This document shows positions 1 to 64,000 of a stretch of 64,000 nucleotides of DNA, in pieces. This stretch comes from Barrientosiimonas humi. GTDB taxonomy: Bacteria > Actinomycetota > Actinomycetes > Actinomycetales > Dermatophilaceae. Numbering within the stretch: the first letter of the stretch is position 1; the number at the start of each line of letters is the position of its first letter. The notes beneath the pieces are model-generated. The model did not search any database, was not told the DNA's origin, and saw only the letters and a list, made by a program, of their open reading frames with translations. The position numbers were made by a program, and so were the translations under genes. The DNA is taken from the NCBI RefSeq assembly GCF_006716095.1, contig NZ_VFOK01000001.1, forward strand, positions 3,255,375-3,319,374. The letters are read 5' to 3'.

Positions 1-1088
1 ACCGGCAGCCAGGCCGGGATGTGGCCGCCCTTCGCCCAGATCACGCTCGACCCGATGAGCGAGCGCACGAAGTCCAGCGCCGTGCCGCGTCGCTGGTCGT
101 CCATCTCGGCGTTGCGCGGGAGCACCAGCGCATGGCTGTCGGCGTACGCCACCGGCTTGGGGCCGAACACGTGCGGCACGGGGACCACGTCGAACTTCAG
201 GCTCGAGCCGGCGTACGTCGGGATCTGCCACTCCCCGTCGAGCAGGAAGCCGACCTTGCCGGTCGAGAAGAGCGAGGTGACGCCCGGTCCGTCGATGCTC
301 TTGGGCATGAGGCCGGACGTGGTCAGCCCTTGCATGAAGCCCAGCGCCTGCGCCGCGAGGTCGTCGTCCAGCGTGACCCGGGTGCCGTTGTCGGCCACCA
401 CCGATCCGCCGAGCTGGTAGTAGAGCGTCGCGAACCAGCGCCAGTTGGTGGACGGGTCCTTGGTGATGTTCACGACCCCGCCGTAGCCACCGGTGACCCG
501 CGCGGCGGCGGCGATCGCGCCGCGGAACTGCTCCGGCCCGCGGATCGGACGGAGCTTCCCGTCGCTGCCGAGCAGGCCCGCCCTGCGACACACGTCGACG
601 TTGTAGAACAGGACGAAGGGGTGGGTGTCCAGCGGGACCGCGTGCAGGCGGTTGTCGTACCGCGACTTCTGCACCGCCGTCGGCACGAATCGCCCGGGAT
701 CCAGGTCGTGCTCGCCCAGCAGGGACTCATCGAGCGGCTGGAGCAGGTCGGCCTGGGCGAGGGTCTGCAGACGCGACAGGTGCACCGCTGCGACGTCGGG
801 CGGGGCGCCGCCGGAGGTCGCCAGGGTGAGCTTCGTGTAGTACGGCGTGCCCCAGGCGAGGACGGTCGCGTCGAGTCGGACGTCGGGATGGGTGCGGAGG
901 TACTCCTCCTGCATCGTCACCATGTTGGCTCCGTCGCCGCCGGTGAACATGTTCCAGTACGACAGCTGGCCCTCTGGGGGAGCCACCCCGAACAGGCCGC
1001 GCGCGGCAGGCGACCCGCAGCCGCTCAGCGCAGTGGCCGCCGCCAACGAGCCGAGCACGGCGGCGCGCCGGGACAGCCGGCTGCTCAC
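1..1088 (-). CDS. Sugar ABC transporter substrate-binding lipoprotein (3' end off window)
   Basis: Extracellular solute-binding protein family 1, expected to capture a sugar outside the membrane for an ABC importer whose permease genes should lie beyond the left edge. The reading frame is open from a GTG at 1088 to the window edge. The N-terminus has a twin-arginine stretch (LSRRAAVLGS), a hydrophobic core and a lipobox LSGC with Cys24, so it is probably a Tat-exported lipoprotein. Downstream are typical family stretches (QLSYWNMFTG, PPDVAAVH, FSTGKVGFLLDGEW). It is divergent from the lacI-family gene and faces away from the GH2 gene, which suggests a glycoside uptake and cleavage locus. The C-terminus is missing only because the window ends. 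Confidence 0.9.
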   Translation of the reverse strand, partial: MSSRLSRRAAVLGSLAAATALSGCGSPAARGLFGVAPPEGQLSYWNMFTGGDGANMVTMQEEYLRTHPDVRLDATVLAWGTPYYTKLTLATSGGAPPDVAAVHLSRLQTLAQADLLQPLDESLLGEHDLDPGRFVPTAVQKSRYDNRLHAVPLDTHPFVLFYNVDVCRRAGLLGSDGKLRPIRGPEQFRGAIAAAARVTGGYGGVVNITKDPSTNWRWFATLYYQLGGSVVADNGTRVTLDDDLAAQALGFMQGLTTSGLMPKSIDGPGVTSLFSTGKVGFLLDGEWQIPTYAGSSLKFDVVPVPHVFGPKPVAYADSHALVLPRNAEMDDQRRGTALDFVRSLIGSSVIWAKGGHIPAWLP

Positions 1089-1120
1089 GGGGCCGTTCCA
1101 GGTTGCAGAACCGATGACAT
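1085..1120 (-). CDS. Possible 11-residue leader peptide coupled to the binding-protein gene
   Basis: An ATG at 1120 lies 8 bases after a near-perfect Shine-Dalgarno (AAGGAGGTGC, 1126-1135) and opens a reading frame MSSVLQPGTAP that stops at 1085-1087. The stop overlaps the GTG start of the binding-protein gene as GTGA. The large gene itself has almost no ribosome site of its own, so translation of the short frame may feed ribosomes into it. The alternative is that a frameshift or sequencing error hides a longer N-terminus, but the downstream Tat-lipoprotein signal looks complete on its own. Confidence 0.4.
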   Translation of the reverse strand: MSSVLQPGTAP

Positions 1121-1150
1121 CGGCAGCACCTCCTTGTGCGTTCCGACGAG

Positions 1151-1198
1151 TTTGCATCGCTGCATGCAACGTTGCAAGGATTTTGCTACTTTTCCCTC
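1151..1198. promoter_or_regulatory. Divergent promoter/operator region with LacI-type palindrome
   Basis: The intergenic space between the binding-protein gene and the LacI gene contains a perfect 12-base palindrome TGCAACGTTGCA (1165-1176), with a related TGCATCGCTGCA-like stretch just left of it. This is the form of operator bound by LacI/GalR proteins. On the plus strand ATGCAA (1164-1169) and TACTTT (1187-1192), 17 bases apart, could serve as -35 and -10. That would place the transcript start at about the GTG start codon at 1199, and the operator would overlap the -35. Autoregulation is inferred. Confidence 0.55.
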
Positions 1199-2200
1199 GT
1201 GGCGGTGACTCTCAAAGAGGTGGCGACCCGCGCGGGGGTGTCTCCGCGCACGGTCTCCAACGTCATCAACGACTTCCCCTATGTCTCGCAGACGACCCGT
1301 GAGGCCGTGCTGCGTGCGGTCGCAGAGCTGGGCTATCGCCCGAATCTCGTTGCGCGGCAGCTGAAGTCGGGACGGACGGGCGTCGTCGGGCTTCTGCTCC
1401 CGTCGGTGCGCGAGCAGTACTTCGCCGCACTCGCCGACGCGGTCGGGCGAGCCGGGCAGCAGCGGGGCTGGTCGGTCGCGATCGAGCAGACCGACGGCGC
1501 CCCCACCGCGGAGATGGCCGGCAAGGCCACCCTCGACCACTTGTGGGACGGCGCGATCGTGAGTGCCGTCAGTGTCGCCGAGCGTGACCTGGCGCAGGGG
1601 ACGACGCCCTTGGTCGTCCTCGGGGAGCACGGCGCGGAGTTCGACCTGGCGTGGGTCGGTGCTGACAACAAGGCGGCCGCCCGAGAGGCCACCAGCCACC
1701 TGATCGACGCAGGGCGCACCCGCATCGCGGTGATCGGGCACCAGCGCGGTCCGGGAGGGGAGACCGGCGCCCTGCGCACCGCGGGCTTCCGCGCGCGCAT
1801 GCGCAGCGCCAAGCTCAAGGTCTCGCCCGCGTGGGTCGTGCAGCCCGACGGCTACGGGCTCGAGCAGGGCTATCGGGCCATGGGCGGGCTCCTCGACCTG
1901 CCGCGGCGGGACCGGCCGGACGCGGTCCTGTGCTACAACGACGAGCTCGCGCTGGGTGCCCTGCGCGCCCTGCACGACTGCGGGGTCGACGTGCCCGGGG
2001 AGATCGCCCTCATGGGATGGGACGACCTCCCGAGCTCGGGATTCACGACGCCGCGGCTGACGTCGGTGAGCGTGCCCGTCGCCGAGGTGGCCGAGGCCGC
2101 GGTGGACCAGCTGGCCCAGCAGATCGCCGCCGGCCGGCGCTCCCGCGAGCACATCGTCGTCCCGCACCAGATCGTCGCGCGCGAGAGCACCCGAGCCTGA
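1199..2200 (+). CDS. LacI/GalR-family transcriptional regulator
   Basis: A DNA-binding repressor of sugar genes, 333 residues, normal for the family. Residues 3-50 form the LacI helix-turn-helix (LKEVATRAGVSPRTVSNVIN) followed by the hinge helix region (GYRPNLVARQLKSG). The rest is a periplasmic-binding-like sensor domain with family stretches such as VGLLLPSV, FDLAWVGADN, AIMGWDDLP-like (ALMGWDDLP) and a C-terminal dimerisation part. The GTG at 1199 is chosen because the HTH starts right after it. An upstream in-frame ATG at 1136 would run through the operator. It probably controls the divergent sugar-transport genes and the GH2 gene that follows 45 bases downstream. Confidence 0.92.
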   Translation: MAVTLKEVATRAGVSPRTVSNVINDFPYVSQTTREAVLRAVAELGYRPNLVARQLKSGRTGVVGLLLPSVREQYFAALADAVGRAGQQRGWSVAIEQTDGAPTAEMAGKATLDHLWDGAIVSAVSVAERDLAQGTTPLVVLGEHGAEFDLAWVGADNKAAAREATSHLIDAGRTRIAVIGHQRGPGGETGALRTAGFRARMRSAKLKVSPAWVVQPDGYGLEQGYRAMGGLLDLPRRDRPDAVLCYNDELALGALRALHDCGVDVPGEIALMGWDDLPSSGFTTPRLTSVSVPVAEVAEAAVDQLAQQIAAGRRSREHIVVPHQIVARESTRA

Positions 2201-2245
2201 CCGCGCGCTCCCCTGACCGAGCCACCCTCGACGAGAGGCGACACC

Positions 2246-4057
2246 ATGAACCGACCCACGCCCGACGTACCGCGCCCGGAGTATCCCCGCCCGTCGTGGG
2301 TACGCGATCGCTGGCTCTCCCTCAACGGCACCTGGGACTTCGAGATCGACCAGGGCGACAGCGGGTTGGAGCGTGGCCTGCTCGAGGGTGACCTCGGTGC
2401 GCGGATCACCGTGCCGTTCGCGCCGGAGTCGAACCTGTCGGGTGTCGGGGAGACCGACTACCTCAACGCGGTCTGGTATCGGCGGACGCTCGACGTGCCG
2501 GCCGACTGGGCGGGCAGCACCCTGCTGCTGCACGTGGGGGCGGCCGACTACGACACGACCGTCTGGGTCGACGGCGTCGAGAAGGGGCGCCACCGTGGAG
2601 GATTCACGTCGTTCACCGTCGACCTCGGTCCCGTCGACGAGCTGAGCGACGCGCCGGTGCTCACCATCCGGTGCCGCGACGACGGCCGCGCCGGGCAGGC
2701 CCGCGGCAAGCAGACGCGCGAGGTGCACGGCCGCGACGCGGTCTACGGCCGCACCACCGGCATCTGGCAGTCGGTCTGGCTGGAGCCGGTGCCCACGGCC
2801 CACCTCAAGCGCGCGCGGATCACCCCCGACGTCGGGGCGGGCGCGTTCCACCTTGAGCTGCCGGTCGCCGGTCCCCGTCGCGGCCTCCGCGTCGAGGTGC
2901 AGCTCAACGACGACGACGGTGAGGTCGCGACGACGACCGTCAGCGCGGAGTCCGACTTCACGCCGCTGAAAACCGTTGCGATCCCTGACGATCGGCGACG
3001 CCTGTGGTCGATCGACGACCCGCACCTGTACGACCTGCGCCTGCGCCTGCTCGCACCGGACGGCTCCGTCGTCGACGAGGTGCGGACGTACGCAGGGTTG
3101 CGGTCGGTCACGATCGACGGGCTCGCGATCCGCATCAACGGCAAGGTCGTCTTCCAGCGGCTCGTGCTCGACCAGGGCTACTACCCCGACGGCCTGATGA
3201 CGGCCCCCAGCGACGAGGCGCTGGTCGAGGACATCCGGTTGTCGATGGCCGCCGGCTTCAACGGTGCCCGGCTGCACCAGAAGGTCTTCGAGGAGCGCTT
3301 CCTCTTCCACGCCGACCGGATGGGCTACCTGGTGTGGGGCGAGTTCGGCGACTGGGGCTGTCGCGAGCCGGGCGGCCCCGGCCTCGACAACCAGCGGCCC
3401 GACGCGTCGTACATCACCCAGTGGCTCGAGGCCGTCGAGCGCGACCGCAACCACCCGAGCATCGTCGGCTGGTGCCCGCTCAACGAGACCTTCCAGAAGC
3501 GGCACGACCGGATCACCGTGCTCGACGACGTCACCCGCGGGATGTTCCTCGCCACCAAGGCCGCTGACCCCACCCGCCCGGTCATCGACGCGTCCGGCTA
3601 TGCCCACCGCGTCGACGAGACCGACGTCTGGGACTCGCACAACTACGAGCAGGACCCGGCGAGCTTCCGCGCGGCCATGGCGCCGCTCGCGGAGGGCAAG
3701 CCGTACGCGAACCAGGGAGACGAATGGTCCCTCCCCTATCGCGGACAGCCTTATTTCTGTAGCGAGTTCGGCGGCATCTGGTGGAATCCCGCCGCCGAGC
3801 AGGGTGCCGACTCCTGGGGGTACGGCCAGGCCGTGGCGTCCGAGGAGGAGGTCTACGAGCGCTTCCAGGGCCTCGTCGACGTCCTGCTCGACGACCCGCA
3901 CATGTTCGGCTACTGCTACACCCAGCTCACCGACGTCTTCCAGGAGCAGAACGGCGTCTACTTCTTCGACCGCAGCAGCAAGCTCGACGTCGACCGCCTC
4001 CGGGCGATCCAGTCGCGCAGTGCCGCGATCGAGGCGACCGAGGGCCGAACCGACTGA
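2246..4057 (+). CDS. Glycoside hydrolase family 2 enzyme (beta-galactosidase/glucuronidase type)
   Basis: A retaining glycosidase of 603 residues, the size of typical beta-glucuronidases, with no signal peptide, so it is cytoplasmic. The order is the GH2 sugar-binding jelly roll (about 10-165, with LNGTWDFEID), an Ig-like domain (about 170-275) and a TIM barrel (about 290-590). The acid/base is Glu414 in WCPLNETF and the nucleophile is Glu507 in YFCSEFGG, both in place. The start ATG follows GAGAGG. It sits behind the LacI regulator and opposite the sugar-binding protein, so it likely cleaves the imported glycoside. The exact substrate cannot be read from the sequence. Confidence 0.92.
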   Translation: MNRPTPDVPRPEYPRPSWVRDRWLSLNGTWDFEIDQGDSGLERGLLEGDLGARITVPFAPESNLSGVGETDYLNAVWYRRTLDVPADWAGSTLLLHVGAADYDTTVWVDGVEKGRHRGGFTSFTVDLGPVDELSDAPVLTIRCRDDGRAGQARGKQTREVHGRDAVYGRTTGIWQSVWLEPVPTAHLKRARITPDVGAGAFHLELPVAGPRRGLRVEVQLNDDDGEVATTTVSAESDFTPLKTVAIPDDRRRLWSIDDPHLYDLRLRLLAPDGSVVDEVRTYAGLRSVTIDGLAIRINGKVVFQRLVLDQGYYPDGLMTAPSDEALVEDIRLSMAAGFNGARLHQKVFEERFLFHADRMGYLVWGEFGDWGCREPGGPGLDNQRPDASYITQWLEAVERDRNHPSIVGWCPLNETFQKRHDRITVLDDVTRGMFLATKAADPTRPVIDASGYAHRVDETDVWDSHNYEQDPASFRAAMAPLAEGKPYANQGDEWSLPYRGQPYFCSEFGGIWWNPAAEQGADSWGYGQAVASEEEVYERFQGLVDVLLDDPHMFGYCYTQLTDVFQEQNGVYFFDRSSKLDVDRLRAIQSRSAAIEATEGRTD

Positions 4058-4173
4058 CGCCCGAACGGGTTTGGGCGATATTTCCCCCACGCGCGCGTGG
4101 CAGGCCCTACGCTCCGCTCAACGTCACCGCGCGCGGACTCCTGGGGGCCGCGCCTCTCCCTGCAAGGACTCTC

Positions 4174-5049
4174 ATGAGCAACCTCTCGCTGCCCAAGCGC
4201 GCCGCCCGCACCGGCGCCGCCCTCGGCATCCTCGGCGTGACCATGGCGCCGCTCGCCTTCGCCGGATCCGCTAGTGCCGCAGAGCTTTCCGGCCTGAAGT
4301 ACGCCTGCTCCTACCTGGCCGAGGACGGCGAGTCCTACTCCTTCGACGACCCGTGGACGCTCAACATCAGCGCCGACCTGCCGGAGAGCGTGCGCAAGGG
4401 CGAGGCCGTCGACGCGCCGCAGTTCAAGGCCCGCATCACGATGGGCAACGACGCCGTGCAGGCGCTGCGCGACAGCGACTACACCGTCGTGACGGAGGGC
4501 GGCAGCCTGCACCTGTACACCGTGGGTTCGCAGGAGCAGGTCGCGCTCGTCGACTTCAACACCCCGGCGAGCGTGCCGTCCTCGGGCACCATGACCGTCC
4601 GCGGCTCCGGCGAGGGCGAGGAGTTCACGCCGCGCACGGCCGGCAGCCTCACGGTCAAGGTCGGCGAGATGGCCGTCCTGATCGCCGACGACCAGGGCGA
4701 GTCGGAGATCGACTGCGAGCCGCTGAAGGGTCAGAACCTCACGCTCGGCACGATCGCCGTCACCGGCGGCACCGCGAGCCCGACGACCAAGCCGACCGCG
4801 AGCCCGACGGGCACCGGCACGCACAGCCCCACGGCGACGGGCACGCACAGCCCGACGGCGACCGGCACCAGCACGCCGACCGACAGCTCCACCGCGGCCC
4901 CCACCGACGGCGGCCCGTCCGGCCCGCGCGTCGACACCGGTGTCGTCGGCGACGGCGGCAGCAACCGCGCCGTGGCGCTCGGTGCGACCGGCCTGGCCAG
5001 CGCGTTCGGGCTCGCGTGGGCGTACGCCCGCCGCGCGCTGCGCGACTGA
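4174..5049 (+). CDS. DUF6801-type secreted protein with Thr/Pro stalk and C-terminal anchor helix
   Basis: A 291-residue exported surface protein. Residues 1-37 are a Sec signal peptide (TGAALGILGVTMAPLAFA, then ASA cleavage). Residues about 38-195 match the DUF6801 pattern (LKYACSY, LNISADLPESVRKGE, FNTPASVPSSG, LTVKVGEM), whose function is unknown. After that comes a Thr/Ser/Pro-rich stalk with repeated TGTHSPTA units (about 200-250), a hydrophobic helix (VALGATGLASAFGLAWAY) and a basic tail. I see no LPXTG sortase motif. The ATG at 4174 follows AAGGA. A CG-rich 14-base palindrome lies upstream at 4087-4100. Confidence 0.8.
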   Translation: MSNLSLPKRAARTGAALGILGVTMAPLAFAGSASAAELSGLKYACSYLAEDGESYSFDDPWTLNISADLPESVRKGEAVDAPQFKARITMGNDAVQALRDSDYTVVTEGGSLHLYTVGSQEQVALVDFNTPASVPSSGTMTVRGSGEGEEFTPRTAGSLTVKVGEMAVLIADDQGESEIDCEPLKGQNLTLGTIAVTGGTASPTTKPTASPTGTGTHSPTATGTHSPTATGTSTPTDSSTAAPTDGGPSGPRVDTGVVGDGGSNRAVALGATGLASAFGLAWAYARRALRD

Positions 5050-5069
5050 CCGTTCGGATTACTACCGCG

Positions 5070-5110
5070 CCCAGAAGGGTGCAGCCGTCCCCCGGCTGCA
5101 CCCTTCTGGG
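5070..5110. terminator. Strong hairpin terminator after the DUF6801 gene
   Basis: Perfect 18-base inverted repeat: arms 5070-5087 and 5093-5110 (beginning CCCAGAAGGG and ending CCCTTCTGGG) around a five-base loop TCCCC. There is no U-tract, as is common in actinobacterial terminators. Confidence 0.85.
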
Positions 5111-5178
5111 CCGTCGTATGTATTGACAAGCGCCATATTGTCGAGCCGACAGCCAGCCACCTATGAAGAGGTGAAGGG

Positions 5179-6522
5179 ATGACCATTCCGACCTTGGCCC
5201 CAGCTCGGTTCCAGACCGCGTTCTGGGACGAGTTCAACTGGGCCGACATCGCCCAGAAGGCGATCCTCGCGGTCGTGATCCTGGCCGTGACCTGGATCGT
5301 GGCCAAACTCGTGACCCGGGCCTTCGCGGCCCTGGTCGGCAGAGTCCCGGCCCTGCAGAGAAGCAGCGCCGACGGTTCGAGCATCGGTCAGTCGCTCGGG
5401 CAGATCGTGTCGTTGCTGGTCTGGATGTTCGGTCTGATCGCCGTCCTCCAGCTGTTCCAGCTCGACCAGGCGCTCGCCCCCGTGCAGAACCTGCTCAACG
5501 GGGTGACCTCGTTCCTGCCCAAGCTGATCGGCGCCGGCGTCGTGTTCGTCATCGGCGCGCTCCTGGCGAAGGTCGTGCGCGAGCTCATCGAGACCGCGCT
5601 CTCCGCGCTCCCGATCGACCGCTGGCTGGGTCGGGCGCGCGGCGCTCAGAACCAGGTGACGGCCGAGGCGACCGGCCACCGCGAGCAGCAGCAGGCGTAC
5701 AACAACCCGGCTGAGGGTGGCCAGATCGGCCAGCAGTACGCCCAGCAGACCGGCCAGGCGCCCGCCCAGCAGGGCGGCCCCGGGGCTGGTGGCGCCGGCA
5801 GCGTCGGTCAGCGGATCGCGAAGACCCTGGCCACGATCGCGTACGCGCTGATCATGATCGTCGTCAGCATCGCCGCCCTGCAGATCCTCGGGATCCAGTC
5901 GATCTCGCGGCCGGCGGAGCGGATGCTCACCACGATCTTCGACGCCATCCCGGTGATCCTGGCGGCGCTGCTGCTGCTGGCGCTGGGTGGTCTGATCGCG
6001 AAGTTCGCGGCCGACATCCTCGGCCAGATCCTCGAGGGCGTCGGCACGGACCGCGTGCTGCGTGACGCCGACCTGCTGCCGGAGGGCAAGAGCGCCACCC
6101 CGATCATCACCAAGATCGTGCAGGTCGCGATCGTGCTGTTCTTCGCGGTGATGGCGGCGCAGACGCTCAACTTCCCGCAGATCACCCGCTTCCTCAGCGA
6201 GGTGCTCGAGCTCGGCGGACGTGTCGTGTTCGGCGCGGCGATCATCGCGGCGGGCGTGTTCATCGCGAACCTGCTCGCCAAGCTGATCGGTGGCGAGGGC
6301 GCGACGCCGCTCGTCATCCGGGTCGCGACGATCGTGCTGTTCTCGGCAATGGGCCTGAAGTACATGGGCATCGCCGACTCGATCATCGAGCTCGCCTTCG
6401 GCGCCCTGGTCGTCGGCGGTGCCGCGGCCGCGGCGCTGGCGTTCGGCCTCGGTGGCCGCGACGCCGCCGCCCGGCAGCTCGAGGAGCTGCGGCAGCGCAA
6501 GGGTGAGAACCAGAACAACTGA
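5179..6522 (+). CDS. MscS-like mechanosensitive channel family membrane protein
   Basis: A 447-residue integral membrane protein with five to six predicted helices, built from repeated 'conserved TM helix' units (for example ILAVVILAVTWIVAKLV near 30-46, FLPKLIGAGVVFVIGALLAKVV near 110, IPVILAALLLLALGGLIAKF near 255, and LELGGRVVFGAAIIAAGVFIANLLAKLI near 340). This is the pattern of the CmpX/MscS-related family thought to act in osmotic adaptation. Between the helices is a Gln/Gly-rich hydrophilic loop (about 167-212). Start ATG follows a strong purine-rich site (GAAGAGGTGAAGGG). It stands alone between two terminators. Confidence 0.8.
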   Translation: MTIPTLAPARFQTAFWDEFNWADIAQKAILAVVILAVTWIVAKLVTRAFAALVGRVPALQRSSADGSSIGQSLGQIVSLLVWMFGLIAVLQLFQLDQALAPVQNLLNGVTSFLPKLIGAGVVFVIGALLAKVVRELIETALSALPIDRWLGRARGAQNQVTAEATGHREQQQAYNNPAEGGQIGQQYAQQTGQAPAQQGGPGAGGAGSVGQRIAKTLATIAYALIMIVVSIAALQILGIQSISRPAERMLTTIFDAIPVILAALLLLALGGLIAKFAADILGQILEGVGTDRVLRDADLLPEGKSATPIITKIVQVAIVLFFAVMAAQTLNFPQITRFLSEVLELGGRVVFGAAIIAAGVFIANLLAKLIGGEGATPLVIRVATIVLFSAMGLKYMGIADSIIELAFGALVVGGAAAAALAFGLGGRDAAARQLEELRQRKGENQNN

Positions 6523-6534
6523 CCCTGGTCAGAT

Positions 6535-6571
6535 CACGAGGCCCGCGTCGTACGTCGGCGCGGGCCTCGTG
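6535..6571. terminator. Hairpin terminator after the MscS-like gene
   Basis: Perfect 13-base arms CACGAGGCCCGCG (6535-6547) and its complement (6559-6571) with an 11-base loop. It lies between the channel gene (+) and the end of the TetR gene (-), so it can stop transcription from both sides. Confidence 0.8.
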
Positions 6572-6665
6572 CTGTGCGTGGGCTGACGTCGTGTGCGGTG
6601 CGGTCGGGCCCGGGTGGAGCCCGGCGGCGCCTTTACTCTGGGGCACCACGTGCCCCAAAGGAGAG

Positions 6666-7250
6666 TCAGCGCGGACGCAACCCGTCAAGCACGTGGTCGG
6701 CGGCGCTGGCCAGCAGGCTCTGCGACGACCCGGCCGTGATGAAGCCGGCGTTGGCGAGCGAGGTCAGGCCGTGCAGCACCGCGACGACATAGATGCCGAG
6801 CTGCTCGGGGTCGCCCTCGATCAGGTTGCCGCGCCGCTGCTCTTCGGCGATGACCTCCAGCGGCACGCGAAAGGCCTCCGCCACCGCCTCGTCCATCCCC
6901 TCGACCGGTGAGTGCTTGCGGGTGAACATCAGCTGCACCAGCTCGGGCCGGGCCATCGAGAACTCCAGATAGGTGACCGCCAGCGCGGTCAGGCGGTCGC
7001 CGCCGCCGACGTTGCGCATGGTCTCGGCGTAGGCCTCGCCGAGCATCGTGAACCCCTGCTTCGCCACCGCGTCGAGCAGGTCGGCCTTCCCGCTGAAGTG
7101 CCGCTGCGGCGCGCCGTGACTCACCCCGAGATCGCGGGCGATCCGGCGCAGGCTCATGTCGCGGACGCCGTCGACTTCGATGACCTCCACGGCCCGGGCG
7201 AGCAGGGCGGGCCGCAGGTTGCCGTGGTGATAGCGGGCGCTGTCGGTCAC
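6666..7250 (-). CDS. TetR/AcrR-family transcriptional regulator
   Basis: A 194-residue repressor. The N-terminal HTH is clear (residues 10-60: RYHHGNLRPALLARAVEVIE, then MSLRRIARDLGVSHGAPQRHF), and the C-terminal ligand domain is of the WHG/TetR_C_33 kind (LTALAVTYLEFSMARPELVQLMF). The GTG at 7250 is chosen because it sits just before the HTH. It is divergent from the SDR oxidoreductase gene 73 bases away and very probably controls it and itself through the inverted repeat near 7298-7312. The inducer is unknown. Confidence 0.88.
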   Translation of the reverse strand: MTDSARYHHGNLRPALLARAVEVIEVDGVRDMSLRRIARDLGVSHGAPQRHFSGKADLLDAVAKQGFTMLGEAYAETMRNVGGGDRLTALAVTYLEFSMARPELVQLMFTRKHSPVEGMDEAVAEAFRVPLEVIAEEQRRGNLIEGDPEQLGIYVVAVLHGLTSLANAGFITAGSSQSLLASAADHVLDGLRPR

Positions 7251-7287
7251 CTGCCTATTCTGCGCCAAACCCGGCAGAATGTATCCG

Positions 7288-7322
7288 TTGACAACTATGT
7301 AGGCGCTGGCTACTTTCGCGGC
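7288..7322 (+). promoter_or_regulatory. Promoter of the SDR gene with candidate TetR operator
   Basis: TTGACA at 7288-7293 and TACTTT at 7311-7316 are 17 bases apart, close to the housekeeping consensus. Transcription would begin around 7322-7323, the ATG itself, and no ribosome site is visible, so the message may be leaderless. The spacer holds the imperfect inverted repeat GTAGGCGCTGGCTAC (7298-7312), placed so that bound TetR would cover the -10. Confidence 0.6.
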
Positions 7323-8216
7323 ATGGCGATGACGTCCCCCTGGACCCCTGACCGCATCCCCGACCTGACTGGCCGCCATGCGGTGGTGACCGGCGGCAAC
7401 AGCGGCCTCGGCCAGGTCGCGGCCACCCACCTGGCGGCGCGCGGCGCCACGGTCACCCTGGCCGTTCGCGACGTCAGCCGTGGCGAGCGGGCCGCGTCCG
7501 CCATCACCGGCGACGTGCGGGTGCGCCAGCTCGACCTCGCCAGCCTCGACTCGGTGCGCGCCTTCGCCGCCGACTGGTCCGAGCCGATCGACATCTTGCT
7601 CAACAACGCGGGGATCATGATGGTCCCGCAGGGCAGGACCGCCGATGGTTTCGAGCTGCAGCTCGGCACCAACCACCTCGGCCATTTCGCCCTCACCCTC
7701 CAGCTGCTCCCGCACCTGCGCGACCGCGTCGTCACCGTGTCCTCGCAGGCGCATCGCCGCGGCAGGATCGCGCTGGACGACCTGCACTGGGAGCAGCGGG
7801 CGTACGACCCGGCCGGTGCGTACGCCCAGGCGAAGCTGGCCAACCTGCTCTTCACGCTCGAGCTCGCCCGGCGCCTCGAGGGGCGTTCGTCGGTGCGCTC
7901 GCTCGCCGCTCACCCCGGCTACTCCGCCACCAACCTGCAGAACCACAGCGGCAAGCGTGGCCCGCACGTCGTGATGCAGCTCGCCAACCGCTTCATCGCC
8001 CGGGATGCCGAGGCCGGCACCGAGCCGCTTCTGTTCGCCGCCGTCGAGGACATCCCGTCCGGCAGCTACGTCGGTCCGGCGAAGGCGTACGAGTGCCGCG
8101 GGCAGCCCACGCTCGTCGGCCGCTCGCCCGCCGCCAGCAACGTCGAGCTGGCGAAGGAGTTCTGGCTGCGCTCGGCCACGGAGGTCGGTCTGTCGCCCGA
8201 GCTCACGCTGGGGTGA
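7323..8216 (+). CDS. Short-chain dehydrogenase/reductase (retinol-dehydrogenase-like)
   Basis: An NADP-type oxidoreductase, 297 residues. The Rossmann motif TGGNSGLG (about 21-28), NNAG (about 94-97), catalytic Ser in VTVSSQAH and the YAQAKLAN active site (Tyr and Lys) are all present. The family (WW-domain oxidoreductase/retinol-dehydrogenase-like SDRs) acts on varied carbonyls or alcohols and the substrate is not evident. There are two possible in-frame starts, 7323 and 7329. It is divergent from and probably repressed by the TetR gene. Confidence 0.88.
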   Translation: MAMTSPWTPDRIPDLTGRHAVVTGGNSGLGQVAATHLAARGATVTLAVRDVSRGERAASAITGDVRVRQLDLASLDSVRAFAADWSEPIDILLNNAGIMMVPQGRTADGFELQLGTNHLGHFALTLQLLPHLRDRVVTVSSQAHRRGRIALDDLHWEQRAYDPAGAYAQAKLANLLFTLELARRLEGRSSVRSLAAHPGYSATNLQNHSGKRGPHVVMQLANRFIARDAEAGTEPLLFAAVEDIPSGSYVGPAKAYECRGQPTLVGRSPAASNVELAKEFWLRSATEVGLSPELTLG

Positions 8217-8222
8217 GCCGGG

Positions 8223-8245
8223 GCTGTCCGAATGGTTCGGACAGC
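8223..8245. terminator. Bidirectional hairpin terminator
   Basis: Perfect 10-base stem GCTGTCCGAA / TTCGGACAGC with a 3-base loop, between the convergent SDR and HNH genes. Confidence 0.8.
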
Positions 8246-8252
8246 GGGGCGC

Positions 8253-9161
8253 TCAGGAAGCCAGGAACCGATCCCACTGCATCTCCAGAAGGTCGGGATC
8301 CGGCTTTTCGGACCTGCGGCGAGGAAGAACACGCAGGCGCTGGCCGTGCATGTCTTGCAGTCCGTGCCGCAGCATCGGTCCGTCCACCTCACGCAAGACC
8401 TCTTCACGGATGGCCAAGGTGTAATCGGGGCGAATGCCGAGGATGCCCGTGTCGTAGGCCGCGTGGTGAATCTTGCACAGGGACAACCCATTTCGTACGG
8501 CCGCAATGCCCGCCCGATCGCTGTCGGGCACGATGTGGGCCGCGTCCAGCAGGACGGCGTGCCGCAGCTCGCAGACACTGCAGCGCTCGCCGTATGCCCG
8601 CAGCACCATCCCACGGAAGATTGGCTGATGCAGGCGATGCTTCGCCTCCCGGGCCACGTAGCGACGCAGCACTTCCTCCTGGAGGGTGTCACCGGCCTGG
8701 GGCAAGACGCCCTCGATCGGCGACAGGACGAACTCGTGCAGTGCTCGGTCCTCGGCGACGATGAAGACAGGGAAGACCGCTTGATAGGTGCCCACCCCGA
8801 CGCCGTAGAACCAGATCAGCGGTAGCTGCTGCTCATAAGCCCGCCGGAGTCCGCGGTTCTCCGGATGGTCGGGGTCGGTGCCGCGCCACTTGTAGCTGAT
8901 CAGACCGTCGGGCCGCAGCGCGTCTTCGTAGGGTCGTTCGGCGCCGTCCGGCCGGAATGTCGTGCGGATGGACAGCGCCGCTTGCAATTGGGCTGGCTTG
9001 CGGATGCCGCGCTGGCGATCCATGAGCGGGAAACGTTCGCCGCGGAATCGGAACTCGCCGATCTCATCCGTGGACAGGTAGTGCCGCTGGTCATCGGTGC
9101 GGACGGCCAGCCATGCCATCGCCTCACGACGCAGCGCCGCATCGTCATCCTCCGTCCACAC
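8253..9161 (-). CDS. HNH endonuclease (COG3440-like predicted restriction enzyme)
   Basis: A 302-residue protein with a C-terminal HNH nuclease (about 195-255): CSVCELR zinc-knuckle start, DAAHIVP with the catalytic His, and NGLSLCKIHHAAYD ending the beta-beta-alpha metal fold. The N-terminal half (about 20-170: GIRKPAQLQAALSIRTTF, DGLISYKWRGTD, LIWFYGVGVGTYQAVFPVFI) resembles the N-terminal part of predicted restriction endonucleases. It may bind modified or foreign DNA, but this is inference. No methyltransferase is next to it, as expected for a modification-dependent (type IV-like) enzyme. GTG start without an obvious ribosome site. The codon bias is visibly weaker than in its neighbours, hinting at transfer. 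Confidence 0.82.
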   Translation of the reverse strand: MWTEDDDAALRREAMAWLAVRTDDQRHYLSTDEIGEFRFRGERFPLMDRQRGIRKPAQLQAALSIRTTFRPDGAERPYEDALRPDGLISYKWRGTDPDHPENRGLRRAYEQQLPLIWFYGVGVGTYQAVFPVFIVAEDRALHEFVLSPIEGVLPQAGDTLQEEVLRRYVAREAKHRLHQPIFRGMVLRAYGERCSVCELRHAVLLDAAHIVPDSDRAGIAAVRNGLSLCKIHHAAYDTGILGIRPDYTLAIREEVLREVDGPMLRHGLQDMHGQRLRVLPRRRSEKPDPDLLEMQWDRFLAS

Positions 9162-9217
9162 GCGAGCAGCTTGTCAGGAACCGCCGGCGGCGTGGGCCGA
9201 TTCGCCTGCGGAGGCGG

Positions 9218-9829
9218 CTACTTCTTCAACAACCTCTCCATCGTGCGGATCTCGGCGTTCTGGCTCTTGATGATGCCGTTGGCCATCGTGCGCACGTCGG
9301 GGTTGTTCGTGGTCTTGTTGACGTCCTGCGCCATCTGCACCGCACCCCGGTGGTGCTTGATCATCATCGTCAGCCACTGCCGGTCGAACTCCGGCCCCTC
9401 GGCCTTCTTCAGCCCATCCATCTCGGCCGGCGACATCATGCCGCTCATGTCGTGACCGCCCGGCATCGAGGTGGGCGCACCCCACGACTTCAGCCACCCG
9501 GTCATCGTCGTGATCTCCGGGCCCTGCGCCTTGCGGATGTCGGTCGCGAGCTTCTTCACCTGGGCCGACGACGACGGCTTCCTCAGCGCGATGTCGGCCA
9601 TCTCGATCGCCTGCTGGTGGTGCGGGATCATCATCTGCGCGAACATCACGTCGCCCTGCCGCCCGGAGTCCGCCGGTGCCGAGCTGGAGCTGTCCATCGT
9701 GCTCATGTCGTGCCCGCTGCTCTGGCTCCCACCGGCTCCGGTCGAGCTGTCCCCGCTGCCGCACCCGGCGAGCAGAAGGCTGCCGGTGAGGAGGGCGGTG
9801 GTGGCGACCAAGGACGTACGTCGTGGCAC
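9218..9829 (-). CDS. DUF305 family lipoprotein, His/Met-rich
   Basis: A 203-residue exported lipoprotein: signal peptide with RR and lipobox LLAGC at about residue 25, then a Ser/Gly linker containing HDMSTMDSS. The DUF305 domain follows, with its paired four-helix motifs MMIPHHQQAIEMA and MMIKHHRGAVQMA. The His-His and Met residues suggest metal (often copper) handling; the function of the family is not settled. The GTG at 9829 is 7 bases after GGAG. It lies 97 bases downstream of the histidine kinase gene on the same strand, so it may be a target of that system. Confidence 0.88.
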   Translation of the reverse strand: MPRRTSLVATTALLTGSLLLAGCGSGDSSTGAGGSQSSGHDMSTMDSSSSAPADSGRQGDVMFAQMMIPHHQQAIEMADIALRKPSSSAQVKKLATDIRKAQGPEITTMTGWLKSWGAPTSMPGGHDMSGMMSPAEMDGLKKAEGPEFDRQWLTMMIKHHRGAVQMAQDVNKTTNNPDVRTMANGIIKSQNAEIRTMERLLKK

Positions 9830-9926
9830 GGGGTGCTCCGATCTGGTTGCAGCTGGGCGGTTCTCACCCCAGCCTGCGGCCGGGCCCACCCTCGGCGGAT
9901 GGGCGTTCGATGGAGATTCGATGGAG

Positions 9927-11021
9927 TCAGGCGCGCGGCAGGCGCACCGTGAACGTCGCACCCGTCCCCGGCCCGTCGCTGGCCACCGTGATCGTCCCGC
10001 CGTGCGCGTGCACCATCGCGCGGCAGATCGCCAGACCCAGCCCTGAGCCGCCGTGGTCGCGGTCACGCGCGGTGTCGGCGCGGAAGAACCGGTCGAAGAC
10101 GTACGCCAGGTGCTCGCCCGCGATCCCCTCACCGGTGTCGCTGACGACCACTTCGACGGCGTCCCGCGCCTCGGCCCGCACCGTGATGCTGCCCGCGCTC
10201 GTGTGCCGCACCGCGTTGTCGAGCAGGTTGGTCATGACCTGCTGGAGCCGCAGGCGGTCGCCGGTGACCACCAGTCCGGGCGCCACGTCCGAGCGCAGCG
10301 ACACCGCAGACCCCGCCAGGCGCGTGCGCACCGGTTCGACCGAAGCGGCGAGAAGCGCTGTGACATCTATGGATTCGCGGTCCAGCACCAGCGCCGATTC
10401 GTCGGCCTGCGACACGGCGCGCAGGTCGTGGGTCAGGCGGGTCAGCCTCTCGACCTGCTCGCGCAGCACGCCGGCCGTCGACGCGTCCGGTTCCACCCCG
10501 TCCTCGAGCCCGTCGAGATAGGCCGTCATCGTCGCCAGCGGTGTGCGCAGCTCGTGCGCGAGGTCGGAGAGCAGCCGGCGACGCACCTGCTCGGTCTGCT
10601 CCAGGTCGTCCGCCATCCGGTTGAAAGCCGTTGTCACCGTGGCGATCTCGGCCGGCGTGCTCGGCTCGTCCAGCCGCACGTCGCGTCGCCCGTCAGCGAT
10701 CTCACCCGCCGCGGTCGCCATCGAGGTCAGCGGCCGCGCGAGCCGGCGACCCAGCACCCACGCCACCACCGCGGCGGCCAGCACGGCCGCCCCGCCGGCC
10801 GTGGCGAGCGTGATCAGCCCGGCCGACCGGAAGGCCTCCTCGACGTGCGCGAGGGTGCTGGACGACGGGTCCGCGCCCGCTCGCACCATGTGCTCGTGGA
10901 ACAGGGGCGGCCCCACCAGGGCTGCCGTCACGGCGGCCACGACCGCCGCGACCACGAGCACCGCCAGCTGTGCGAACAGCAGCCCCGTCGACAGCCTGGG
11001 CCGGCCACGCTCACGGCTCAC
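9927..11021 (-). CDS. Two-component sensor histidine kinase
   Basis: A 364-residue membrane kinase. Two TM helices (about 12-38 and 68-90) flank a short extracellular loop. A HAMP linker (RRLARPLTSMATAAGEIADG) follows, then the HisKA dimerisation helix with the phosphorylated His in DLAHELRTPLA, and HATPase motifs N box NLLDNAVRHT, G1 DTGEGI and G2 GSGLGLAI. The stop overlaps nothing downstream, but its start overlaps the response-regulator stop by 4 bases, so the pair is translationally coupled. The short sensor loop gives no clue to the signal. The DUF305 neighbour suggests metal or envelope stress. Confidence 0.93.
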   Translation of the reverse strand: MSRERGRPRLSTGLLFAQLAVLVVAAVVAAVTAALVGPPLFHEHMVRAGADPSSSTLAHVEEAFRSAGLITLATAGGAAVLAAAVVAWVLGRRLARPLTSMATAAGEIADGRRDVRLDEPSTPAEIATVTTAFNRMADDLEQTEQVRRRLLSDLAHELRTPLATMTAYLDGLEDGVEPDASTAGVLREQVERLTRLTHDLRAVSQADESALVLDRESIDVTALLAASVEPVRTRLAGSAVSLRSDVAPGLVVTGDRLRLQQVMTNLLDNAVRHTSAGSITVRAEARDAVEVVVSDTGEGIAGEHLAYVFDRFFRADTARDRDHGGSGLGLAICRAMVHAHGGTITVASDGPGTGATFTVRLPRA

Positions 11022-11713
11022 GCGCCCTCACCCGCCCGATAGCCGACCCCGCGCACCGTCACGACGTACGCCGGCCTCGCCGGGTCGTCGCCCAGCTTGC
11101 GGCGCAGGTGCTTCACGTGGGTGTCGACCAGGTGCTCGTCGCCGACCCAGTCGGCTCCCCACACCTCGGCGATCAGCTCGCGCCGAGCGAACGCCCGCCG
11201 CGGCTGCGCGAGAAGCGTTGCCAGCAGGTCGAACTCGAGCTTCGTGAGGTGCACCGGCGCTCCCGCGACCACGACCGTGCGCGCCTGCGGGTCGAGCTCC
11301 AGCGCCCCCAGCCGCAGCACGGCGACCGGCGGGGTCGACGCGCGCGGCCGCCGCAGCAGCACCCCCACGCGGGCCACCAGCTCGCGCGGCCGGAACGGTT
11401 TGGTGACGTAATCGTCGGCACCGACCGACAGCCCGATCAGCGTGTCGGTCTCGTCGTCCCGTGCGGTCACCATGAGCACCAGCGGGTCGGAGAACTCACG
11501 CACCCGCCGGCACACCTCGATCCCGTCGAGCCCCGGCAGCCCGAGGTCGAGCACCAGCACGTCGGGCACCCACTCGCGCGAGACCTCCACCGCGGTCGCG
11601 CCGTCGTGACACATGCGTACGTCGTGGCCGGCCCGGTCGAGATAGTTGCGGATCATCCCGGCGAGCGCCCGCTCGTCCTCCACCACGAGCACCCGCGCGG
11701 CCGTCGACGACAT
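11018..11713 (-). CDS. OmpR/PhoB-family response regulator
   Basis: A 231-residue regulator: receiver domain 7-120 with acidic pair EDE, phospho-acceptor Asp in VLVLDLGLPGLDG, Thr in MVTARD and Lys in VTKPF, then a winged-helix DNA-binding domain (about 135-230; LTKLEFDLLATLL, DTHVKHLRRKLG). ATG at 11713 is preferred over the GTG immediately before it. It is the first gene of the operon with the kinase. Confidence 0.93.
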   Translation of the reverse strand: MSSTAARVLVVEDERALAGMIRNYLDRAGHDVRMCHDGATAVEVSREWVPDVLVLDLGLPGLDGIEVCRRVREFSDPLVLMVTARDDETDTLIGLSVGADDYVTKPFRPRELVARVGVLLRRPRASTPPVAVLRLGALELDPQARTVVVAGAPVHLTKLEFDLLATLLAQPRRAFARRELIAEVWGADWVGDEHLVDTHVKHLRRKLGDDPARPAYVVTVRGVGYRAGEGA

Positions 11714-11761
11714 CACCGCCTCACCCTCGCACGCAGACCTGCAGGCAGCGGCGTCGAAGCC

Positions 11762-12613
11762 TCATGGCCGGGTCGCGCCGGTGAGGACTCCCCACCGGCG
11801 CAGCGCCGCGTCGCTGCCGAGCTCCCAGCGCAGCGACGGGTCGGTGGCGTAGAGCCGAAGGAAGTGGAACGCCGCCACCGGGTCGCACAGGAGGTCGTCG
11901 GACTCGATGTCGGCGTCGCCGTGCCCGGTTCCGCGGTCGGGGGTTCCGGCCGCACCGGGCGGTCGCACGGTGAGCGTGAGCCGGTTCGAGGCTTCCGGCC
12001 GCGGTCCGAACGGGAGGTGGTTGGCGTTGTGCATCGGCACCCACGTGTGCCAGGCGTGCACGTCGCCGATGCGGTCCCACGCCCACGTCTCCACCGGGTT
12101 GCGGTCGTGCAGCTCGACGCCCGACGGGGTCAGCACCAGCCCGCGCGGGCCGCGCCGTCTCATCTGCAGCTCGTCGGCCATGGCGATCGCCGCGAGCACG
12201 GCCAACCCGATGACGAAGACGCTCGGGAGCAGCTCCCGGTTCAGCAGCCCGCGCACGCCGGCGACGAGCGCAAGGACGATGCACAACGAGCCGATCGCGA
12301 CGAACCGCAGCGACTTGCCCTGCATCGGCAGCAGCACGCCCAGCCCCTGGCCCGAAGGGACCGTCCGCGGCTCACGAGCCACCCGCCGCGGCGCCGGGAC
12401 CATCCACACCAGCGCTGCGGCGATCACGAGCGGGACGGCCGCGCCGACGGGCCCCCCTTCGACGAACGCCATCCAGGCCAACCAGCCGAACAGCGCGGCC
12501 AGGGCCGCCCAGACCACAGGCATCACGCGGCGCCGCGGCCGCTCCAGGTGCCACCCGATCGAGGACCTGCGCTCCACCTTCGGCTCGGCGTCGCGCACCG
12601 GGTCCCAGCTCAC
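11762..12613 (-). CDS. Hypothetical membrane protein with two helical hairpins
   Basis: A 283-residue protein I cannot assign to a family. It has two pairs of TM helices (about 32-70, VMPVVWAALAALFGWLAWMA; about 102-145, LRFVAIGSLCIVLALVAGV), then a soluble C-terminal half with GLVLTPSGVELHDR and ETWAWDRIGDVHAW, a pattern seen in bacterial PH-like membrane proteins. GTG start at 12613. It stands alone upstream of the response regulator on the same strand, 48 bases away, and could be co-transcribed. Confidence 0.7.
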   Translation of the reverse strand: MSWDPVRDAEPKVERRSSIGWHLERPRRRVMPVVWAALAALFGWLAWMAFVEGGPVGAAVPLVIAAALVWMVPAPRRVAREPRTVPSGQGLGVLLPMQGKSLRFVAIGSLCIVLALVAGVRGLLNRELLPSVFVIGLAVLAAIAMADELQMRRRGPRGLVLTPSGVELHDRNPVETWAWDRIGDVHAWHTWVPMHNANHLPFGPRPEASNRLTLTVRPPGAAGTPDRGTGHGDADIESDDLLCDPVAAFHFLRLYATDPSLRWELGSDAALRRWGVLTGATRP

Positions 12614-12689
12614 GGGCGGAGAGCGTACGCAGACGGGGGCTCAGCGGCCTCGCGCGGGCGCGACCGCCCGCGTGCACGGGCCCGCGATA

Positions 12690-12990
12690 TAGCCGTCACA
12701 GCGAATCCTCAGTAACACCAGTGCTTGTGAGCCGCGTCACATTCGGGGGTTCGGGTGTAACGAATGTTGGTCACGAAACGGTTAACGCGTGACCACTCGT
12801 GGTCTGGCTCGGCCCGGAGACATGAACAGGACCGAGCAGCTGGCGTGCCCACTCGCCGATTCCTCCCGTGGGCGCGGCGCCGGAACTTCCGGACCCAGCA
12901 GAGGCGCGGACGTACGCACGTCAGGCCGACCGATCACCATCGGGGCCGGGCGGCTTCGTGCTGCGAGGCGGCAACACGAAGGGAAGAACT
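12690..12990 (+). promoter_or_regulatory. Long structured leader of the rpf gene, candidate ydaO (c-di-AMP) riboswitch
   Basis: About 380 bases without a gene precede rpf (12614-12991). The first part carries promoter-like AT-richer sequence (GTAACGAATG, GTCACGAAACGG at about 12754-12782). The later part (about 12810-12985) has several helices: GTGCCCAC (about 12845) pairing with GTGGGCGC (about 12868), CCGGAA/TTCCGG just after, and GC-rich stems up to the ribosome site GGGAAG. Actinobacterial rpf genes are often controlled by ydaO-type riboswitches in this position. The primary sequence around GATTCCTCCCGTGGGCGCGG resembles that class, but I could not fold or model-match it. Confidence 0.5.
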
Positions 12991-12991
12991 T

Positions 12992-13780
12992 TTGCTGAAC
13001 AACCGCAAGGCCCGAGTGACCACGCTCGCCGCCACCGGCGCCGCGACCATCGCGGCCGTGACCGTGGGTGGCGCTGCCCCCGCGAACGCTGACACCGGCG
13101 TCTGGGACCGCGTCGCGCAGTGCGAGTCCGGCGGCAACTGGAGCATCAACACCGGCAACGGCTACTACGGCGGCCTGCAGTTCTCGCTGTCCACCTGGCG
13201 CGCCTTCGGCGGGTCGGGCATGCCCAACCAGGCCAGCAAGGCTGAGCAGATCCGCGTCGCGCAGCGCACCCTGGCCGCGCAGGGCCCGGGCGCCTGGCCC
13301 GTGTGCTCCAAGCGCGCCGGCCTGACCGCGAGCAACGGCGGCTCGTCGTCCTCCTCCTCGGTCGACACCCAGGAGCAGGAGCGCGAGACCGAGGCCCCGC
13401 AGCGTCGCACCGAGACCCGCGAGCGCAACAACGACCGCCCGGAGCGCACCGAGACGCGTGAGCGTTCCTCGCGTTCCAGCGAGCGCGCCGAGGTCAAGCA
13501 GGACGCCCCGGCCAAGAAGTCGACCCACAAGTCGAGCAAGTCCGAGAAGAAGAGCTTCTCCAAGAGCGAGAAGAAGTCGACCAAGCACACCCACAAGAAG
13601 TCGGTCCCCTCGGTGAAGGCCTCCAACGAGACCATCACCGTCAAGGCCGGCGACACGCTGGGCAAGCTGGCCGAGAAGCACGGCATCGACAGCTGGCGCA
13701 CCCTCTGGGCCGCCAACTCGAAGACGGTCTCGAACCCGAACCTGATCTTCGTCGGCCAGGTCCTGAACCTGCCTGCCTGA
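12992..13780 (+). CDS. Resuscitation-promoting factor-like transglycosylase with LysM domain
   Basis: A secreted muralytic protein of 262 residues. It has a signal peptide (about 1-33, ending ANA), then the compact Rpf lysozyme-like fold ([20 protein letters not shown], with catalytic Glu in QCESGG), a long Ser/Glu/Arg/Lys-rich linker (about 112-208) and a C-terminal LysM peptidoglycan-binding domain ([17 protein letters not shown] to QVLNLPA). The family cleaves peptidoglycan and wakes dormant cells. Start TTG 12992 is chosen from the GGGAAG site 5 bases upstream. It probably responds to c-di-AMP through its leader. Confidence 0.92.
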
Positions 13781-13794
13781 TCCAGGCATCACGT

Positions 13795-13828
13795 CGAGGC
13801 CCCGGGAGCGATCGCTCCCGGGGCCTCG
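13795..13828. terminator. Perfect palindromic terminator after rpf
   Basis: Self-complementary 34-base sequence centred on GCGATCGC, with outer arms CGAGGCCCC/GGGGCCTCG. A very stable hairpin. Confidence 0.88.
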
Positions 13829-13890
13829 TCATGTCCAGGCGCGCCCGACGTACGCCGTCGGCCGGCAGCCCTGCGCCGTAGGCTGACCGC

Positions 13891-14784
13891 ATGGCTGAGC
13901 TGTTCGTCGACGTCGGCGGCACCCGCGTGTTCGTCGACGACCGCGGGTCACGGTCCACGGCCGTGCTCTACGTGCACGGCGGCCCGGGGCAGGGCAGCTA
14001 TGACCTCACCGCCTCGGTCGGCGACCTGCTGAGCCGGCACGTGCGGCTCGTCGCGGTCGACCAGCGGGGCGCGCTGCGCTCCGACCCGCTGCCCGCCGAG
14101 CCGCCGCTCACCCGCGACCTGCTGATCGCCGACTTCGAGGCGGTGCGCCGCGAGCTCGGGATCGAGCGGTGGGTGCTGCTCGGCCACTCGGCGGGCGCGC
14201 CCGTCGCGCTGGAGTACGCCGTCGCCCACCCCGACGCGGTCAGCGCGGTGATCTTCTCCTGCCCGACCTTCGACGCCGACCTCACCGACCGGCACCGGCT
14301 GCCGGTCGCGGCCAAGCGGCTGCGCGAGCTCGGTGACGAGGAGGGCGCGGTGCTGTGCGAGGAGATCGCCGCCCGGCCCGACCACCTGAGCCCCGCCGAC
14401 GGCGCTCGCGAGGCGACGCAGCGGCTCGGCGAGCACTATCTCGAGCTGTTCTTCCATGACGCCGACGGGCAGGAGCGCTACCTGCGGCTGATGCGTGACT
14501 CCGAGCTGACCGACGAGCAGCGCGAGCGCGGCATGTCGCACCTGCCGCTCATCGAGCCGATGTACCGCTCCACCCTCGGTCTGCTCCCGCGGCTGCGGCA
14601 GCCGCACCTGCTCGTGCACGGCATCGACGACCTGGTGGCCGCGCCCGCGATGATCAGCGCCTACCGCCAGACGGCCCAGGGCGCCCAGGTCGTGACGCTC
14701 GCCGCGTCCGGCCACTTCCCGCACGTCGAGGAGCCCGAGGCCTTCGCGGCCGTCGTCCTCGAGCTGGTCGCCGGACTGGACTGA
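13891..14784 (+). CDS. Alpha/beta-hydrolase, proline iminopeptidase-like
   Basis: A 297-residue cytoplasmic hydrolase. HGGPGQGS (oxyanion region), DQRG and the nucleophile elbow GHSAG fit the S33 peptidase/hydrolase group; the catalytic Asp is likely in HGIDDLV and the His in SGHFPHVEEP. The substrate is unknown. It ends 7 bases before the TRIC channel gene, so the two probably form an operon. Confidence 0.85.
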   Translation: MAELFVDVGGTRVFVDDRGSRSTAVLYVHGGPGQGSYDLTASVGDLLSRHVRLVAVDQRGALRSDPLPAEPPLTRDLLIADFEAVRRELGIERWVLLGHSAGAPVALEYAVAHPDAVSAVIFSCPTFDADLTDRHRLPVAAKRLRELGDEEGAVLCEEIAARPDHLSPADGAREATQRLGEHYLELFFHDADGQERYLRLMRDSELTDEQRERGMSHLPLIEPMYRSTLGLLPRLRQPHLLVHGIDDLVAAPAMISAYRQTAQGAQVVTLAASGHFPHVEEPEAFAAVVLELVAGLD

Positions 14785-14791
14785 TCCCGCC

Positions 14792-15496
14792 ATGCCCGCT
14801 GCCGACTCGTCGGTGCTCGACGCGCTGCGCTGGGTCGACCTCGCCGGCGTGCTCGGCAACGCCATGCTCGGCGGGGTCGTGGCCCGGGCCGCCCGGCTCG
14901 ACCCGGTCGGCTTCGCGGTGCTCGCGATCATCTCCGGCCTGGGCGGCGGACTCATCCGCGACACCCTGCTGCAGGCCGGCCCGCCCGCCGCACTGCTCGA
15001 CAACGCCTACATCCTCACCGCGCTCGCCGGCGCGGCGATCGCCTTCCTGGTGCAGGTCGAGGGCGGGCGCACCTGGGACCGGGCCTGGCCGTGGATCGAC
15101 GCGGTCTCGCTCGGCGCCTGGGCCGGCGCCGGCGCCCTCAAGACGCTCGACACCGGCCTCGGCTGGCTGCCCGCCGTGCTGCTCGGGGTCGTCACCGCCG
15201 TCGGCGGCGGGATGGTGCGCGACATCGTGCTGCGCCAGGTGCCGGCGGTGCTGGGCAGCAGCCCGCTCTACGCCACCTGCGCCCTCGCCGCCAGCAGCAC
15301 CCTGGTGGTGTGCGCCCAGCTGGGCCACCCCACCCTCGGCCTGGTCCTCGCGGTCGTCGTCGGCGCGGGCCTCACGCTGCTGGCCCGCAAGCGCCGCTGG
15401 ATGCTGCCGCTGTCGGCCAACTGGGGAGCGCTGCGCCGCGAGGGCGAGCGGCGCGCCCGCGCGGTCCGCCGGGTGCGGAGGCGTCGGGACGGCTGA
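14792..15496 (+). CDS. TRIC-type trimeric intracellular cation channel homologue (UPF0126)
   Basis: A 234-residue membrane protein made of two homologous three-helix bundles plus a seventh helix. Each bundle carries the family signature GGGxxRD (GGGLIRDTLL and GGGMVRDIVL). Prokaryotic TRIC proteins conduct monovalent cations. A basic C-terminal tail (RRARAVRRVRRRR) follows. Its stop codon is part of the terminator stem at 15494. Confidence 0.88.
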   Translation: MPAADSSVLDALRWVDLAGVLGNAMLGGVVARAARLDPVGFAVLAIISGLGGGLIRDTLLQAGPPAALLDNAYILTALAGAAIAFLVQVEGGRTWDRAWPWIDAVSLGAWAGAGALKTLDTGLGWLPAVLLGVVTAVGGGMVRDIVLRQVPAVLGSSPLYATCALAASSTLVVCAQLGHPTLGLVLAVVVGAGLTLLARKRRWMLPLSANWGALRREGERRARAVRRVRRRRDG

Positions 15497-15522
15497 GACA
15501 CCGATCAGACTTGGGTGTCTCA
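15494..15522. terminator. Bidirectional terminator containing both stop codons
   Basis: Arms TGAGACACC (15494-15502) and GGTGTCTCA (15514-15522), loop 11 bases. The left arm starts with the TGA of the TRIC gene. The right arm, read on the minus strand, starts with the TGA of the QueA-like gene. Confidence 0.75.
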
Positions 15523-16614
15523 CGGGGGTGGGAGGACGAGCGACGGCAGGAGCAGCGCGGAGTCGCCGAACTCGTGCCAGAGGTAGCCGCCGGAGGTGGC
15601 GGCGGCGTACGCCCGTTCGGTCAGCTCCGCCCCGGCGACCGCCTCGACCAGCAGCAGGTGCGACGCCTCGGGGTCGTGCCAGCCGGTGACCAGCCCGGTG
15701 ACGACGCGCGGCGGGTCGGACGGCGTGACGAGCCGCTCGGTCCAGCCCCGCGTCGCCTCGACCCGGCCGCCCGGCGTGACCGCCGACTCCAGCGCGCGGG
15801 TGACGGTGGTGCCGACCGCGACCACTCGGCCCCCGCCGGCGCGCGTGGCGTTGACCATCCGCGCCGTGACCTCCGGGACCTCGAAGCGCTCGGGCTGCGG
15901 CCCCTCCCCGGCCTCCTGCGACGAGACGCCCGTGTGCAGCGTGACGGTGGCCGTCGCGACCCCGCGACCGACCAGGTCCGCGAGCACCCCGCCGGTGAAC
16001 GGCCTTCCCGCAGAAGGCATCTCGGCGCTGCCCGGGACGGTGCTGAAGACGTTCTGGTACGTCGACAGCGGGTATCGGCGATCGAGGTAGCCGTAGGCGA
16101 TGGGCCGGCCCGAGCGCTCGGCCCGCGAGGCGAGGTCGCCGTCGACCTCGGCCCGCCACAACCGGTTGCCCGACCCGGTGGGGGACGAGCCGTCCTGCGG
16201 GTAGCCGGAGACCAGGGTGAGCGTGACGTCCGCGATGCGCAGCCGCTCGCCGGCCTCGGCGTCGAGCACTGGCCGCTCTGCGTCGGGGGCGCTGCGCAGC
16301 TCCACCACCCAGGCGCCGTCGTCGAGCGGGGTCGCCAGGTGCACCACCACCGCACCGCGTCGGTCGCTGACGGCGTCGAGCTGCCCGGCGACCGTCGCCG
16401 AGTTGTTGACGACCACGAGGTCGCCCGGCTGCAGGTGGTCGGCGATCCGGGTGAACCGGGTGTGGGTGACGCCGTCGCCGGAGGCGACCAGCAGGCGTAC
16501 CTCGTCACGGCGGAGGCCGCGTTGCTCGGGCGGGCCGGTCGCCGCGAGGCCGGCACCGGGCGCGTGACCGGCGGCTGGCAGCGGGGTCGCGGCGTGCGCG
16601 GCGGGGGTGGTCAT
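15520..16614 (-). CDS. queA: QueA-like S-adenosylmethionine:tRNA ribosyltransferase-isomerase
   Basis: A 364-residue homologue of QueA, which adds the epoxycyclopentane ring to 7-aminomethyl-deazaguanine in tRNA. Family blocks are visible: DLVVVNNSATVAGQL, YGYLDRRYPLSTYQNVFSTV, PGSAEMPSAGRPF, VTLHTGVSS and HLLLVEAVAG. No other queuosine-pathway gene is in the window. Actinobacterial QueA-like proteins of this type often occur without a visible pathway, so a different substrate is possible. The ATG overlaps the stop of the upstream SDR by 4 bases (ATGA), giving tight coupling. Confidence 0.82.
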   Translation of the reverse strand: MTTPAAHAATPLPAAGHAPGAGLAATGPPEQRGLRRDEVRLLVASGDGVTHTRFTRIADHLQPGDLVVVNNSATVAGQLDAVSDRRGAVVVHLATPLDDGAWVVELRSAPDAERPVLDAEAGERLRIADVTLTLVSGYPQDGSSPTGSGNRLWRAEVDGDLASRAERSGRPIAYGYLDRRYPLSTYQNVFSTVPGSAEMPSAGRPFTGGVLADLVGRGVATATVTLHTGVSSQEAGEGPQPERFEVPEVTARMVNATRAGGGRVVAVGTTVTRALESAVTPGGRVEATRGWTERLVTPSDPPRVVTGLVTGWHDPEASHLLLVEAVAGAELTERAYAAATSGGYLWHEFGDSALLLPSLVLPPP

Positions 16615-17348
16615 GCGCGCGCCTGCGCCGGCGCGAAGTCGGCCGCGCGCAGGCGTCCCGACGGTGGCCGCTGGTCGAGGATCGCCAGGACGTGCGGCAC
16701 GACGGTCTCCGGCAGCGGTCGGTCGGAGATGTCCTCGTCGGGGAAGGCCGCCTGGTGCATCGCGGTGCGCATGTCGCCCGGGTCGATGGCATAGGCGCGC
16801 AGGCCCTCCTCCTCGCCCCAGGTCAGCGTGAGGTGGTCGAGCGCGGCCTTGGAGGCGCCGTAACCGCCCCACGTCGGGTAGTGCTCCACCGCCGCGTCCG
16901 ACGAGATCGACGCCAGCACACCGTCGTTCGCCGTCAGCAGCGGCAGCAGCGGGCGGGTGAGGTCGAGGCCGGGGCCGACGTTGACCGCCCACACCGCCCG
17001 CAGCTCCTCGAGCGCGAGGTCGCGCAACGGCCGCAGCGGAGTCGGTCCGAGATCGCTCGCGTTGTGCAGCAGCAGGTCGAGCCGGCCGAGCCCGGTGACC
17101 CGGTCGACGAGAGCGGCGCGGTGCTCCGGGTCGGACACGTCGCCGGCGACCGCGTGCACCGTCGGCAGCTGTGCGGTCGCCTCGCGCAGCCGGTCCGGGT
17201 CGCGGCCGTCGGTGACGACGGTCCAGCCCCGCGCGGCCAGGGCGTGCACGAGCTCGCGCCCGAGGCCCGCGGAGCCGCCGGTGATCAGGGCGACGGGTGA
17301 GGTGGTCGAAAGGTCTTGTGCGTTGACGTGATTGCTCATGCCGGCCAT
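16611..17348 (-). CDS. Short-chain dehydrogenase/reductase, soxR-linked
   Basis: A 245-residue SDR: ITGGSAGLG nucleotide motif, HNAS in place of NNAG, catalytic Ser in ASISSDAA and YGASKAAL with Tyr and Lys. The substrate is unknown. Start at 17348, with an alternative ATG at 17339. It is divergent from soxR across a short operator-bearing gap, so it is a likely SoxR target (defence against redox-active compounds, inference) and is translationally coupled to the QueA-like gene. Confidence 0.85.
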   Translation of the reverse strand: MAGMSNHVNAQDLSTTSPVALITGGSAGLGRELVHALAARGWTVVTDGRDPDRLREATAQLPTVHAVAGDVSDPEHRAALVDRVTGLGRLDLLLHNASDLGPTPLRPLRDLALEELRAVWAVNVGPGLDLTRPLLPLLTANDGVLASISSDAAVEHYPTWGGYGASKAALDHLTLTWGEEEGLRAYAIDPGDMRTAMHQAAFPDEDISDRPLPETVVPHVLAILDQRPPSGRLRAADFAPAQARA

Positions 17349-17349
17349 G

Positions 17350-17380
17350 CTTCAAGTTCAACTCAACTTGAAGTCAAGGG
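17350..17380. promoter_or_regulatory. Candidate SoxR operator between soxR and the SDR
   Basis: CTTCAAGTT (17350-17358) and AACTTGAAG (17365-17373) form a perfect inverted repeat around CAACTC. A third half-site TCAAG follows and pairs with CTTGA (CTTGA-AG-TCAAG, 17367-17378). The halves match known SoxR boxes (CTCAAG/CTTGAG types), but the spacing is longer than the usual box. Confidence 0.65.
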
Positions 17381-17388
17381 GTGATGTC

Positions 17389-17871
17389 GTGGAGCGCTCG
17401 AAGCACGACCAGCTCACCGTCGGTGAGGTCGCTCAGCGCAGCGGGTTCGCGGCCAGCGCGGTGCGCTACTACGAGGCGCAGGGGCTCATCGCGTCCACGC
17501 GCACCTCGGGTGGGCAGCGGCGTTTCGAGCGCAGCGTGCTGCGCCGCCTGGCGTTCGTCCGGGCCGCGTCCAACGTCGGGCTGTCGCTCGAGGAGGTGCG
17601 CGAGGAGCTCAGTCGGTTGCCGCGGAACCGCACGCCCACCAAGGCCGACTGGAACCGCATCTCCCGGCACTGGCACGGCCTGCTCGAGGAGCGCATCAAG
17701 GCGCTGGAGAAGCTGCGCGACGGCCTCGACTCGTGCATCGGCTGCGGCTGCCTGTCGCTGCAGCGCTGCGCGTTCTCCAACCCCGACGACCGCGCCGCCA
17801 ACGGTCCCGGAGCCCCTGGCGCGGCGTTCCTGCCCCGCCTGCTGCGCGAACCGCTGGACCCGTCCCGCTGA
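17389..17871 (+). CDS. soxR: Redox-sensitive transcriptional activator SoxR
   Basis: A 160-residue MerR-family regulator. The N-terminal winged HTH (LTVGEVAQRSGFAASAVRYYEAQG) and dimerisation helix are followed by the diagnostic [2Fe-2S] motif CIGCGCLSLQRC (C-x2-C-x-C-x5-C). Oxidation of the cluster by redox-cycling compounds switches it on. The GTG at 17389 is 5 bases after AAGGGGTG. It probably controls itself and the divergent SDR-queA pair. Confidence 0.95.
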   Translation: MERSKHDQLTVGEVAQRSGFAASAVRYYEAQGLIASTRTSGGQRRFERSVLRRLAFVRAASNVGLSLEEVREELSRLPRNRTPTKADWNRISRHWHGLLEERIKALEKLRDGLDSCIGCGCLSLQRCAFSNPDDRAANGPGAPGAAFLPRLLREPLDPSR

Positions 17872-17992
17872 GCCGGCACCGACGTACGCCATCGCGGTCC
17901 ACCGCCGAGACGTGCGGCGGAGCGCACGGGCCGGCGGTGCTCCGGCGGAGCGTGGCGCGGGGCCGGCGAGGGCACGGCTTACCGTGGGTCCC

Positions 17993-18775
17993 GTGAGTCC
18001 TGCGTGGATCGACCTCGACGGCCTGGCCAACATGCGCGACCTCGGTGGGACGCCGCTCGCCGACGGTGGGGAGGTGCAGCCGGGGCGGCTGCTGCGCTCG
18101 GACAACCTGCAGACCCTCACCCCGGCCGACGTCGAGGAGCTCGTCGAGCGGCGCGGGGTCACCGACATCGTCGACCTGCGCAGCGACGTCGAGCTGCAGC
18201 TCACCGGGCCCGGGCCGCTCGTCGAGGTGGAGTCGCTGACGCACCACCACCACTCGTTCTTCCGCGAGCGCAAGGTCGCCGTCGAGGACGCGCTGGTGCT
18301 GCCGTGGCGCGACGCCGACGCGCGGCGGGCCGAGCCGAAGGACGCGAACCACTGGACCAGCCACTACCTCGGCTACCTCGCCGACCGCCCCGACTCGGTG
18401 AGCAACGCGCTGCGCGTGGTCGCCGAGGCCGAGGGGGCGGCCGTGGTGCACTGCGCGGCGGGCAAGGACCGCACCGGCACCGTGGTCGCGATGGCGCTGT
18501 CGGTCGCGGGCGCGTCGGACGAGGTGATCAGCGCCGACTACCTCGCCACCGGCGAGCGCATCGAGCGGGTGGTCGAGCGGCTGATGACGATCCCGGCCTA
18601 CGCCGACAACCTCAGCGGCCGCGCGCTGGCGGAGCACACGCCCTCCCCCGACACCATGCCGCGGCTGCTCGCCGCCATCCGCGACACCGCCGGCTCGGTG
18701 GAGGGGTGGTTGCGGCAGAACGGGTGGACCGAGGCCGACGTTGCGCAGCTGCGGGCGCGGCTGACCCGGCCGTAG
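17993..18775 (+). CDS. Tyrosine/lipid phosphatase, Y_phosphatase3 family
   Basis: A 260-residue cytosolic phosphatase. ANMRDLGG near the N-terminus and the P-loop VHCAAGKDRTGT (Cys-x5-Arg) define the protein-tyrosine-phosphatase-like family related to mycobacterial PtpB. SDNLQTLTPADVEEL is also conserved. GTG at 17993 is the start just before the conserved region. It could act on phosphotyrosine or phosphoinositides. It is followed by a palindromic repeat. Confidence 0.88.
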   Translation: MSPAWIDLDGLANMRDLGGTPLADGGEVQPGRLLRSDNLQTLTPADVEELVERRGVTDIVDLRSDVELQLTGPGPLVEVESLTHHHHSFFRERKVAVEDALVLPWRDADARRAEPKDANHWTSHYLGYLADRPDSVSNALRVVAEAEGAAVVHCAAGKDRTGTVVAMALSVAGASDEVISADYLATGERIERVVERLMTIPAYADNLSGRALAEHTPSPDTMPRLLAAIRDTAGSVEGWLRQNGWTEADVAQLRARLTRP

Positions 18776-18779
18776 CCGC

Positions 18780-18851
18780 ACGACCGACCGGCACAACGGG
18801 TCCCGGAGGGGCTCTGGGCGCCCGATCAGGCAACTTGTGCCGGTCCGTCGT
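18780..18851. repeat. Intergenic palindromic repeat, copy 1 of 2
   Basis: Arms 18780-18796 and 18835-18851 are complementary over 17 bases with one C-C mismatch (core GACCGGCACAA / TTGTGCCGGTC) around a 38-base loop. The same arms and the same 38-base spacing recur at 47101-47172. It lies between the phosphatase and the amidase, so it may also terminate transcription. Confidence 0.8.
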
Positions 18852-18909
18852 CCGCCCGACCCGGACGATTTCGCCCGCACCGCGCACTACCGTGAAGTAA
18901 CTTGCCGGG

Positions 18910-20355
18910 ATGAGCAGCGCCACCTCCGACCGCACGACCGCCGCGACCCGGGTGCACGCGTTCACCGACGACGCCCTGGCCGACCACGACGCCACGGCGC
19001 TCGCCGAGCTGATCCGCCGCGGCGAGGTGTCTCCGGCCGAGGCGATCGAGGCCGCGATCGCCCGCAGCGAGGCCGTCGAGGCGCAGCTCACCGCGCTCGA
19101 GCGCACCGACTTCGAGCGCGCCCGGGCCCGCGCGCGCACCGCCGACCCGGCCGCGGCGGACCTGGCCGGAGTCCCGACCCTGTTCAAGGACAACGTGCCC
19201 GTCGCCGGTCTGCCGATGACCGTGGGGTCGCGGGCGACGCCGCCGCAGCTGCCGGTCCGCAAGAACGGCAAGGTCGTCGACCAGCTGCTCGCCACCGGTC
19301 TCGTCCCGATCGGCACCTCGCGCATGCCCGAGTTCGGCTGGACGCCCACCACCGAACGCGCCGACGGCACCCTCACCCGAAACCCCTGGCACACCGACTT
19401 CTCCGCCGGCGGTTCCTCCGGCGGATCCGCGGCGTACGTCGCGGCCGGGGTCGTGCCCATCGCGCACGGCAACGACGGGGGCGGGTCGATCCGCATCCCC
19501 GCCGCGGCGTGCGGCCTGGTCGGGCTCAAGCCCACCCGCGGCCGGCTGCGCATCGGCGAGTCGTCCGCGGCCATGCCGGTGCGCATCGTGAGCGACGGGG
19601 TGCTGACCCGCACCGTGCGCGACGTCGCGACGTTCTACGCCGCCGCCGAGCAGGTCTACCGCCCGCGGCGGCTTCCGCCGGTCGGCCGGGTCACCTCCCC
19701 GCCGGAGAAGCGGTTGCGCATCGGGCTGCTGCTCGACTCGCCCGTCGCCCCGCCGACCGACGCCGAGACCCGCTCTGCCACAGAGGATCTCGCGCGCACG
19801 CTCGAGTCGCTCGGTCACCACGTCGAGCCCTACGACCCGCCGATCCCCGACTCCTTCCGCGAGGACTTCATCGACTACTGGTCGTTCCTCGCGATGACGG
19901 CGGCGGACGGCGGCCCGCTGATGTTCGGCAAGGGGTTCGACAAGTCGGCGCTCGACCCGATGACGCTCGGCCTGGCCGGACAGGGGCGCCGGCGGGTCTG
20001 GCGCGCGCCGCTGTTCCTCAGCCGTCTGCGCGCCTCGGGTCTGGTCTACGACCGTCAGCTGCGCGGGCTCGACCTGGTGCTCAGCCCCGTGCTCACCCGC
20101 ACGACCCCGCGCCTCGGCGAGCTCGACCCGAACGGCGCGTTCGAGGCGGCCTTCCAGAAGGTCTGCGACTACGCCGGATTCACCCCGCTGCACAACGCCA
20201 CCGGCGCACCCGCGATCTCCCTGCCCACCGGGCGCACGTCCGACGGCCGACCCATCGGCGTCATGCTGTCCGCCGCGCGCGGCGCCGACGCGCTGCTGAT
20301 CCAGACCGCGCTCGAGGTCGAGCAGGCCGTTCCGTTCGCCCGGATCCAGGACTGA
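18910..20355 (+). CDS. Amidase, amidase-signature family
   Basis: A 481-residue amide hydrolase with a complete Ser-cisSer-Lys triad: Lys in TLFKDNVPVAG, and the signature FSAGGSSGGSAAYVAAG with GNDGGGSIRIPAA holding the catalytic Ser. Normal length. The substrate (free amides, aryl amides or nylon-type oligomers) cannot be told. It stands alone before the CPBP protease gene, 19 bases away. Confidence 0.9.
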   Translation: MSSATSDRTTAATRVHAFTDDALADHDATALAELIRRGEVSPAEAIEAAIARSEAVEAQLTALERTDFERARARARTADPAAADLAGVPTLFKDNVPVAGLPMTVGSRATPPQLPVRKNGKVVDQLLATGLVPIGTSRMPEFGWTPTTERADGTLTRNPWHTDFSAGGSSGGSAAYVAAGVVPIAHGNDGGGSIRIPAAACGLVGLKPTRGRLRIGESSAAMPVRIVSDGVLTRTVRDVATFYAAAEQVYRPRRLPPVGRVTSPPEKRLRIGLLLDSPVAPPTDAETRSATEDLARTLESLGHHVEPYDPPIPDSFREDFIDYWSFLAMTAADGGPLMFGKGFDKSALDPMTLGLAGQGRRRVWRAPLFLSRLRASGLVYDRQLRGLDLVLSPVLTRTTPRLGELDPNGAFEAAFQKVCDYAGFTPLHNATGAPAISLPTGRTSDGRPIGVMLSAARGADALLIQTALEVEQAVPFARIQD

Positions 20356-20374
20356 ACCGCCTACCCTGAGGCAC

Positions 20375-21181
20375 GTGACGGCCACCCCGCCCCCGGTCCG
20401 CGACTGGCGCGGGGTGCTGCCCGTCCCTCGCACCTCGCTCACGCCGCGGCAGATCCAGACCGAGACCACCCTGGTGCTGCTCGCCGGCCTCGGCGCGTCG
20501 GCGATCTATGCGGTGCTGTCGATCCTGCGCAAGCTCAGCGACAGCCGCCCGCTCGCTGAGCAGACCACGACGATGAACAACAGCCAGGCGCAGAACTCCT
20601 GGCTCGACCTGGCGTACCAGCTCGTCGGCATCGGACTCGGCCTGGTGACCGTCGGCCTCGCGCTCTACTTCCTCAGCCGCGAGATCCGTTCTCCTGCAAG
20701 GTTCGTCGGCTTCGACACGCGCAAGCCCGGCCCCGACCTCGCCCTCGGCGTGGTGCTCACCGCCGTCATCGGCATCCCCGGGCTGGGGCTCTACCTCGTC
20801 GCGCGGGCGATGGGTCTCAACACCACGATCGCCGCCTCCGCGCTGGGCGAGGACTGGTGGTCGCTGCCGGTACTGGTGCTCGCCGCGATCCAGAACGGCG
20901 TGCTCGAGGAGGTCGTGATGGTCGGCTTCCTGTTCACCCGGTGGAGCCAGGCCGGCTGGTCGCTGCCGAAGGTCGTGCTGGTCTCGGCCCTCATCCGCGG
21001 GACGTATCACCTCTACCAGGGCTTCGGCGGCTTCGTCGGCAACATCGTCATGGGCATCGTCTTCGGAGCGGTGTACGCCCGCACCCGCCGGGTGATGCCG
21101 CTCGTCATCGCGCACGCCCTGCTCGACATCGTGGCCTTCGTGGGTTACGCGCTGCTCAAGGACCAGGTGTCGTGGTTGTGA
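20375..21181 (+). CDS. CPBP-family intramembrane metalloprotease
   Basis: A 268-residue membrane protein with six to seven helices. The Abi/CPBP motifs are present: EEVVMVGFLFTR (Glu-Glu-x3-Arg type), RGTYHLYQG (His) and HALLDIVAF (His-x3-Asp). The family includes Rce1-like proteases and bacteriocin self-immunity proteins; its role here is unknown. GTG start at 20375. Confidence 0.85.
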   Translation: MTATPPPVRDWRGVLPVPRTSLTPRQIQTETTLVLLAGLGASAIYAVLSILRKLSDSRPLAEQTTTMNNSQAQNSWLDLAYQLVGIGLGLVTVGLALYFLSREIRSPARFVGFDTRKPGPDLALGVVLTAVIGIPGLGLYLVARAMGLNTTIAASALGEDWWSLPVLVLAAIQNGVLEEVVMVGFLFTRWSQAGWSLPKVVLVSALIRGTYHLYQGFGGFVGNIVMGIVFGAVYARTRRVMPLVIAHALLDIVAFVGYALLKDQVSWL

Positions 21182-21256
21182 CCGCGCGCGGCTGACGAGG
21201 GCGATCCGGTCGCCCGCTCCCCGAGCGGCGGCCGACACGAAGTTCGGTCAAGAAAT

Positions 21257-21270
21257 CACCACGAGTGGTG
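21257..21270. promoter_or_regulatory. Palindrome CACCAC-GA-GTGGTG upstream of the GHL10 gene
   Basis: A 14-base inverted repeat 21 bases before the start codon at 21292; a possible operator or mRNA hairpin. No regulator is next to it. Confidence 0.35.
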
Positions 21271-21291
21271 CACCGCTGGTAAATCTTGACC

Positions 21292-22881
21292 ATGACCCAG
21301 CCCACACGCCGCACTGCCCTGGCCGCCGGGGCCGGCCTGGTGGCCGCCCCGTTCGTCGCCCCGCCGTTCGCCTCCTCCGCCCTGGCCGCCGGCCGACCGG
21401 TCGTGCCGCTGCCCGACGGCGGCTGCCCGACCGACCCGCGCACGCCCAAGCGCGACCTGCGCGCGATGTGGGTCGCCTCGGTGGAGAACATCGACTGGCC
21501 CTCGCGCACGGGCCTGTCCGCGGAGCAGCAGCGCACGGAGCTGGTCGGCTGGCTCGACCTCGCCAAGCAGCAGCGGCACAACGCGATCGTGCTGCAGGTG
21601 CGGCCGACCGCCGACGCGTTCTGGCCGTCCGACGTCGAGCCGTGGTCGGCGTACCTCTCTGGCACGCAGGGGGTCGAACCCGGTTGGGATCCCTTGGGTT
21701 TCGCGGTCGACGCCGCGCACGAGCGCGGGCTGGAGCTGCACGCCTGGTTCAACCCGTTCCGGGTCTCGCAGCGCGCCGACCGGTCCGTCCTGGCGCCCGA
21801 GCACCCGGGTGCGCAGCACCCGGACTGGGTGGTGGCGTACGGCGGGAAGCTCTACTACAACCCCGGGCTGCCGCAGGTGCGCGAGCTGTGCCGCCGCGCG
21901 ATCATCGACGCGGTCCGGCGCTACGACATCGACGCCGTGCACTTCGACGACTACTTCTATCCCTATCCCGTCGCGGGTCAGGTCTTCGACGACGCGGCCG
22001 CGTATGCCGAGCACGGACAAGGGTTCTCGCTGGACGACTGGCGGCGCGACAACATCAACCGCTTCATGAGCGACCTGCGCGACGACATCCGCCGCACCCG
22101 CCCGACCACCCAGCTCGGCGTCTCGCCGTTCGCGATCTGGCGCAACCGCGCGACCGACCCGGAGGGCTCCGACACCACCGCCGGTGCCGAGACCTACGAC
22201 GACCTCTACGCCGACACGCGCAAGTGGGTGCGCGAGGAGACGGTCGACTACATCGCGCCGCAGGTCTACTGGTCCCGCGGGTTCGCCGCGGCCGACTACG
22301 AGAAGGTCACCGACTGGTGGGCCGAGCAGGTCACGGGCACCCGGGTGCACCTGTTCATCGGCCAGGCCACGTACAAGGTCGCCGCCAACGCCGACCCCAG
22401 CTGGGACGACCCGGAGGAGCTCTCGTCGCACCTGGAGTTCAACACCCGCTACCCGCAGATCGACGGCAACATGTTCTTCTCCGCGAAGCAGGTGCGGCTC
22501 AACGCGCTCGACGCGACCGGGATCCTCAACCGCACGTGGTACTCCCGCCCGTCGCTCACCCCCGCGTCGCCGTGGCTCGACGGCCGGCCCGGGGCGCCGC
22601 GCGCGATCACCCGGGTCGTGCTCGGGCGCGGCGGCCGGCAGCCGACGCTGCGCTGGTCGGGCACCGACGGCGACGCGCGGCTGTTCGTCGTCTATCGCGT
22701 GCCGCGGGACCGGGCGACCTCGTGCGACCTCGCCGACGCGCGGCACATCGTCGACATCGTGCCGGCGCGGCGCGGCGTGCAGACCTGGACCGACCCGCAG
22801 CCGGCAGCCGGCCCGGTGACCTACGTCGTCACTCCGGTCGACCGGGTGCGGCAGGAGGGGCCGGGCACCGTCGCGCGCTGA
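21292..22881 (+). CDS. Tat-exported glycosyl-hydrolase-like 10 (GHL10/DUF187) protein
   Basis: A 529-residue secreted protein. Its Tat signal peptide (PTRRTALAAGAGLVAAPF, cleavage near ALAAG) leads into a TIM-barrel GHL10 domain (LRAMWVASVENIDWPSR, GLELHAWFNPFRV, DAVHFDDYFYPYP), and after about residue 430 a fibronectin-like tail. Relatives (YngK-type) are thought to act on cell-wall or extracellular glycans. The position next to MurNAc-recycling genes (convergent with anmK) fits peptidoglycan turnover. ATG 21292 is preferred to an in-frame TTG at 21286. Confidence 0.87.
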   Translation: MTQPTRRTALAAGAGLVAAPFVAPPFASSALAAGRPVVPLPDGGCPTDPRTPKRDLRAMWVASVENIDWPSRTGLSAEQQRTELVGWLDLAKQQRHNAIVLQVRPTADAFWPSDVEPWSAYLSGTQGVEPGWDPLGFAVDAAHERGLELHAWFNPFRVSQRADRSVLAPEHPGAQHPDWVVAYGGKLYYNPGLPQVRELCRRAIIDAVRRYDIDAVHFDDYFYPYPVAGQVFDDAAAYAEHGQGFSLDDWRRDNINRFMSDLRDDIRRTRPTTQLGVSPFAIWRNRATDPEGSDTTAGAETYDDLYADTRKWVREETVDYIAPQVYWSRGFAAADYEKVTDWWAEQVTGTRVHLFIGQATYKVAANADPSWDDPEELSSHLEFNTRYPQIDGNMFFSAKQVRLNALDATGILNRTWYSRPSLTPASPWLDGRPGAPRAITRVVLGRGGRQPTLRWSGTDGDARLFVVYRVPRDRATSCDLADARHIVDIVPARRGVQTWTDPQPAAGPVTYVVTPVDRVRQEGPGTVAR

Positions 22882-22945
22882 GGCTGGGCCCCGCAGGCTG
22901 GGCCCGCCGGGTGGTGCCGCCGGGACGACGGGCGCCGGGGACGAC

Positions 22946-22973
22946 GACCGGCTGGGTCGACCGCCGGCCGGTC
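22946..22973. terminator. Weak hairpin between convergent GHL10 and anmK
   Basis: GACCGGC (22946-22952) and GCCGGTC (22967-22973) with a 14-base loop, touching the anmK stop. It is the best terminator candidate in this 90-base gap. Confidence 0.4.
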
Positions 22974-24150
22974 AGCGTCCGACGACGAGCCGCCGCGGAC
23001 GTACGTCGGTGGGCGGGGGCGGCACGCGCCCTCCCGCCGGCGAGACGCGCCCGAGCACGTGCGGCTCGCGGGCGCCGGTCGTGCCGGGCAGCGCCCCCGG
23101 GACGCCGTGCCAGGTCAGGTAGCCGACGAGCGCCATGAGATAGGCCTCCTTGGCGTCGACCGGCAACCCCAGCTCGTCCGACGTGCGCAGCTCGACCGGC
23201 CCCAGGCGGCGCTGCAGCGCGGCTCGCATCGTCGGGTTGTGCACGCCGCCGCCGGAGGCATAGACCCGTGAAACGCCCTGCCCCACAAGCGAATCCGCGA
23301 CCGTCACGGCGGTGAGCTCGGTGAGCGTCGCGAGCAGGTCGTCATCGGCGACCGGGTGCCCGGCCCGGGACAGAGCCTGGTCGACGAAGTCGGTCGTGAA
23401 CAGCTCGCGGCCGGTCGAGCGCGGCGGCGGCAGGGCGAAGAACGGCTCGTCGAGCAGCACCCGCAGCAGCGGCTCGTCCACCCGGCCGGCGGCGGCGCGC
23501 CGCCCGTCGATGTCGTACGTCTGGCGCCCGTCGGTCAGCCGCGTCACCGTCGCGTCGACGAGGCAGCTGGCCGGCCCCGTGTCGAACGCGAGCGGGGTGC
23601 CGACCGGCGGCACGACGGTGACGTTGGCGATGCCGCCGAGGTTGAGCGCGGCGACGGGGGTGTCGAGGCCCAGCCCGCGCAGCAGGAGCACGTCGAGGGT
23701 GCCGGCCAGCGGGGCGCCCTGGCCGCCCGCCGCGATGTCGCGGGCGCGCAGGTCGGACACGACCGGCAGGCCGGTGGCCTCGACGATCTCGGCCGGCTGG
23801 CCGAGCTGGAGGGTGCCGCGGGCCCGGCCGTCGGTCACCCAGTGGAAGACCGTCTGCCCGTGGCTGACGACGAGATCGGCGCTGCCACCGGCGAACTCGT
23901 CGATCGCCGACAGCGCGGCCAGGCCGCTGGCGCGCCCCACGAGCACGTCGAGCTCGGCCACCTCCTGGATCGTCGTGGCGGCCGGGGGCAGCAGCCCCAG
24001 CAGGCGCCGACGCAGCGCCTCCTCCCACGGCACGGTGCGCGCCCCGAGCGGCCGCAGCTGCAGCTCCGCCGACCCGGCACCCTCGAGCTCGGCGACGCCG
24101 ACGTCGAGACCGTCCATCGACGTCCCGCTGATCAGGCCGACGACCCGCAT
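22972..24150 (-). CDS. anmK: Anhydro-N-acetylmuramic acid kinase
   Basis: A 392-residue kinase that cleaves the 1,6-anhydro ring of anhMurNAc and phosphorylates it to MurNAc-6-P, the substrate of MurQ. Family motifs are present: GLISGTSMDGLDVGVA at the start, VSHGQTVFHW, LQLGQPAEI, LNLGGIANVTV, FDTGPASCLVD and ASGGGVHNP. The ATG overlaps the stop of the upstream sugar kinase by one base (TGATG), so both are made from one message. The C-terminal 40 residues are Pro/Arg-rich and variable. Confidence 0.95.
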   Translation of the reverse strand: MRVVGLISGTSMDGLDVGVAELEGAGSAELQLRPLGARTVPWEEALRRRLLGLLPPAATTIQEVAELDVLVGRASGLAALSAIDEFAGGSADLVVSHGQTVFHWVTDGRARGTLQLGQPAEIVEATGLPVVSDLRARDIAAGGQGAPLAGTLDVLLLRGLGLDTPVAALNLGGIANVTVVPPVGTPLAFDTGPASCLVDATVTRLTDGRQTYDIDGRRAAAGRVDEPLLRVLLDEPFFALPPPRSTGRELFTTDFVDQALSRAGHPVADDDLLATLTELTAVTVADSLVGQGVSRVYASGGGVHNPTMRAALQRRLGPVELRTSDELGLPVDAKEAYLMALVGYLTWHGVPGALPGTTGAREPHVLGRVSPAGGRVPPPPTDVRPRRLVVGR

Positions 24151-25094
24151 CAGGCGCCCCGCCGCACGACGTACGCCTCGTGCGGCAGGTCTTCTCGCTC
24201 CAGCAGGGTGGCTGCCCCGTCGAGCGCCGACCCCTGTGCGGGGACGAAGCGGGACGGCGCGATCCCGCAGGCGAGCCGGTCGGTGAGCAGCGCGCCGAGC
24301 GTGGTCAGCCCGCCGAGCAGGGCGACGGGGACGGTCGCCGAGCGGTCGAACAACGGGTCGCGGGCCGCGCGCACGGTCGCCGCGAGGTGGTCGGCCGCGG
24401 CGCTGATCACCGCGCGCGACTCCGGGTCTCCCTCGCGCGCCGACCGCGCCACGTCGGGCACGAACGTCCCTCTGCGGCGGGCGAGCTCGTAGCTGCCCGC
24501 GTCCGCCGCGAGGTCGTGCCAGTCGTCGCCGAACCGGGCCCGGGCCAGCGCGGCCAGCGGCTGGGCGCCGGCCTCGGCCCGCCGCAGCGCCTCCGCCCCG
24601 ATCCAGGCCCCGCTGCCGAGGTCGCCGGTCACCGGGCCGCCGCCGTCCTCCACCGCGAGGCGACCGCGCTCGTCCAGCGCCACGGCCACCGCGCCGGTGC
24701 CGACGACCAGCGCGACCCCGGGCTCGGCACCGAGCGCCCCGACGTGCGAGGTGATCGCGTCGCTGGTCACCACGGCCGCCCTGGCGGGTGTGCGCTCGAG
24801 CAGCTCGCGGGCCAGCTGGTCGGCGGCTGCGGGCGCGGCGATCGCCCCGGCGGCCCCCACGACGATCGCGCGCAGCGGGGTGGGTGCGAGGGCGGGCACG
24901 ACCGAGTCGAGCAGCGTCAGCACGGAGTGGGCTGCGGCCGAAACCCCTTCGGGCGCAGCGAGACCCGGCGCACCCACGCCCGAACCCTCGGTGAGCACCT
25001 GGCCCTCGGACACCAGGCGCAACCGGCAGCGGGTCTTGCCCAGGTCGACGAGCGCGTCAGTCACGCGGGCAGCCTTGACCGCCGATGCGGACAT
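24150..25094 (-). CDS. BadF/BadG-type amino-sugar kinase (GlcNAc/MurNAc kinase-like)
   Basis: A 314-residue ASKHA-fold kinase related to NagK/MurK. The N-terminal phosphate loop VDLGKTRCRL, VVGAAGAI, VVTSDAITSHVGAL, VVGTGAVAVALD and GDLGSGAWIG are the expected nucleotide and sugar contacts. In this cluster it most likely phosphorylates GlcNAc and/or MurNAc salvaged from the wall. A GTG at 25064 is an alternative start that would give LGKT nearer the N-terminus, as in relatives. Divergent from murR. Confidence 0.82.
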   Translation of the reverse strand: MSASAVKAARVTDALVDLGKTRCRLRLVSEGQVLTEGSGVGAPGLAAPEGVSAAAHSVLTLLDSVVPALAPTPLRAIVVGAAGAIAAPAAADQLARELLERTPARAAVVTSDAITSHVGALGAEPGVALVVGTGAVAVALDERGRLAVEDGGGPVTGDLGSGAWIGAEALRRAEAGAQPLAALARARFGDDWHDLAADAGSYELARRRGTFVPDVARSAREGDPESRAVISAAADHLAATVRAARDPLFDRSATVPVALLGGLTTLGALLTDRLACGIAPSRFVPAQGSALDGAATLLEREDLPHEAYVVRRGA

Positions 25095-25208
25095 GTCAAT
25101 GTTTTCCGTCGGATACCGTCTGCATGACGTTTGTTGTCAGCGACGCCGGGCGGGTACGCCCGCCCGACCGGGCGCTGACCGGCCAGCCGTGTCGAGCGGG
25201 AGGTGTGC
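25095..25208. promoter_or_regulatory. Divergent control region for the MurNAc-recycling genes
   Basis: The first 45 bases are AT-richer than the surroundings (TCAATGTTTTCCG, GGATACCG, GTTTGTTGTCAG). The palindrome GACATGTC lies at 25090-25097 at the edge. This is where MurR would be expected to bind to govern both directions. The murR ribosome site GGGAGG is at 25198-25203. I do not see a convincing -35/-10 pair. Confidence 0.4.
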
Positions 25209-26123
25209 ATGAGCGCCGACGGCGCCGGAGCCGCTGGCTCCACCGACGTGCTGGTGCGGCTGCGCTCGAGCCTGCCGCAGCTGCAGCCCGCCGAGCAGCG
25301 GGTCGCCCAGGTCGTCATCGGCGACCCCGCAGCGGCCGCGCGCCGCTCGATCACCGGCCTCGCCGAGGACGCCGAGACCTCGGTCGCCACGGTCGCCCGC
25401 TTCGCGCGCAAGGTGGGCTTCGCGGGCTATCCGCAGCTGCGTATCGCGCTCGCCGGCGCCGCCGCGCGCGAGGACGCGCTCGGCTCGACCGGCCGTCAGC
25501 CGCCCGCCGACCTCGACGAGAGCGCCTCGCTCGAGGACGTCGTGCGCACGATCGTGCACCACGAGACCCGGGCGCTGCAGGAGACCGTCGACCACCTCGA
25601 CCTGGACCACCTGCAGCGCGCCGTCGACGCCCTGGTCGGCGCCGCCCGCATCGACGTGTTCGGCGTGGGCGCCAGCGCGGGCGTCGCCTCCGACCTGCAG
25701 CACAAGCTGCTGCGCATCGGCCGAATCGCCTTCGCGTGGCACGACATCCACGCCGCGTCGACAGCTGCGTCGCTGCTCGACGAGACCGCCGTCGCCATCG
25801 GCATCTCGCACACCGGCGCCACCGTCGACACGGTCGAGCCGCTGGAGCGGGCGCGCGCGGCCGGCGCCACCACCATCGGCCTCACCAACTTCGCCGAGTC
25901 GCCGCTCGCGCGGGCCAGCGACATCCTGTTGACCACCGCCGCCCGCGAGACGACCTTCCGCGCGGGCGCCACCGCCAGCCGCACGGCGCAGCTCGCCGTG
26001 GTCGACATGCTCTTCGTCGCGGTCGCCCGCACCGACCTGCCGGCGTCGACCGCGGCGCTGGCGAAGACGTACGACGCGGTCACCGGCCGACGCGCCACCC
26101 CCGGGAAGGCCGAGCGGCGATGA
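25209..26123 (+). CDS. MurR/RpiR-family regulator
   Basis: A 304-residue regulator: N-terminal RpiR HTH (VLVRLRSSLPQLQPAEQRVAQVV, SVATVARFARKVGFAGYPQLRIAL) and a C-terminal SIS sugar-phosphate-binding domain (IDVFGVGASAGVASDLQHKL, AIGISHTGATVDTVEPL). In E. coli MurR senses MurNAc-6-P. Here murQ follows with a 4-base overlap and the kinases are divergent, so the same role is likely. ATG 25209 is 5 bases after GGGAGG. Confidence 0.88.
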   Translation: MSADGAGAAGSTDVLVRLRSSLPQLQPAEQRVAQVVIGDPAAAARRSITGLAEDAETSVATVARFARKVGFAGYPQLRIALAGAAAREDALGSTGRQPPADLDESASLEDVVRTIVHHETRALQETVDHLDLDHLQRAVDALVGAARIDVFGVGASAGVASDLQHKLLRIGRIAFAWHDIHAASTAASLLDETAVAIGISHTGATVDTVEPLERARAAGATTIGLTNFAESPLARASDILLTTAARETTFRAGATASRTAQLAVVDMLFVAVARTDLPASTAALAKTYDAVTGRRATPGKAERR

Positions 26124-27043
26124 GCGCGGCCGCCGACCGGCGCGATCTCGCCGCGCTCGGCACCGAGGCGCAGGACCCTCGCACGCGCGACCTCGACCGG
26201 CTCGCCGTCGCCGAGGTGCTGGAGCTGATGAACGACGCCGACGCGACGGTCGCCGGGGTCGTGCGGCAGGCGCTGCCTCAGGTCGCCGAGGCGGTCGAGC
26301 TGGTCGCCGGCTCGTTCCGGTCCGCCGGCCGCCTCGTGTATGTCGGCGCGGGCACGAGCGGGCGCCTCGCCCTGCTCGACGCCGCCGAGTGCCCACCCAC
26401 CTTCAGCACCCCGCCGGAGCAGGTGATCGCGCTGCTGGCCGGCGGTGAGCGGGCGTTCACGACCGCGGTCGAGGGGGCCGAGGACGACACCGACCGGGCC
26501 GCGGCCGACGTGCGCGCCGCCGGCGTGGGCCCGCGCGACACGGTGGTGGGGCTCAGCGCCAGCGGCCGCACGCCGTACGTCCTCGCCGCCCTCGACGAGG
26601 CCCGTCGCCTCGGCGCGCGCACCGTGTCGGTGGCGTGCAACCGCGGCGCCGCGGCCAGCGCGCACGCCGACGTCGCGATCGAGCTGCCGACCGGGGCCGA
26701 GGTGCTCACCGGCTCGACCCGGCTCAAGGCCGGCACCGCGCAGAAGATGGTCTGCAACATGCTCACGACCGCCGCGATGGTGCGCACCGGTCGCGTCTTC
26801 CGCAACCTGATGGTCGACATGGCGCCGACCAACGGCAAGCTCGTCGACCGGGCCCGGCGCATCGTCGCCGCGGCCGCCGAGGTCGACGAGCAGACGGCCG
26901 ACGACGCGCTGCGGGCGGCCGGCGGCGAGAGCAAGGTGGCGATCGTCGCGCTGCTCACCGGAGCCGAACCCGCTGACGCCAGAGCGCGACTCGCGGCCGC
27001 GGACGGTCGGGTGCGCGCGGTCGTCGAGCCGCGGGCCGAGTGA
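26120..27043 (+). CDS. murQ: N-acetylmuramic acid 6-phosphate etherase
   Basis: A 307-residue lyase that splits the lactyl ether of MurNAc-6-P to give GlcNAc-6-P and lactate. The start region has the family's TEAQDPRTRDLDRLAVAEVLELMN. The SIS fold shows YVGAGTSGRLALLDAAECPPTF, GLSASGRTPYV, LTGSTRLKAGTAQKMVCNML and NLMVDMAPTNGKL, with catalytic Glu residues in DAAECPPT and VEGAEDD. ATGA overlap with murR. It completes the route AnmK to MurQ. Confidence 0.96.
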   Translation: MSAAADRRDLAALGTEAQDPRTRDLDRLAVAEVLELMNDADATVAGVVRQALPQVAEAVELVAGSFRSAGRLVYVGAGTSGRLALLDAAECPPTFSTPPEQVIALLAGGERAFTTAVEGAEDDTDRAAADVRAAGVGPRDTVVGLSASGRTPYVLAALDEARRLGARTVSVACNRGAAASAHADVAIELPTGAEVLTGSTRLKAGTAQKMVCNMLTTAAMVRTGRVFRNLMVDMAPTNGKLVDRARRIVAAAAEVDEQTADDALRAAGGESKVAIVALLTGAEPADARARLAAADGRVRAVVEPRAE

Positions 27044-27068
27044 CCGCCGACGTGGGAGCATGACGGCG

Positions 27069-27650
27069 ATGGGTCAACGGATGTTCGTGGCGATCAAGCC
27101 GTCCGAGGAAGCGGTCGCCGATCTCGCAGCCTTCCTCGAGCCGCGCTCGCAGCACCCCTGGATCGACCCGCGGCAGTGGCACCTGACCCTCGCGTTCCTG
27201 CCCAGCGTGCCCGAGCACCGCGAGGAGGAGCTGGCCGAGGCGCTCGCCGAGCGGCTGCTCCGCCTGGCGCCGCTGCGGCTGCGGCTCGCCGGCGCGGGGG
27301 CCTTCCCCGACCCGTTCCACGCGACGGTGCTGTGGATGGACGTGCGCGGCGACCTCGACGGGCTGGCCGCGACCGCGCAGGCGGTGCGCCGCACCAGCAA
27401 CCACGTCGGGGCCACGCCCGACGGGCAGGCGTTCCGTCCGCACCTGACCGTCAGCCGACTCCGCCGACCGCAGCAGGAGACGCGTTGGGTCGAGGTGCTG
27501 CAGACGTACGCCGGGCCGGAGTGGGTGGCCGACGAGGTCGAGCTGATCGCGTCGCATCTGCAGCCCGGCGGGCGCGGGCGGCCCCGTCATGAGACGGTAT
27601 CCGTCGCGGAACTGGCCGATCGAGAGGACACCGATGGTTCGACCTGGTGA
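27069..27650 (+). CDS. thpR: RNA 2',3'-cyclic phosphodiesterase (LigT/ThpR family)
   Basis: A 193-residue 2H phosphoesterase. The two HxTx motifs HLTLAF and HLTVSR are the catalytic pair, and RMFVAIKPSEEA is the usual N-terminal strand. The family opens 2',3'-cyclic phosphates on RNA ends. ATG 27069 is chosen because GGGAG at 27054-27058 is 10 bases upstream; an ATG at 27060 would be too close. The end overlaps the next gene by 17 bases. Confidence 0.87.
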   Translation: MGQRMFVAIKPSEEAVADLAAFLEPRSQHPWIDPRQWHLTLAFLPSVPEHREEELAEALAERLLRLAPLRLRLAGAGAFPDPFHATVLWMDVRGDLDGLAATAQAVRRTSNHVGATPDGQAFRPHLTVSRLRRPQQETRWVEVLQTYAGPEWVADEVELIASHLQPGGRGRPRHETVSVAELADREDTDGSTW

Positions 27651-27966
27651 GGCCGTGATGTTCCTGCTGGAGCTCGCGGCGTACGTCGGGGTCGCCCTGT
27701 GGGCGTACTCCCTCGCTGACAGCACCCTCGTCGGCGTGCTGCTCGCGCTCGGCGCGATCGCCGTCATGGGCACGATCTGGGCACTGTTCTCCTCGCCGCA
27801 CGCGCGCTACCCCGTCTACGGCTGGCCGCGCGTCGCGCTGGAGGTCGCCTGGTTCGGCATCGCCGTCGCCGCGTTCATTGCCGCCGGAATCCTTTGGGCC
27901 GGAGTGCTGCTCGCGGTCGTGTTCCTCGCGCTGCTCGTCTACCGCCTGCGTGCGGTGGGCAGCTGA
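27634..27966 (+). CDS. YrdB-like DUF2568 membrane protein
   Basis: A small membrane protein of 110 residues with four helices (FLLELAAYVGVALWAYSL, GVLLALGAIAVMGTIWALF, VALEVAWFGIAVAAFIAAG, WAGVLLAVVFLALLVYRL) and the DUF2568 pattern SSPHARYPV. Function unknown. ATG 27634 is supported by GAGAGG 6 bases upstream inside the previous gene's 3' end. Confidence 0.82.
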   Translation: MVRPGEAVMFLLELAAYVGVALWAYSLADSTLVGVLLALGAIAVMGTIWALFSSPHARYPVYGWPRVALEVAWFGIAVAAFIAAGILWAGVLLAVVFLALLVYRLRAVGS

Positions 27967-27967
27967 C

Positions 27968-28393
27968 ATGGCCGACGCGCGGGGCGAGCGACTGCTGCAG
28001 GCGGTGGCCCGGCTGCACCGGTGGGCCACCCGCCACGCCGAGCTGGAGGTCTCCCCGGCGCAGGCGCGGCTGCTCGCGCTGATGGGCGAGGTCGGGCCGG
28101 CCCGCGTCGGCGACCTCGCCGAGGCCGACCACTGCAGCCAGCCCACGATGACCGCCCAGGTGCAGCGGCTCGAGGCGCGCGGCTGGGCCGAGCGCGAGCC
28201 CGACCCGACCGACGGCCGCGCCTCGCTCGTGCGTCTCACCCCCGCCGGGTCGACGGTGCTGCGGCGGGCCCGCAAGGCCCGCGCCGCCGTCGTGAGCCCG
28301 CTGCTCGCCGACCTCACGCCGCACGAGCAGCAGGTCATCGACGAGGCGGTCACGATCCTCACCCGGCTCGTCGAGCGCGACGCCAAGGCCTGA
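27968..28393 (+). CDS. MarR-family transcriptional regulator
   Basis: A 141-residue winged-helix regulator: SPAQARLLALMGEVGPARVGDLAEADHCSQPTMTAQVQRLEARGW is the HTH, followed by the wing PDPTDGRASLVRLTPAG. Its start lies two bases after the stop of the DUF2568 gene, so the two are probably one transcript with thpR. The ligand is unknown. Confidence 0.88.
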   Translation: MADARGERLLQAVARLHRWATRHAELEVSPAQARLLALMGEVGPARVGDLAEADHCSQPTMTAQVQRLEARGWAEREPDPTDGRASLVRLTPAGSTVLRRARKARAAVVSPLLADLTPHEQQVIDEAVTILTRLVERDAKA

Positions 28394-28448
28394 GCGAGTC
28401 CTCGCATGAGCCCCACCGAGCACCCCTGCGCCGCATAGGGTCTGGGCC

Positions 28449-29558
28449 ATGGGGAATCCGCACCCCGCGTCACGCGCCGAGGACGCCTTCAACGCCCACC
28501 TCGCGGGGAGACTCGCGAAGCGGGGCTGGGGGCGGCACGTGCTGCCGTTCACGGGGTACGCCGGCGCAGACTTCGCGCGCGTCTTCGCCCGGGTGGTCAT
28601 GCGGCGGCGCGGCGGGCCGGGTCTGCCCGACGAGGACGAGCCGGTGCAGCGCGGCTGGCGGATGTTCCTCTCGGCGCCGCTCCCGGCCGTGACGGTGACG
28701 GTGCGGCTGGGGCGCGCGAAGGTCGAGGTGGTCTCCGACCGCGGCGGCTACATCGACGTCGAGCTGCGCGGCCACGGGCTCGAACCCGGTTGGCACGAGG
28801 CGACGTTCGAGCTCGACGGGCACGTCGACACCGGCCCGGTGCAGGTCATCGACCCACAGGCACGGCTCGGCATCATCAGCGACATCGACGACACCTGCCT
28901 GGTGACCTCGCTCCCGCGACCCATGCTCGCGGCGTACAACTCGTTCGTGCTGCAGGAGACCGCGCGCCGCGTCGTGCCGGGGATGGCCGCGATGTTCCGC
29001 TCGCTGATCGCCCACCACCCCGGCACCCCGGTGATCTATCTGTCGACCGGGGCGTGGAACGCCCAGCCGACGCTCGCCCGCTTCCTGCGGCGGCACGGCT
29101 ATCCCGAGGGGGCGCTACTGCTCACCGACTGGGGGCCGACCGAGGAGTCGTGGTTCCGCAGCGGGCAGGCGCACAAGCGGGCGGCGCTGCGGCGGCTCAC
29201 CGAGGAGTTCCCGCACATCCGGTGGCTGCTGGTCGGCGACGACGGGCAGCACGACCCGACGCTCTACGACGAGATCGCGCGGGCCCGGCCCGACCGCGTC
29301 GAGACCATCGCGATCCGGCACCTGACCACCGCCCAGCAGATGCTCTCCAGCGGCACCCCCCTGCCGGCCGACGAGCCGAGCGGGCCGTCCAGCGTGCCGG
29401 TGGTCGAGGGCCCCGACGGCTACGTGCTGCACCGGCTCGTGACCCACGCGATGCGCGCCCGCCAGCAGGTCGAGGAGCAGGCGGCCGAGCAGAGCGGGCC
29501 TGCCGATCAGCGGACCGACCAGGCCGAGCGAGAGCTGGAGGGGGCCGACCGTGCCTGA
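28449..29558 (+). CDS. App1-family phosphatase (DUF2183)
   Basis: A 369-residue protein with the phosphatidate-phosphatase App1 domain in the second half. The haloacid-dehalogenase-like catalytic motif ISDIDDTCL (DxDxT), YLSTGAWN and LLVGDDGQHDP are all conserved. The N-terminal half (about 60-130) is a beta-rich domain that relatives share. In yeast App1 acts on phosphatidic acid; the bacterial role is unproven. The end overlaps the Fpg/Nei gene by 8 bases. Confidence 0.85.
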   Translation: MGNPHPASRAEDAFNAHLAGRLAKRGWGRHVLPFTGYAGADFARVFARVVMRRRGGPGLPDEDEPVQRGWRMFLSAPLPAVTVTVRLGRAKVEVVSDRGGYIDVELRGHGLEPGWHEATFELDGHVDTGPVQVIDPQARLGIISDIDDTCLVTSLPRPMLAAYNSFVLQETARRVVPGMAAMFRSLIAHHPGTPVIYLSTGAWNAQPTLARFLRRHGYPEGALLLTDWGPTEESWFRSGQAHKRAALRRLTEEFPHIRWLLVGDDGQHDPTLYDEIARARPDRVETIAIRHLTTAQQMLSSGTPLPADEPSGPSSVPVVEGPDGYVLHRLVTHAMRARQQVEEQAAEQSGPADQRTDQAERELEGADRA

Positions 29559-30411
29559 GCTTCCCGAGGTGCAGGCGCTCGCGGACTTCCTGCGCGGGCG
29601 CATCGTCGACCAGGCCATCACCGCGGTCGAGCTGGGCTCGATCAGTGTGCTGAAGACGTACGACCCTGCGCCGCAAGCACTTTCGGGCCTGCTGGTCAGC
29701 GACGTGCAGCGGCACGGCAAGTTCGTCGACATCGACGCCGACGGGCTGCACCTGGTCTTCCACCTGGCTCGCGCCGGGTGGCTGCGTTGGTCGGAGGAGG
29801 CGCCGAAAGCCCTTCTGAAGCCTGGGCGTTCGCCGATCGCGATGCGGGTGCGCTTCTCCGACGGCAGCGGTTTCGACCTGACCGAGGCGGGCACGAAGAA
29901 GGGGCTGGCGGCGTACGTCGTCCACGACCCGGCCGACGTGCCCGGCATCGCCTCGCTCGGCCCCGACCCGCTCGCCGACGACTTCGACCTCGCCGGGTTC
30001 CGCGCGCTGCTGGAGGGCAAGCGCACCCAGATCAAGGGGCTGCTGCGCGACCAGTCGGTGCTCGCGGGCGTGGGCAACGCCTACTCCGACGAGGTGCTGC
30101 ACGCCGCGAAGCTGTCGCCGTTCGCGCTCGCGTCCTCGCTCGACGACGAGGAGATCGAGCGGTTGTTCGCCGCGTTGCAGGAGACGCTGCGGGGCGCCGT
30201 GGCCGCAGCTGCGGGCAAGCCCGCGGCCGAGCTGAAGGACGCCAAGCGCGCCGGCATGCGGGTGCACGGCCGCACCGGCGAGCAGTGCCCGGTGTGCGGC
30301 GACGTGGTGCGCGAGGTGAGCTTCGCCGACTCCTCGTTGCAGTACTGCGCGACCTGCCAGACCGGCGGCAAGCCGCTCGCCGACCGGCGAATGTCACGCC
30401 TGCTGAAGTGA
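29551..30411 (+). CDS. Fpg/Nei-family DNA glycosylase
   Basis: A 286-residue base-excision-repair enzyme. It begins MPELPEV with the catalytic Pro2 and Glu3, has the conserved Lys in QRHGKFVDID and the H2TH region (GLLRDQSVLAGVGNAYSDEVL), and ends with a zinc finger CPVCGD...CATCQTGG. It removes oxidised bases (8-oxoG or pyrimidines) and nicks the backbone; Fpg versus Nei preference cannot be decided. GTG start overlapping the App1 gene. Confidence 0.92.
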   Translation: MPELPEVQALADFLRGRIVDQAITAVELGSISVLKTYDPAPQALSGLLVSDVQRHGKFVDIDADGLHLVFHLARAGWLRWSEEAPKALLKPGRSPIAMRVRFSDGSGFDLTEAGTKKGLAAYVVHDPADVPGIASLGPDPLADDFDLAGFRALLEGKRTQIKGLLRDQSVLAGVGNAYSDEVLHAAKLSPFALASSLDDEEIERLFAALQETLRGAVAAAAGKPAAELKDAKRAGMRVHGRTGEQCPVCGDVVREVSFADSSLQYCATCQTGGKPLADRRMSRLLK

Positions 30412-30431
30412 CCCGCCGGTAGGTTCGGAGG

Positions 30432-31271
30432 GTGAGTGAGTTCGAGGACGCCCTGACCCTGCGCGACGGCGAGTTCCCCGGGAGCTACGCGGTCGACATC
30501 TCCGCCGGCTGGACGATCGGTGGTGGGATCAACGGCGGGCTGCTGCTGGCGACGATGGCCAAGGCGATGTCCGACGCGCTCGGCGGCCGCGGGCACACCG
30601 AGCCGCTGGCCGTGTCCGCCTACTACCTGTCGCCCACCCGGCCTGGTCTCGCGATGGTCGAGACCGACATCGCGCGGCAGGGCGGCTCCAGCTCGACCGG
30701 CAGCGCCGCGCTGGTGCAGTACGCCGACGACGGCCGCCGCGAGGAGCGCATCCGGGCGATGGGCAGCTTCACCGACCTGTCGCGGCTGCCGACCGAGGCC
30801 ACGACCCGGCTGACGCCGCCCGACCTGCCCCCGGTCGAGCAGTGCGTGAGCAAGGACGACGCGCCCGCCGGGTCGCCGGTGCCCGACGCCCCGCTGCTGG
30901 AGCGCACCGACGTCCGCTTCGACCCGGCCAGCGCCGGGTGGGCGATGGGCCAGCCGTCCGGCCGCGGCCTGATCCAGGCGTACTTCCGGCTCGCCGACGG
31001 CCAGGAGCCCGACCCGTTCGTGCTGCTGTTCGCCTGCGACGCGCTGCCGCCGGTGTCGATGGACCTGGGGCGCTACGGCTGGGCGCCCACGATCGAGTTC
31101 ACGGTCAACGTGGTCGCCCGCCCGGCGCCCGGGTGGCTGCGGATCAAGCACTACACCGAGCACACCGCCGCCGGGCACTTCGTCGAGGACTGCCAGGTCT
31201 GGGACAGCGAGGACACCCTAGTCGCCCAGTCCCGCCAGCTCGCCCGGATGCCCCGCGAGCCGAAGGCCTAG
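30432..31271 (+). CDS. Acyl-CoA thioesterase, double hot-dog (TesB-like)
   Basis: A 279-residue thioesterase-family protein. GWTIGGGINGGLLLATMAKAM, LSPTRPG and the C-terminal hot-dog with LLFACDALPPVSMDLG and WLRIKHYTEH match the actinobacterial TesB-like family. It hydrolyses acyl-CoAs of unknown type. GTG start. Followed by the tandem repeat block. Confidence 0.82.
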   Translation: MSEFEDALTLRDGEFPGSYAVDISAGWTIGGGINGGLLLATMAKAMSDALGGRGHTEPLAVSAYYLSPTRPGLAMVETDIARQGGSSSTGSAALVQYADDGRREERIRAMGSFTDLSRLPTEATTRLTPPDLPPVEQCVSKDDAPAGSPVPDAPLLERTDVRFDPASAGWAMGQPSGRGLIQAYFRLADGQEPDPFVLLFACDALPPVSMDLGRYGWAPTIEFTVNVVARPAPGWLRIKHYTEHTAAGHFVEDCQVWDSEDTLVAQSRQLARMPREPKA

Positions 31272-31306
31272 ATCACTTCGTCGGGAGGCTGCACTACCGG
31301 TCGCAG

Positions 31307-31451
31307 TCGTACGTTCACGCACGATCTGAGTGGCCGGCCCCCGGGATGACGGGGGCGAGCGCCGCATTTCGTACGTTCACGCACGATCTGAGCGGCCGGC
31401 CCCGGGATGACGGGGGCGAGCGCCGCATTTCGTACGACAACGCACGATCTG
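31307..31451. repeat. Tandem repeat: two full units (62 and 61 bases) plus a partial third
   Basis: Units start at 31307, 31369 and 31430. Each begins TCGTACG, then GCACGATCTG a few bases on. The first two are nearly identical over their whole length and contain a CCCCC...GGGGG hairpin. The third stops after about 22 bases. The leading segment of each unit also forms both arms of the palindrome at 56613-56694, so this is a dispersed repeat family. It fills most of the 194-base gap between the thioesterase and the rhodanese gene. Confidence 0.88.
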
Positions 31452-31465
31452 CGGGAGCGGTCCGG

Positions 31466-31786
31466 TCAGATGACCTCGCCCGGGCCGTTCGCCGACTCCA
31501 CCGGCTTGCCGGCCTGCGCCCAGGCCTTCATCCCGCCGTCGACGTTGACCACGTCGTAGCCCTGCTGGCTCAGCCACGCGACGGCGCGACCCGAGCGGCC
31601 GCCGGAGCGGCACACCACCGGCAGCGTCGCGTCGGTGGCGGGCACGTCGTCGAGGCGGGTGGGGAGGTCGCCGAGCGGCACGTGGATCGCGTTCGGTGCG
31701 TGGCCTGCGTCCCACTCGTCCTGCTCGCGCACGTCGAGCACGACGGCGTCGTCGGCGATGTCCTGGGGAACGATCTCATCGGTCAT
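31466..31786 (-). CDS. Rhodanese-like domain protein
   Basis: A single-domain sulfurtransferase of 106 residues. VVLDVREQDEWDAGHAPNAI is the typical rhodanese start and VVCRSGGRSGRAV contains the catalytic Cys loop. The family moves sulfane sulfur between carriers. ATG at 31786; a longer frame exists upstream but runs into the divergent pdxY leader. Confidence 0.9.
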   Translation of the reverse strand: MTDEIVPQDIADDAVVLDVREQDEWDAGHAPNAIHVPLGDLPTRLDDVPATDATLPVVCRSGGRSGRAVAWLSQQGYDVVNVDGGMKAWAQAGKPVESANGPGEVI

Positions 31787-31829
31787 GGCGCCATCCTCGC
31801 GCAGCTGCTCCCGGCGTACGATCCCGCGG

Positions 31830-32678
31830 GTGAACATCCTGTCGATCCAGTCCTCGGTCGCCTACGGCCACGCCGGCAACAGCTCGGCCGTCTTCCCGCT
31901 GCAGCGGCTGGGCCACGAGGTGTGGCCGGTCTTCACCGTGCACTTCTCCAACCACACGGGGTACGGCGCGTGGCGCGGCCCGGTGTTCGCGCCCGACACG
32001 GTCGCCGACGTGATCACCGGCATCGAGGAGCGGGGGGTGCTCGGCGAGGCCGACGCGGTGCTGTCGGGATACATGGGCGCCGACGCGATCGCCGACGTCA
32101 TCCTCGACGCGGTCGCGCGGGTCAAGGCGGCCAACCCCGACGCGATCTACTGCGCCGACCCGGTGATGGGTGACGTGGGCCGCGGCTTCTTCGTGCAGCC
32201 CGGCATCCCCGAGATGATGCGCGACAAGATCGTGCCCGCGGCCGACATCCTCACGCCGAACCAGTTCGAGCTGGACTACCTCACCGGCTCCGAGGTGCGC
32301 ACGGTCGAGGAGCTGCTCGCGGCCGCGGACGCGTTGCGCGCCAAGGGGCCGCGCACGGTGCTCGTGACCTCGGTGCAGACCGACCAGACGCCGGCCGACT
32401 CGGTGCAGATGGCGGTCGTCACCGGCGACGGGGCCTGGATCGTCACCACGCCGCTGCTGCCGATCTATCTCACCGGAGGGGGCGACGCGACCGCCGCGAT
32501 CTTCCTCGCGCACGCCCTCACCGAGACGCCGGAGGTGGCGCTCGGACGTACGGCCGACGCGATGTTCGCGATCGCGCAGGCGACGCACGACTCCGGCGCC
32601 CGCGAGCTGCAGATCGTCGCGGCCCAGGACCAGATCGTCGCGCCGGAGCGCACGTTCGAGGTCACCCGCCTGCGCTGA
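31830..32678 (+). CDS. pdxY: Pyridoxal kinase PdxY
   Basis: A 282-residue ribokinase-fold enzyme that phosphorylates pyridoxal to make [29 protein letters not shown] is diagnostic, with [19 protein letters not shown] and the anion-hole motif [10 protein letters not shown] (the catalytic Asp). GTG start at 31830, 43 bases from the divergent rhodanese start. Confidence 0.94.
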
Positions 32679-32720
32679 CCGCCGCGCCGGTCCCCCGCCG
32701 GCGCCCCCGGTCCCCCGAGC

Positions 32721-32801
32721 GAGGAGGGGCGGCCCAGAAGATCCAGGTGGGGCCCCCTTGATAGCCGGGCCGCCCATGCACTAGCTGGGCCGCCCCTCCT
32801 C
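32721..32801. terminator. Long inverted repeat between convergent pdxY and the PGRP gene
   Basis: Perfect 17-base arms (32721-32737, starting GAGGAGGGGC; 32785-32801, ending GCCCCTCCTC) around a 47-base loop, which itself contains GGGGCCCCC and a second GGGCCGCCC. It probably ends transcription from both sides and could also be a repeat element. Confidence 0.65.
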
Positions 32802-32808
32802 GGCAGGG

Positions 32809-33717
32809 TCAGGACAGGAGCCGCTTCCAGGTCTCCGGGCCGGGGTAGCCGTCGGCGTCGGAGCCGGACCAGCCCTGGGCGAGCTGGAAGTCGCGCACGT
32901 TGGCGCGGGTGTAGCGGCTGAACGTGCGGCCGGCCTGGTAGCCGTCGCCGTCGTGGTTCTTGGTGAACCCCTTGCGGATCAGGCCGCGGTCGAGCGTCTC
33001 CACCGCCGGGTGGCTCTTGCCGAGCTGGAACGCGTCGCGGCCCGGGAACGGCGGCACCTGCGGGTCCTGCCCGCCGCCGAGCTCGCCGGCCATCTCGCGC
33101 ACGAGCTCCTGGCCGCGGCCGTCGACCCACCGGTTCAGCGGACCGCCGGGGCAGGAGGTCGCCGTGTGGTCCTGGTGGCCGGTGATCTTCAGCGCGCGCT
33201 CCTTGCCGAGCGCCCGGTGCGAGTTGCGGTAGAGCCACTCCAGGGCGCGCAGCGCCGCCGCGGTCGGCCGGGTCGACCCGCTGATGTGGATCTGCACCCC
33301 GATCGAGAAGTCGTTGGCGCCCTTGGTGGCGCCCGACTTGAACTGGTAGCCGCGCGCCTGGAAGATCTCGCCCTTCTGCGTGATGACGAAGTTGTAGAGG
33401 ATGCCGGCGTTGCCCGGGTCGGCCTTGTGGATGCGGTCGACGGTCTGCGGCGCCTGCGGTCCGCTCACGTTGGCCCCGGTTTGGCCGTGGTAGTGCACGA
33501 CGAAGTGGGTGATCGCGGTCTTGTCGATCGCGGGCGGCCCACCGGCCTGCCACCCGGTGAAGCCCCACTCCTTGCGCGGGATGATCCGCTGCGCGGCGAC
33601 GGCGCTGGTCCACCCGCCCGGTCCGACCGCGGCGAGGGCGGCGGCCCCGACCGAGCCCGCGCCGACGTACTGCAGCAGGGTGCGCCGGCTCGGGCCGGCC
33701 TGGTTGGTGCTGGTCAT
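32809..33717 (-). CDS. Secreted PGRP-type amidase with peptidoglycan-binding tail
   Basis: A 302-residue exported protein with a Tat signal (SRRTLLQYVGAGSVGAAAL). The N-acetylmuramoyl-L-alanine amidase/PGRP domain follows (about 45-210), with likely zinc ligands in THFVVHYHG and ITGHQDHTATSCPGG. A C-terminal repeat-type peptidoglycan-binding region (about 230-300) carries VETLDRGLIRKGF and ANVRDFQLAQGW. It cuts the sugar-peptide bond of peptidoglycan. ATG 33717 follows AAAGGAC; an upstream ATG at 33768 is not supported. Same strand as the M23 gene, 84 bases downstream of it. Confidence 0.88.
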   Translation of the reverse strand: MTSTNQAGPSRRTLLQYVGAGSVGAAALAAVGPGGWTSAVAAQRIIPRKEWGFTGWQAGGPPAIDKTAITHFVVHYHGQTGANVSGPQAPQTVDRIHKADPGNAGILYNFVITQKGEIFQARGYQFKSGATKGANDFSIGVQIHISGSTRPTAAALRALEWLYRNSHRALGKERALKITGHQDHTATSCPGGPLNRWVDGRGQELVREMAGELGGGQDPQVPPFPGRDAFQLGKSHPAVETLDRGLIRKGFTKNHDGDGYQAGRTFSRYTRANVRDFQLAQGWSGSDADGYPGPETWKRLLS

Positions 33718-33801
33718 GAGAAGTCCTTTCTCGCGGGAGGGGTGCGGGCGGACGTACGCCGCCCGCACCCCCTCGCTGTCAGTCGCGTGGTCCGGGGCCG
33801 G

Positions 33802-34692
33802 TCACTTCTCGACGTAGCCCTGGTTGTTCCAGAAGGTGGTCGGGTCCGGGTTGTCCAGCACCGGGTCGTCGACGCTCTTGGAGGCGTTGGTCTGCTTGCC
33901 CGGCCGCATCTCCACGTGGGTGTGGGTGGGGGCGCCGACGTTGGCCTCGGTCGCGATCTGCTGGCCGCGGCTGACGTTCTGCCCCGCCTTCACGGTGGGC
34001 TTGCTGTGCAGGTAGATCACGGTCTTGTCGACCTTCGGCAGGTAGATCGCGAGGGTGTTGATCCGGTCGCCGCCGGCCTTCAGCACGACCCCGTTGGTCA
34101 GCGAGTTCACCCGGGAGCCGTAGCCCTTGACGATGTCGATGCCCTCGTGCCGACCGCTGGTGTTCTGGTAGCCGTCGAAGCCGGCGGTGATCCGGCCGCC
34201 GCCACCGGCGTACAGCGCCTGCGACATGGGCACCTTGTCGCCCGAGGGCGGCGGGTTGGTGGCGGCGCCGATGCGGTGCGAGGCGTTCTCGTTGTAGACC
34301 GCGGTCGGAAGCTTGCCCTTGGTTCCGGGCTTGAGCTCGGCCTTGCGGGTGCCGCCGAAGTTGGAGTTGTAGAACACCGTGACGGTCTTGCCGGAGCGGT
34401 TCCAGTAGCCCCCGGCGTTGTTCTTGATGCACTTGCCGGCGCCGGGCTTGTTCTTGGTGCGGAACTCGTAGCAGCCGGGCTGGCTCGTGCCGTAGTCACC
34501 GACCGACTTCGTGAAGTCCGACCACGAGCCCCCCAGGTCGGAGTTGAAGTTGTAGCAGAACTCGCCGCTCTCGCAGCTGCCGTTGCGCGCGGCGGCGTCG
34601 GCCGAGGGCGACGTGGCGATGGCGCCGAAGCCGCTGGCGGTGAGCGCGAGCGCCCCGAGTGCGGTGGCGGTGCGGGTCTTCATGGTGCGCAT
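33802..34692 (-). CDS. Secreted fusion: peptidase-inhibitor I36-like domain plus M23 (LytM) endopeptidase domain
   Basis: A 296-residue exported protein. After a Sec signal (about 1-34, ending ADA) comes a Cys-containing I36-like domain (about 38-115: CESGEFCYNFNSDLGGS, TVTVFYNSNFGGT). Then an M23 domain (about 165-285) shows HEGIDIV (zinc His-x3-Asp) and THTHVEMRP (His-x-His). M23 enzymes cleave peptidoglycan cross-links; the I36 domain may bind wall or restrain the protease (inference). ATG preceded by AAAGGAA. Divergent from the HTH/NBR1 gene. Confidence 0.85.
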   Translation of the reverse strand: MRTMKTRTATALGALALTASGFGAIATSPSADAAARNGSCESGEFCYNFNSDLGGSWSDFTKSVGDYGTSQPGCYEFRTKNKPGAGKCIKNNAGGYWNRSGKTVTVFYNSNFGGTRKAELKPGTKGKLPTAVYNENASHRIGAATNPPPSGDKVPMSQALYAGGGGRITAGFDGYQNTSGRHEGIDIVKGYGSRVNSLTNGVVLKAGGDRINTLAIYLPKVDKTVIYLHSKPTVKAGQNVSRGQQIATEANVGAPTHTHVEMRPGKQTNASKSVDDPVLDNPDPTTFWNNQGYVEK

Positions 34693-34965
34693 GTGCCGTT
34701 CCTTTCGTGGGTCCTTCGTCCGCTCTGGACGACCACGACGCTGCCCAGCCGGCGACGGCGTACGGCAGTGGTCGGGCGGGCTCTGACGCGATCGGACGAC
34801 GCGTGGTCACGTCGCGCCGGGCCGGTCGGGCGGTGTCGTCAGACCTGTCAGACGCCCGGCATGACGCGGATCTGACATCCGTCGCCTCGCTGTCACCTGC
34901 GCGACGCCTCCGGTTGCCATCCTGGGAGGCCAGTGACCGGACGACTCGGGGAGAGGTTTGTCGTC

Positions 34966-36039
34966 GTGAGCGACGGGACAGGGCGCGCGAGCGAACGCGC
35001 TACGGCCATCGAGGGATTCGTCGACCGGCTGACCAGAGTGCGCGAGGAGGCGGGCAACCCGTCGTTCCGGCGGATGGCCAAGCGGTCGGGCGTGATCTCG
35101 CACGCGACGCTGCACGACGCGGTGCAGGGCGCGCGGCTGCCGTCGTGGACGACGGTGGTCGAGTTCGCCAAGGCGTGCGACGCCGACCCGGAGCGGCTGC
35201 GCGGCCCCTGGGAGCAGGCCGAGCGTGCGGTCAGCGCGAGCGGGGTGCCCGATCCGCGGCCGGTGGAGCCGGCTCCGGTTGACGGCGCGCCGGAGGAGCC
35301 GGCGCCGGACCGGTCAGCGCCGGACGACCGGTCAGCGCCCGACGAGCGGGCGTCGGCGGGGCCGGCCTCGGCTGAGTCGGCCTCGGTGGAGCCGGCGGGC
35401 GTGGGTGAGTCCGGCGATGACGTACGTCGGGGGTCGGGGGCGAACGACGATCCGGCAGCGGCGCGCTCGACCCGGCCGTCCGCGCTGCTGCTCGCCGGAG
35501 CCGCGGCGCTGGGGGCCGTGCTGTCGCTCGGGGCGGTCGCGACCTACGGCGCGCTGGCCGACGACGAGCAGGCCCCGGCCGCCGCGCTGACCCCGTCGAG
35601 CACGCCGCGCGCTGCCGGTGTCGCGGCGTCGGCGTCACCCTCCTGCCCGACGAACTCGGCGACGCACGACCGTGACCTCGCGCCGCGCACCCCGGGAGAC
35701 GGGGCCAGGAAGGGATCGGAGACGCCCACCGACTGCGGCCTCTACGACCGCGGCACCAAGGTCACCAAGACCTGGGAGCTGCGCAACAACGGCAACCAGG
35801 TCTGGGAGGGCCGCGCGATGCGGCGAATCGACCCGCTGCTCGGCCGGTTCGGCTGCACCACGCCGGAGACCGTGCCGATCCCCCGGACCGAGCCGGGCGG
35901 CACGGCGCGGGTCTCGGTGCCGATCACGACGCCGCGCACGAGCGCGACCTGCTACGTGCGCTGGATGATCGTCGACCGCGAAGGCAACTACGCCTTCCCG
36001 GGGCAGCGGCCGATCTTCTTCACCCTGCGGGTGCGCTGA
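34966..36039 (+). CDS. Transmembrane HTH protein with C-terminal NBR1-type Ig domain
   Basis: A 357-residue protein with three parts. The first is an N-terminal XRE-like helix-turn-helix (about 12-80: FVDRLTRVREEAGNPSFRRMAKRSGV, LPSWTTVVEFAKACDADP). A Pro/Ala/Ser/Glu-rich linker follows with a single TM helix (LLLAGAAALGAVLSLGAVATYGAL, about 178-203). The third part is an outside domain (about 250-357: VTKTWELRNNGNQVWEG, EPGGTARVSVPI, CYVRWMIVDREGNYAF) like the NBR1 Ig-like fold. This layout suggests a sensor that reads the cell surface and touches DNA or a partner inside; the function is unknown. GTG 34966 follows GGGGAGAGG. Confidence 0.8.
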   Translation: MSDGTGRASERATAIEGFVDRLTRVREEAGNPSFRRMAKRSGVISHATLHDAVQGARLPSWTTVVEFAKACDADPERLRGPWEQAERAVSASGVPDPRPVEPAPVDGAPEEPAPDRSAPDDRSAPDERASAGPASAESASVEPAGVGESGDDVRRGSGANDDPAAARSTRPSALLLAGAAALGAVLSLGAVATYGALADDEQAPAAALTPSSTPRAAGVAASASPSCPTNSATHDRDLAPRTPGDGARKGSETPTDCGLYDRGTKVTKTWELRNNGNQVWEGRAMRRIDPLLGRFGCTTPETVPIPRTEPGGTARVSVPITTPRTSATCYVRWMIVDREGNYAFPGQRPIFFTLRVR

Positions 36040-36052
36040 CCGGCGTACCCGA

Positions 36053-36075
36053 CGCCGGCGCACCTCGCGCCGGCG
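36053..36075. terminator. Bidirectional hairpin between the NBR1 gene and catC
   Basis: Nine-base arms CGCCGGCGC / GCGCCGGCG around the loop ACCTC. Confidence 0.7.
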
Positions 36076-36082
36076 ACCCCAC

Positions 36083-36364
36083 TCACGCGCGGATGTCGCT
36101 GGGGTGGGTGGCGAGCGGCGTGACGTGGATGTCCATGTAGGGGAACAGCGGCAGCCCCGAGATCAGCTGGTGCAGCTCGTCGCCCGACTCGACGTCGAAG
36201 ACCGAGAAGTTGGCGTACTCCCCGGCGATGCGCCAGATGTGCGGCCACCGCCCGTCGCGCTGCAGCTCCTGGCTGTAGGCCTTCTCCCGGGCGAGCAGGG
36301 CATCCCGCTCGCCCGGGTCGAGGTCTGCCGGAAGACGGACATCCATCCGGACGTGGAACAGCAT
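36083..36364 (-). CDS. catC: Muconolactone delta-isomerase
   Basis: A 93-residue enzyme that converts muconolactone to 3-oxoadipate enol-lactone in the catechol branch. MLFHVRMDVRLPADL, REKAYSQELQRDGRWPHIWRIAGEYANFSVFDV and LISGLPLFPYMDIHVTPL are family hallmarks. Last gene of lysR-catB-catA-catC, 6 bases after catA. Confidence 0.95.
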   Translation of the reverse strand: MLFHVRMDVRLPADLDPGERDALLAREKAYSQELQRDGRWPHIWRIAGEYANFSVFDVESGDELHQLISGLPLFPYMDIHVTPLATHPSDIRA

Positions 36365-36370
36365 CGGCGC

Positions 36371-37228
36371 TCAGGCCGCCTTCGTCTCGGGGTCGAGCAC
36401 GAAGTCGTACGAGATCGTCTGGTGCTCGCCCGCGTCCTGCGGGTCGAGCATCAGCTCGGGCTTGACCGCCGAGGCGATGTCGTCGTCGTTGTGCTCGTCG
36501 CCGGGGAAGTACAGCTGCGCGGTGAGCAGCTCGTGCCCGGGGGCGGAGGCCTTGACGTGGATGTGCGCGGGGCGCCACGCGTGCCAGCCGGCGGCGGCGA
36601 TGAGCTTGCCGCAGGAGCCGTCGGTGGGGATCTGGTAGGGCGCCGGCCGGATCGTGGTGATCTCGAAGTCGCCGTTCTCGTCGGTGGTGAACGAGGCCCG
36701 CAGGTTCCACTCGGGGATGTCCGGCGCGAACTGGGAGTAGAGCCCGTCGTTGTCGGCGTGCCACACCTCGACCTTGGCGCCGGCGAGCGGGGAGCCGTCG
36801 GTGGAGGTGACCTTGCCGGTCCAGACCAGCGGCGTGCCGGTCTCGCCGTCGCGCATCGGGAGGCTGCCGCGGGCGCCCTGGTCGGGCGAGTCGGGCACGT
36901 AGTAGGGGCCCTCGATCGTGCCCTTGTTGCCCTCGCGGTGCTCGGTCGCGACCTCCTCGACGACGTGCTCGATCCACACGTCGAGGAACAGCGGCCACTC
37001 GCCGTCCTCGCCGACGCTGATCAGCCACGACTTGAGCGCGTTGTACTCGTCGTAGGTGACCTTGTGGCGGCGGATGGTGTCGTGCACCGCCCCGACGACC
37101 TCGCGCGCGAGCAGGTCGACCCGCTCGGGGTCGGCGCTCGCGCCGGCCTTCTTGTCGCTGCGGAACCGCTCGGTGGCCGAGGCCCCCGACGAGGCGGCGC
37201 TGGGGGCCTGGGTCTGTTCCTGCGTCAT
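36371..37228 (-). CDS. catA: Catechol 1,2-dioxygenase
   Basis: A 285-residue intradiol dioxygenase that opens catechol to cis,cis-muconate. The Fe(III) ligands are in place: Tyr in GPYYVPDSP, Tyr in APYQIPTDG and two His in WRPAHIHVKA. The N-terminal helical dimer domain (TYDEYNALKSWLISVGEDGE) is normal. ATG 37228 follows GAAGGAG; the in-frame ATG five codons earlier lies inside that site. Confidence 0.96.
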   Translation of the reverse strand: MTQEQTQAPSAASSGASATERFRSDKKAGASADPERVDLLAREVVGAVHDTIRRHKVTYDEYNALKSWLISVGEDGEWPLFLDVWIEHVVEEVATEHREGNKGTIEGPYYVPDSPDQGARGSLPMRDGETGTPLVWTGKVTSTDGSPLAGAKVEVWHADNDGLYSQFAPDIPEWNLRASFTTDENGDFEITTIRPAPYQIPTDGSCGKLIAAAGWHAWRPAHIHVKASAPGHELLTAQLYFPGDEHNDDDIASAVKPELMLDPQDAGEHQTISYDFVLDPETKAA

Positions 37229-37268
37229 GGCGTTCTCCTTCATTCCTGGTGGGTGAGTGGGGTGCGCG

Positions 37269-38372
37269 TCACCGGTCGGACCGGTAGCGCTGGAGCTTGT
37301 CGGGGTCGATCTCGACGCCCAGGCCGGGACCGGGCCGCACGGTCAGCACGCCCTCGCGGATCTGCAGCGGCTCGGTGAGCAGGTCGTCGCTCATGTCGAG
37401 GAAGTTGGACAGCTCGCCGGCGCGTGCGGCGGTGAGCCGGAAGGCCGCGCCGAACGCGACCGTGCAGACCGTGCCGAGCTGGCTGTCGATCTGGTTGCCC
37501 ATGACTGATTCCACCCCCAGCGACTCCGCGAGGTGGTGCACTCGCGCGGATCGGGTGAACCCCGTGCGGGCGGTCTTGATCGACAGGGCGGTGGCCGAGC
37601 CGGCGAGCAGCTCGCGCACGGCGTCGGCCGGCGTCACCGCCGACTCGTCGGCGATGAACGGCACGTCGCACTGCTGCACCAGCCAGTGGCGGCCGAGCAC
37701 GTCGTCGGCGGGGCACAGCTCCTCGGCGAACAGCAGCCCCAGGTCGGCCATCTCGCGCATCGCGCGCGCGGAGTCGGCGGCCGACCAGCCGCGGTTGCCG
37801 TCGACATAGAGCTCGACGTCGTCGCCCAGGTGCTCGCGCAGCGCGCGCACCACGGCGACGTCGAGGCGATAGGGGTTGCGGCCGACCTTCACCTTGAACG
37901 TGCCGATGCCGTACGTCTGTCGCACCCGCTGCGCCTCGGTCACCATCGCCTCGGGCGAGTCGAACCCCAGCATGTGCGACACGCGCATGCGGTCGGTGAA
38001 CCCGCCGAGCAGCTCGGTCACGGGCAGGCCGACGGTGCGGCCCAGCGCGTCCCAGATGGCCATGTCGACGGCCGACTTGGCGGCCGGGTTGCCGACCGTG
38101 CGGGACATCCGCGCGTCGACCTGCTCGCGCTCGACCAGCCGGGTGCCGACGACCTGCGGGGCGAACAGCTCGGTCACCGCGGCCACCACGCTGCGCTGCG
38201 TCTCGCCGTAGGTGAACGGGCGCGGCGGGGCGTCGGCGATCCCGACCACGCCGTCGTCGGTGTGCACCCGCACCAGCACGTGCTCGGCGGTCGACACCTC
38301 GCCGCTCGCGAAGCGCAGCGGCTTGCGGTAGGGGATGGCGTAGGGGATCGCCTCGACGGCGGTGATCTTCAT
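37269..38372 (-). CDS. catB: Muconate cycloisomerase
   Basis: A 367-residue enolase-superfamily enzyme that lactonises cis,cis-muconate. It has the catalytic Lys pair in FKVKVGRN, metal ligands in YVDGNRGW, EELC and ADESAV, and the general-base Lys in ALSIKTARTG. ATG overlaps the lysR stop by 4 bases (ATGA), so regulator and enzyme are co-translated. Confidence 0.94.
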   Translation of the reverse strand: MKITAVEAIPYAIPYRKPLRFASGEVSTAEHVLVRVHTDDGVVGIADAPPRPFTYGETQRSVVAAVTELFAPQVVGTRLVEREQVDARMSRTVGNPAAKSAVDMAIWDALGRTVGLPVTELLGGFTDRMRVSHMLGFDSPEAMVTEAQRVRQTYGIGTFKVKVGRNPYRLDVAVVRALREHLGDDVELYVDGNRGWSAADSARAMREMADLGLLFAEELCPADDVLGRHWLVQQCDVPFIADESAVTPADAVRELLAGSATALSIKTARTGFTRSARVHHLAESLGVESVMGNQIDSQLGTVCTVAFGAAFRLTAARAGELSNFLDMSDDLLTEPLQIREGVLTVRPGPGLGVEIDPDKLQRYRSDR

Positions 38373-39280
38373 CGTGGGGCTCCCGTGGCGGAGGGGCGGT
38401 CGGTGAGGATGCCGGCGGCGTCGAGCACCCCGACGACCTGCTCGACCAGGGCCGAGGCCGGCTCGTGCCAGGCCAGCGCGAGCTCGACGGCGCCGGCGTC
38501 GGTGACGTCGTGGAACGTCACGCCCTCGAGCGGGAGGGCCCGGGCCGACTCGGGCACCAGCCCGATGCCGAGCCCGGCCGCGACCAGCGCGAGCAGCACG
38601 GCGGTTCCGGGGGCCAGGTGGCTGCGCCGCGGCGTGAATCCTGCTGCGCGAGCTGCGCGTTGGATGGCCTCGTTGACCGCGGAGTCCTTGCTGGCGTACA
38701 GCACGAAGCCCTCGGTGCGCAGGTCGGCCATCGCGATCTCCGGCTCGTCGACGAGGCGGTGGTCGCTGGGGAGCGCCAGCACGAGCGGCTCGACGGCGAT
38801 GGCGCGCACGGCGGTGTCGTCGCCGGTGGCCGGCGGGCGCAGCACGGCCAGGTCGAGCCGGCCTTCGCTCAGCCCCTCGCACAGCTGCGGGGTGAGCTGG
38901 TCGGCGTGCACCTCGAGGTCGATGTCGGGCAGGTCGCGCTCGATCGCCCGGGCGATGGCGGGCAGCTGGGAGAACACGGCCGTCCCGGTGAACCCGATGC
39001 GCGCCAGGCCCCGGCGCCCCGCGGAGATGCGTTGCACGCCGGTGGCGCTGGCGTCGACGGCGTCGAGGATGCGGCGGGCCTCCTCCAGGAGGTACTCCCC
39101 GGCCGGGGTCAGCGAGACCTGCCGGGTGGTGCGCGTGAAAAGCGTTGCGCCCAGGTGGGACTCGAGCTGTCGCACGCTCTGGGAGAGGGCGGGCTGGGCC
39201 ATGTGCAGGCGCTCGGCGGCGCGGCCGAAGTGGCAGGTCTCGGCGACGGCCACGAAGTAGCGCAGGTGTCGCAGCTCCAC
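38369..39280 (-). CDS. LysR-family regulator of the ben/cat genes (CatR/BenM-like)
   Basis: A 303-residue LysR protein: N-terminal winged HTH (MELRHLRYFVAVAETCHFGRAAERLHMAQPALSQSVRQLE) and an effector-binding domain with ARIGFTGTAVFSQLPAI and GLGIGLVP. Relatives sense benzoate and/or cis,cis-muconate. Unlike most, it is the first gene of the cat operon and fully coupled to catB. It faces benA across a 213-base gap and probably regulates both directions. Confidence 0.88.
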   Translation of the reverse strand: MELRHLRYFVAVAETCHFGRAAERLHMAQPALSQSVRQLESHLGATLFTRTTRQVSLTPAGEYLLEEARRILDAVDASATGVQRISAGRRGLARIGFTGTAVFSQLPAIARAIERDLPDIDLEVHADQLTPQLCEGLSEGRLDLAVLRPPATGDDTAVRAIAVEPLVLALPSDHRLVDEPEIAMADLRTEGFVLYASKDSAVNEAIQRAARAAGFTPRRSHLAPGTAVLLALVAAGLGIGLVPESARALPLEGVTFHDVTDAGAVELALAWHEPASALVEQVVGVLDAAGILTDRPSATGAPR

Positions 39281-39493
39281 GGCGGCCTCCTTCCCGACGG
39301 GCCCCGAGGGCGGGGCGATCGATTCACGGTAGGTACGGATATTGATTCATCACAAGGACTCATTTGGCGCTGATTGATCGACACAGACGATGGATGGATG
39401 TCCGGGTCAGGACTGGGCAGGTGCCCGGTGCGCCGGTCCGGGCGGCGCTGCGAGCGTGGTCCAGATCACAGGCACGAGGCACCTGGAGGAGCC
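39281..39493. promoter_or_regulatory. Divergent ben/cat control region
   Basis: The gap holds an AT-rich block (39315-39385) with repeated GAT/ATC half-sites: CGATCGATTC, TTGATTCATCA (39351-39361) and TGATTGATCGA (39371-39381). The last two form an imperfect inverted repeat, the kind of site LysR proteins bind near their own promoter. The rest up to benA is GC-rich and without clear signals except the benA ribosome site GGAGGA (39485-39490). Confidence 0.6.
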
Positions 39494-40873
39494 ATGACCC
39501 AGTCGCTGGACCACCTGGAAGAGGTGCTGGCCAACGCCGTCGTCGACGACGCCGAGGCCGGCGTCTACCGCGCTAACCGGCGGATCTTCACCGACGAGGA
39601 GCTCTTCGAGCTGGAGATGAAGCACATCTTCGAGGGCAACTGGCTCTACCTCGCGCACGAGAGCCAGGTGCCGGAACCAGGGGACTACTTCACGACGTAC
39701 ATGGGGCGCCAGCCGGTCGTGATCACCCGCGACAAGAGCGGCGAGCTGCACCTGCTGATCAACGCCTGCGCCCACCGCGGCGCGATGATCTGCCGGCGCA
39801 AGACCGACAACCGCACCACCCTCACCTGCCCGTTCCACGGGTGGACGTTCCGCAACGACGGCACGCTGCTGAAGGTCAAGGACCCCGACGGCGCCGGCTA
39901 CCCCGAGACGTTCGACACCGACGGCTCGCACAACATGACCAAGGTCGCGCGGTTCGACTCCTACCGCGGGTTCCTGTTCGGCAGCCTCAACGAGCACGTG
40001 CTGCCGCTGGAGGAGCACCTGGGCGACACCACGAAGGTCATCGACCTGCTCGTCGACCAGTCGCCCGACGGCCTGGAGGTGCTGCGCGGCTCCTCGACCT
40101 ACACCTACGACGGCAACTGGAAGGTGCAGGCCGAGAACGGCGCCGACGGCTATCACGTGACCGCGACGCACTGGAACTACGCCGCCACCACCTCGCGCCG
40201 CGGCACCGGAGACTCGGCCAACGAGACCAAGACGCTGGACGCCGGCAGCTGGGGCAAGTCCGGCGGCGGCTACTGGTCCTACCCCAACGGCCACCTGTGC
40301 CTGTGGACCTGGGCCGGCAACCCCGAGGACCGCCCGCTGTGGGACCGCCTGGACCGGCTCAAGGAGCTCTACGGCGAGGCCAAGGGCGAGTTCATGGTCA
40401 AGGGCAGCCGCAACCTGTGCCTCTATCCGAACGTGTACCTGATGGACCAGTTCTCCACGCAGATCCGCCACTTCCGGCCGATCTCGCCGGAGCAGACCGA
40501 GGTCACGATCTACTGCATCGCACCCAAGGGCGAGAGCGCCGAGTCGCGCGCCTGGCGCATCCGGCAGTACGAGGACTTCTTCAACGCCTCGGGCATGGCC
40601 ACGCCGGACGACCTGGAGGAGTTCCGCTCCTGCCAGCTGACCTTCCAGGCCTCGGCCGCCCCCTGGAACGACATGAGCCGGGGCGCCGTGCACTGGCTGT
40701 CCGGCCCCGACGAGGTGGCCACCAAGCTCGGCATGACCGGTGTGGTCTCGGCCGGGCTGAAGAACGAGGACGAGGGGCTCTACCCCGTGCAGCACGGCTA
40801 CTGGCTGACGGTGATGCGCGAGGCGCTGGAGTCCGAGCGGCAGCACGAGGCGAGCGAAGGAGCGGCGTCATGA
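39494..40873 (+). CDS. benA: Benzoate 1,2-dioxygenase large (alpha) subunit
   Basis: A 459-residue Rieske oxygenase subunit. The Rieske [2Fe-2S] ligands are Cys92/His94 (CAHRG) and Cys112/His115 (CPFHGW). The mononuclear iron site has His221 and His226 in [11 protein letters not shown]. With BenB and electrons from the BenC part of the fusion it makes the cis-1,2-diol of benzoate. ATG follows GGAGGAGCC. Its stop overlaps benB by 4 bases. Confidence 0.96.
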
Positions 40874-41427
40874 CCACCACCGACCCGACCACGGACGTAC
40901 GTCAGGAGCCGGCTGCGAGCGACGGCGCACCGCGAAAAGCCATCTCGCAGAACGACATCGAGCAGTTCCTCTATCGCGAGGCGCGCTACCTCGACGACCG
41001 CGAGTTCGAGAAGTGGCTCGAGTGCTACGCCGACGACTGCGAGTACTGGATGCCGGCGTGGGCCGACGACGACCGGCTCACCGACGACCCGCAGCAGGAG
41101 ATCTCGCTGATCTACTACCCCAACAAGGGCGGGCTCGAGGACCGGATCTTCCGCATCCGCACCGAGCGGTCGAGCGCGACGTCGATCCCCGAGCCGCGCA
41201 CCAACCACAACGTGAGCAACGTCGAGGTGATCGAGCGGCGCGGCGACGTGCTGGACGTGCGCTTCAACTGGCACACGATGTACTTCCGCTACAAGACCGT
41301 CGACCCCTACTACGGGACGACGTTCTGCACGATCGACTTCTCCGGGGAGTCGCCGCTGATCCGTCGCAAGACCGTGGTGCTGAAGAACGACTACATCCAC
41401 CACGTCGTCGACGTCTACCACTTCTGA
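40870..41427 (+). CDS. benB: Benzoate 1,2-dioxygenase small (beta) subunit
   Basis: A 185-residue ring-hydroxylating dioxygenase beta subunit (cystatin-like fold): [36 protein letters not shown] and [20 protein letters not shown] are typical. It has a structural role with BenA. An N-terminal extension of about 25 residues precedes the conserved part. It carries one GACGTACGTC decamer (40894-40903). Confidence 0.95.
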
Positions 41428-41445
41428 TCGGGCCGGTGACCAGCC

Positions 41446-44235
41446 ATGAGCCACCAGGTAGCGCTGTCCTTCGAGGACGGGGTGACGCGGTTCGTCACCT
41501 GCGCCGAGGACCAGACCGTCGCCGACGCGTCATACCGCGCCCGCATCAACATCCCGCTCGACTGCCGCGACGGCGCGTGCGGCACCTGCAAGGCGTTCTG
41601 CGAGTCGGGTGAGTACGACGGCGGCACCTACATCGACGACGCGCTCAGCGACGCCGAGGCCGAGGAGGGGTTCGTGCTGCCGTGCAGCATGAGGCCCCGC
41701 TCGGACCTGGTGCTGCAGATCGCCTCGACGTCGGCCGTCGCCAAGACCCAGGCCGCGAGCTACACCGGTGAGGTGACCCGGCTCGACCGGCTCTCCCCCA
41801 CCACCGTCGCCCTGTCGCTGAAGATCCCCGACCGCGACAAGCTGACCTTCCTGCCCGGGCAGTACGTCAACATCGCCGTCCCCGGGACCGACCAGACCCG
41901 GTCGTACTCCTTCTCCAGCGCGCCCGGCGAGGACGAGCTGAGCTTCCTGGTGAAGATCACCCCCGGCGGCCTCATGTCGGATCACCTGACCGGCGTTGCG
42001 GCAGTAGGCGATTCGGTGACCTTCACCGGGCCGCTGGGCAGCTTCTTCCTGCGCGAGACCGCCCGGCCGGCGCTGCTGCTGGCCGGCGGCACCGGGCTGG
42101 CGCCGATCCTCGCGATCCTGCGCAAGCTGCGCGACGACGCCATCGAGCGACCGATCCACCTGATCTACGGCGTGAGCACCGACGACGACCTCGTCGAGCT
42201 CGACGCGATCGAGGAGCTCGCGGCGCAGCTGCCCGGGCTCACCTGGGACTACTGCGTCTCCGACCCCGGCAGCAGCGCGCCCAACAAGGGCTACGTGATG
42301 TCGCTGATCCAGCCCGAGCACCTGCACGAGGGCGACGTCGCGGTCTACCTGTGCGGCCCCCCGCCGATGGTCGAGTCGGTGCGTCAGCACTTCACCGACG
42401 CCGGCCTGACCCCCACCGGGTTCTACTACGAGAAGTTCGCGCTGTCGGCGGCAGACGCGGAGCCCGCTGAGCCGGTCGAGCCCTCCAAGCCGGTTGAGCC
42501 CTCCAAGTCGGTTGAGCCTGTCGAAACCCCCGCGCCCGAGCCGGTCGAGCCCGTCGAGACCCCCGCGCCGCTGCACCTGGTTCCCGACCCCGACCTCGCC
42601 CGGGAGGTGGCCCGGCAGCCGGTGTTCGTGCCGCGCGAGACCGCACCGCTCACGGTCCCGGCCGCGGGGCTGGACCGGTCCGCCGAGGCGACGCTGCTGC
42701 GTCAGGTCACCCGCCAGCGCGTCTACGCCGGCCGCGAGTCCGACCCTGCCGCAACGGTTTCCGCGGTCGACCTGGCACCCGACGACGAGCTGGTGCTCGC
42801 GCCGCAGGCACGCGAGGTGACCCGCCAGGTCGTCTTCCCCGAGCGCGTTGTCCAGCCCCTGGTGGCACCGCCCGTGGTGGCACCGCCCGCAGGGCCGGCC
42901 GTGGCGGACTCCCCGTCCGAGCCCGCGCCCGTGGCGCCGGACGCACCCGGCCAGCAGCCGGCGTACGAGATCGGCGAGGAGCACCCGTCGGTGCACGAGT
43001 CCGACGCGGTGTTCGAGGCGCGGCAGGCGCTGGAGCTCGGCGCGATCGAGCTGACGATCGGGCGGCTCGGGTCGCAGCAGCTCGCGGGATACCGCTTGCT
43101 GGCCGAGTCGACCCTGCCGTACGTCGACGCCGAGTCCGAGAGGTTCGTCGACGCGGGCGCCTACACCGAGTCCAACGCCGCGTTCCACGACTACCTGTTC
43201 GGTCAGACGCGCAACGAGCACCTGCTGCAGGCCTATCAGGCGCTCGGCGTGAAGGGGCACATGGACGCGGTGCTGCGCAACGCCACCTGGTGCCACCCGC
43301 GCTGCGCGACCGACCACGTCGAGATCGTCGACGCGTTCGAGGCCGGCGACCGCGAGGCTGCGCGGCGGCTGGTCGTCGAGCACGCCGAGCGGTCGAAGGT
43401 GACCATGCGGCGGGCGATGGCCGACGCGCAGCAGCGGCTGCGGCCGGCGCACGTCAGCCCGGGCCGGTTCGACGGCCTGGCGGTGCTGATCACCGGCGCC
43501 GCGCAGGGCATCGGCGAGGCCGTTGCGCGGCGGGTGAGCGCCGAGGGCGGCTCGGTCGTGCTCGCCGACCGCTCCGACTCGGTCGGCGGAATGGCCTCCG
43601 AGCTGGCCGCCGCAGGTCGCGAATCCCTCGCTGTCACAGCCGATCTGGAGACCTGGGAGGGTGCGGAGAAGGTGGTCGACCAGGCGCTCGCGAAGTTCGG
43701 CCGCATCGACGTGGCGATCCACACCGTCGGCGGGACGATCTGGGCGAAGCCGTTCACCGACTACCCGCCCGAGCAGGTCGAGGCCGAGATCTCGCGCTCG
43801 CTGTTCCCCACCCTGTGGGGCTGTCGGGCCGTCGCGCCGCACATGGTGGCGCGCGGGACGGGCACGATCGTCAACGTCTCCTCGGTCGCGACCCGCGGGC
43901 TGAACCGGGTGCCCTACGCCGCGGCCAAGGGCGGCGTCAACGCGATCACCACCTCGCTGGCGATGGAGCTGGCGCCGCATGGTGTCCGCGTCGTGGCGAC
44001 CGCCCCCGGAGGCACCGAGGCGCCGCCGCGCCGGATCCCGCGCGGCCCGGCGCCGGAGAGCGACGAGGAGAAGCAGTGGTACCAGACGATCGTCGACCAG
44101 ACCGTCGACTCCTCGCTGCTCAAGAGATACGGCACGCTCGACGAGCAGGCCGCCGCGATCTGCTTCGTCGCCTCGCCGGAAGCGTCCTACATCACGGGGA
44201 CGGTGCTGCCGGTCGCCGGCGGCGACCTCGGGTGA
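41446..44235 (+). CDS. benC: Trifunctional fusion: BenC reductase - FCD ligand domain - BenD diol dehydrogenase
   Basis: One 929-residue frame without internal stops. Residues 1-95 are a plant-type ferredoxin (Cys40, Cys45, Cys48, Cys80) and about 100-335 are the FAD/NADH reductase (RSYSFSS at 152, GGTGLAP at 214, CGPPPM at 303), together a full BenC. About 336-505 is a Pro/Val/Glu linker with three copies of an R-x-V-x-R-Q motif (386, 419, 456). About 515-665 is an FCD domain, the sensor half of GntR/FadR regulators, with its metal-type His residues (His581, His624, His646) but no HTH. Residues 675-929 are BenD (TGAAQGIG, HTVGGTIWAKPF, Tyr824, Lys828), which oxidises the diol to catechol. 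BenC and BenD are normally separate proteins of about 340 and 260 residues. Confidence 0.9.
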   Translation: MSHQVALSFEDGVTRFVTCAEDQTVADASYRARINIPLDCRDGACGTCKAFCESGEYDGGTYIDDALSDAEAEEGFVLPCSMRPRSDLVLQIASTSAVAKTQAASYTGEVTRLDRLSPTTVALSLKIPDRDKLTFLPGQYVNIAVPGTDQTRSYSFSSAPGEDELSFLVKITPGGLMSDHLTGVAAVGDSVTFTGPLGSFFLRETARPALLLAGGTGLAPILAILRKLRDDAIERPIHLIYGVSTDDDLVELDAIEELAAQLPGLTWDYCVSDPGSSAPNKGYVMSLIQPEHLHEGDVAVYLCGPPPMVESVRQHFTDAGLTPTGFYYEKFALSAADAEPAEPVEPSKPVEPSKSVEPVETPAPEPVEPVETPAPLHLVPDPDLAREVARQPVFVPRETAPLTVPAAGLDRSAEATLLRQVTRQRVYAGRESDPAATVSAVDLAPDDELVLAPQAREVTRQVVFPERVVQPLVAPPVVAPPAGPAVADSPSEPAPVAPDAPGQQPAYEIGEEHPSVHESDAVFEARQALELGAIELTIGRLGSQQLAGYRLLAESTLPYVDAESERFVDAGAYTESNAAFHDYLFGQTRNEHLLQAYQALGVKGHMDAVLRNATWCHPRCATDHVEIVDAFEAGDREAARRLVVEHAERSKVTMRRAMADAQQRLRPAHVSPGRFDGLAVLITGAAQGIGEAVARRVSAEGGSVVLADRSDSVGGMASELAAAGRESLAVTADLETWEGAEKVVDQALAKFGRIDVAIHTVGGTIWAKPFTDYPPEQVEAEISRSLFPTLWGCRAVAPHMVARGTGTIVNVSSVATRGLNRVPYAAAKGGVNAITTSLAMELAPHGVRVVATAPGGTEAPPRRIPRGPAPESDEEKQWYQTIVDQTVDSSLLKRYGTLDEQAAAICFVASPEASYITGTVLPVAGGDLG

Positions 44236-44299
44236 CCCCGGGCGAGCCCGTCGCGCGCGACCGGCCCCCGGGCGAGCCGAACCCTTCTACTGTGACGGC

Positions 44300-47101
44300 G
44301 TGACCGCGAGGGATCCGGTCGGACGTGACGCCGAGGTCGCGCAGCTGGTGGAGCTGGTCCGCCTGCCGCGCGACCGCGGCATGTCCGTCGCCCTGGTGAC
44401 CGGTCCGCCGCGGGTGGGGCGCAGCACCGTGCTCGACGCCGTGGCCGCGCAGCACGACGGCCCGGTGCTCCGGGCGCACGGGCTGCCCTGGGAGAGCGCA
44501 CGGCCCGGGGCCGTGCTGGACCAGCTGGTGGGCTCGGTCGGTCTCGACCTCGACACCGACGCAGACCCGATCGCCGCCGCGACGCGGCTGCGGGACGCCC
44601 TGGTGGCCGGCGACGCGGCGGGTGCGCCGGGTCGCGGTCCCTCGCCGGCCGACGACGCCGACGCGGCCGCCGGCGAGGATGCCGCGGTGCTCGTCGTGGT
44701 CGACGACCTCCACCGGGCCGACGCCGAGTCGCTGCAGGCGCTGGCGTCGCTGCGCCGGCACCACCCCGACGCTGCCGTGCGCCTGCTGCTGTCGATCCCG
44801 ACCGGTGGCGCCTCGCACACCGAATCCGCTGCTGCCAGTGGGCTGCTCGCCGATCTCGCCGACCTGAGGATCGAGCTGGGGCCGCTCGACGCGGACGCGG
44901 TCGCCGCGCTCGCCGCGCGCCGTGGCATCGCCCTCGCTCCCTGGGCGGTCGAGCGGCTGCGCGCCCACACCGGCGGACGGCCCGGACCGATCGCGGCCCT
45001 GCTGGCCGAGTCCGAGCCCGCCACCTGGGCCGAGCCCGCGGGGGAGCTGCCGGCCCCGGCGGGCACGACCGCGGACGTACGTCGTCGGCTGGGTGACCTC
45101 GCTCCCCCGGCTCGGCGCCTCGTCGAGGCGGCCGGCGTGCTGCAGCCCGACGGCGGGCTGGCACTCACCGGGGAGCTGGCACAGGTCGACGACGTGTGGT
45201 CGGCGGTCGATGCGGCCGTGGCCAGCGGCCTGCTGCGCGTCGCCGGTCCGCCGGGTGCGCCCCGGGTGCGGCTGAGCGACCCGATGGTGGCCGCGGCGGT
45301 GCGCGCGCAGGTCGGCACCGCCGGGGTGCGTGCGCTGCACCTGCGCGCAGCAGAGCTGGTCGCCGACCCGGCCGACGCGCTCACCCACCGGGTCGCGGCC
45401 GCCGCCGGCCCCGACGACACGCTCGCGCACGAGCTCGACGACGCCGCCGAAACCTTTGCAGCACAAGGGGCTTGGGGTCGCACCGCGGCGCTGCTCGCCG
45501 ACGCGAGCCGGCTGTCGTCCGGGCGGCGCGAGCGCGAGTCGCGGCTCACCCGCGCGGTCGACGCGCTCGTGGGCGCGGGTGACGTGCACGCCGCGCTGGC
45601 GCTGCTGCCCGAGGTCGAGAGCCTGCGCGAGACGCCGCTGCGCGACGCGGTGCTCGGCTATCTGGCCATCCTGCGCGGACGAGGTGTCGACGCGCACGCG
45701 CAGCTGGACCGCGCGTGGGCGATCGTCAACGCCGACCGCGAGCCGGCGACGGCTGCACTGATCAGCCAGCGGTTCGTCCTCGATGCGCTGTGCCGCGGGG
45801 CGTGGACCGAGCTGGTCACCTGGGCCGACCGGGCGGTGGCGCTGGGCGGCGCGGAGTCGGCCGAGGGCGTGGAGTCCGCAGCGATCCGCGGGCTGGGCCT
45901 GGTCGCGGGGGGCGAGATCGCGGAGGCGCGGAGGGCGTACGCCGGGCTGCGGGAGACCGTGCGGCACGGGGCGCAGGCCCAGCGGGTGCTCCTCGGCACC
46001 GGCTGGCTGCTACTGGCGACCGACGAGGTCGCGGCGGCGCGGGCGGCGCTGGAGCGGGCCGTGCCGCTCAGCCACCACGGCGGCTCGACGCGCATCTCGC
46101 TGTGGGCGCGGGCCTGGCTGGCGCGGGCGCAGTTCCGCAGCGGCGACTGGGACGAGGCGGTGCGCACGGCCACCGAGGGGCTCGACCTGGTCGACGCCTC
46201 GGGCATCGTGCTAACCCGTCCGCTGCTCGGGTGGACGCTGGTGCAGGTGCACACCCTGCGCGGTGACGACGAGGCCGCCCTGCACGCGCTGCGCGGCACG
46301 GAGTCGGCGCCGCAGGACTACGCGACGATGCGGGTGCCCACGCTGCTGGCCCGGGCAGCCCTCGCCGAGGCACGGTCGGACCACGAGGGGGTGGTCGCGG
46401 CGCTCACGCCGCTCACTGATCCCCTGCTGGCAGAGGCCGTCTCGGAGCCGGGGTACTGGCCGTGGGTCGAGCCGCTGGTGTCGGCCCTGGTGGGCCTGGG
46501 GCGGCTCGCGGAGGCGTCGGACCTGCTGACCGCGACCGAGGAGCGGGTGGGCGCGCGCGGCGGCCCGCCCTCGGCGGTGGCGCGGCTGGCGCGCGCCCGG
46601 GGCCGGCTGGAGGCGGCGCGCGGCAACGGCAACCTCGCCGCCGCGCGAGAGGCCTTCGAGACTGCGCTCGAGCAGCTGGCGGGCACCCCGCTGCGGGTCG
46701 AGCGCGCGCACACCCTGTTCGCTTTCGGGCAGGTGCTGCGCCGTGCGGGCAAGCGCGGCGACGCCGACCCGCTGCTGACCGCGGCGCGCGACGGCTATGC
46801 GGCGATCGGTGCGCGGGCCTGCGTCGAGCGGTGCGAGCGGGAGCTGCGCGCGGGCGGGGTGCGCGGCCGGTCGGGGCCCGAGGGCGCCCGGGCCGAGCGC
46901 GCGCCCACCGACCTCACCCCGCAGGAGCGGGCCGTGGCCGACCTGGTCGCGCAGGGCAGGTCCAACCGGGAGGCCGCCGACGTGCTCTTCCTGTCGACCA
47001 AGACGGTGCAGTACCACCTGACCCGCATCTACGCGAAGCTCGGCGTCCGCTCGCGCACCGAGCTCGCGGCGCAGTGGGACCCGACGACTGAGCACCCCTG
47101 A
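44300..47101 (+). CDS. Large ATP-binding LuxR-family regulator (LAL-like)
   Basis: A 933-residue regulator. It has an N-terminal AAA/STAND ATPase (Walker A region GPPRVGRST at 35-43; Walker B VLVVVDDLHRAD near 130-141), a long helical TPR-like middle (about 400-860) and a C-terminal LuxR HTH (LTPQERAVADLVAQGRSNREAADVLFLSTKTVQYHLTRIYAKLGV). The Walker A lysine is replaced by Arg41, which may weaken or abolish nucleotide hydrolysis. GTG 44300 is 64 bases after the ben fusion on the same strand, so it could be an extra regulator of aromatic genes. Confidence 0.85.
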   Translation: MTARDPVGRDAEVAQLVELVRLPRDRGMSVALVTGPPRVGRSTVLDAVAAQHDGPVLRAHGLPWESARPGAVLDQLVGSVGLDLDTDADPIAAATRLRDALVAGDAAGAPGRGPSPADDADAAAGEDAAVLVVVDDLHRADAESLQALASLRRHHPDAAVRLLLSIPTGGASHTESAAASGLLADLADLRIELGPLDADAVAALAARRGIALAPWAVERLRAHTGGRPGPIAALLAESEPATWAEPAGELPAPAGTTADVRRRLGDLAPPARRLVEAAGVLQPDGGLALTGELAQVDDVWSAVDAAVASGLLRVAGPPGAPRVRLSDPMVAAAVRAQVGTAGVRALHLRAAELVADPADALTHRVAAAAGPDDTLAHELDDAAETFAAQGAWGRTAALLADASRLSSGRRERESRLTRAVDALVGAGDVHAALALLPEVESLRETPLRDAVLGYLAILRGRGVDAHAQLDRAWAIVNADREPATAALISQRFVLDALCRGAWTELVTWADRAVALGGAESAEGVESAAIRGLGLVAGGEIAEARRAYAGLRETVRHGAQAQRVLLGTGWLLLATDEVAAARAALERAVPLSHHGGSTRISLWARAWLARAQFRSGDWDEAVRTATEGLDLVDASGIVLTRPLLGWTLVQVHTLRGDDEAALHALRGTESAPQDYATMRVPTLLARAALAEARSDHEGVVAALTPLTDPLLAEAVSEPGYWPWVEPLVSALVGLGRLAEASDLLTATEERVGARGGPPSAVARLARARGRLEAARGNGNLAAAREAFETALEQLAGTPLRVERAHTLFAFGQVLRRAGKRGDADPLLTAARDGYAAIGARACVERCERELRAGGVRGRSGPEGARAERAPTDLTPQERAVADLVAQGRSNREAADVLFLSTKTVQYHLTRIYAKLGVRSRTELAAQWDPTTEHP

Positions 47102-47172
47102 CGACGGACCGGCACAACCCCGCCGCAGACCCCCGGATCGAGGGTTCTCGGGTCCTTGTGCCGGCCCGTCGT
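47101..47172. repeat. Intergenic palindromic repeat, copy 2 of 2
   Basis: Arms 47101-47117 and 47156-47172 (ACGACGGACCGGCACAA and its complement with one mismatch), loop exactly 38 bases. Same arms and spacing as 18780-18851, while the loop sequence differs. It begins at the last base of the LuxR gene. Confidence 0.8.
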
Positions 47173-47204
47173 CCGGATCGCGCCCGGGCATGGTGAAACG
47201 GTCG

Positions 47205-47242
47205 TCCGCCGGAAGGTGCGCCCGGGCGCACCTTCCGGCGGA
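47205..47242. terminator. Perfect 38-base palindrome, terminator for convergent genes
   Basis: Two 19-base halves (TCCGCCGGAAGG... and its exact complement) with no loop bases, between the LuxR gene (+) and pcaJ (-). Confidence 0.8.
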
Positions 47243-47258
47243 GGACCGCTGGGGCGGG

Positions 47259-47927
47259 TCAGGCTCGCGCGGCTGTGGGCGCGGGCGCGGCGGGCGCGGA
47301 CTCGACCAGGTCCGCGCCCGTCGCGTCGCACACCTGCGCGGCGGTGACGCCCGGCGCCAGCTCCACGAGCGCGAACGCGTCACCGGTCACGTCGAGCACG
47401 GCCAGGTCGGTGATCACCCGCGACACGACGCCGCGGCCGGTGATCGGGAGGGTGCACTCCGCCAGCAGCTTGGGGTCGCCCTTCCTGGTGACGTGCTCCA
47501 TCAGCACGATCACCCGGCGGGCGCCGCTGACCAGGTCCATCGCGCCGCCCATGCCCTTGACCATCGCGCCGGGCACCATCCAGTTCGCGAGGTCGCCGGC
47601 GGCCGACACCTGCATCCCGCCGAGCACGGCGGTGTCGATGTGGCTGCCGCGGATCATCGCGAAGCTGGTCGAGGAGTCGAAGAACGACGCCCCCGGCAGC
47701 ACGGTCACGGTCTGCTTCCCGGCGTTGATCAGGTCGGGGTCGACCTCGTCCTCGAACGGGAACGGGCCGACGCCGAGGATGCCGTTCTCGGCGTGCAGCG
47801 TGACGGTGGAGCCCATCGGCAGGTGGTCGGGGATGAGGGTGGGCAGACCGATGCCGAGGTTGACGTACTCCCCCGCCTGCAGCTCCAGCGCCGCGCGCGC
47901 GGCCATCTCGTCTCGGGTCCAGGCCAT
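47259..47927 (-). CDS. pcaJ: 3-oxoadipate CoA-transferase beta subunit
   Basis: A 222-residue CoA-transferase subunit [20 protein letters not shown], the active-site Glu in [26 protein letters not shown] and [17 protein letters not shown]. It would transfer CoA from succinyl-CoA to 3-oxoadipate with PcaI. Acetoacetate transferases look alike; the choice here rests on the flanking pcaD and pcaF. One base separates it from pcaI. Confidence 0.9.
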
Positions 47928-47928
47928 G

Positions 47929-48723
47929 TCAGCTCGCTCCTTGCGCGGCGGTCGCGGGGCGCTCCCCGCGGGTGGTGCGCTTCTCGATGTCCTTGTGCTG
48001 CGCCTGCTCGGGGGTCAGCTCCACGACCCGCTGTACGAACACGCCGGGCAGGTGCACCTCGTCGGGTCCGAGGGCCCCCACCTCCACGACCTGCTCTGCC
48101 TCGACGATCGTCAGTCGCCCGGCCATCGCGGCCGGTGGGTTGAAGTTGCGCGCCGCCGCGTGGAACACGCAGTTGCCGGCGCGGTCGGCGACGGCGGCCC
48201 GCACCAGCGCGACGTCGGTGACGATCGCCTCCTCGAGCACCATCTCCCTGCCCTGGAAGACGCGGGTCTCCTTGGCGGGCGAGGCCAGCTCGACGTTGCC
48301 CTCGGTGTCGTAGCGCCACGGCAGGCCGCCCTCCGACACGAGGGTGCCGACGCCGGTGGGGGTGAAGAACGCGCCGACCCCGGCTCCCCCGGCGCGCAGC
48401 CGCTCGGCGAGCGTGCCCTGCGGCGTGAGCTCGACGGTCAGCTCGCCGGAGAGGTACTGCCGGGCGAACTCCTTGTTCTCCCCGACGTAGGACGCGATCA
48501 CCCGGCTGATCCGGCGCTCCTCGAGCAGCAGCCCGAGGCCGGCGCCGTCGACGCCGCAGTTGTTGGAGACGACGAGCAGGTCGTCGGCGCCCTGCGCGAG
48601 CAGCGCCTCGATCAGGGTCCACGGGATGCCTGAGAGACCGAAGCCGCCGACGGCCAGGCTCGCGCCGCTCGGGATGTCGGCGACCGCCGCCTCGGGGCCG
48701 GCCACCACCTTGTCGAGACTCAT
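47929..48723 (-). CDS. pcaI: 3-oxoadipate CoA-transferase alpha subunit
   Basis: A 264-residue subunit [52 protein letters not shown] and [19 protein letters not shown]. Its start overlaps the pcaD stop by 4 bases. The C-terminus is about 30 residues longer than many relatives and ends hydrophilic. Confidence 0.9.
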
Positions 48724-49493
48724 GCCGGGGCTCCTTGCAGGTGTTCGATGATCGCGGCCGAGACCTGTTGCGGTTGCTCGACGTTCGCGAGATGGGCGGC
48801 CTGGTCGAGCACGAGCAGGCGCCCGTCCGGTACGCCCTCGGCCACCTCTCGCAGGTGCTCCGGCGGGGTGGCCGGGTCGTCGGCGCCGGCGATCGCGAGC
48901 GTGGGGGCGCCGATGCTGGCGAGGTCGGCGCGCTGGTCCATCGCGGCGATGGCGTCGCAGCAGGCGGCGTAGCCGGCCGAGGGAGTGGCGGCGACCATGT
49001 CGACGTGCGCCCGGCGTACGTCGGGGTGGGCCTGGGAGAAGCCGGGGGTGAACCACCGGTCGACGATCGACTCGGCGATCGAGGCGACGCCGTCGGCGCG
49101 CACCGTCGCGGCCCGCTCGAGCCACACGTCGGGCGGCAGGTGGGCGCTGCTGCACAGCACGACCAGGCGGTCGACCCGCTCGGGGTTGCGCACGGCGACC
49201 CGCATGCCGGTCATGCCGCCGAGCGACAGCCCGACGAGGTGGGCGCGCTCGACGCCGATGTCGTCGAGCAGGGCGACGAGGTCGTCGGCGAGGTCGTCGA
49301 TCGCGTAAGAGCCTGGGGGCACTGGGGATTCGCCGTGCCCGCGCGCGTCGTAGCGCACCACGCGGAAGTGCTCCGACAGCGCCTCGACCTGCGGGTCCCA
49401 CATGCGGTGGGTGGACCCGAGCGAGCCGGCGAGCACGACGGTGGGGGCGTCGCTCGGGCCGCTGATCTCGCGGTGCACCCGGACGGCGGCCAT
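48720..49493 (-). CDS. pcaD: 3-oxoadipate enol-lactonase
   Basis: A 257-residue alpha/beta hydrolase: GSLGSTHRMWDPQVEALSEHFRVVRYDARGHGES is typical of PcaD, with nucleophile GLSLGGM and the late Asp/His in AGADDPATP and DQAAHLANVEQP. It opens the enol-lactone made by CatC to 3-oxoadipate. It stands alone and is not fused to a PcaC domain, as expected for a catechol-branch gene set. TGATG junction with pcaF. Confidence 0.92.
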   Translation of the reverse strand: MAAVRVHREISGPSDAPTVVLAGSLGSTHRMWDPQVEALSEHFRVVRYDARGHGESPVPPGSYAIDDLADDLVALLDDIGVERAHLVGLSLGGMTGMRVAVRNPERVDRLVVLCSSAHLPPDVWLERAATVRADGVASIAESIVDRWFTPGFSQAHPDVRRAHVDMVAATPSAGYAACCDAIAAMDQRADLASIGAPTLAIAGADDPATPPEHLREVAEGVPDGRLLVLDQAAHLANVEQPQQVSAAIIEHLQGAPA

Positions 49494-50707
49494 CACGCGA
49501 TCCGCTCGAACACGGCGGCGATGCCCTGGCCGCCGCCGATGCACATGGTCTCGAGGCCGAATCGCGTTTCGCGGCGGTGCATCTCGTGCGCCAGCGTGGC
49601 GAGGATGCGTGCCCCGGTGGCGCCGACGGGGTGGCCGAGGGAGATGCCGGAACCGTTGGGGTTGAGCCGCTCGTCGGTGGGGTCGAGCTTCCACTCGCTC
49701 AGCACGGCGAGCACCTGGGCGGCGAACGCCTCGTTGAGCTCGATGACGCCGAGGTCGTCCATGGTGATGCCGGCGCGCTCGAGGGCGGCGGCGGTGGCGG
49801 GCACCGGGCCGATGCCCATGACCTCGGGTCCGACCCCGGCGACGGCCCAGCTGCGGAGCGTGAGAAGCGGTGTCAGTCCTCGCTTCTCGGCCTCGGCGCG
49901 GGTGGTGACGATGCACGCGGCGGCGCCGTCGTTCTGCCCGCTGGCGTTGCCCGCGGTGACGGTCGACGCCTCGTCGGTCTTGAGCCGGATCGGGCGCAGC
50001 CCGGCGAGCTGCTCGAGGGTGGTGTCGGGGCGCGGGTGCTCGTCGGTGTCGACGACGGTGTCGGGCTTGCCGCGTCGACCGGGGATCGTGACGGGCACGA
50101 TCTCGGCGTCGAACCGGCCGGCCTGCTGGGCGGCGCCCGCGCGCTGCTGCGACTGCACGGCGAGCTCGTCCTGCGCCTCGCGGCTGATGCCGTAGTCGCG
50201 GCGCAGGTTCTCCGCGGTCTCGATCATCCCGCCGGGGACCGGGTGGTCCTTGCCTCCGGCGGTCTCGCGGGCGCGGTCGAGGCGGTCCATCAGGTCGACG
50301 CCACCCTGCTTCACGCCGGTGCGCAGCCCGAGGGCGTAGTGCTCGACCTGCGACATCGACTCCGCTCCCCCGGCGATCACGAGCCGGGCACCGCCGGTGG
50401 CGATCTGACCCGCGGCGACGAGCACGGCCTGCAGGCCGGAGCCGCAGCGCCGGTCGAGCTGCAGCCCCGGAACGCCCGTGCCGAGGCCGGCGTCGAGCGC
50501 GGCGACGCGGCCGATGGCCGGCGACTCGCCGTTGGGGTATCCCTGGCCGAGGATCACGTCGTCGACGTCGCCCTCGGTGAGGCCGGTGCGCTCCACGAGG
50601 GTGCGCAGCAGGCCTGACGCCAGTTCGGTCGCGGTGACCGAGGCGAGGGAGCCGCCGAAGCGGCCGACCGGGGTGCGCAGCGGGGCGCAGATCACGACAT
50701 CGTCCAT
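49493..50707 (-). CDS. pcaF: 3-oxoadipyl-CoA thiolase
   Basis: A 404-residue thiolase: the acyl-acceptor Cys is in QLDRRCGSGLQAV, with GGAESMSQVEHYALG, NGSGISLGHPVGATG (His) and CIGGGQGIAAVF (second Cys). It splits 3-oxoadipyl-CoA to succinyl-CoA and acetyl-CoA, ending the pathway. First gene of pcaFDIJ and divergent from a LysR gene. Confidence 0.92.
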   Translation of the reverse strand: MDDVVICAPLRTPVGRFGGSLASVTATELASGLLRTLVERTGLTEGDVDDVILGQGYPNGESPAIGRVAALDAGLGTGVPGLQLDRRCGSGLQAVLVAAGQIATGGARLVIAGGAESMSQVEHYALGLRTGVKQGGVDLMDRLDRARETAGGKDHPVPGGMIETAENLRRDYGISREAQDELAVQSQQRAGAAQQAGRFDAEIVPVTIPGRRGKPDTVVDTDEHPRPDTTLEQLAGLRPIRLKTDEASTVTAGNASGQNDGAAACIVTTRAEAEKRGLTPLLTLRSWAVAGVGPEVMGIGPVPATAAALERAGITMDDLGVIELNEAFAAQVLAVLSEWKLDPTDERLNPNGSGISLGHPVGATGARILATLAHEMHRRETRFGLETMCIGGGQGIAAVFERIA

Positions 50708-50800
50708 GGCATCGACGGTAGGGCGAGGCGTCGATATAGAGAAGTACTCAGTTGTGCGCCATTCGGACCTCAGAAGTCTCGGTCGTGCGACGCTGGTGGC
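50708..50800. promoter_or_regulatory. Divergent region between pcaF and its LysR gene
   Basis: An AT-richer segment 50733-50776 contains TATAGAGAAGTACTCAG and, 16 bases later, CCTCAGAAGT, giving repeated CTCAG half-sites suited to a LysR protein. Read toward pcaF, TATATC (50733-50738) may be a -10. Confidence 0.45.
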
Positions 50801-51700
50801 GTGGAGCTCCGACACCTGCGCTACTTCCTGGCGGTCGCCGAGGAGCAGCACTTCGGCCGCGCGGCCCAGCGGCTGCACATGGCCCAGCCGCCGCTGTCGC
50901 ACCAGATCCGACAGCTCGAGGCCGAGCTGGGGGTGCGCCTGCTCGACCGGACGACGAGGCGAGTGTCGTTGACCGAGGCGGGGGAGGCGTACGTCGGGCG
51001 GGTGCGGGCGATCCTCGCCGAGGTCGACGCGGCGGGCGAGCAGGCGCAGCGGGTGGCGGCCGGCACCGAGGGGCGGCTGGTCGTCGGGTGCGTCGGCTCG
51101 GCGACGTACAGCCTGCTGCCGGCGTTCGCCCGGGCGGTGCGCGAGGAGCTGCCGGGTGTGGACCTGGGCTTCCGCGGCGAGATGCTCGTGCCCGCGCAGG
51201 TGCGCGCGCTGATGGCCGGCGAGATCGACCTGGCCCTGCTGCGTCCGCCGGTCGACGAGCCGGGCGTACGCCTTTCGCGCCTGCGCGCCGACCGGCTCAT
51301 CGTCGCGCTGCCCGACGCCCACCCGCTCGCCGCGCGCAAACGGCTGCGGGTGCCCGACCTGGACGGGCTCGACCTCGTCGTGCACGCGGAGGGGCGGTCG
51401 GTGATGCACGACGCGGTGATCGAGCTGTGCCGCGCGGCCGGGTTCGAGGCGCGGGTGCGGCACGAGGTGACCGAGACGTCGACGCTGGTGACGTTCGTGG
51501 CGGCCGAGCTGGGCGCGGCCGTGGTGCCCGAACCCGTTGCGCGACTAGGGGTTCCGGGCGTGACGTTCCGCCCGCTGGCGGCGCGCGGGGCGCGCATCGA
51601 GCTGGCGGTCGGCATGCGCGAGGACGACGACTCCCCCGCGCTCGCGCGAGCCGTGAAGCTCGTACGTCGGCTCGCCGCGAGCGACGATGCCGCCCGCTAG
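50801..51700 (+). CDS. LysR-family regulator of the pca operon
   Basis: A 299-residue LysR protein whose first 40 residues (MELRHLRYFLAVAEEQHFGRAAQRLHMAQPPLSHQIRQLE) are very close to the cat-operon LysR, so the two may be paralogues. The effector domain has RLVVGCVGSATYSLLPAF and LGAAVVPE. GTG start. Divergent from pcaF, the normal target arrangement. Confidence 0.88.
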   Translation: MELRHLRYFLAVAEEQHFGRAAQRLHMAQPPLSHQIRQLEAELGVRLLDRTTRRVSLTEAGEAYVGRVRAILAEVDAAGEQAQRVAAGTEGRLVVGCVGSATYSLLPAFARAVREELPGVDLGFRGEMLVPAQVRALMAGEIDLALLRPPVDEPGVRLSRLRADRLIVALPDAHPLAARKRLRVPDLDGLDLVVHAEGRSVMHDAVIELCRAAGFEARVRHEVTETSTLVTFVAAELGAAVVPEPVARLGVPGVTFRPLAARGARIELAVGMREDDDSPALARAVKLVRRLAASDDAAR

Positions 51701-51811
51701 CGCTGTCTCGGCTCAGCACTAGACAGGCGAAGACGGGCCGATCGGCGACACGCGATCGGTTCCGCTAGCGAAATATCGGGGATCGCCTAGACGCGCGGAT
51801 ACGGTCCGATC

Positions 51812-53026
51812 GTGGACCCGATCAGGAACCCCTACGCCCCCGGCGCCGGCCAGCGCCCGCCCGAGCTGGCGGGGCGCGACGCCGAGCTGCAGACCTTCAC
51901 CATCGTGCTGGAGCGCATCTCGCGCGGCCGGCCGGAGCGGTCGGTGGTGCTGACCGGGCTGCGTGGCGTCGGAAAGACGGTGCTGCTCAATGCGCTTCGC
52001 TCCGCGGCGGTGCGCGCGCACTGGGGCACCGGGAAGCTCGAGGCGCGGCCCGACCAGCGGCTGCGGCGACCGCTGAGCGCGGCCCTGCACACGGCCGTAC
52101 GCGAGCTCGGCCACCCGCAGACCGACGACGTCGACCACGTGCTGGGCGTCGTGAAGTCGTTCGCGCAGCGCGACGCCCCGGCGGGCGCGAAGCTGCGCGA
52201 GCGGTGGAACCCGGGCATCGACGCGCCGGCCGTCTCGGGGCGTGCCGACTCCGGCGACATCGAGATCGACCTGGTCGAACTCCTCTCCGACGTAGGCGGA
52301 TTGGCCGCCGACGTGGGCAAGGGCGTGGCAATCTTCATCGACGAGATGCAGGACCTGCACCCCGAGGACGTGTCGGCGCTGTGCGCGGCGTGCCACGAGA
52401 TCAGCCAGGCGGCGCTGCCGGTGGTCGTCGTCGGTGCGGGGCTGCCCCACCTGCCGGCGGTGCTGTCGGCGTCGAAGTCGTACAGCGAGCGGCTGTTCCG
52501 CTACGCGCGCATCGACCGGCTGCCGCGCGACGCCGCCGAGCGGGCGCTGCAGATGCCGGCGAAGGAGGAGGACGCCGACTTCACCGAGGACGCGCTCGAG
52601 GCGATGTACTCCGCGACCGGCGGCTATCCGTACTTCATCCAGGCGTACGGCAAGGCGGTGTGGGACCTCGCACCGCGTACGCCCATCACCGGCGAGGACG
52701 TCGGCGTCGCCGCCCCCGAGGCCGAGTCGGAACTGGCCGTCGGATTCTTCGGATCCCGTTACGAGAGAGCGACTCCCGGCGAGCGGGAGTATCTGCGCGC
52801 CATGGCCGACGTCGCCGCCGACATCGCGGCGAAGGGCGAGGAGGAGCTCGACGAGATCGAGTCGGTGCCGACGTCGGACGTCGCGAAGCTGCTGGGCCGC
52901 AAGCCCCAGTCGCTCTCGCCCGCCCGCGACGCGCTGCTGAAGAAGGGGTTGATCTACTCCGGCGAACGCGGCCGCATCGCCTTCACCGTCCCCCACTTCG
53001 GGCGGTACCTGCGCCAGCAGGGGTGA
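51812..53026 (+). CDS. AAA ATPase of unknown function
   Basis: A 404-residue P-loop ATPase: Walker A LTGLRGVGKTVLL (about 48-60), Walker B VAIFIDEMQDLHPED, sensor-like VVVVGAGLPHLP and the ATGGYPYFIQAYG stretch near 270, then a winged-helix-like end (VAKLLGRKPQSLSPARDALLKKGLIYSGERGRIAFTVPHFGRYL). The family is widespread in actinobacteria next to many kinds of genes; its role is not known. It is a single gene followed by repeats. Confidence 0.8.
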   Translation: MDPIRNPYAPGAGQRPPELAGRDAELQTFTIVLERISRGRPERSVVLTGLRGVGKTVLLNALRSAAVRAHWGTGKLEARPDQRLRRPLSAALHTAVRELGHPQTDDVDHVLGVVKSFAQRDAPAGAKLRERWNPGIDAPAVSGRADSGDIEIDLVELLSDVGGLAADVGKGVAIFIDEMQDLHPEDVSALCAACHEISQAALPVVVVGAGLPHLPAVLSASKSYSERLFRYARIDRLPRDAAERALQMPAKEEDADFTEDALEAMYSATGGYPYFIQAYGKAVWDLAPRTPITGEDVGVAAPEAESELAVGFFGSRYERATPGEREYLRAMADVAADIAAKGEEELDEIESVPTSDVAKLLGRKPQSLSPARDALLKKGLIYSGERGRIAFTVPHFGRYLRQQG

Positions 53027-53040
53027 GCACGCCGGCCCAA

Positions 53041-53101
53041 GCCGGCCGAGTAGCGACGGAGCCAGGCCGGCCGAGTAGCGACGAAGGAGCGTATCGAGGC
53101 C
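53041..53101. repeat. Direct repeat GCCGGCCGAGTAGCGACG, two copies
   Basis: The 18-base segment occurs at about 53041 and 53066. The second copy continues into AAGGAGCGTATCGAGGCC. Similar GGCCGAGTAGCG...GTATCGAGGCC strings are common intergenic repeats in actinobacteria. This lies in the 315-base gap after the AAA gene. Confidence 0.65.
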
Positions 53102-53131
53102 CCGCGAGTTGCTCTGGAACCTGCCCCAGGC

Positions 53132-53225
53132 TGAGTGGTCACTTACGGTCGGTGTCTGCGGGCGTACACCCGCAACAAGTGACCACTCAACCTTCGGAGA
53201 CTGCGTTGCCGACGGCGCAGTCTCC
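53132..53225. repeat. Two adjacent hairpins in the 315-base gap before the DUF1772 gene
   Basis: Hairpin one has arms TGAGTGGTCACTT (53132-53144) and AAGTGACCACTCA (53177-53189), with an inner stem TGCGGG/CCCGCA (53157-53174). Hairpin two, 6 bases on, is GGAGACTGCG / CGCAGTCTCC (53196-53225). Both are perfect. They may be terminators, but the nested arrangement looks more like a mobile or structured element. Confidence 0.7.
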
Positions 53226-53341
53226 TGCTTGCGACGACCAGCGCAGTGCGGTCGCGGAGGGCTACCGTGAGTGTGGCGAGGGGGAGACGCGCGCCTGACT
53301 CCTTCCGCGTTTTCGATCCTTCGGGAGCGGGAGGAAGTCCG

Positions 53342-53863
53342 ATGACCACGCGACGCCTCACCGTCATTGCCCTGATCGCGGGCGCCATCGGGAGCGCGCT
53401 GATGGCCGGCGTCTCCCTCGCGTACGCGATCGCCGTCATGCCCGGCCTGGCAGCCGGCGATGATCGCTCGTTCGCCGAGACCTTCGACGCGGTGGACCGG
53501 TCGCTCGACGACGCCGTCTGGTTCTGGACCCTGGTGTTCGTCGGGCCGCTCCTGGCGATCGCCGTTGCGGCGGTCCTGAGCTGGCGCACCCATCAACGAG
53601 CGACCCTGCCCTTCGTGGCCACGGGTCTGGTGCTCTACCTCGTGGTGGTGGGCGTCACCGCGTTCGGCCTGGACCCCCTGGAGAGCGACTTCGCCGATGC
53701 GTTCGCCGGTTCGGCGCAGAACGCGGCGGCGGCCCGGGCGGCCCTCGACACCGGTCGGTGGGAGACCTTCAACCTGGTCCGGTTGGTCGCCGCCGTCGGG
53801 GCCAGCGTCGTGCTTTTCGTGGCAGCCACCCGGCTCGCGCGTCTCGGCTGGTCGAGAGACTGA
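53342..53863 (+). CDS. DUF1772 (anthrone-oxygenase-like) membrane protein
   Basis: A 173-residue four-helix membrane protein (LTVIALIAGAIGSALMAGVSLAYAIAVMPGL; WTLVFVGPLLAIAVAAVLSW; FVATGLVLYLVVVGVT; LVRLVAAVGASVVLFVAATRLA) with the DUF1772 pattern FNLVR. Relatives include fungal anthrone oxygenases, but most bacterial ones have no known role. ATG follows GGGAGGAAG. Confidence 0.8.
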   Translation: MTTRRLTVIALIAGAIGSALMAGVSLAYAIAVMPGLAAGDDRSFAETFDAVDRSLDDAVWFWTLVFVGPLLAIAVAAVLSWRTHQRATLPFVATGLVLYLVVVGVTAFGLDPLESDFADAFAGSAQNAAAARAALDTGRWETFNLVRLVAAVGASVVLFVAATRLARLGWSRD

Positions 53864-53992
53864 TCGGCGCTCTTACAGCGGCGGGGTTGCGTCTTCCGGA
53901 TTGCGGGGTTATCGCCCGCTTGCTGCTGACTCTGGCTCGCCGCCTGAGCCCCTACGCGAGCGTAAGGCCGGGGGTTCGCGACCGAGTACGCT

Positions 53993-54664
53993 GTGCTCGT
54001 GGTGAGGCAGCTAGAAAGACGTACGTTCGCGAGGGGCATCGCCTGGTCGGTCCCCGTCGTGGTGGCCGCCAGCGCGGCACCGGCCGTGGCTGCGTCGTGC
54101 GCCGCGGTCACCATCGACTGGGACACGACGACGCTGTCCGGCGGCGCCGTGACCGTCGGCACGACCACCATGCGCGTCATGCGAGCAGGCTCCGGCAGCG
54201 GCACCGCGAACGACCTGACGGTGCGCAGCGGCCCGATGGGTGGGGTGAACGAGCGCTTCCTCCAGCTGGAGCGTGCGACACCGGCCAAGACGACCTCGGC
54301 CACCTACACGTTCACGTTCTCCCAGCCGGTGTCCAACCTGACGTTCTCGGTCTACGACATCGACGCCACCATCGGTTCCGGCTGGATCGACGGCGTCTCG
54401 TTCAGTTCCGGGTTCAGCGCCACGAGCACCGGGGCCACGCTGACCGGCACCGGCACCGCTGCGTCACCGTTCCAGCCGAGCCAGCCGGCCACGACGGGCA
54501 ACCTGTCCGGTTCCGATGCCCGAGGCAACGTGACGGTCTCCTACGCCGGGCCGCTGACGTCGTTCACGATCACCTACACGAACGTCTACACCGGCACGAA
54601 CTCGGTGTCCGGCAACCAGGGCATCGGTGTGTCTGACCTGACGTTCATCCCCAGCTCCTGCTGA
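53993..54664 (+). CDS. Tat-exported hypothetical protein, Thr/Ser/Gly-rich
   Basis: A 223-residue protein with a Tat signal (LERRTFARGIAWSVPVVVAASAAPAVAAS, split here at AAPAVAA/S). The mature part is beta-rich and Thr/Ser-rich (ATYTFTFSQPVSNLTFSVYDID, SFTITYTNVYTG), probably an adhesin-like or matrix-type domain; I do not recognise the family. In-frame GTGs at 53993, 53999 and 54002 compete, and there is no clear ribosome site. The signal layout matches the gene at 59851. Confidence 0.75.
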   Translation: MLVVRQLERRTFARGIAWSVPVVVAASAAPAVAASCAAVTIDWDTTTLSGGAVTVGTTTMRVMRAGSGSGTANDLTVRSGPMGGVNERFLQLERATPAKTTSATYTFTFSQPVSNLTFSVYDIDATIGSGWIDGVSFSSGFSATSTGATLTGTGTAASPFQPSQPATTGNLSGSDARGNVTVSYAGPLTSFTITYTNVYTGTNSVSGNQGIGVSDLTFIPSSC

Positions 54665-54788
54665 TCCGAACCCGGGAACGGGCGTCGCTCGGTCGGCCGG
54701 ATCAGACGCCAGACTGACCGGTGGTCTCGGTGGCCACGGCGATGATCTCTTGGACCTGGGTGCGATTGCGCTGATAGGGGTGGGCGGC

Positions 54789-55034
54789 TCAGGGCAGCGA
54801 GGGCAGCCCAAAGATCAGCCCCAGCTCTTTCCACAGTGTTTGCGCCGGTCGCGATATCCGGCCGGATGATTCCCACTCGCGGGTGGCCCCATCGACCCAG
54901 AACGACTCCTCCTCGGAGTCGAAGTGATTGGCAATCGCCCGATGGACGTAGAAAGTCTTGGAACGTCCGGTCCTGGCGACGAGCGCGTCGAGACGCGCAT
55001 CTTCTTCTGCGGTCAGTCGGATGCGGAGCGTCAC
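54789..55034 (-). CDS. Ribbon-helix-helix antitoxin-like protein (CopG/RelB type)
   Basis: An 81-residue protein: LRIRLTAEEDARLDALVARTGRSKTFYVHRAIANHF is a ribbon-helix-helix DNA-binding fold typical of DUF6290/RelB-like antitoxins, and the C-terminal part would bind a toxin. No toxin gene follows. Downstream, in the same frame after the TGA, there are 28 more sense codons. ATG 55034; GTG-type starts are not needed. Confidence 0.78.
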   Translation of the reverse strand: MTLRIRLTAEEDARLDALVARTGRSKTFYVHRAIANHFDSEEESFWVDGATREWESSGRISRPAQTLWKELGLIFGLPSLP

Positions 55035-55106
55035 GTCATCACCTCTCGCGATGCACCAACCGTACGTCGCCGGGACGGCTGCCCTACGTCAGCAGCCGCT
55101 GACTCC

Positions 55107-56009
55107 TCAGCCCGCCAGCCCCAGCGTCGCCAGAGTCTTCTCGTGCCGCCGCAGACCTTCCTCGACCATCTCGGGGTGCTCGGCGTACCACGCGCGGTGC
55201 GTCGCGGCGAGCTCCTCCTCCGAGACCTCGCGCCCGTCGACGACCCAGCCGTCGCGCGGTTCGCCGTCCAGGTCGAGCTCGTCGACCACCCACGCGGGGA
55301 TCGGGGCGAACAGGCTGCCGAGCAGCTCGCGACCGGGGTCGGCGACGGAGCCGTCGGCCCCCAGCTCCTCGGCGATCCGGCCGGCCAGCCCGATGAGCAC
55401 CGGGTTGCCCGGGTGGTTGATCACGTTGGTCGCGGCGGTGTCGGCCGCGGTCAGCAGGTCGTCTGCCGGCAGCGTCTCGTCCCGCTCCTGCCGCCGCCGC
55501 AGCTCCTCGCGCGACTCCTCAGCGATGGCGCGCACCGCCCCGGCCGGCGGTCGATGGGCCAGCGGAGCCCCGGTGAGCACGCGCAGGTCGTGATACGGCA
55601 CCCGCGGCGGGTCGCCCGCCTCACCGCGCACCAGCACCTGGAACGGGTGGAGCGGTGCCCAGAACAGGGCTGGAATGCGTACGACCTGGGCCGAGCGGGT
55701 GCGCTCGGCCACCTGGGCGGTGCCGAGCGGCAGGTCCCGGTAGTTCTCGCGCACGGGCTGGGCGACGAACGCGGTCGTCTGCTCCAGAGCGCGGTCCAGG
55801 TGCGGCACGTCTGCCTCGGTCAGCTCGTGCACGGGGGGAATCCGCACGGTCGTCCACCGGTCGCCGACGAGCGGGTCGAGCAACACGCGCAGCGCCTCGG
55901 CCTGGCAGTTGCCCCACACCATCAGCGACGGCCCGGCCACCTCGCGGTGACCGTAGAACTCGCCGTAGTGCCACTCTCGCGGGTCGACCCCGTCCGGCGC
56001 CTCAGTCAT
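55107..56009 (-). CDS. WcbI-like polysaccharide biosynthesis acetyltransferase
   Basis: A 300-residue protein with the WcbI pattern MVWGNCQAEALRVLLDPL near residue 30 and VRIPPVHELTEADVP, REVSEEELAATHR later. WcbI proteins bind CoA and take part in capsule synthesis in Burkholderia, with poorly known chemistry. It is downstream of the broken glycosyltransferase on the same strand, so the locus may have once modified a surface polysaccharide. Confidence 0.72.
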   Translation of the reverse strand: MTEAPDGVDPREWHYGEFYGHREVAGPSLMVWGNCQAEALRVLLDPLVGDRWTTVRIPPVHELTEADVPHLDRALEQTTAFVAQPVRENYRDLPLGTAQVAERTRSAQVVRIPALFWAPLHPFQVLVRGEAGDPPRVPYHDLRVLTGAPLAHRPPAGAVRAIAEESREELRRRQERDETLPADDLLTAADTAATNVINHPGNPVLIGLAGRIAEELGADGSVADPGRELLGSLFAPIPAWVVDELDLDGEPRDGWVVDGREVSEEELAATHRAWYAEHPEMVEEGLRRHEKTLATLGLAG

Positions 56010-56050
56010 ACGGTTCAAGGTAAGTCGGGGTGTGACCTGCACGCCCCGCC

Positions 56051-56570
56051 CTAGGGGAGGTATTGCGCCGCGGCGACCATCTCCACCACCCGCACCGCAC
56101 CGGCGGCTCCTGGCGCGGCTCTCAGCTCGTCGCCGACCCGGGCCGCTGTGGCGCGAATCCCGTTGTCGTACAACGCTTTTCCGACCGCGTTGTCGATCCA
56201 CCGGCGGTTCGGCGTCAGCGTCGCGGTCGTGACTCCGGTGCCGCTCCAGCGCACCCGCGCCGCGATGTCGGCCTTGTCCTGCTGGGCCCCGGCCACCACG
56301 AGCGGGATGCCGTGCTGGAGCGCCTGGAGCACCCCGCCGTACCCGCCGTTGGTCACCATCACGTCGGTGCGGGGGAGCAGCCGGCTCGTCCAGGTCGGCC
56401 TCGTCCGGGAGCGGCAGGAACTGCGCACCCGCCCCCTCGACCCGGTGACGGAACCGGCTGCCGGTGAGCACGCGTACGTCGTGGCCGGCCTCGACCAACG
56501 CCCGCGCCAGCCGCACGGTCGGGTCGACGTGCCCGGTGAACGGGCACGCGGCGAGCAGGACCGACACCAT
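56051..56570 (-). pseudogene. Decayed MGT-type glycosyltransferase with internal deletion and frame change
   Basis: The first about 62 codons from ATG 56570 read MVSVLLAACPFTGHVDPTVRLARALVEAGHDVRVLTGS, a normal macrolide-type glycosyltransferase start. About 200 residues of the family are then missing. The typical C-terminal part (RTDVMVTNGGYGGVLQALQHGIPLVVAGAQQDKADIAARV) continues to 56051 in another frame. The join is near 56385. The product cannot be functional. Confidence 0.85.
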
Positions 56571-56612
56571 GGCCGCACGCTAACGCCCGGCCCCGCGCGC
56601 CACCTCCCGCAG

Positions 56613-56694
56613 TTCGTACGTCCTCGCACGATCTGCGAGCCGGCTCCCCGTCGTTCCGGGGCTGGCTCTCCCAGATCGTGCGTGAACGTACGAA
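56613..56694. repeat. 82-base palindrome related to the tandem repeats at 31307
   Basis: Arms 56613-56635 and 56672-56694 (TTCGTACGT...CGCACGATCTG and its complement) match at 21 of 23 bases. The loop has its own stem, GAGCC...GGCTC with CCCCG...CGGGG inside. The right arm with the next bases (AAATG) equals the arm plus CATTT found at 31365-31390. It ends 12 bases before the start of the next gene. Confidence 0.85.
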
Positions 56695-56705
56695 ATGATG
56701 CCGCG

Positions 56706-57278
56706 GTGACCGAGCCGACCGACTCGACAGAGCCGCCCGACCCGACCGATGCCGCCGACTCGCCCGACACGACCGCCGCCGCGCTCGCGGCGGCCCGTGC
56801 CCTCACCGGCGAGATCGACCACTTCGACCAGCTGGCGACGATCGAGGTGGCGGCCATGGGCGGGCCGGAGGCGGCGCACGAGCCGATCCGGATCTGCGCG
56901 GTGACCCGCGAGCAGGTCGAGCGGCACCTGGCCGCGCCGGGGAGCTGGGCCGCCCCCGACCCGCAGCCAGCGCCCCAGTTCGCGATCACGTTCAGCGCCC
57001 GCAAGCGCCGCGAACGGGCCGAGGCGGCGGCCGCCGCCGAGCGCCAGACAGAGGCGTGGGAGCGGGAGTACGACGACATGGAGGCCGCCGCTGAGACCGC
57101 GCTCGCCGACTGGCGGCGCCGCGCAGACCCCGACTGGATCGCCCGGGCGACCGCCGCCCGCGACGCCGCGCTGGACGACCTCGTGACCCGCGGCCTGTGG
57201 ACGAGCGAGGTGCGCGAGGGCTACCGCGACAGCCCGCTGGCCGCGCTCATGATGCACGCCGCTCTGGCCTGGGACTGA
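56706..57278 (+). CDS. Hypothetical protein, Ala/Glu-rich
   Basis: A 190-residue protein, cytoplasmic by composition. A Thr/Pro/Asp-rich tail (1-25) leads into an Ala-rich helical part (AAALAAARALTGEIDHFDQLATIEV) and a long charged helix (about 100-150: ARKRRERAEAAAAAERQTEAWEREYDDMEAAAET). I do not recognise a family. GTG start at 56706. Confidence 0.6.
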   Translation: MTEPTDSTEPPDPTDAADSPDTTAAALAAARALTGEIDHFDQLATIEVAAMGGPEAAHEPIRICAVTREQVERHLAAPGSWAAPDPQPAPQFAITFSARKRRERAEAAAAAERQTEAWEREYDDMEAAAETALADWRRRADPDWIARATAARDAALDDLVTRGLWTSEVREGYRDSPLAALMMHAALAWD

Positions 57279-57353
57279 GGCCGGCCGCGCCCTGTGAGAA
57301 CTTCTCGCGAGAACGCTGTAACGCCCGCGCAGCCCCCCACGATGTAGCGGACG

Positions 57354-57395
57354 CATGAGGCGCCACTCGGACCCCCGAGCGAGTGGCGCCTCATG
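57354..57395. terminator. Strong bidirectional terminator before the APC permease
   Basis: Perfect 16-base arms CATGAGGCGCCACTCG (57354-57369) and complement (57380-57395), loop GACCCCCGAG, followed by TTTCTGTC on the plus strand. It separates two convergent genes. Confidence 0.88.
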
Positions 57396-57419
57396 TTTCT
57401 GTCTGCAGCCGCGCCCGGC

Positions 57420-58784
57420 TCAGCCCAGGTCCACCGACCCGACCTCCTGGCCCTCACGCTTCCGCGCGTGCCGAGCGATCAGGTACAGCAGCGAGCCGAC
57501 GACCAGGTAGCACGCGGCGATCGTCCACGTCTGCAGGCTCTGCTGGGTCAGCAGCGCGATGCTGGCGATCAGCGCGAGCACCGACACGATCCGCGGGACG
57601 TGGAAGTACTCGTGGTCGACCTTGTCCTTCTTGAGCACCAGCACCGAGATGTTGGCCGAGATGAACACCAGCACCAGCAGCAGCACGGTGGTGTCTGCGA
57701 GGGTGCCGACGTCACCGACGAAGCTCATGCCCATGGTCACGGCGCCGACGACGAGGATGGCGACCCAGGGCGTACGACGGGCCGGGGCGACCCGCCCGAA
57801 GACGCTCGGCAGCAGGCCGGCCTCGGCGAGGCCGTACGTCGCGCGGCTGGCCATCACCATGAACAGCAGCGCACCGTTGCCGATCGCGACCAGCGCGATC
57901 AGCGCGAACAGCCACGGCGGGAACGACAGGCCCGAGGCGTCGATGACCTCCAGCAGCGGCCCCTCGGACTGCGCCAGCTGGTCGGTCGGCACGACCGCGC
58001 CGGCACCGATCGCGATGAGCAGGTAGACGACGCCGGCGGTGGCGATGGCGCCGAACAGCGCGCGCGGGTAGGCCCGGCTCGGCTGGCGCACCTCCTCGGC
58101 CATGTTGGCCGCGGCCTCGAAGCCGAGGAAGGAGAAGAACGCGGTGATCGTCGCGGCGAACGCGCCCGACATCGGGCTGATCCCGTCGGCGAACGTGGTG
58201 AGTCGCGAGGGCTCGGCGTCGCCGTTGCCGAAGACGATGGCGGCGACCACGATGATGATGATCAGACCCGTCATCTCGATGATCGTGGCGCACACGTTGG
58301 CCATCAGCGACTCGCGCACGCCGCGCAGGTTGATCGCGACGAGCGCCGCGATGAAGGCCAGCGCGACGGGCACCGACGGGATGTCGGTCAGCGCCTTGAG
58401 GTAGTCGCCGGCGAACGCGTTGGCCAGCGCCGCCGACGTCGTGATGCCCGAGGACAGCATCAGGAAGCCGATGAGGAAGGTGACGAACGGCTTGTTGAAC
58501 GCCCGCTCCGCATAGCGCGCGGCGCCGCCTGCGTGGGGGTACTTCGTGATCAGCTCGGCGTAGGTGCCCGCGGTCAGCAGCGCCAGCACCAGCGCGATGA
58601 TCAGCGGCAACCAGATGGCGCCGCCGACGTCCTGGGCGATGCTGCCGACGAGCGTGTAGATGCCCGCCCCCAGCGTGTCGCCGACGATGAAGAAGAACAG
58701 CAGCAGCGGGGTGATGCCCCGCTTGAGCTTGGTCTCGGTCTCGCCCACGGCGTTGGCGGTGGGTTGCGCTGGTGCGTCAGGCAT
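57420..58784 (-). CDS. APC-family amino acid permease
   Basis: A 454-residue transporter with about 12 helices. GDTLGAGIYTLVG is the first-helix substrate site, and SFLGFEAAANMAEEVRQPSRAYPRALFGAI is the APC hallmark. It probably carries amino acids or polyamines by proton or antiport coupling; the substrate is not readable. ATG 58784 follows AAAGGTG. Confidence 0.9.
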   Translation of the reverse strand: MPDAPAQPTANAVGETETKLKRGITPLLLFFFIVGDTLGAGIYTLVGSIAQDVGGAIWLPLIIALVLALLTAGTYAELITKYPHAGGAARYAERAFNKPFVTFLIGFLMLSSGITTSAALANAFAGDYLKALTDIPSVPVALAFIAALVAINLRGVRESLMANVCATIIEMTGLIIIIVVAAIVFGNGDAEPSRLTTFADGISPMSGAFAATITAFFSFLGFEAAANMAEEVRQPSRAYPRALFGAIATAGVVYLLIAIGAGAVVPTDQLAQSEGPLLEVIDASGLSFPPWLFALIALVAIGNGALLFMVMASRATYGLAEAGLLPSVFGRVAPARRTPWVAILVVGAVTMGMSFVGDVGTLADTTVLLLVLVFISANISVLVLKKDKVDHEYFHVPRIVSVLALIASIALLTQQSLQTWTIAACYLVVGSLLYLIARHARKREGQEVGSVDLG

Positions 58785-58888
58785 CCGGACACCTTTGCAG
58801 GGTCTGGCGGCGGGCACCACCTCCCCAGGCGGCCTTTTGCCCGAAACTGCCCGGGTCTGCCCGACCAGCCCGTACGCCCGTGGCCGGC

Positions 58889-59470
58889 TCAGCCCAGGAC
58901 GCCGAGCCCGTCGAGCACCAGCCACAGGCCGAAGACGGCGAACAGGAACGCGGCGCCGTACTTGATGAACTTCTCCGGCAGCTGCTTGCCGAGCACCGCA
59001 CCGATACCGATCGCGAGCGCGTCGGCGAGCACCATGCCCAGCGTGCTGCCGATCCAGGTGCCGAACCAGCCGTTCTGGGTGGCCAGGGTGATGGTCGCGA
59101 GCATCGTCTTGTCGCCGAGCTCGGCGAGGAAGAACGCGACACCGACCGCGAGGATCGCGGCTCCGGTGCTGTTGCGCACCTTCTGCGCCTCGTCGTCGGT
59201 GAGCTCGTCACCGCGCAACGTCCACAGGGCGAAGATGAAGAACGCGATGCCGGCGGCGATCGCGATTGGCCCTTGGTACTGCGCGAACGCGTCGCCGATC
59301 CAGAAGCCGATGCCGACGGATGCCAGGTGCGTGATCAGGGTGGCGATCGAGATACCGATGAGCACATCGCGTGCGCGATATCTGGTTGCGAACGTCATCG
59401 CCATGAGCTGGCTCTTGTCGCCGAGCTCGGCCACGAAGATGACGGCGGTCGAGATGAGGAAGGCCTCCAT
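58889..59470 (-). CDS. TMEM165/GDT1-family (UPF0016) cation exporter, Mn2+-like
   Basis: A 193-residue membrane protein of two homologous three-helix bundles, each with the signature Glu-x-Gly-Asp-Lys-Ser/Thr (VAELGDKSQLMAMTFA and LAELGDKTMLATITLA). The family moves Mn2+ and Ca2+. It follows a structured leader with the features of a yybP-ykoY Mn2+ riboswitch, which fits manganese export. ATG 59470 has GGAGAGG at -8. Confidence 0.92.
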   Translation of the reverse strand: MEAFLISTAVIFVAELGDKSQLMAMTFATRYRARDVLIGISIATLITHLASVGIGFWIGDAFAQYQGPIAIAAGIAFFIFALWTLRGDELTDDEAQKVRNSTGAAILAVGVAFFLAELGDKTMLATITLATQNGWFGTWIGSTLGMVLADALAIGIGAVLGKQLPEKFIKYGAAFLFAVFGLWLVLDGLGVLG

Positions 59471-59474
59471 TGCT

Positions 59475-59648
59475 ACCTCTCCGCCTGGGCGAAGAGCAGC
59501 CGGCCTGATGGACGCGCCTCCGACCAGGCACAGTCAACGGGTTGCTGCACTGGTCGAAAGTCTCGTCCGCCACCGTCTCGGGTGGCCCACCTCGCCGGGC
59601 CCGAGGGCCAGTGTGTCGACGAGGTCGTTGGGGACTACTCCCTTTCAG
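59475..59648 (-). promoter_or_regulatory. Likely yybP-ykoY manganese riboswitch upstream of the exporter
   Basis: Read on the minus strand, the leader starts AAAGGGAGTAGTCCCC (from 59645). This has the GGGAGTAG block typical of the 5' side of this riboswitch. It continues with helices GGCCC/GGGCC and CGGACGAGACTTTCGACCAG, whose CGACCAG pairs with CTGGTCG (59521-59527) and GGACG with CGTCC (59510-59514). The ribosome site follows. The remaining 59649-59850 looks like a plus-strand promoter region without clear motifs. Confidence 0.65.
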
Positions 59649-59850
59649 CCGCCGAGTGTGCCGTACGCCTGGCGCACCGGCCAAATCCGTCTCACCCCGG
59701 TCGGCGGCCGGCGCCCGAGGGCGCTGGGCGACTGGTGCAGCCTGCCGTCCTGCCCTACGCTTACGGCGGCGTACGCGCACCCGGGGGAAGGATCGACCGA
59801 CCGGTCGATGACGAGGGGCGTTCGCTCTACCGAACACCAGGGGAAATTTG

Positions 59851-60534
59851 ATGGTTTCAGCACCAGTCCACCCGTCGCGGCGCACCGTCACCAAGGGCGT
59901 CGGATGGGCCGTGCCCACCATCGCCCTCGGAGCGGCGGCCCCAGCGCTCGCGGCCAGCCCGTGCTCGTGCACGCCGAACGGCTGCCCGAGCATGGGCTTC
60001 GGCGGCGCGCTCGACGGCAACGGCTGGAAGCTCTCGACGGTGGGGACCTTCACCGGCGGCACCACGCGCTATTCCGGCACCTACGCCCCCTCCACGGGCG
60101 GCAACGCCAGCTGCAACAGCGTCACGGGCGGGACCGGGGGCGGCTCCATCTCCGGCGCGATCGTCATGGAGGGCGACCCCACCGCCGCGGGTGCCTCGAT
60201 CACGTACTCCAAGAGCGTCTGTCTTCAGGCGGGGCGCACCTACACGTTCACGTGGAACTGGAACAGCTTCAACGCCAACAACCGGTCGATGTTCCTCGAC
60301 GCCCAGCTGACGAGCTGCTCCGGCACCGTGGTGGCGACGGCGGCTCAGGTGCAGGCGCTGGGGCGCACGACGAACAATCGCGGCTCCCGCATGCTCACGG
60401 TCACGCCGACCGCGACCAGCCTCTACACGTTCGAGTTCATCGGCACGTTCGGTACGACCCCGGCGTACGACAGCGCCTGCAACCGCTACGCCAACGACAT
60501 CGGTTTCACCGCGCCGCTCTGCAGCGGCGGCTGA
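59851..60534 (+). CDS. Tat-exported hypothetical protein, Cys/Gly/Thr-rich
   Basis: A 227-residue exported protein: Tat signal SRRTVTKGVGWAVPTIALGAAAPALAAS, then six Cys in the mature part (SPCSCTPNGCP) and a beta-rich region (GRTYTFTWNWNSFNANNRSMFLDAQLTSC, LYTFEFIGTFGTTP). No family recognised. Start ATG after GGGGAAA. Same signal arrangement as the gene at 53993 (RRTxxxGxxWxVP). Confidence 0.78.
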   Translation: MVSAPVHPSRRTVTKGVGWAVPTIALGAAAPALAASPCSCTPNGCPSMGFGGALDGNGWKLSTVGTFTGGTTRYSGTYAPSTGGNASCNSVTGGTGGGSISGAIVMEGDPTAAGASITYSKSVCLQAGRTYTFTWNWNSFNANNRSMFLDAQLTSCSGTVVATAAQVQALGRTTNNRGSRMLTVTPTATSLYTFEFIGTFGTTPAYDSACNRYANDIGFTAPLCSGG

Positions 60535-60711
60535 TCAGCCGACTCGAACGACTCCTCCGTGTCACCGACCCCGGCGCGCAGCCGGGCCGACCGCCCACTT
60601 CGGGAGCCGGTCGTAGGGCGGTGACGTGCTGCGCACAGCATCCGGACAGCCCTGGGCGCCAGCGTGCATGGCACACCGAGCCGGACCTGCCGGCCAGGGA
60701 AGGAGAACGCC

Positions 60712-61014
60712 ATGACCAACCGGAGGCTGGGACAAGGAACCCGCATCGGTCTGACGACCGCCGGATTCCTTGCAGCAGCAGGGGTTCTCGTCGGTGGCGC
60801 CAGTGCCTATGCCGCCACCGACGCACCGGGTACGACCTCGCCGGGCGCGACGTCCACCACGAGCCCGGACGGCCAGGGTCAGCAGGACCGCGGCCAGCAG
60901 GGCCGCTCCGACTCGGGCGCCCCGGGCGACCGGGAGGGCTGCGACGACGCCGACAAGGCGCCGGGCGGCGCAGCCTCGCCGAGCTCCTCGACCGACGCGA
61001 CCGACGCGACCTGA
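60712..61014 (+). CDS. Small secreted Ser/Thr/Asp-rich protein
   Basis: A 100-residue protein: signal peptide (RIGLTTAGFLAAAGVLVGGASAYA) and a low-complexity, polar mature part (TTSPGATSTTSPDGQGQQDRGQQG, DREGCDDADKA, SSSTDATDAT). No known domain. ATG follows GAAGGAGAAC. The gap before it (60535-60711) shows no gene. Confidence 0.65.
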   Translation: MTNRRLGQGTRIGLTTAGFLAAAGVLVGGASAYAATDAPGTTSPGATSTTSPDGQGQQDRGQQGRSDSGAPGDREGCDDADKAPGGAASPSSSTDATDAT

Positions 61015-61019
61015 TTCCC

Positions 61020-61682
61020 TCAGACCAACCCGGCCTTGGTGACCACCACGGCGACGCTCACTCGGTTGGTGACGCCGAGCTTGTGCTGAGCGCTCGCCAG
61101 GTGGGTCTTCACGGTGGCCTCGCTGGCGTACAGCTCGCGCGCGATCTGCGCGTTGCTGAGCCCGCGGGCCACGGCGACCGAGACCTCGCGCTCACGGTCG
61201 GTCAGCCGGGTCACGGCGGTGCGCGCCGCCGTGCGCTGCGGGTCGTCTGACGACGCGACGTGCGCGAAGACGGCCCGGACGGTGGCGGGGGACAGGGTGG
61301 CCTGTCCCCCGTCCACCCCGCGCACCGCGTCGAGGATCTGGGTGGGCGAGCTGGTCTTGAGCAGGAAACCGTCGGCCCCGGCAGTGATCGCCCGGACCAC
61401 CACGTCGTCGGCGTCGAACGTCGTGAGCACGACGACCCTCGGGGGGTTGTCGAGCCGCTTGATCTGCCCGGTGGTCGTGACGCCGTCCTGGCGTTGCATG
61501 CGCACGTCCATGAGCACGACGTCGGGCCGGTGGGTGCGGATGGCCTCGAGCGCCTGGTCGCCGTCGTCGGCGCGGCCGACCAACTGCACATCGTCGGCGG
61601 ACGACAGCATCAGCTCCAGCCCCGCGCAGACGATGGGGTCGTCGTCGACGAGCAGGACGCGAATCCTCCTGAGATCACTCAT
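61020..61682 (-). CDS. NarL/FixJ-family response regulator
   Basis: A 220-residue regulator: receiver with DDDPIVCAGLELML, phospho-acceptor Asp in PDVVLMDVRMQRQDG, Thr in VVLTTFD and Lys in GFLLKTSS, then LuxR HTH (LTDREREVSVAVARGLSNAQIARELYASEATVKTHLASAQHKLGV). Its start overlaps the kinase stop by 8 bases. Confidence 0.93.
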   Translation of the reverse strand: MSDLRRIRVLLVDDDPIVCAGLELMLSSADDVQLVGRADDGDQALEAIRTHRPDVVLMDVRMQRQDGVTTTGQIKRLDNPPRVVVLTTFDADDVVVRAITAGADGFLLKTSSPTQILDAVRGVDGGQATLSPATVRAVFAHVASSDDPQRTAARTAVTRLTDREREVSVAVARGLSNAQIARELYASEATVKTHLASAQHKLGVTNRVSVAVVVTKAGLV

Positions 61683-62955
61683 GACTCGCCTTCACCGGGT
61701 TGGCGGCGGGGTCCCACTCCCAGGGCAGGGTGACCAGCACCCGGAAGCCGGCGTCGTCGTCCACCCACGCCCACATCTGGCCCCCGCACTGCTGGGCCCG
61801 CTCCTCGACCCCGGTCAGTCCGTGCCCGGGCGAGATCTGCTCCGGTGACCCCCCGGGAAGCCGGTTGGTGGCCGAGATCTCCAGGCCGTCAGCCGGGTTG
61901 CCGGTGACATGCAGACGTACGGCCTCGCCGGGCGCGTGCTTGCGCGCGTTGGTGAGCAGCTCCTGGGTGATGCGGAAGGCGCTGCGGCTCGTCGGCAGCG
62001 GCACCTCGTCGATGCGGTCGACGTAGACCGTGGAGGCCACGGGGCTGCCAGCGGCGAGGGTCTCGTCGACCAGCTGAGGCAGGTCGCGCAGCGTCGGGGT
62101 GGCGCTGCCGATGTCGGCGCTGTCCGGCTGGCGCAGCACCTCGAGCAGCGCCTGCAGGTCGTCCATCGACTGCTGCGCGGCCTGCCGCACGAGCGTGGCA
62201 CTGCGCGCGACGCGACGGTCGTCGTCACCGCTCACCATCTCCAGCGCCCCCGCGTGCAGCGAGACCAGGGAGAGCCGGTGTCCGAGCGCGTCGTGCACCT
62301 CGCGGGCGATGCGCTCACGCTCGGCCTGCCGAGCCACCTGGCTGTTGAGCTGGGTGAGCTCGGCGTCGATCTCCTGCTCGCGCAGCTCGTGCCGCCGCAG
62401 CTTGTCGCGGTCGCGCAGCAGCACGGCGAAACAGATCACGACCCCGATGAGCGTCAGGGTGAACACGGCGATCCCGAGCCCTTGGCCCATACCTCGCGCG
62501 GTGAGCGGCACGACCGTGCTGTGCACGCCGTTGCCGAGTCCGTGGTGCTCGGTGCCGTCGCGCAGGAAGTACAGGACGATCGCGAGGGTGGCCACCGATC
62601 CGCACAGCCAGGCCCGCCAGTCGCGCCACCCGGTGGAGGAGGCGACGACGGCGTACAGACCCGCGGCGGGCAGGACCGCGTCGAGCGGGTGGATCAGCAC
62701 GACGGTGCTGATCAGCAACGAGATGACGACCGGCCAGCGGTGCCGCCAGATCAGGGAGAGGCTGAGCAGCACGCCGACGGTCCACACGACCGCCCACTCG
62801 GTGTTGTTGTCGATGTCGAGCGGCCCCTCGTTCACGCCGTGGGCGTAGGTGACCGAGAGGGTCATGCTGACCAGGCAGAAGCCGACGAGCACGGCGGTGC
62901 GCACCGACGGCTGGAGCAACGTCCACCGCCCGCCTTGCACCGCCCCTGCCGTCAT
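61675..62955 (-). CDS. NarL-type sensor histidine kinase (HisKA_3)
   Basis: A 426-residue membrane kinase with about six helices (20-185) and no large outer domain. A coiled coil (RDRDKLRRHELREQEIDAEL) follows, then HisKA_3 with phospho-His in ERIAREVHDALGHRLS and a HATPase domain (FRITQELLTNARKHAPGEAVRL, GHGLTGVEERA). The signal may be sensed within the membrane. Confidence 0.92.
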   Translation of the reverse strand: MTAGAVQGGRWTLLQPSVRTAVLVGFCLVSMTLSVTYAHGVNEGPLDIDNNTEWAVVWTVGVLLSLSLIWRHRWPVVISLLISTVVLIHPLDAVLPAAGLYAVVASSTGWRDWRAWLCGSVATLAIVLYFLRDGTEHHGLGNGVHSTVVPLTARGMGQGLGIAVFTLTLIGVVICFAVLLRDRDKLRRHELREQEIDAELTQLNSQVARQAERERIAREVHDALGHRLSLVSLHAGALEMVSGDDDRRVARSATLVRQAAQQSMDDLQALLEVLRQPDSADIGSATPTLRDLPQLVDETLAAGSPVASTVYVDRIDEVPLPTSRSAFRITQELLTNARKHAPGEAVRLHVTGNPADGLEISATNRLPGGSPEQISPGHGLTGVEERAQQCGGQMWAWVDDDAGFRVLVTLPWEWDPAANPVKASHE

Positions 62956-63129
62956 GAAGCCTGATCTAACCCGAACGTAGGTTGTGGCGAGCCGTTCGGC
63001 GGTCAGATTCCCCGCGAGCGCCAGCCAGTCGGAGGAGGGTGGTCGAGCCGTTCGGTGGATCCGCGCAGGTGGTCACCCCGGCTTGACTCTGTCTCGTCGC
63101 CAGAACACTCAGACAGGGGAAACCACGAC

Positions 63130-63894
63130 ATGTCCACGCCCATGAACACCCAGCCGCCGTCCGACGCCGCTCCGGGCCACCAGGCCGCCGGCGGCCTGCC
63201 GCCAGTCCCGCCGCAGCAGTTCGCCTACCCGCCGATGCAGGAGCCGCAGAAGAAGAGCTGGTTCGCCCGGCACAAGATCATCACCGGGCTCGGCGCGCTG
63301 CTGCTCGTCGCCGGCGGCGTCTCGGCCGCCCAGGGTGGGTCCGGGGGGACCACCACCGACGGGTCGAGCAACCAGGCCGCTGCGCCGGCCGACAACGGTG
63401 GGGACGCGGCCCCCGCCGCCGGTGACGGCGACGGTGCGCAGGACGCCGCTCCCGCCGCCGACGACGCCAAGCCCGTCGCCAAGAAGGACTCGCTGCCCGG
63501 CCTGAACGCTCCCGTCCGTGACGGCAAGTTCGAGTTCACCGTCACCAAGGTCGAGACCGGCAAGACCCAGATCGGCGATCAGTACGTCGGCGAGAAGGCC
63601 CAGGGCCAGTTCACCCTGGTGACCGTCACCGTGAAGAACATCGGCGACGAGCCGCAGACGCTCATCGACACCGAGCAGCAGCTGACCGACGGGTCGGGTC
63701 GGCAGTACACCAGCAACACGATGGCCGCGCTGCTCCTGCCGGGCAACGAGAACGCGTTCATCACCGACATCAACCCCGGCAACAACATCAAGGCTGTCCT
63801 GGTCTACGACATGGCCAAGGGCGCCAAGCCGACGACCATCCAGCTGCACGACTCGATGTTCTCCGGCGGCGTGAAGGTCGACCTGACCAAGTAG
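63130..63894 (+). CDS. DUF4352 membrane-anchored protein
   Basis: A 254-residue protein: Pro-rich cytoplasmic start (about 1-48), one TM helix (IITGLGALLLVAGGVSAA), an Ala/Asp/Gly-rich stretch, and a DUF4352 Ig-like domain outside (about 130-250: LNAPVRDGKFEFTVTKVETG, GQFTLVTVTVKNIGDEPQTL, MAALLLPGNENAFITDINPGN). Relatives sit on the cell surface with no fixed function. ATG follows GGGGAAA. Confidence 0.85.
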   Translation: MSTPMNTQPPSDAAPGHQAAGGLPPVPPQQFAYPPMQEPQKKSWFARHKIITGLGALLLVAGGVSAAQGGSGGTTTDGSSNQAAAPADNGGDAAPAAGDGDGAQDAAPAADDAKPVAKKDSLPGLNAPVRDGKFEFTVTKVETGKTQIGDQYVGEKAQGQFTLVTVTVKNIGDEPQTLIDTEQQLTDGSGRQYTSNTMAALLLPGNENAFITDINPGNNIKAVLVYDMAKGAKPTTIQLHDSMFSGGVKVDLTK

Positions 63895-63913
63895 GCGCCA
63901 GCCCTGCAGCACC

Positions 63914-63953
63914 CGCCCGGCCCGCGACGGACTCCACCGTCGCGGGCCGGGCG
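63914..63953. terminator. Hairpin terminator after the DUF4352 gene
   Basis: Perfect 17-base arms (CGCCCGGCCCGCGACGG and complement), loop ACTCCA. Confidence 0.85.
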
Positions 63954-64000
63954 AGCGTCCGGGTGGGGCGGTGGGCGTACGCCCGCGGCTAGCGTGGCCG

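Follow-up and report, generated by a model that had tools for sequence, protein, structure and literature searches.

The window analyzed here is a stretch of 64,000 nucleotides from Barrientosiimonas humi that carries a ben/cat neighborhood. Three genes lie on the reverse strand: (i) catA (36371..37243), encoding catechol 1,2-dioxygenase (TIGR02438, 482 bits; cut-off 404.4); (ii) the muconate cycloisomerase-like gene catB (37269..38387, provisional start), whose score of 203.5 bits against TIGR02534 falls below the cut-off of 334.95; and (iii) a gene for a LysR-family regulator (38369..39280; Pfam HTH_1 and LysR_substrate), which is divergent from benA and matched no NCBIfam model at cut-off among the 25 of 46 matches listed. 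On the forward strand, benA (39494..40873; TIGR03229, 796 bits; cut-off 780.95) and benB (40891..41427, provisional start codon; TIGR03232, 269.4 bits; cut-off 225.55) encode the large and small subunits of benzoate dioxygenase. They are followed on the same strand by a single open frame of 929 residues with an ATG start (41446..44235), in which benC, an FCD domain and benD are fused.

The BenC reductase module (aa 3-332; 41452..42441, forward), comprising Fer2, FAD and NAD domains, scored 485.8 bits against NF040810, the NCBIfam equivalog model for BenC (cut-off 430 bits), and it adjoins benA and benB, each of which exceeds the cut-off of its own model. Cys40, Cys45, Cys48 and Cys80 of this module are invariant in 22 aligned fusions. 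The BenD cis-diol dehydrogenase module (aa 674-929; 43465..44232, forward) scored 418.6 bits against the corresponding equivalog model, NF040811 (cut-off 380 bits). It belongs to the SDR family, whose hallmarks, a glycine motif and YxxxK, are both intact in the window; the glycine-motif residues (683-690) and Tyr824/Lys828 are likewise invariant in 22 aligned fusions. These model matches agree with an earlier note on this DNA, which had read the frame as a reductase, a Pro-rich linker, an FCD domain and a diol dehydrogenase. The same note had raised the possibility of a sequencing or assembly error, which we reject because the architecture recurs in 69 further distinct BenC sequences. The full-length structure model had a pTM of only 0.46, so the domain packing it implies is untrustworthy and was set aside.

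The FCD domain (aa 522-648; 43009..43389, forward) matched PF07729 with 55.5 bits (E 9.8e-15), above the gathering score of 24.3, and the 10 Pfam families listed at E up to 1 for the 929-residue protein include no HTH, as the earlier note had supposed. The N-terminal winged HTH that characterizes the GntR family is missing, residues 386-514 being predicted to be disordered instead, and without an HTH a DNA-binding role for the fusion protein was rejected. An AlphaFold2 model of the FCD domain, built from an alignment without L035, one of seven named loci of the BenC-FCD type, reached a pLDDT of 91.8. Its best Foldseek match was the inducer domain of DhdR with its inducer and its second a DhdR entry naming L2HG; the fold matches had VIA Z values of 16.3 (3c7j), 16.0 (McbR) and 14.9 (NanR). 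By sequence, the solved relatives were weak matches (best E 0.017 by profile and 0.21 by single sequence), with an unrelated ATPase inhibitor ranking second in the profile search (E 0.02); it is for this reason that the fold match carries weight. As modeled, the domain matches GntR effector domains that bind hydroxy acids.

Two of these regulators provide a template for a predicted metal/carboxylate site. In Atu1419 (PMC7797058), the zinc ligands are N137, H141, H192 and H214, and every bound citrate contacts R86, Y133, N137, H141 and H214 (and N221). Judged from those published residue numbers rather than from superposed sites, the R86-Y133-N137-H141 series (+47, +4, +4) has the spacing of R526-Y573-N577-H581 here, and the H192-H214 interval (22) that of H624-H646, whereas the interval from the first to the second His is 51 in Atu1419 versus 43 here. 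NanR (PMC8012715) holds zinc through D172, H176, H222 and H244 together with a carboxyl and a hydroxyl of the ligand; the FCD profile aligns these four residues with positions 577, 581, 624 and 646, at an E of 0.017 that is near noise. The residues concerned, all encoded on the forward strand, are Arg526 (43021..43023), equivalent by spacing to the citrate-contacting Arg86; Tyr573 (43162..43164), equivalent, again by spacing, to Tyr133; and the predicted metal ligands Asn577 (43174..43176; Asn137 of Atu1419), His581 (43186..43188), His624 (43315..43317) and His646 (43381..43383), the three histidines being aligned with NanR His176, His222 and His244.

In 100 FCD rows, Arg526, His581, His624 and His646 are each present in 100/100 and are among the 16 invariant of 146 positions; Asn577 is kept in 99/100, and position 573 is Tyr in 73 and Phe in 27. 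A hypergeometric figure of 0.0001 for this conservation, with positions preset from Atu1419, is not a fair probability, because the rows are related. The domain thus has the Asp/Asn plus three His of the metal-binding FCD subgroup (N577, H581, H624, H646), and the histidines are spaced by 43 and 22 residues, as the earlier note had given them. That note did not mention Asn577 as a probable fourth ligand, Arg526 and Tyr573 as likely ligand contacts, the repeated linker motif or the wide occurrence of the architecture. Its suggestion of a ligand- or metal-type FCD inside a catabolic enzyme is supported by the lack of an HTH and by the invariance of the three His and of an Arg whose counterpart in a relative contacts a carboxylate ligand. 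The histidines are kept in the "majority of FCD domains" (PMC6608401), so the kept site does not single out a ligand.

The Pro-rich linker between the BenC and FCD domains (aa 333-506; 42442..42963, forward) is predicted to be disordered: in the full-length model, pLDDT stays below 50 over residues 328-381 and 386-514. It contains three copies of a motif, at aa 386-394 (42601..42627), 419-427 (42700..42726) and 456-464 (42811..42837), all forward; among frames of at least 80 aa in the window, the strict pattern occurs only in these three places, and a search for partners carrying it found it in none of the frames shorter than 800 aa in the 28 named loci L009-L036. We found 103 occurrences versus 0.1 expected by shuffling, which is not a fair probability because the pattern was drawn post hoc from the alignment, with related sequences counted at full weight. 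Two related 19-base copies within the linker DNA were candidate palindromic repeats; a mobile palindromic repeat as the source of the linker repeats was rejected, since the 17-base core occurs once genome-wide at ≤1 mismatch. The linker is followed by a conserved lead-in to the FCD domain, YEIGEEHP (aa 507-514; 42964..42987, forward), of which Tyr507, Ile509, Gly510, His513 and Pro514 are kept in 69/69 other fusions, and Gly510 and His513 in 26/27 rows with BenC-FCD. Spacing was counted in the 63/70 fusions that the patterns could parse, the other seven being left out. From His646 to the BenD glycine motif there are 37 residues in 57/63 and 34-40 in 63/63, while the end of BenC lies 136-311 residues from His581. 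The distance between FCD and BenD is therefore nearly fixed, and BenC hangs on a long, variable, disordered linker.

Many actinobacteria make BenC and BenD as one protein with the FCD set between them. Among 104 distinct BenC sequences parsed, 70 (including that of the window) have the order BenC-FCD-BenD, 27 combine BenC and FCD and leave BenD to a frame of its own, and in seven, one of them cut by its contig, no FCD was seen; the family, phylum and class surveys behind these counts overlap in the genomes they cover, including that of the window. In a BenC tree, from which the contig-cut row (L048) had been dropped, all 70 fusions fall on one branch, and two changes, one interpreted as a gain and the other as a loss, suffice for the fusion to BenD. 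On Paraburkholderia plasmids we found proteins in which BenC-FCD is joined to a cytochrome P450. The earlier note's idea that the FCD serves to link BenC with BenD is not supported by these observations: the domain follows BenC without BenD in 27 frames and with a P450 in Paraburkholderia, and so is primarily associated with the reductase. Nor is it essential, since four dioxygenase loci (L066/L118, L110, L116 and L117) keep benA, benB, benC and benD without an FCD, although benA of L110 runs off its locus. Mean identities in the 36/70 fusions with a complete BenD were 72.3% for FCD, 69.3% for BenC and 70.4% for BenD; in the 27 BenC-FCD proteins, they were 62.6%, 71.4% and 73.6%, respectively. 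In the latter group the FCD changes faster than BenC or BenD, which we count against the reading favored below.

These findings suggest an enzyme that can itself sense a pathway compound or hold it. Our leading proposal, to which we give a probability of roughly 45%, is that the FCD is a metal-dependent binder of a pathway carboxylate, probably the benzoate cis-diol, that gates reductase output and is rigidly joined to BenD. The fusion protein would provide both electron supply and diol oxidation for benzoate dioxygenase. Its FCD may coordinate Zn2+, or an ion like it, via Asn577, His581, His624 and His646, and would bind a carboxylate of the pathway, with the cis-diol produced by BenAB as the likeliest. 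In the benzoate cis-diol, one carbon bears both a hydroxyl and a carboxylate, a pair of the chelating type that NanR's ligand uses on zinc. Binding would shift the conformation of the FCD and gate the reductase, sparing NADH when substrate is absent or product piles up, and in the fused form the FCD may, in addition, offer the diol to BenD, to which it is rigidly joined. The linker motifs are probably docking sites for a partner, with BenAB as the leading candidate. As a matter of general chemistry, BenC consumes NADH and BenD produces it, so NADH from BenD could be reused by BenC. The Paraburkholderia P450 form is not explained by a hand-off of diol to BenD, and this too counts against the proposal.

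A less likely explanation, though the strongest of the alternatives, is that the FCD merely serves as a dimerization or docking scaffold uniting BenC and BenD, with a structural metal site. The near-constant FCD-BenD spacing suits a rigid scaffold, and the need for only two tree changes fits a pre-existing contact; moreover, an Atu1419 mutant lacking all three His has a melting temperature of 34 C, compared with 52.6 C (PMC7797058), so that there too the metal site plays a structural part. However, Arg526, which is not one of the positions that bind metal in Atu1419 or NanR, is invariant, as expected of a pocket (a structural Arg could also account for this), and position 573 is restricted to Tyr or Phe in 100/100 rows, as for a ligand pocket. 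We consider it unlikely that the FCD instead senses the substrate benzoate and lets the reductase open only in its presence. This single job would cover all three architectures, and the positions that align, weakly, with the NanR ligand contacts Asn165, Arg203 and Asn215 (PMC8012715) are mostly apolar here, fitting an apolar-bodied acid: in 100 rows, position 570 is Ala in 79, Ser in 10, Pro in 8 and Val in 3; position 606 is Met in 97 and Ile in 3; and position 618 is Pro in 70, Glu in 18, Gly in 10, and Ser and Gln in one each. Position 618 nevertheless varies, and benzoate lacks the hydroxyl that joins the carboxyl on the metal of NanR (same source). A passive FCD, left over from gene fusion and without a role today, is very improbable: the four loci without it retain their other ben genes, but in the 36 fusions compared it matches the catalytic domains in conservation, and the residues of its site do not vary.

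Compared with known systems, the reductase domains are those of BenC from Pseudomonas plasmid pWW53 (NF040810); that protein, however, stands alone at 336 aa with its diol dehydrogenase in a separate gene, whereas BenC of the window continues into FCD and BenD. Haddad, Eby and Neidle reportedly described in 2001 that the Rhodococcus sp. 19070 BenC, named BopZ, has a C-terminal extension of about 201 residues with no resemblance to known proteins; the extension is said not to have been recognized as an FCD, nor BopZ to be fused to a diol dehydrogenase. BenC-FCD frames such as the 524-aa open frame of L099 are of about the length reported for BopZ. The GntR regulators Atu1419/VanR, NanR, TM0439 and DhdR share a fold with the FCD of the window in their metal-binding effector domains, and Atu1419, by its published residue numbers, largely shares the spacing of the metal ligands and of the contact Arg and Tyr; in the regulators, though, the FCD is attached to a DNA-binding domain, and here to two enzymes. 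Self-sufficient P450s of the CYP116B/RhF type have a fused 2Fe-2S/flavin reductase, and the Paraburkholderia proteins also couple a 2Fe-2S/FAD reductase to a P450, but in reversed order and with an FCD between the parts.

The earlier note knew of no such enzyme, which stands for the literature searched and fails for genomes. We noticed no report of a BenC-FCD-BenD fusion in the searchable literature, as represented by titles and abstract openings among the matches listed, with few subscription papers; in genomes the architecture is widespread. Two annotated examples of BenC-FCD architectures carry only the name "BenC", which masks BenD and FCD, or FCD and P450, and automated pathway calls may consequently report benD as missing. 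According to a 2025 review (PMC12445004), artificial fusions need improvement in both activity and coupling, and no Rieske oxygenase is known to be self-sufficient. The protein of the window is a natural fusion of a reductase with other redox enzymes; it is not a self-sufficient Rieske oxygenase, in which oxygenase and reductase would share a chain, since BenA and BenB are separate frames.

Electron supply is a control point at which uncoupled oxygenases squander NADH and generate reactive oxygen. Should our proposal be correct, a sensor domain of transcription factors would have become an in-enzyme sensor controlling electron supply, and the extra C-terminus of Rhodococcus BenC, an old puzzle, would be accounted for. 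More broadly, and a shade more tentatively, a GntR effector domain may have been recruited once as the ligand sensor of an NADH reductase, giving rise to a family of ligand-gated redox proteins (BenC-FCD, BenC-FCD-BenD and BenC-FCD-P450) in which the pathway acid would be sensed within the enzyme instead of at the DNA, the BenD form being a redox-balanced pair on one chain with motifs for docking to the oxygenase.

The reading frame and the NCBIfam and Pfam models confirmed that the fusion gene (41446-44235, + strand) is, as the earlier note had claimed, a single 929-residue frame from ATG to stop holding BenC, FCD and BenD. The BenC (amino acids 3-332) and BenD (amino acids 674-929) modules both passed the NCBIfam equivalog cut-off, and the FCD domain between them (amino acids 522-648) passed that of Pfam. 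The gene is preceded by benA and benB, which, like catA, score above their own NCBIfam cut-offs; a catB-like gene scores under its own. Upstream of benA, a LysR gene is transcribed divergently. Downstream of the fusion gene, a large frame ending at 47101 matched no NCBIfam model at E 1e-10, though its C-terminus resembles a LuxR-type HTH. Past this frame, on the opposite strand, are genes for 3-oxoacid CoA-transferase and 3-oxoadipate enol-lactonase.

Named genomes scanned with the FCD stretch as query yielded 29 loci, in which FCD-less genes could not be counted because the FCD was the seed. The full fusion was present in 21 of them (Knoellia, Nocardioides, Agilicoccus, Mycolicibacterium, Skermania, Saccharopolyspora, Amycolatopsis, Actinomycetospora, Nocardia, Propioniferax and a metagenome Dermatophilaceae; L009-L029). 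In seven (Paeniglutamicibacter and Arthrobacter; L030-L036), one frame encodes BenC-FCD and a separate one, immediately downstream, encodes BenD; one locus (L037) has an FCD without BenC. The surveys of the window's family, phylum and class were not seeded by the FCD alone; they have some genomes in common, and each includes the window's own. In the family, a whole-protein query matched 13 of 149 genomes, 11 with the fusion, one with a BenC cut by a contig end and BenD elsewhere, and one with a BenD-like match only. BenC was found in 4 of 396 genomes of the phylum (three fusions, one BenC-FCD) and in 14 of 394 of the class (11 fusions, one BenC-FCD and two lacking the FCD, of which one shows just 41% identity). 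BenC is thus uncommon in the phylum, and in these samples the fusion is its usual form where it occurs. One other family had BenC in 101 of 301 genomes, the architecture being parsed for fetched genomes only.

Across all fetched loci, 104 distinct BenC sequences were parsed, and the search across genomes that the earlier note had proposed recovered the same domain order in 70 of them, window included; 27 were BenC-FCD and seven lacked the FCD (L066, L110, L116, L117, the distant L068, L070 on an Azospirillum plasmid, and L048, which is cut by a contig end). The fusion also occurs on a Tsukamurella plasmid, surrounded by the same genes, in a record that names the protein only BenC. The extension of BenC is itself probably the one reportedly described in 2001 for Rhodococcus BopZ. 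In the literature searched, we found no paper naming an FCD in a benzoate reductase, and noticed no report of the BenC-FCD-BenD fusion among the matches listed.

We built a tree of 110 BenC domains by a quick method, with SH-aLRT support only; a single distant row fixes its root, and many of the inner branches are poorly supported (36 of 107 are drawn open). All 70 fusions fall in one clade (support 100), which also includes the FCD-less L066. In that locus, of which L118 is a longer stretch, the BenC frame stops just after one surviving remnant copy of the fusion linker motif and BenD restarts behind it; the loss of the FCD, which left BenD free again, is therefore secondary. L110, L116 and L117, whose benA and benB are present, fall among the BenC-FCD rows; L110, which has L109 and L111 as close relatives, is a natural removal. 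The minimum number of changes on the tree is five for FCD presence and two for fusion to BenD.

A search of plasmids with a BenC-FCD protein uncovered a third form in Paraburkholderia, in which a reductase and an FCD of the same kind are followed by a cytochrome P450. It is represented by five records, 90-100% identical over their whole length, including L136:6004-8793 (a plasmid of Paraburkholderia sp. FT54, whose record calls the protein BenC), L137:1504-4290 and L138:1534-4320; three that were checked with Pfam contain Fer2, FAD and NAD domains, FCD and P450. This protein seems to be a self-sufficient P450 that encloses a regulator-type domain. Its BenC domains branch beside actinobacterial FCD-bearing BenCs (support 93), and neither benA nor benB lies beside it in the one annotated neighbourhood examined. 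Being joined either to BenD or to a P450, BenC-FCD is thus a unit that met two different partners.

The distance from the end of BenC to His581 varies from 136 to 311 residues, and most of the linker falls under pLDDT 50 in the full-length model; the stretch from His646 to the BenD glycine motif is 34-40 residues long in every one of the 63 parsed fusions, and 37 in 57 of them. FCD and BenD therefore look like one body, with BenC as a tethered arm. At least one strict copy of the motif Arg-x-Ile-Ala-Gly-Gln-x-Val-Phe (repeated at 42601-42837 in the window) occurs in 60 of 70 fusion linkers, L009-L029 among them, and several of the other ten hold degenerate copies by eye. The strict form is found in none of the 27 BenC-FCD linkers, partly because these are mostly short (21-49 amino acids in 22 of 27). 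The Arg-x-Ile-Ala-Gly-Gln motif looks like a candidate docking motif. Another motif, Ala-Arg-Pro-Val-Gly-Tyr, is repeated in five BenC-FCD proteins that are unfused and have long linkers (150-215; L112, L113, L114, L121 and L122). The linker DNA of the window's fusion gene also contains two related 19-base copies (42510-42561); a dispersed repeat was rejected as their source, since a genome search allowing up to one mismatch gave a single copy of the 17-base core.

Modeled alone (pLDDT 91.8), the FCD best matched DhdR inducer domains in Foldseek (E 3.0e-4), then other GntR effector domains, and gave VIA Z values of 16.3 (3c7j), 16.0 (McbR, rmsd 2.4 over 139 residues) and 14.9 (NanR), rows other than GntR-type regulators beginning at 5.7. 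Among 100 FCD rows (70 fusions, window included, 27 BenC-FCD and three P450 forms), 16 of 146 positions are invariant, including Arg526, His581, His624 and His646; 99 rows have Asn577, and position 573 is occupied by Tyr (73 rows) or Phe (27 rows). In Atu1419, zinc is bound by Asn137, His141, His192 and His214, and citrate is contacted by Arg86, Tyr133, Asn137, His141, His214 and Asn221 (PMC7797058). The window FCD shares its Arg-Tyr-Asn-His spacing (+47, +4, +4) and the 22 residues between the last two histidines, but its first-to-second His interval is 43 rather than 51. The NanR zinc ligands Asp172, His176, His222 and His244, which act with the ligand's own carboxyl and hydroxyl (PMC8012715), align with window residues 577, 581, 624 and 646 by the FCD profile, at an E of only 0.017. 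The NanR contacts Asn165, Arg203 and Asn215 are mostly replaced by Ala, Met and Pro, the last position being other than Pro in 30 of 100 rows.

Because the FCD is attached to BenC in 27 proteins that have no connection to BenD, and works with a P450 as well, its primary role should lie with the reductase. The domain may sense a carboxylate in a metal-dependent way and so gate electron supply, a role that would explain all three forms, BenC-FCD, BenC-FCD-BenD and BenC-FCD-P450; the main rival reading is that the FCD is a pure scaffold. The benzoate cis-diol, named 1,6-dihydroxycyclohexa-2,4-diene-1-carboxylate in the NCBIfam search result, bears a hydroxyl group and the carboxylate on a single carbon, as does the kind of acid seen in NanR and, by entry title, in DhdR. 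For a sensor of this kind, direct joining to BenD would let bound diol pass to BenD or, alternatively, may allow the diol level to be read where the diol is consumed.
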